Shown: positions 1 through 14,791 of the stretch, piece after piece
How the letters are laid out: each line of letters opens with the position of its first letter
How positions within the stretch are numbered: the stretch's first letter is position 1
From: Candidatus Bathyarchaeota archaeon
GTDB taxonomy: Archaea; Thermoproteota; Bathyarchaeia; Bathyarchaeales; UBA233
Reading direction: 5' to 3'
Length of the DNA: 14,791 bases
Assembly (NCBI GenBank): GCA_007050895.1
Contig: SMYP01000024.1
Span: 1-14,791, forward strand
The notes under the pieces: generated by a model
What the model saw: the letters and a program-made list of their open reading frames with translations, nothing else
What the model was told of the DNA's origin: nothing
Database searches by the model: none
Translations under genes and position numbers: made by a program

Positions 1-291
1 AAAGCCTCGATCTATGTCTCTTTCGAAAACCCACTGGTCAACAGCAAAAAAGATGATGCTTCTTCCGTCGATTATTTTGACATAACTCATTAGTCTGGGC
101 TGAAAGTCGCGGATTATTAGCATGACTTCTAATGTTGCTTTCAAACTTGATGTCCCGGTAGAATAGTTGTCAAGTAGACTTACAGTAGTGATTTTGGCTG
201 AGCCAGCGATATGCCTGCAGAAATCTAATACCTGTTTGTATAATCTGACATTTGAGCAGTTATAATCTCTGTTCAATGCTTCACCTTGCAA
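1..291 (-). CDS. Unrecognised protein, N-terminal part, cut by the window edge
   Basis: An open frame of 97 codons runs from a TTG at 291 to the left edge without a stop; the codon before the TTG region is an in-frame TGA at 298-300, so the frame cannot start further upstream except at ATC/CCC. A second TTG at 276 is also possible; the first ATG is only at residue 57. The translation ends in a composition that looks like real protein (residues 82-97 contain FAVDQWVFERDIDRGF). A TATA-like box on the same strand at about 323-331 would put transcription start close to 300, which suits a leaderless or very short-leader message. I do not recognise the family well enough to name it. The gene diverges from the PadR-like gene at 573. 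Confidence concerns the reading frame being coding, not any function. Confidence 0.6.
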   Translation of the reverse strand, partial: MQGEALNRDYNCSNVRLYKQVLDFCRHIAGSAKITTVSLLDNYSTGTSSLKATLEVMLIIRDFQPRLMSYVKIIDGRSIIFFAVDQWVFERDIDRGF

Positions 292-322
292 GATGGGTCA
301 AATAGAAATATGAACCTGAGAA

Positions 323-331
323 GTATATTTA
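323..331 (-). promoter_or_regulatory. TATA-like box for the gene at 1-291
   Basis: On the minus strand the sequence reads TAAATATAC, a good match to the archaeal box A. Its centre lies about 35 nt from the TTG at 291, so a start of transcription near 300 would give a very short leader. Found by eye only. Confidence 0.4.
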
Positions 332-355
332 CTATTCTTGTTTAGATTTTGAGTT

Positions 356-460
356 AGATATCTCCGACTCTGCGTGCTTACTTTGTCTTTCCATAAAGGA
401 AGAGATCTGGTTCTAGAAATAAACTCTTCAAAAGAATAGAATGTTTTGAGAGATATCTCC
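356..460. repeat. Two copies of a palindromic 10-mer upstream of the PadR-like gene
   Basis: AGATATCTCC occurs at 356-365 and again at 451-460. Its core AGATATCT is self-complementary, and the second copy extends to the 10-bp palindrome GAGATATCTC (450-459). Between them, GAAGAG (399-404) and CTCTTC (424-429) form another inverted pair. The whole 292-572 stretch has no gene and separates two divergent genes, so these are candidate operator sites for the PadR-like regulator. A short match like this can also arise by chance. Confidence 0.3.
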
Positions 461-507
461 ATAGTATGTCGATACAATCCTATTCCCGCCTATTTGTTGA
501 ATGATCC

Positions 508-521
508 TTTACATAAAATAA
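508..521 (+). promoter_or_regulatory. Possible TATA-like box for the PadR-like gene
   Basis: The A/T-rich stretch TTTACATAAAATAA lies about 55 nt before the ATG at 573. It would place transcription start near 540 and leave a leader of about 30 nt. No strong ribosome binding site is seen before the ATG. The match to the archaeal consensus is only fair. Confidence 0.3.
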
Positions 522-572
522 ATAAGCTAAAACATAACACATCAGGAAAAAGTCGCATCTGAGTGAAACCGT

Positions 573-899
573 ATGATGGAAACCTATCAGACAGAACTTG
601 TACAACGCATAATCAAAAACTTGCTAGATGTTCAACTGTTGCGGATTATACAAACCCAACCTTTATGGGGATACAAGATCAAGAAGAAGGTTGAAGCAGA
701 CTTTCAAATAAAACTCAGACACGGCGCGCTCTATCCTATGCTCAACACCCTAGAACGGAAGGGTTTCGTAACAAGCCAAAAACAAACCAAAGGCGGAAGA
801 GCCCGAAAAGTATACACCTTAACAAAAAATGGCAAAGAATACCTCCAAAGCTACTACTCCATACTAAAAGATCAGATTGAAGACGAAGACCTGAAATAG
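573..899 (+). CDS. PadR-family winged-helix transcriptional regulator
   Basis: A 108-residue protein with the PadR winged helix across about residues 15-95. The family's hallmarks are visible: LWGYKI at about 31-36, the recognition-helix segment GALYPMLNTLERKGFV, then a wing (TKGGRARKVYTLT) and the helix NGKEYLQSY. It is of the short PadR type, with no long C-terminal effector domain. PadR proteins are dimeric cytoplasmic repressors that usually control their own gene and a neighbour, often one for a membrane protein or transporter. The start is one of two adjacent ATGs (573 or 576). The next gene downstream on the same strand encodes a DUF996 membrane protein 188 nt away, a plausible target. 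The ligand is unknown. Confidence 0.88.
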   Translation: MMETYQTELVQRIIKNLLDVQLLRIIQTQPLWGYKIKKKVEADFQIKLRHGALYPMLNTLERKGFVTSQKQTKGGRARKVYTLTKNGKEYLQSYYSILKDQIEDEDLK

Positions 900-1073
900 G
901 TTAAACTCTTAGTCCAACTTTTATACGAAAAGCATAGATTGACTTGGCACGATCATCGCCTATATTTGAGAGATGGCATAAACTGAACAGATTAACATGC
1001 TCGTTGGTAATCTATTAGTCCTAACTAAACTTGCATGGAAAAAGCTTTTATTCTTAAAGGTTCGAGTGAAATC

Positions 1074-1080
1074 AGGAGGA
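1074..1080 (+). promoter_or_regulatory. Shine-Dalgarno site that fixes a TTG start
   Basis: AGGAGGA ends 7 nt before the TTG at 1088. This strong site supports TTG as the start of the DUF996 gene, which lacks an ATG near its N-terminus. Confidence 0.8.
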
Positions 1081-1087
1081 AAAACGC

Positions 1088-1705
1088 TTGAACCTTGAAA
1101 CAAGCAAAAATTTGGGTGGCGTCGGTGCGATACTAATGTTCATAGGCTTTATACTTCCGGTTGTCTCAGGATTCGGGATTTTGCTCTCGCTGGTAGGGCT
1201 GATATTAGTGCTAGTAGGTTTGAAGGGTTTGGCTGACTACTACAATGAAGCAGGGATATTCAACAACTTCTTGTATGGCAGCATCTCTGGTGTACTCGGA
1301 GTGGTAGTTGCTGGAATTGCTGTTATTTACGCTGTTTTCACTTTGCTGTCAGATTTCATCTACTCGATTTATCCAACGTGGAACGGAGATTGGACAACAC
1401 TTCCAAGCTTAACTCCAGATGTGACCATGATCGATTTCGGAAGCATTATACCTGCCTTTACGGCATTTCTTGTAGTGCTAGCCATTCTCTTTTTCACAGC
1501 CATAATCGTAGCCATATTCATGAGGAAATCAATGAATGCACTATCCACTAAAACAGGCGTAGGTTTATTCGGAACTACAGGTTTACTCTTGCTAATAGGT
1601 GCAGTATTAACAATAATTGCTATAGGATTACTCCTCATATGGATCGCAATGTTACTTCTGGCAGTGGCTTTCTTCTCGATTAGATCCCAACCAACTCAAT
1701 CCTAG
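1088..1705 (+). CDS. DUF996-family integral membrane protein
   Basis: A 205-residue, strongly hydrophobic protein. It begins with the family-like segment TSKNLGGVGAILMFIGF, followed by a glycine-rich hydrophobic hairpin at about 11-45. Further membrane segments lie at about 60-88, 118-144 and 157-195. An extramembrane loop with several Trp, Pro and Thr residues falls at about 89-117. The pattern matches DUF996, a mostly archaeal membrane family of unknown function. Translation starts at TTG, supported by a strong AGGAGGA site. The gene follows a PadR-like regulator, a common type of pairing for small membrane proteins, so regulation by that protein is a fair inference. No catalytic motif is visible. 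Confidence 0.8.
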   Translation: MNLETSKNLGGVGAILMFIGFILPVVSGFGILLSLVGLILVLVGLKGLADYYNEAGIFNNFLYGSISGVLGVVVAGIAVIYAVFTLLSDFIYSIYPTWNGDWTTLPSLTPDVTMIDFGSIIPAFTAFLVVLAILFFTAIIVAIFMRKSMNALSTKTGVGLFGTTGLLLLIGAVLTIIAIGLLLIWIAMLLLAVAFFSIRSQPTQS

Positions 1706-1727
1706 ATTTAAACTGCAGCATTCCCAA

Positions 1728-1766
1728 TTGAAAACGAAAAAAAATCCAACCTTTTTCTTTTTTCAA
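1728..1766 (+). terminator. T-rich terminator after the DUF996 gene
   Basis: An imperfect inverted repeat pairs TTGAAAACGAAAA at 1728-1740 with the T-rich arm ending in TTTTTTCAA at 1766. The 3' arm is itself nearly pure T, which is what archaeal RNA polymerase needs to stop. The region from here to 1999 shows no gene, only the promoter of the next one. Confidence 0.5.
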
Positions 1767-1938
1767 TAGTAAAAATCACAAACTCTTTAATGCTGATGTT
1801 TGATTTTCGATTTTTTGTTGACTGAGCAGTTTGAGATTATGCTATATCCAAGAAAGCATGTTTTATCATCAAAACCGCATTCGCGTTTAGTTTAATTTAA
1901 GTGTTAACTATATTGTCAGAAGTTGGGTTTCTTACACC

Positions 1939-1947
1939 TATTTAAAA
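1939..1947 (+). promoter_or_regulatory. TATA box for the PQQ-like propeller gene
   Basis: TATTTAAAA lies about 57 nt before the ATG at 2000, giving an expected transcription start near 1970. A purine-rich ribosome binding site (AAAGGAG, 1981-1987) sits 12 nt before the ATG. Confidence 0.5.
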
Positions 1948-1999
1948 CCTCCATGTTTCATACGATAATTCCATAAACTTAAAGGAGAAAAAAGAAAGA

Positions 2000-4459
2000 A
2001 TGGCAAATTTCAAGAGCAAAGCTACGACTATAGCGATTTCTGTATTTCTAATATTAGCTATGGCCATTTCACTCGTACCAGCCACTAACGCACAAACAGC
2101 AATCAGAACTTACGCTTTCGTTAGTGCCACACCTAATCCCGTCGGAGTCGGTCAAGAAGTGCTGCTTCACATCGGGATTTCTCAACAGACTCCAAGCACC
2201 TACCTAAGTTGGGTTGGCTTGTCAGTTGATATTAGTGGTCCCGATGGCTACCATGAGACTATCAGCGGTATAAGGACAGACGCCACAGGCGGGACAGGCA
2301 GGAGTGTTACGTTTTCCACGGCAGGTGTCTACGAGATACAATCTCACTTCCCTGAACAGGATATGCAGGGACAGACATATGCCGCCAGCGACAGCGAAGT
2401 TATACAACTTGTGGTTCAAACCGAACCAATACAATATTTCCCCGGTTTTCCACTTCCCACTGAATATTGGACGCGCCCTATAAACGCGCAGTTCCATGAG
2501 TGGGCACCACTCGCTGGTAACTGGTTGAGACCCGCTGGAAGCTATACAATGCCACCAATACCGAAGTACCATCCTTACAACGAAGATGCACCAAACACCG
2601 CACACATTCTGTGGACAAAACAGTACGTGCAAGGTGGTCTCACTGGCGCTGACCTCTATAACGTACAATACGAAATGGGCGACGCATACGTAGGCAAATT
2701 TTTGGGTTCAGTTATAATCGACGGCGTTCTATACTACAACCAATTCCAATCACAAGGCAACCTTGCTGTTGAACAACCTGTTGTTGCAATGGATCTTAAG
2801 ACCGGTGAGGAACTATGGGTCAGGAACTGGAATAACACAAGACTAGCATTTGGTCAAGTATACTTCTTTGATTCATTCAACTACCACGGCGCTTTCGCAT
2901 ACCTATGGACTACTACTGGTTCTACTTGGGATGCCTATGACGCTTTCACAGGACGCTGGCTATACAGAATAACAAATGTGCCTAGCGGCTGGAACATTTA
3001 CGGTCCAAAAGGTGAAATCATCAGATACACCGTTAATACTGGTGCTGGAACAGTTAGCATGTGGAATTCAAGCAAAGCTGTGAACCCACAGACTTCTGGT
3101 TCAGTCGGCGACGGCAGCTGGAATCCAATTGGAGGAACATTCGATGGGACACAGGGCATTCAATGGACCGCAACAATACCTGAAACTTTAGTGGGAAGTG
3201 TAGCCGCTTATTCTATAGACCGAATATTCGGGTCGACTTCCTGGACATTTCCTTCTGCGACTGGTCCAACACTTAATTCTTGGTGTATCGAGGTTGACGC
3301 AGAAAGTGTAGCAGACGGTGTAGTAGACATAGCTTTCAACAAGGAGTGGACGGTTCCATCAGAAGTTACAGATGCAAACTGGGTGTTTTCCGACGTTGCT
3401 TTCGAAGACGACGTTTTCATTATATCCTGCAAGGAAAATCGAAAATACTACGGCTTCAGCTTGGAAACTGGCAACTTCCTTTGGGAGACTGTGTCAGAAG
3501 ACTGGTCTGAACTAGCGTTCTATGACAAGTGGTATGGCCCCGCATACGGCTACGGCAACTTCTACTCAGGTCGCCAAACTGGAGTGGTAACCTGCTACGA
3601 CATCCAAACAGGTCAAATCGAATGGCAATACAACGTTACTGATAAATATGCGGAAATTTTGTGGAGTCCAAACTTCCCAATTGAATTCCACTTCTTGACT
3701 GACGGAAAAATCTGCTTGTCCTACGGTGAGCACTCTCCAATTATCCCAACTGGACGTGGTGCACCGATGGTCGTTCTCGACGCAGAAACTGGTGAAGAAA
3801 TCTGGAAACTAAGCTGGTTTAACAACTGGTGGGGCGGACACGTAATTATCGGCGATAGCATAATGGCAGGACTGAACGCATACGACGGTCGCATATATTC
3901 CATTGGTAAAGGTCCAACCGCCACTGCGGTTTCGGCTTCACCGAAGTTTTCAGTGGAAGGCGACAGCGTCCTAGTGGAAGGCACAGTAATGGACATATCA
4001 CCCGGCACGGACGAATACGCTTTGACAGCGAGGTTCCCGAATGGAGTCCCCGCAATGTCAGACGCAAACATGACTGACTGGATGCAGTATGTTTATATGC
4101 AATACCCCAAGCCAGCAGACGTGTTCGGCGTTGACGTAACCATAAGCGTGCTTGATCCGAACGGTAACTCCTATTCTGTTGCCTCAGCAACAAGCGATAC
4201 TAGCGGAACCTTCTACGCTGAATTTATCCCAGAAGTTCCAGGAATGTACACCGTCATTGCAACGTTCGAAGGATCAGAAGCATACTATGGTTCATCCGCA
4301 GCGACACATCTCAAAGTAGACACCGCAGTTGTAACTCCACCACCAACACCGACACCCGCCCCAATGACTGACACATACGTGCTCGGTCTAGGTATTACAT
4401 CAGTTATCGCAATAATAGCAATCGGACTAGTACTCATCCTGATGCTCAGGAAAAGATAA
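2000..4459 (+). CDS. Secreted, membrane-anchored PQQ-like beta-propeller protein
   Basis: An 819-residue exported protein. Residues 1-31 form a signal peptide ending ATNA-QTA. A beta-sandwich-like domain follows (about 32-135). The centre (about 145-640) is a propeller of PQQ-like repeats, seen as the recurrent blade motif in MDLKTGEELWVRNW, SLETGNFLWET, YDIQTGQIEWQYN and LDAETGEEIWKLSW. A second Ig-like domain spans about 650-770 (VSASPKFSVEGDSVLVEG to the YTVIATFEGS region). A Pro/Thr-rich stalk (PPPTPTPAP) and a C-terminal membrane helix with basic tail LRKR end the protein, so the bulk faces outside. No haem-binding CxxCH is present, so it is unlikely to be a classical quinoprotein dehydrogenase; binding or surface scaffolding is more likely. 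It appears to be a single-gene unit with its own promoter and T-rich end. Confidence 0.85.
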   Translation: MANFKSKATTIAISVFLILAMAISLVPATNAQTAIRTYAFVSATPNPVGVGQEVLLHIGISQQTPSTYLSWVGLSVDISGPDGYHETISGIRTDATGGTGRSVTFSTAGVYEIQSHFPEQDMQGQTYAASDSEVIQLVVQTEPIQYFPGFPLPTEYWTRPINAQFHEWAPLAGNWLRPAGSYTMPPIPKYHPYNEDAPNTAHILWTKQYVQGGLTGADLYNVQYEMGDAYVGKFLGSVIIDGVLYYNQFQSQGNLAVEQPVVAMDLKTGEELWVRNWNNTRLAFGQVYFFDSFNYHGAFAYLWTTTGSTWDAYDAFTGRWLYRITNVPSGWNIYGPKGEIIRYTVNTGAGTVSMWNSSKAVNPQTSGSVGDGSWNPIGGTFDGTQGIQWTATIPETLVGSVAAYSIDRIFGSTSWTFPSATGPTLNSWCIEVDAESVADGVVDIAFNKEWTVPSEVTDANWVFSDVAFEDDVFIISCKENRKYYGFSLETGNFLWETVSEDWSELAFYDKWYGPAYGYGNFYSGRQTGVVTCYDIQTGQIEWQYNVTDKYAEILWSPNFPIEFHFLTDGKICLSYGEHSPIIPTGRGAPMVVLDAETGEEIWKLSWFNNWWGGHVIIGDSIMAGLNAYDGRIYSIGKGPTATAVSASPKFSVEGDSVLVEGTVMDISPGTDEYALTARFPNGVPAMSDANMTDWMQYVYMQYPKPADVFGVDVTISVLDPNGNSYSVASATSDTSGTFYAEFIPEVPGMYTVIATFEGSEAYYGSSAATHLKVDTAVVTPPPTPTPAPMTDTYVLGLGITSVIAIIAIGLVLILMLRKR

Positions 4460-4487
4460 ATAACCGCAAGATAGCAAATCTTCCACC

Positions 4488-4496
4488 CTTTTTTTA
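4488..4496 (+). terminator. T-tract terminator after the PQQ-like gene
   Basis: A run of seven T (4489-4495) follows CCACC about 30 nt after the stop codon. No convincing hairpin precedes it; archaeal termination can rely on the T-tract alone. Confidence 0.45.
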
Positions 4497-4542
4497 TCAC
4501 ATAGGACTTTTGAAGCCATAACTAGTCACTGCATCTCTGTTT

Positions 4543-4561
4543 GGATTTAATTTTTATATTA
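4543..4561 (+). promoter_or_regulatory. TATA-like region before the DRE-TIM gene
   Basis: GGATTTAATTTTTATATTA contains overlapping TATA-like boxes. Transcription would begin around 4573-4582, downstream of the TTG at 4566, which argues for the ATG at 4614 as the true start. Confidence 0.45.
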
Positions 4562-4613
4562 GAATTTGCAGATAAAACATCACGATCCACCTTCTGTTTT
4601 GGATTGTGCGTTC

Positions 4614-5948
4614 ATGAGGAAAACCATATTCAGGAAGCTTGAAGCGCAAGGACTAATTGCAAACTATAATCGTTTCAGAAAGAATCTTCCGTCGAAACTT
4701 CCCAAAAGAGTTTTTATCTGGGATGAAACCTTCCGAGAAGGTCTTAAGTCCCCCACAGTGTTTTTGACCTACGTTGAGCAAGTTAAGCTTGCCAAGTTAA
4801 TGGATGAAACTGGAATATCCATAATCAACGTAGGTTTTCCCGCCCTCTCTGAAACCGATAAACATAACGTCAAAAGAATCGTCAACGAAAACTTCAAGAA
4901 CGCAACGCTCACAGCATCAGCGCAAGCTACAAGAGAAAGCGTTGAAGCTTGCTTAGAATGCAGAATAAGAGAAGTAACAATAGAAACGCCGTTTAATGGA
5001 TTCAACCTCAAGTATCGACTGAAAATGACCCAACAGCAAGCGTTGAAGAAAATCGTTGAAAGCATTGAATACGCCCAAAAAAACAATGCAAGAGTGAACT
5101 TTACGCTTATCGATGCTGGAAGAACTCCTGTTGAAGAGATTTTGCAGGTTTTTGAAGTCGCAGTAAATGCTGGTGCAACTAGGTTAGTCTTAGCCGACTC
5201 AGTTGGTTTTCTCAGACCACTCTCCATGCGATATTTGATATCTCACGTAAGAGAAGGCTTGCCAGAAGACATCAAGCAAAAGGCAGAGCTTTCAGTTCAT
5301 TGCCACAACGACTTTGGTTTGGGTACAGCCAACACTTTGGCTGCAGTGGAAGAAGGCGTAACTCACCTTCACACATGCATTGCAGGTTTCGGAGAACGCT
5401 CAGGCATAGCGCCTTTCGAAGAGGTAGCTACCGCACTGGAACTACTGTATAACATCGATACCGGCGTTGATTTAGCGAGGGTTCATAGGCTTGCCCAGTC
5501 AGCTGGAAAAGCACTGGCATTGCCACTTCAATTCCATAAACCGATAGTAGGTGATGGCATTTTCACTCACGAAGTAGATCAGGATTTAGAGGAGATGCAA
5601 GCTCACCCGCTGCTTTTTGAACCTTTTCCGCCACAAATTGTTGGACGCGAAACATCACTATTCATAGGTAAGAATACAGCGCAAACTTTAATTCAACAAC
5701 TTTTGGAGAAAGCGGGAATAAGAGCTTCACCTAGACAGATGGACGAGTTGTTTAGGCGGCTCAAAGGTCCTCAGGAAAGCTTGGATAAAGGCGAATCTCA
5801 AATGACATTTTATCAGGTTAAGAAGCTTATGAAGGACTTACAGAAAGGGTATTCTATGTGGGATTTTTGGCGTTTGGTTGAGCAGATAACTCGACAAAAA
5901 CCAAAGCTCCAAGAAACAAAGAAAAAAGCTGATTCTGAAACTGATTGA
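4614..5948 (+). CDS. HMGL-like (DRE-TIM) enzyme, isopropylmalate/homocitrate synthase superfamily
   Basis: A protein of 444 residues from the ATG at 4614, or 460 from a TTG at 4566. I prefer the ATG because the only TATA-like stretch lies just before the TTG. The TIM barrel begins with the metal and catalytic motif DETFREG (Asp37, Arg41 in ATG numbering), where the family usually has DxTLRDG. The second metal motif HCHNDFGLGTANTLAA is complete at 229-244, and GFGERSG matches the family's GxGER segment. Enzymes of this group condense acyl-CoA with a 2-oxoacid (IPMS, homocitrate or citramalate synthase) or cleave such products. About 130 residues follow the barrel, ending in a charged Lys/Glu tail; I cannot assign a LeuA-type regulatory domain to them. 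Substrate is not predictable by eye. It is convergent with the radical SAM gene at 5982-7001. Confidence 0.8.
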   Translation: MRKTIFRKLEAQGLIANYNRFRKNLPSKLPKRVFIWDETFREGLKSPTVFLTYVEQVKLAKLMDETGISIINVGFPALSETDKHNVKRIVNENFKNATLTASAQATRESVEACLECRIREVTIETPFNGFNLKYRLKMTQQQALKKIVESIEYAQKNNARVNFTLIDAGRTPVEEILQVFEVAVNAGATRLVLADSVGFLRPLSMRYLISHVREGLPEDIKQKAELSVHCHNDFGLGTANTLAAVEEGVTHLHTCIAGFGERSGIAPFEEVATALELLYNIDTGVDLARVHRLAQSAGKALALPLQFHKPIVGDGIFTHEVDQDLEEMQAHPLLFEPFPPQIVGRETSLFIGKNTAQTLIQQLLEKAGIRASPRQMDELFRRLKGPQESLDKGESQMTFYQVKKLMKDLQKGYSMWDFWRLVEQITRQKPKLQETKKKADSETD

Positions 5949-5974
5949 AATCAAGCTTGAATCTAAAACCATCA

Positions 5975-5996
5975 CAGCTGGTTACAAACCCAGCTG
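5975..5996. terminator. Hairpin between two convergent genes
   Basis: CAGCTGG (5975-5981) and CCAGCTG (5990-5996) form a perfect 7-bp stem with an 8-nt loop. The loop contains the stop codon of the minus-strand radical SAM gene, and the hairpin lies 27 nt past the stop of the plus-strand enzyme gene. There is no long T-run on either side, so a role as two-way terminator or mRNA 3' end is possible but not certain. Confidence 0.4.
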
Positions 5997-7001
5997 CTGC
6001 TTTATTTCAGCTATTTCTTCCTGTCTAATGTTTTTGGGATAATTATACATTGGTCCGCTTGGCTTCTCATTATAGAATGGGCGGTTACAGTTCAGGCATC
6101 CTGAAGTTAGGAATGGTTTACCAGTTTCCACAATCGATATAAGGCTTTCTTTTTCAATCCCGTAATCTGTCAAACAGCCAGCGTCGCTAAAGCACATGTT
6201 TTCAGAGCGACCATACCCTTTGACAATCAAATATCTCGCTAGTTGAATTTTCCTGTAAGATTCAATTAGTGGCTGTGTTCTAGTTTCCAATGCAGTGCCG
6301 CGAACTGGGGTGAAAGCGAAAAGAGCTGGTGAAACGTCCATGTCAACACATCTTTGGATCAAACTAACAGCATCGTTTTCCGTTTCACCCAACCCGATGA
6401 TTAAATGTGTACTGACTTTTCCTTTACCGAAAATTTTAACTGCTTCGCTAAGTTGCCTAAACTGGTTTTCCCAACTGTAAGGCCCGTGCGCTCTTTCGCC
6501 TTTAACTTCGTTAAACAGTTCTTCGGTTACTGCGTCTATGGCAATGCCGATTCTTTCTACACCAGCTTCTTTTAAATCTCGTATATTCCTGCTGTTTATA
6601 GGTTGACAGGAAACCGAAACTGGAGCTTTCGAGTGTTGGCTAATCGCTTTTACCAAACCGACAAGATGTTTGAAAACATCATGATAATTCAGGGCCTGGA
6701 TGCAAATCCGCATTATTCTACCTTCAACTGTAGAATTTTCGAGTTTTTGAAGAACTATACTTGTAAGAAATAAGGGCCATGTAACTCTGGAGAGAAGTTC
6801 TGCTTTGCTGCGGCTGCTTCGTGCTTGAGAGCAAAAACCGCAGTTAGCAGTGCACTTACCCGATATATAGGTCATGAGATAAGCGGTTGTGGGTTCAGCC
6901 TTTACTTTGCCTTCTAAAAGCCCGAGAAGTATTGCGGAGCCTGTTGAGACGCGAATTTGATACGGCAAATCCGTCTCTTTACAAGTCAGATTTTTCCTCA
7001 T
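5982..7001 (-). CDS. Radical SAM protein, LipS1/LipS2-type lipoyl synthase subunit (biotin synthase-related)
   Basis: A 339-residue radical SAM enzyme. The cluster motif CTANCGFC (C50, C54, C57; CxxxCxxC) follows the characteristic start EPTTAYLMTYISGKC. Four more cysteines, C270 and C276 (CFSDAGC) and C302 and C305 (SGCLNCNRPFYNE), group near the C-terminus and could hold an auxiliary Fe-S cluster. The size and BioB-like layout fit one half of the two-protein lipoyl synthase shown in Thermococcus kodakarensis (TK2109 plus TK2248), which adds sulfur at C6 and C8 of a protein-bound octanoyl group. The partner type is encoded divergently at 7611-8612. I cannot say from memory which is LipS1 and which LipS2. 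A true biotin synthase is the alternative, but no other biotin gene is present. A TATA-like box at 7029-7037 suggests a near-leaderless message. Confidence 0.75.
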   Translation of the reverse strand: MRKNLTCKETDLPYQIRVSTGSAILLGLLEGKVKAEPTTAYLMTYISGKCTANCGFCSQARSSRSKAELLSRVTWPLFLTSIVLQKLENSTVEGRIMRICIQALNYHDVFKHLVGLVKAISQHSKAPVSVSCQPINSRNIRDLKEAGVERIGIAIDAVTEELFNEVKGERAHGPYSWENQFRQLSEAVKIFGKGKVSTHLIIGLGETENDAVSLIQRCVDMDVSPALFAFTPVRGTALETRTQPLIESYRKIQLARYLIVKGYGRSENMCFSDAGCLTDYGIEKESLISIVETGKPFLTSGCLNCNRPFYNEKPSGPMYNYPKNIRQEEIAEIKQQLGL

Positions 7002-7028
7002 TTTTCCACTAAGAAGAATGAGTTGAAT

Positions 7029-7037
7029 GATATATTA
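7029..7037 (-). promoter_or_regulatory. TATA-like box for the minus-strand radical SAM gene
   Basis: On the minus strand TAATATATC lies about 30 nt before the ATG at 7001. Transcription start would fall around 7006, making the message nearly leaderless, in agreement with the lack of a clear ribosome binding site. Confidence 0.45.
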
Positions 7038-7163
7038 GGTTAAAGCTAGATAGATCGGGAAAATTAGCATGATGCACTTGTCTTTCAATGAATTTCCCTG
7101 CTCCATAAAAAAGCAGCGAAAACCTGGATTCTTAGTTCGGCGAATGTTTTTCTTTCAAGATTT

Positions 7164-7179
7164 AGAATTCACAAATTCT
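7164..7179. promoter_or_regulatory. Inverted repeat, candidate operator in the divergent promoter region
   Basis: AGAATT (7164-7169) and AATTCT (7174-7179) are perfect inverted copies around CACA. They sit just upstream of the TATA box of the winged-helix gene, where archaeal regulators often bind. The nearby winged-helix protein is the natural candidate binder. Short A/T-rich palindromes are common, so confidence is low. Confidence 0.3.
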
Positions 7180-7180
7180 T

Positions 7181-7190
7181 TATTTTAAAA
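7181..7190 (+). promoter_or_regulatory. TATA box for the winged-helix/radical SAM unit
   Basis: TATTTTAAAA lies about 35 nt before the ATG at 7221, predicting transcription start about 7211 and a leader of about 10 nt. The 219-nt gap 7002-7220 holds this promoter, the opposite one and the palindrome, and no gene that I can see. Confidence 0.5.
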
Positions 7191-7220
7191 GCTTAGAGTT
7201 CATAAACGGGATGTGCAGGC

Positions 7221-7574
7221 ATGAAAAAGTCAAAACTGGAACTTTATGAAGAAATTCTTTATGCATTAGTCAATAAGCGTTTAACGGTTGACGCCATTGC
7301 TTATGCCTGCAGCATGGACTGTGTTATTCTCCGCAAGAGAATCGAATTTTTACTGCAACAAGGTCTTGTGGAAGAAAAAACCTTTAGAAAAATAACCTGT
7401 TTTGGCTTAACAAGGAGAGGCTTGGCGATCTTTAAAACCTTAGCTCTTACAAAACGCTTAGAGAAATTGCAGACTACGATGAAACCCTTAGACGAAACAT
7501 TGCAGGCAATTCCTTCCCTATCGAAGTACAAAAGAGAAAGAGCAAAACGGCAAAGGCAAGACAAAAACTATTAA
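7221..7574 (+). CDS. Small winged helix-turn-helix protein
   Basis: A 117-residue protein of the small archaeal winged-helix kind (HTH_45-like). Residues about 8-75 carry the fold: helix ELYEEILYALVNK, a turn, the recognition segment ILRKRIEFLLQQGLVEE, a wing at about 53-62 and LTRRGLAIFKTL. The rest is a basic helical tail (SKYKRERAKRQRQ) that may add DNA contacts. It probably acts as a cytoplasmic DNA-binding regulator. It is followed after 36 nt by the radical SAM gene at 7611 on the same strand, so the two are likely cotranscribed. It is divergent from the other radical SAM gene, a position that would let it control both. One cysteine pair (C29, C34) is present at the predicted HTH; whether it senses anything is unknown. 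Target and ligand are inferred only from position. Confidence 0.72.
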   Translation: MKKSKLELYEEILYALVNKRLTVDAIAYACSMDCVILRKRIEFLLQQGLVEEKTFRKITCFGLTRRGLAIFKTLALTKRLEKLQTTMKPLDETLQAIPSLSKYKRERAKRQRQDKNY

Positions 7575-7610
7575 ACAAGCTGCAATAGTTTTCTTCGAAG
7601 CGAAAGAACA

Positions 7611-8612
7611 ATGTATCTCCCAATAGAGACAGTTTGGCGCATGAGCGCGAAAGAACTTATAGATCTGCTAAACTCTGGCGAGCTTGCTCCAAAACCTAAA
7701 AAAGTGCTATTCTACGTGCCGAGCTTCATGTATTACAAAACAAGCTACTATCGTTCCTCGCAATTTCATTTTCCCACATTATCATTGACAGGCACCTCTT
7801 GTGCCTTAGACTGCAAACACTGCGGAGCCAAAGTCCTAGAAACGATGCAGCCAGCTGAAACACCTGAAAAACTTTTTGCACTAGCTTCAAAACTGAAACA
7901 CCATGGCGCTTTAGGCTGCTTATTGAGCGGCGGGTGCCTTCCAGACGGATCCGTCCCTCTTGGACAATTCATTCCAACCATTGAGAAAATCAAACGCGAA
8001 CTAAATTTAACAATTTTTGTTCATACAGGTATAATAGATTTGGACACTGCCATTGAGCTCAAGAAGGCAGGAATTGATGCTGCATTAATAGATGTCATAG
8101 GTTCTGAGGAAACCGCAAAAAGAATTTACGGCTTGAACGTAACCGCCGATCACTTCGTTGCCTCACTCAACGCTTTGCAGGAAGCAGGCTTAAACTTTGT
8201 GCCACATATAATCGTCGGGCTCCACGACGGTAAACTAAAAAACGAATTAGATACTCTCAAAATAATCTCTTCCGTTAGGCCTTCCGCCTTAGTTGTAATA
8301 GCCTTTATGCCGTTACTCGGAACAGCTATGGCCAATGTCAATCCTCCACAACCGATCGACATTGCCAAAGTAATAGCCACAGCACGACTGATGTTCCCTC
8401 GAACACCTATGGTATTGGGCTGCGTGCGCCCAAAAGGTAAACACCGCACCAAAACCGAAGTTCTAGCACTTAAAGCGGGAGTTAACGCTTTGGCTTTTCC
8501 GAGTGAGAAAGTAATTGAATACGCGAAAGCCAACAGCTACAAGTTTAGTTTTTCTTCTCACTGTTGCGCCCAAATTTACACGGAAGCCACCTTTCGAAAT
8601 CCTTCGAACTAG
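7611..8612 (+). CDS. Radical SAM protein, LipS1/LipS2-type lipoyl synthase subunit
   Basis: A 333-residue radical SAM protein. The motif CALDCKHC (C64, C68, C71) follows FPTLSLTGTS. The SAM-binding GGE-like site reads LLSGGC, with Cys109 in place of Glu, and a CC pair (C318, C319; SSHCCAQIY) lies near the C-terminus; such extra cysteines may serve an auxiliary cluster. The protein resembles the uncharacterised homologues of biotin synthase of archaea, one of which is a subunit of the T. kodakarensis two-protein lipoyl synthase. The complementary type is encoded divergently at 5982-7001, which strengthens the call. ATG 7611 has no clear ribosome binding site; an in-frame ATG at 7641 (MSAKELIDLL) is an alternative that keeps all motifs. 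It follows the winged-helix gene in one unit and ends at a strong hairpin terminator. Confidence 0.75.
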   Translation: MYLPIETVWRMSAKELIDLLNSGELAPKPKKVLFYVPSFMYYKTSYYRSSQFHFPTLSLTGTSCALDCKHCGAKVLETMQPAETPEKLFALASKLKHHGALGCLLSGGCLPDGSVPLGQFIPTIEKIKRELNLTIFVHTGIIDLDTAIELKKAGIDAALIDVIGSEETAKRIYGLNVTADHFVASLNALQEAGLNFVPHIIVGLHDGKLKNELDTLKIISSVRPSALVVIAFMPLLGTAMANVNPPQPIDIAKVIATARLMFPRTPMVLGCVRPKGKHRTKTEVLALKAGVNALAFPSEKVIEYAKANSYKFSFSSHCCAQIYTEATFRNPSN

Positions 8613-8617
8613 CTTCA

Positions 8618-8653
8618 GAATAGAAATTTTCACAAAATTCTATTCCGTTTTTT
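8618..8653 (+). terminator. Stem-loop plus T-run terminator
   Basis: GAATAGAAATTTT (8618-8630) pairs with AAAATTCTATTC (8634-8645), with one bulged A and a CAC loop, and is followed by CG and six T. It starts 5 nt after the stop of the radical SAM gene. The T-run overlaps the stop codon of the convergent DUF998 gene. It looks like a bacterial-style intrinsic terminator in an archaeal setting. Confidence 0.7.
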
Positions 8654-9254
8654 AATGTGCCACTGTCTTAAACATTTTGTAGCTAAGGATCACAACCCAG
8701 ACTGAACCAGCAATCCCGGATACGAACTCGGGGATAGCCACGCCATGAACATAACGAATAGCAAAATACAATATCCACGGAGTTGCAGCAGCTATGGCGG
8801 TCAGCAACGTGAATAAAGCCATCTTCTTTTGACGTTTAAACGCAAAAGCTCCCGTGATGACGAATAATGAAATTGGCAATATGACAAAAAAAGCCACGGA
8901 GAACAAGTAGTGATACGGCGCAACATTTTCAGGAAAAAAACCTATACCCATAAGCGCGAAACCTGTTGCCATAAACATAAAGGCACCGATTTTTCCCATC
9001 CAACTGTCTCTAAAATAGATCAACAAGCCAAACACTGCGAAGCCTACAGCGAAAAGCCCGCTGCTATATAACCCGAAGTTAAAAACTGGTCCAGTTATAC
9101 CCAATATAATGCCCAAGTCGCTGAGAGCGTTGTCTGTCCAGCTGAACGCTGGGTAAGATGCTATGGCTATCAAAATACAGGTGAATGCAAGAAAAGGTGT
9201 TGCTAATCCGCTGGTTGCTCCCATCCGCAGCAAAGTCTTTTTTCGTTGTGACAA
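8652..9254 (-). CDS. DUF998-family integral membrane protein
   Basis: A 200-residue, six-helix membrane protein. Helices fall at about 15-33, 55-77, 85-104, 116-135, 143-163 and 176-194. The first loop carries the family's signature YPAFSWTDNALSDLG, and FFPENVAPYHYLFS lies before the fourth helix. This is the DUF998 family, found in archaea and bacteria, with no settled function. The only in-frame start after the upstream stop is TTG at 9254; a GGAG is too close to it (1-2 nt), so the ATG at 9224 (MGATSGLATPF) is an alternative, which would shorten the protein by 10 residues. A TATA-like box at 9275-9282 favours a start inside rather than upstream. It lies 72 nt downstream of the DUF763 gene on the same strand. 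Confidence 0.8.
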   Translation of the reverse strand: MSQRKKTLLRMGATSGLATPFLAFTCILIAIASYPAFSWTDNALSDLGIILGITGPVFNFGLYSSGLFAVGFAVFGLLIYFRDSWMGKIGAFMFMATGFALMGIGFFPENVAPYHYLFSVAFFVILPISLFVITGAFAFKRQKKMALFTLLTAIAAATPWILYFAIRYVHGVAIPEFVSGIAGSVWVVILSYKMFKTVAH

Positions 9255-9274
9255 ACTCCTACACCGGTGAAGTC

Positions 9275-9282
9275 ATTATATG
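9275..9282 (-). promoter_or_regulatory. TATA-like box before the DUF998 gene
   Basis: On the minus strand CATATAAT lies only about 22 nt before the TTG at 9254. If it is used, transcription would start near 9250 and translation would have to begin at a codon further in, such as ATG 9224. It may instead be unused, with the gene read from the DUF763 promoter. Confidence 0.3.
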
Positions 9283-9326
9283 TGAAGTTGCTTAAGAATT
9301 TGAATTTGCTAAAACTGTTTACTTGG

Positions 9327-10460
9327 CTATTTGTTGTGAGTTGAAAGTACAAATCGCCTAAGCAATTGCAGTGACAGAGTTTTGTCTCTGTCACCTATTT
9401 TTCCATCTTGGACCGCTTGCTGGAGCATCTGAATTGATTCATCCATGGCTGTGCGATTCACTGGGAATGGCACACCGTCTTTGCCTCCATAAGCGAAGCT
9501 GAACTTGACAGGATCTTTCCAACTTGGTTTTTCGCCGTAAATCAGCTCTGCCACTAAAGCCAAACCCCGCACGGTAGCGGGTCCAACACCTTTTACGCTT
9601 AAGAGTTCCTCGTAGTTTCGAGGTTGTAATTCATAAACTCGCTTCATTGTTTCCCAGCTTATGTTTCTAGGCATATTGAGCTCTTCAAGAGACCATTGCC
9701 ACGGGTCAGTTTTTTTGTCTGGCAACCATTCTTGAAGGGATTTCTGATGGAGTGGTCTTGTAGCCTCGAACATGCGCATTATCTTGTTTGTGGGTTCCTT
9801 AGCTATGTCCACAGAGACTTTTCGTGCACCCTCGCTATTTTCAGCGGTCATGTTGAGGGCTTTTTTACGTTTTACTTCTCCGACCGCGGCATTATGCGGT
9901 TCAACAACAAAGCTATGTGTATTGTCGGATAACCAGTGATAACGTCTCGCTGTGTGGTCCTGTTTGCTCATGCCTTGCTGGACTACTGACCATTTTTCAT
10001 CTCTAGTTATCAGAAAAGTGTGATGGTAGAGGTGGTAGCCTGCTTGGATAGCGGTGTTGTCCACTTTGGCAGTCATTTTGCTTGCATAGGTTAAGGTTTT
10101 GATGGTTTGCTCTGAGAAGCCGTATTTTTTTCCTACCACGGCGATTTCGTCTGGAGTTTTTCTTGAGGTTTTGCCTTTTCCGCCACATATAGCTATGCCA
10201 TGCTCCTCAGGTGACAATGCATTTTTTAAGACACCTGTTACGACTGTAGTCACTCCTGAGCTATGCCAATCGTAAGCTAAAATACAGCCGAAAGCTTGAA
10301 ACCAGTACGGATCAGATAAACGCTGAATAAACTTGGCTGTCCCGTGCTCTTCAATCATTATGGTGACAATTTCTTTGGCTAATCTGCACATGCGTACGGT
10401 TAGCCACGCGGGTGCTTTGCCATAATGAAGTGGTAGATTAGCGAAGCCTGTTCTATGCAT
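9327..10460 (-). CDS. DUF763-family protein with helix-hairpin-helix motif
   Basis: A 377-residue soluble protein. The N-terminus (MHRTGFANLPLHYGKAPAWL) and the segments SDPYWFQAFGCILAYDWHSSG (about 49-69) and NTAIQAGYHLYHHTFL (135-150) match the DUF763 family, common in archaea and some bacteria. A helix-hairpin-helix DNA-binding motif (LLSVKGVGPATVRGLA) lies at 286-301, followed by a conserved-looking FAYGGKDGVPFPVNR (322-336). Several His, Tyr and Asp residues around 140-190 could be catalytic, but I know of no assigned reaction. DNA binding, perhaps a nuclease or repair role, is inferred from the HhH motif only. Start ATG 10460 has AAGG 4 nt upstream. It shares its divergent upstream region with the Kelch gene. 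Confidence 0.8.
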   Translation of the reverse strand: MHRTGFANLPLHYGKAPAWLTVRMCRLAKEIVTIMIEEHGTAKFIQRLSDPYWFQAFGCILAYDWHSSGVTTVVTGVLKNALSPEEHGIAICGGKGKTSRKTPDEIAVVGKKYGFSEQTIKTLTYASKMTAKVDNTAIQAGYHLYHHTFLITRDEKWSVVQQGMSKQDHTARRYHWLSDNTHSFVVEPHNAAVGEVKRKKALNMTAENSEGARKVSVDIAKEPTNKIMRMFEATRPLHQKSLQEWLPDKKTDPWQWSLEELNMPRNISWETMKRVYELQPRNYEELLSVKGVGPATVRGLALVAELIYGEKPSWKDPVKFSFAYGGKDGVPFPVNRTAMDESIQMLQQAVQDGKIGDRDKTLSLQLLRRFVLSTHNK

Positions 10461-10597
10461 TGCCTTTCAATTCTTTCGAATCTTCTATGGTATGACTCAA
10501 TTAGTTTGCATTTTTATTTTTGTTAACACTTTTCTGTAAATACTCTAAACATACCAGCTCAACAAGCAAGGTACTATTGAAAGAAAAAGCACGCAAC

Positions 10598-10606
10598 CAT
10601 ATAAGG
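10598..10606 (+). promoter_or_regulatory. TATA box for the Kelch gene
   Basis: CATATAAGG predicts transcription start near 10628. A GGGAG site (10637-10641) then precedes the ATG at 10653 by 11 nt, which supports this ATG over the GTG at 10635. Confidence 0.5.
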
Positions 10607-10652
10607 ATAAACTGCATCTTAATACTGAGAACAAGTGGGAGTCTCTTCATTC

Positions 10653-12278
10653 ATGAAAAAGAAGCTAGTTCAATTTCTAATTGTTATCCTACTTGTGTCA
10701 ATGCTAATGTCTGATTTTAAATTCACTCTTGGTGGGGTAGATGCTGATTCATGGACGCCCAAGAAACCTATGATTACCGCTCGAGGTGGGCTTGGGATAG
10801 CGGTTGTAAAAGGTATGATATACGCGATTGGAGGCTCAAACAACGAGACTCAACTTGGCGTCAACGAGGAGTATAACCCAGTTACAGATACGTGGAATGC
10901 TAAGGCATCGATGCCTACTCCCCGTAGTGGCTTTGCCACTATCGTTTACCAAAGCAAAATCTACTGTATCGGTGGAACGATAGGTGACAGTGAAAATTTT
11001 GTCGCAGGGTTTACCGGAGTAAATGAGGTTTATGATCCTGCAACGGACACATGGGAAACCAAAGCATCGATGCCTACTCCCAGAGCTGATTTAGTCGCAA
11101 GCGTTGTTAATAGCACAATATACTGTATAGGTGGGAAGCAGTACTGGGGTGTTGATCAGTCTTATCAGGAACTTAACGTGACCGAAGTTTATGATCCCAT
11201 CAATAATTCTTGGACTGAGAAATCATCTTTACCTATTCCTGTTTTTGGCTGCACATCTTCAGTGCTTGATGGCAAAATCTACGTTGTAGGCGGTTCACGT
11301 CATTTCCAGTCGGGCTGGGAACTTGCAACTGTGGGTTCCACCCAAGTTTATGATCCTGAGACAGATACCTGGAGCGCTCGTGCCAGTCTTCCCACTGCAA
11401 AAAGCTACGGTGCTGCGGCGGTAACCAGCGGAGTTACAGCGCCTACAAGGCTCTACTTTGTGGGCGGTTCCAATGAGACCCATTACAGCAGTGAGACTTA
11501 CGTGTATTATTCACAACTTGACGTTTGGAGCTCGGGCGCTTCAATTCCGACTCCTCGTGTTTATTTAGCCACAGTTATAGTGGACGATATTTTATACGCA
11601 ATTGGAGGATTCGATGGTGAAAACTGGCTGGATTTAAATGAGCAATATCTACCACTTGAATACGGAAGCGTGCCTCCGGAACTTCAAGTTTTGTCTCCAG
11701 AAAACAAAACGTACAATTACAATAACATTCCCCTCGTTCTTTCGGTGAGTAGACCCGCAACTTGGATAAGTTACAGCTTGGATGGGCAAGCCAACGTAAC
11801 CATCACGGGTGACACTGAGCTATCCAGCGTATCAGAAGGTCCACACAGCATAATAATTTATGTTAATGACACTTTCGGAAACCAAGTTTCCACCGGTAAT
11901 GTCTCGTTTTCTGTGGATACTTTTTCTCCGCAGATTATGGTTTTGGCACCTGAAAATAAAACTTACAGCGGAAGCGATATACAATCAGAATTTATTGTCG
12001 ATGAGCTTGTATCATGGATGGGCTATAGCTTGGATGGGCAAGCCAACGTAACAATCACAGGAAATGTTACTTTAGCCGTGCTGGATGACGGCTCACATAA
12101 AATAACATTTTATGCCACAGACCTTGTTGGAAACAGTGGAGCCTCCCGAACAATCTACTTTGAAATAGCGCCATTCCCCACAGTTCTAATTGCAGCCGTA
12201 GTGGTAACAATAATAATAGCCGTTGCAGCCGCTTATCTATTATCAAAACGCAAAAAGACATCTCAGAGACAACAATAA
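10653..12278 (+). CDS. Secreted Kelch-repeat propeller protein with two Ig-like modules and C-terminal anchor
   Basis: A 541-residue exported protein. ATG 10653 is chosen because it begins a classical signal peptide (MKKKLVQFLIVILLVSMLMS) and has a GGGAG site; a GTG at 10635 would add six residues. Six Kelch blades follow (about 30-335), each marked by a double Gly: IYAIGGSN, IYCIGGTI, IYCIGGKQ, IYVVGGSR, LYFVGGSN and LYAIGGFD, with YDPxTDTW segments between them. This predicts a closed six-bladed propeller. Two tandem modules of about 84 residues come next, starting LSPENKTY and LAPENKTY and sharing SLDGQANVTITG; such modules recur in archaeal surface proteins. A membrane helix (about 512-533) and a basic tail (SKRKK) anchor it outside the cell. 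Many NxS/T sites suggest N-glycosylation. The binding partner is unknown. Confidence 0.85.
   Translation: MKKKLVQFLIVILLVSMLMSDFKFTLGGVDADSWTPKKPMITARGGLGIAVVKGMIYAIGGSNNETQLGVNEEYNPVTDTWNAKASMPTPRSGFATIVYQSKIYCIGGTIGDSENFVAGFTGVNEVYDPATDTWETKASMPTPRADLVASVVNSTIYCIGGKQYWGVDQSYQELNVTEVYDPINNSWTEKSSLPIPVFGCTSSVLDGKIYVVGGSRHFQSGWELATVGSTQVYDPETDTWSARASLPTAKSYGAAAVTSGVTAPTRLYFVGGSNETHYSSETYVYYSQLDVWSSGASIPTPRVYLATVIVDDILYAIGGFDGENWLDLNEQYLPLEYGSVPPELQVLSPENKTYNYNNIPLVLSVSRPATWISYSLDGQANVTITGDTELSSVSEGPHSIIIYVNDTFGNQVSTGNVSFSVDTFSPQIMVLAPENKTYSGSDIQSEFIVDELVSWMGYSLDGQANVTITGNVTLAVLDDGSHKITFYATDLVGNSGASRTIYFEIAPFPTVLIAAVVVTIIIAVAAAYLLSKRKKTSQRQQ
11683..12165 (+). repeat. Tandem duplication of an Ig-like module inside the Kelch gene
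   Basis: Two coding modules about 252 nt apart. A 26-bp stretch is identical at 11775-11800 and 12027-12052 and encodes SLDGQANVT; the flanks are clearly diverged. Identity so sharp in one island points to strong selection on that loop or to recent gene conversion. Confidence 0.8.
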
Positions 12279-12495
12279 TCACTTAGACCATAACCCAGGA
12301 GATTATAACCTATTCCAATCCTAGGGATTATTATCTAACGTTCAAGCTACATATATAACAAGCAAGAAGAATTAGATAGACCTCTCCAAGCAATAATTAT
12401 TTGCCCACATAAGGCTTCTAATCGTTTTCTGAGTATTGGATGTTTAGTGGAATGCTTATATAATTTCTGTCGAGTATTTTCACAGAGGACAGCAA
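12279..12495. other. Intergenic region between the Kelch gene and cysS
   Basis: No gene, tRNA or clear RNA element is seen in these 217 nt. AATCC-TAG-GGATT near 12317-12329 is a small palindrome. The last part holds the cysS promoter. Confidence 0.5.
12455..12463 (+). promoter_or_regulatory. TATA box for cysS
   Basis: CTTATATAA predicts transcription start near 12485. A GAGG site (12485-12488) precedes the ATG at 12496 by 7 nt, so the leader is short. Confidence 0.6.
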
Positions 12496-13923
12496 ATGAA
12501 CGCTGAAAAGGAAAACATCTGCTTTTTTAACACGCTAACTCGAAAAAAAGAAAAATTTATTTCCATAGAAGCGGGCAAGGTAGGCTTGTATACATGTGGA
12601 CCTACGGTGTATGATTATGCTCATATTGGCAATTTCCGTGCCTTCGTGTTTGAGGATTTGCTCAAACGGTGGCTGGAATACCGTGGTTACCAAGTTGTAC
12701 ACGTAATGAATCTGACTGATGTCGATGATAAAACCATTAGAGGCAGCCAGAAACAACAAATTCCACTAAAAAAGTACACTCAACATTATACAAATGCGTT
12801 TTTCGAAGACATTAAAACCCTGAACCTCAAACCAGCGGATTATTACCCAAAAGCCACGTGTAATATCCCCGAAATGGTAGCGCTGGTGAAACAGCTTATC
12901 CAAAAAGGGTACGCGTACAAAGGTCAAGACCGCTCAATCTACTATGCAATAAGCAAATTTAGAAACTACGGCAAACTCAGCCATGTAAAGGTTGACGAGC
13001 TCAAATCAGGCGTACGTGTGAAAACAGATGAGTACACAAAAGAGGAAGCACAGGACTTCGCGTTGTGGAAAACATGGACACATGAAGACGGTGATATCTT
13101 CTGGGAGACTGACCTAGGCAAAGGTAGACCCGGCTGGCACCTAGAGTGCAGTGCAATGTCCATGAAATACCTCGGCGAAACTTTTGATATTCACTGCGGT
13201 GGAATCGATAACATGTTTCCTCACCACGAGAACGAGATTGCCCAAAGTGAAGCAGCCACGGGTAAGAAATTCGTTAATTACTGGCTCCATAATGAACATC
13301 TACTGGTTGAAGGTCGGAAGATGGCTAAGAAGTTCGGAAACTTCTACACTTTAAGAGACCTGCTTGCAAAAGGCTACGACCCAATTGCGATTCGATATTT
13401 GCTATTGTCGTCGCATTACCGCGCGCAGCTCAATTTTACTTTTGAAGCGTTGGACGCTGCGGGCGGAGCGGTTGAGCGACTGAGGAATTTTGCGCGGAGA
13501 CTTACGGATGCTAATGGAAAGGGTAGCGAAGGAAAAGTACCGGAGTTGCTGCGCAAGATGCAAGTGGATTTCGGAGGTGCCATGGATGACGATTTGAACG
13601 TGAGCGTTGCTTTGGCGGCGTTATTTGATTTTGTGCGCATTGTAAACGGACTGCTTGATGATGGAGCGATTAGCAAAAGCGAGGCAGAGGAAGTTATTTT
13701 GGTTATGAAACGGTTTGATGGCGTTTTGGGTGTGGTCGACAAAGATGTGGATGAAGAAGTGTTGTCTAAGGAGGCGAAAGAGTTAATTGCGAAGCGCGAG
13801 GTAGCACGAAATGCAAAAGATTGGGCAGCTGCTGATGCGATTCGTATGCAACTGAGTAAGATGGGTGTGCTTTTAGAGGATACAGCGCAAGGTGTTCGTT
13901 GGCGTTTTATAAAAAAGACTTAG
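12496..13923 (+). CDS. cysS: Cysteinyl-tRNA synthetase
   Basis: A 475-residue class I aminoacyl-tRNA synthetase that charges tRNA-Cys with cysteine. The N-terminal Rossmann domain shows GLYTCGPTVYDYAHIGNFRAF, with the zinc-binding Cys34 and the HIGH-type motif HIGN (43-46). Further zinc ligands are visible: Cys218 in WHLECSAMS and the HHENE segment (243-247). The KMSKS loop reads KMAKK (275-279), followed by FGNFYTLRDLL. A helical anticodon-binding region runs from about 300 to the end and includes the short DALR-like part; length matches the usual single-gene CysRS. Having this gene means the organism need not depend only on the SepRS/SepCysS route known in methanogens. It has a clear TATA box and ribosome binding site, and its stop overlaps that of the convergent lipoate ligase gene. 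Confidence 0.96.
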   Translation: MNAEKENICFFNTLTRKKEKFISIEAGKVGLYTCGPTVYDYAHIGNFRAFVFEDLLKRWLEYRGYQVVHVMNLTDVDDKTIRGSQKQQIPLKKYTQHYTNAFFEDIKTLNLKPADYYPKATCNIPEMVALVKQLIQKGYAYKGQDRSIYYAISKFRNYGKLSHVKVDELKSGVRVKTDEYTKEEAQDFALWKTWTHEDGDIFWETDLGKGRPGWHLECSAMSMKYLGETFDIHCGGIDNMFPHHENEIAQSEAATGKKFVNYWLHNEHLLVEGRKMAKKFGNFYTLRDLLAKGYDPIAIRYLLLSSHYRAQLNFTFEALDAAGGAVERLRNFARRLTDANGKGSEGKVPELLRKMQVDFGGAMDDDLNVSVALAALFDFVRIVNGLLDDGAISKSEAEEVILVMKRFDGVLGVVDKDVDEEVLSKEAKELIAKREVARNAKDWAAADAIRMQLSKMGVLLEDTAQGVRWRFIKKT

Positions 13924-14705
13924 ATTTTCCCGATTTGATTCCAGTTGTTCGTTGTATATTTGCTGATGTACAGTTTTTTGGATAGTGCCTGCTCGTCCAT
14001 GGTTAACTTACCTGGGTTCAACTGGATTTTCAGTTTTGCTTTGAAACTCTGAGTAAGTGTATTGGCTGCTGTTTCTGGAGTGACTGCGTGACCTAGTTCG
14101 TTTTGGACTGATGTGATTTTGCGTTGTGCTATTTGAGTGGCTAGACCACAGTTGTCTATGCCTTTTACGCGAAGAAGCTGAAACATGAGCGGTAAATTTA
14201 CCTTCAGCAGGAGGGTGCCATGTTGTTGAACGATGTTACGCTTTACGATTTGGGCGCTTCCGCTAATTTTACGGGATTTCACGGTAAGGTTTGGGCAGTT
14301 TTTCTGATTTCCTGTATTGAAATCAGCCGGTATGCCCAAAAGCCTAAGTGCATCAGTAATTGCAGCATAGATGGAAGTGTAGACTTGTGTAATGTCAGTT
14401 GCTTTGAGATCATTAATCAATGCAGTTACGCTATACGTCAATTCACCGTTTTGATCGTGGAAAACTGTTCCCCCGCCGCTGTTTCTGCGGACTATGTCAA
14501 CACCGAGTTTACTACATTTCTCTATATAGACAGTTTCATTTGGGACTTGATTTTTGCCTATGCTGACTGCGCTTGGTTGCCACCGGTAAAGTCTTATGGT
14601 GTTTGGAATGAGTTTTTTAGTGCGTGATTCAAGGATGGCCTCGTCGATTGCCATGTTCATAAATGCATTGTGAGTTTCGATAGGGATTAAGCGCCAAGTT
14701 TCCAT
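13920..14705 (-). CDS. lplA: Lipoate-protein ligase A family protein (lipoate ligase or octanoyltransferase)
   Basis: A 261-residue member of the BPL/LplA/LipB fold. The substrate-binding motif RRNSGGGTVFHD spans 73-84, the conserved catalytic lysine is K146 in KISGSAQ, and QQHGTLLL follows at 160-167. It attaches lipoate or octanoate to the lysine of a carrier such as GcvH or an E2 subunit. It ends after the large domain (YTTNNWNQIGKI) and so lacks the C-terminal domain of E. coli LplA; in archaea this part can be a separate LplB. No LplB is seen here. Cys137 lies 9 residues before K146, closer than the acyl-carrying Cys of LipM, so LipM activity is possible but not supported. Its presence with two LipS-like radical SAM genes in the same window suggests a lipoate assembly pathway. 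The stop codon overlaps the end of cysS by 4 bp. Confidence 0.85.
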   Translation of the reverse strand: METWRLIPIETHNAFMNMAIDEAILESRTKKLIPNTIRLYRWQPSAVSIGKNQVPNETVYIEKCSKLGVDIVRRNSGGGTVFHDQNGELTYSVTALINDLKATDITQVYTSIYAAITDALRLLGIPADFNTGNQKNCPNLTVKSRKISGSAQIVKRNIVQQHGTLLLKVNLPLMFQLLRVKGIDNCGLATQIAQRKITSVQNELGHAVTPETAANTLTQSFKAKLKIQLNPGKLTMDEQALSKKLYISKYTTNNWNQIGKI

Positions 14706-14746
14706 TGTATTTCGATCCTTTATTGATGATGGTTGAGGCTGTATTG

Positions 14747-14753
14747 TTTAAAA
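14747..14753 (-). promoter_or_regulatory. TATA box for the lipoate ligase gene
   Basis: On the minus strand TTTTAAA lies about 45 nt before the ATG at 14705, predicting transcription start near 14722. AAAGGA (about 14716-14721) is a ribosome binding site 10 nt before the ATG. The stretch 14706-14791 shows no convincing gene. Confidence 0.45.
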
Positions 14754-14791
14754 CTGTTATGCTGCAAAAGATTGCTATTCCTTATTTGAAG

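Follow-up and report, generated by a model that had tools for sequence, protein, structure and literature searches.

What is the role of two radical SAM proteins that are encoded head to head in an uncultured archaeon? We have addressed this question for a stretch of 14,791 nucleotides (contig SMYP01000024.1 of Candidatus Bathyarchaeota archaeon; hereafter the window), in which the initial annotation had placed two such genes with a winged-helix gene between them and had read the pair as a split lipoyl synthase. The arrangement was confirmed by the ORF coordinates and by Pfam matches to radical SAM and PF14947 (Table 1). The CxxxCxxC cysteines were found where they had been claimed, at C50/54/57 of the first protein and C64/68/71 of the second, as were the extra cysteines near the C-termini, C302/C305 and C318/C319 respectively. 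We consider it very probable that LipS2 and LipS1 are the products of these genes, and that the two proteins would jointly act as the lipoyl synthase of the bathyarchaeal cell in place of LipA.

Table 1. Predicted features of the window discussed in the text, with the basis of each assignment
Feature	Coordinates	Strand	Basis
HMGL-like (isopropylmalate/homocitrate synthase superfamily) protein	4566..5948	+	PF00682, 219 bits
lipS2 (lipoyl synthase subunit LipS2), 339 aa	5982..7001	-	NF053743 match and invariant ligand residues
Intergenic region of the divergent lipS2 and winged-helix genes, 219 bp	7002..7220	.	ORF coordinates
Winged-helix (HTH_45) protein, 117 aa	7221..7574	+	PF14947, 29.4 bits (cut-off 25.5)
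lipS1 (lipoyl synthase subunit LipS1), 333 aa	7611..8612	+	NF053742 match and invariant ligand residues
LplA-like catalytic-domain protein, 261 aa	13920..14705	-	PF21948, 144.4 bits

By their sequences, the two proteins belong to the already described LipS1/LipS2 family, a known enzyme pair. The NCBIfam equivalog model for LipS2 (NF053743) was clearly passed, with 358 bits at a cut-off of 270, and the model for LipS1 (NF053742) was passed narrowly, with 234.8 bits at a cut-off of 230, a margin of 4.8. The initial annotation had supposed that databases may call both proteins biotin synthase or simply radical SAM protein; close relatives are indeed mostly named radical SAM protein, but NCBIfam now has dedicated models. 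In the LipS1/LipS2 of T. kodakarensis (TK2109, TK2248), which are likewise two radical SAM proteins with a CX3CX2C motif and a second set of Cys/His ligands, the ligand roles have been mapped by mutagenesis, and PMC9585515 describes the auxiliary ligands as C85/C276/C279 with H178 in LipS2 and as C230/C276/C277, perhaps with H159, in LipS1. By order, spacing and invariance we infer that the corresponding auxiliary-cluster ligands are C100, C302, C305 and H199 in the window LipS2 and C271, C318, C319 and H199 in LipS1. Together with the CX3CX2C cysteines, these residues are invariant in the respective alignments (64/64 rows for LipS2, 44/44 for LipS1). The window LipS1 differs from that of T. 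kodakarensis in having 37 extra residues before the motif (C64 versus C27), and the window genes differ in being divergent and in flanking a winged-helix gene. In a tree of 34 rows, which included LipS1, LipS2, BioB (three rows), MSMEG_0568 (two rows) and E. coli LipA, LipS1 formed a single clade (100/98) apart from BioB and the LipS2 group was kept together with weaker support (67/93). The passed family models and the invariant ligand counterparts thus support the reading as a split lipoyl synthase.

How general is the pair among the relatives of this archaeon? The relatives of the window proteins are Bathyarchaeota. LipS1 was found in 61 of 67 related genomes at E <= 1e-20 and above the cut-off in 57, the best match in the other four of these 61 being slightly under it, and LipS2 exceeded its cut-off in 56 of 61 genomes of the order of G007, a further three having only partial or weak matches. 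The LipS1/LipS2 pair is therefore nearly universal across the sampled order. For counts of LipA, BioB and GcvH we picked 34 of the 67 genomes, all of them other than the window's own. Neither LipA nor BioB was above its cut-off in any of these 34, in searches whose controls included E. coli and B. subtilis, both of which were matched. Weak matches were seen in 7/34 genomes for LipA and in 34/34 for BioB, and the strongest of the BioB-like ones were mostly LipS1 and LipS2 themselves. GcvH was found in 33 and an LplA-like domain in 32 of the 34 genomes.

We also compared 65 loci, which come from related genomes and are not independent. Both lipS genes are carried by 45 of them and are divergent in 43 of these 45, which is more than chance. 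The intergenic region upstream of lipS2 is presumed to be a promoter region. The winged-helix gene shares the strand of lipS1 and lies 36 bp before it, and such a gene immediately precedes lipS1, on the same strand, in 7/65 loci; from this position alone, its product may be a candidate regulator of the divergent pair. The deoxyhypusine synthase, histone-deacetylase-like, transaldolase, ribosomal L1/L11 and Spt5 genes nearby were taken as unrelated housekeeping genes. Could the HMGL-like protein produce the octanoyl chain via 2-oxoacid elongation, so that the locus would be a wider lipoate assembly cluster? Its gene is tail to tail with lipS2 in 14/65 loci, including some without an adjacent lipS1, the protein is under the cut-offs of known synthases in 25 listed of the 28 NCBIfam families matched, and the substrate of archaeal LipM homologues is called unresolved in PMC10332631. 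However, the HMGL-like gene and lipS2 are convergent and therefore not a single operon, and no homologue was found at E <= 1e-20 in 9 of the 34 genomes, in all nine of which LipS2 is over its cut-off. Moreover, because all 17 loci with the HMGL-like family are confined to a single group of 19 rows in the LipS2 tree, the synteny looks inherited. We find this source of octanoate very unlikely and judge the gene to be a clade-inherited neighbour outside the lipoate system.

Somewhat less likely still is that the two proteins are another radical SAM pair, for example an MSMEG_0568-like or an uncharacterised sulfur-insertion enzyme, with a different substrate. The rSAM_MSMEG_0568 model gave 85 bits with LipS2, and 26 of the 30 plasmid records listed for LipS2 (512 matched) bear that name, at 28-35% identity over 30-59% of the query; furthermore, the usual lipoyl-dependent complexes were not found in 13 of the 34 relatives. 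The MSMEG_0568 cut-off is 303.7, though, far above those 85 bits and in contrast to the 358 bits of the LipS2 model, the two MSMEG_0568 rows form a separate clade, and GcvH with an ESVK lipoylation motif is present among genomes of the same set. That one or both proteins are BioB, producing biotin from dethiobiotin, is the least credible alternative: 34 of the 40 plasmid records listed for LipS1 (43 matched) are annotated bioB, all 40 at 22-27% identity, BioB being a distant radical SAM sulfur-insertion relative, a PDB sequence search with LipS1 matched three proteins, two BioB and one PylB, and LipS1 has a weak BATS domain match (Pfam, 20.9 bits, below the cut-off of 22.2), but the BioB model gave only 58.4 and 59.4 bits with the two proteins at a cut-off of 225, BioB, with three rows in the tree, is a clade of its own, LipS1 and LipS2 have an invariant C-terminal CC and CX2C, respectively, as in the T. 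kodakarensis pair, and biotin genes were not found in the nine of 12 main window ORFs that our profile scans covered. LipS2 gave no match in a PDB sequence search. LipA (TIGR00510) was absent from the 9 and 11 NCBIfam families matched by the two proteins at E <= 0.001, and on the family scores together with the tree we rejected a BioB or LipA identity of the pair.

If the pair is LipS2 and LipS1, which protein would supply their substrate? LipM-type octanoyltransferases use a catalytic cysteine. The LplA-like protein of the window, encoded about 5 kb from the lipS pair, carries C137 in NCPNLTVKSRKISGSA, and our comparison showed that a Cys is conserved in the LplB-less type of LplA-like proteins. 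It resembles LipM in this respect and in having no LplB domain; none was detected in the nine window ORFs scanned either, and PF10437, our test for this domain, was found in 4/34 relatives, above the cut-off in three. It differs from LipM in that no LipM model was matched and that its listed PDB relatives are lipoate-protein ligases and a lipoyltransferase. The protein likely attaches octanoate or lipoate to a target protein, and may be a Cys-dependent transferase, with a ligase as the alternative. LipM is described as derived from LplAB through loss of LplB, in the same work that reports sLpl(AB)-LipS1/S2 lipoate assembly clusters with the typical archaeal order lipS2-lplA-lplB-lipS1 (PMC10332631). 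The window resembles these clusters in that a lipoate-ligase family gene is found near the two lipS genes, but it lacks this order. Among the relatives, G008 and G009 likewise resemble them in having an additional LipS1/LipS2 set; next to it are genes for a single LplA+LplB+DUF116 protein, for a GcvH-like protein and for proteins with domains of the HdrC/HdrB type.

We propose the following course of events. In the first step, most likely carried out by the LplA-like protein, a carrier protein, which is probably GcvH, would receive an octanoyl group on a lysine. LipS2, using SAM and two [4Fe-4S] clusters, would next insert sulfur into C8 of the octanoyl-lysyl substrate, and LipS1 would then insert the second sulfur into C6 of the 8-mercaptooctanoyl-lysyl substrate to give the lipoyl-protein, while the winged-helix gene product might regulate the lipS pair. 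This order of sulfur insertion was demonstrated with the T. kodakarensis enzymes (PMC9585515), and family membership and the conserved ligands suggest that it applies to the window proteins.

More questions arise from the possible recipients of lipoate. In 5/65 loci, three of which are near-copies, GcvH is the next gene 3' of LipS1 and has the same orientation. In 13 of the 34 genomes, among them 8/8 tested from the LipS2 clade of the window, GcvH was present and none of GcvP, GcvT and E2 was over its cut-off. Two separate lineages keep GcvH and lipoate synthesis without detectable GcvP, GcvT and E2. In the bathyarchaeal clade of the window, GcvH is adjoined by a gene for a single-Cys, CoA-disulfide-reductase-like flavoprotein. 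Both sequences scanned had their best match to CoA-disulfide reductase (390-399 bits, under the cut-off of 578.8); we rejected dihydrolipoyl dehydrogenase for this partner, since the same two gave only 139-156 bits with lipoamide dehydrogenase at a cut-off of 408.8, and six partner sequences all lack a Cys pair with the lipoamide-type spacing. Lipoyl-GcvH may be a disulfide carrier in these genomes, a role suggested earlier for Culexarchaeia (PMC9723716). We tentatively offer, as a possibility that could well prove wrong, that LipS1/LipS2 of the bathyarchaeal clade of the window serves an orphan lipoyl-GcvH, of neither glycine cleavage nor 2-oxoacid dehydrogenase, which would act as a dithiol/disulfide electron carrier with the flavoprotein; in another related lineage its partners would be a VhuA/VhuG-like [NiFe] hydrogenase and an HdrA-like protein, and it could there replace the CoM-CoB heterodisulfide.

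For an uncultured archaeal class, a predicted lipoate-making function thus replaces the label of radical SAM protein or possible biotin synthase. More unusual is that lipoate machinery is retained by some related archaea in which the enzymes normally dependent on lipoate were not found. By comparing lineages that have lipoate synthesis and GcvH only, one could test whether lipoate serves as an electron carrier beyond its known complexes.

Two radical SAM proteins in the window had been read from the sequence as LipS1 and LipS2, the halves of a two-part lipoyl synthase, and we conclude that this reading is correct: the pair is a real LipS1/LipS2 of an already described family, as borne out by the family scores and the conserved ligands. 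The coordinates, strands and cysteine positions of both open reading frames were likewise right, a radical SAM domain was found in both and the frame between them encodes a winged helix. Both proteins passed the cut-off of their own family in NCBIfam release 20.0, while a BioB identity was rejected at only 58.4 and 59.4 bits against a cut-off of 225, and LipA was absent from the NCBIfam matches of both. The GC content of the window is 38–47% in 1-kb steps, and ARAGORN found no tRNA genes in it.

Features of the window and their family scores
Feature	Position	Strand	Bits	Cut-off
HMGL-like gene	4566-5948	+
lipS2	5982-7001	-	358	270
Winged-helix gene	7221-7574	+
lipS1	7611-8612	+	234.8	230
DUF763 protein	9327-10460		436.8
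LplA-like gene	13920-14705	-

According to the Thermococcus kodakarensis study (PMC9585515), the octanoyl substrate goes to LipS2 and the 8-mercaptooctanoyl substrate to LipS1, and the auxiliary cluster is held by C230/C276/C277, possibly with H159, in LipS1 and by C85/C276/C279 with H178 in LipS2. When paired with these ligands by order and spacing, the window residues are C271, C318, C319 and H199 of LipS1, invariant in an alignment of 44 rows (two of 46 were excluded as shorter than 290 residues), and C100, C302, C305 and H199 of LipS2, invariant in 64 rows. All three radical SAM cysteines are invariant in both alignments, as are H70 and H138 of LipS1.

The relation to other radical SAM proteins was examined in a tree of 34 rows, which covered BioB, MSMEG_0568 proteins and E. 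coli LipA besides 14 LipS1 and 14 LipS2 picked by hand. LipS1 formed a single clade (support 100/98) separate from those of BioB (100/99) and MSMEG_0568 (100/99), and LipS2 grouped with support of 67/93. The E. coli LipA branch is very long and the tool warned that long branches meet, so that the deep joins are unsure.

A LipS1 scan of GTDB genome contigs gave eight loci: seven (L001–L007) from Bathyarchaeota or close to them, with 62–70% identity, and a distant acidobacterial one with 24%. Where the best 120 of 2736 LipS1 homologues carry a source name, one is labelled lipoyl synthase and the others hypothetical protein, radical SAM protein or uncharacterized radical SAM superfamily protein. 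Among related genomes of unstated completeness, LipS2 matched 59 of 61 in the order of G007 (56 over cut-off, three partial or weak); LipS1 matched 61 of 67 at E <= 1e-20 (57 over cut-off). Of 65 loci, 64 of which contain LipS2, 45 have both genes, and in 43 of the 45 they are divergent; the winged-helix gene precedes lipS1 on the same strand in seven of the 65, and L001 (SG8-32-3) has nearly the order of the window. This order differs from lipS2-lplA-lplB-lipS1, typical of archaea according to PMC10332631. Two loci, L083 (G008:C3) and L084 (G009:C72), resemble sHdr-type clusters: beside a further LipS1/LipS2 set they encode a single LplA+LplB+DUF116 protein, an FAD protein, proteins with HdrC/HdrB-type domains and a GcvH-like protein in which ETGK replaces ESVK.

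The DUF763 protein recurs on the lipS contigs of L001, L002, L003, L005 and L007. Orthologues of the HMGL-like protein (51–84% identity) occur in 16 of 34 genomes; among the families listed it scores below the NCBIfam synthase cut-offs, and by eye its metal-binding motifs look altered.

The search for pathway genes covered a hand-picked 34 of the 67 genomes (the seven first relatives and 27 others), with a preference for larger contigs and gene orders of interest; each search was positive in several of 14 named control genomes. Neither LipA nor BioB exceeded its cut-off in any of the 34. Weak matches to LipA occurred in seven and to BioB in all 34, the strongest of the latter being mostly LipS1 or LipS2 themselves. 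Over cut-off were GcvH in 33 genomes, the LplA-like catalytic domain in 32, GcvT in 20, GcvP in 19 (plus G041 below it), E2, the 2-oxoacid dehydrogenase part, in 17 and the LplB domain in three (plus one below). GcvH-domain matches in adjoining pairs, in open frames of 201–274 residues, were seen in G012:C16, G032:C10, G036:C42, G040:C1 and G052:C1.

The LplA-like protein was aligned with its counterparts after removal of duplicates and of rows with fewer than 200 aligned residues. Its C137, in a CPN motif, is shared by 22 other rows, among which one is a second copy of the gene. Five rows lack this cysteine, with a five-residue gap at the site, and LplB adjoins or is fused in four of them. 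Loss of LplB and gain of the cysteine would fit a putative transferase mechanism. Mildly against a strict rule, G012 has a cysteine-type gene together with a below-cut-off LplB match (22.4 bits).

What might a lipoylated GcvH work with? All 25 GcvH rows have the lipoyl lysine, 22 of them in an ESVK context. By motif, 16 of 25 loci have a CoA-disulfide-reductase-like gene at most five genes downstream of gcvH on the same strand, and by similarity L132 and L074 have it too; three of the remaining seven loci are near a contig or stretch end. GAPDH and phosphoglycerate kinase family genes were also seen near gcvH and the reductase-like gene in L120, L123, L127, L131 and L132. In four loci (L028, L030, L031, L047) lipS1, gcvH, the reductase-like gene and VhuG/VhuA-like hydrogenase genes are co-directional; in L047 genes for an HdrA-like protein and for a protein with an HdrC-type domain come next. 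Each name was assigned from a single representative that stays under its NCBIfam cut-off (VhuA 414.9/800, VhuG 223.1/450, HdrA2 778.6/1100); both [NiFe] cysteine motifs are intact in all seven large subunits checked. For Culexarchaeia, PMC9723716 already suggests that GcvH could bear an alternative disulfide for HdrB. A literature search on LipS1 in Bathyarchaeia found no paper, and among the papers listed on GcvH and related topics, judged mostly by their listings, none was seen to apply the carrier idea to Bathyarchaeia. The pair of gcvH and reductase-like gene also occurs where GcvP and GcvT are retained, as in G007 (L131), so there the reductase-like protein may simply be GcvH's partner in glycine cleavage.

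Could GcvH stand alone, without GcvP and GcvT? Neither exceeded its cut-off in 14 of the 34 genomes (G001, G016, G020, G027, G031, G033, G039, G041, G045, G047, G049, G057, G061, G065), and E2 is missing too in all of these except G016. All 14 have GcvH and LipS2; 13 have LipS1 (not found in G061) and 13 the LplA-like domain (not found in G047). The absence is more telling in G020, G039 and G047, which are nearly single-contig assemblies; the others are fragmented, G001 being only about 0.7 Mb, and G020, G031 and G039 are near-copies and therefore count as one. On a midpoint-rooted LipS2 tree of 62 rows the missing-GcvP/GcvT label changes three times, against a mean of 10.9 when shuffled, and the absences are probably losses rather than gains in other lineages. 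The window falls in a 14-row group (support 92/90) in which all eight tested genomes lack GcvP, GcvT and E2, and from these relatives we infer that its organism, too, may carry a lipoylated orphan GcvH.
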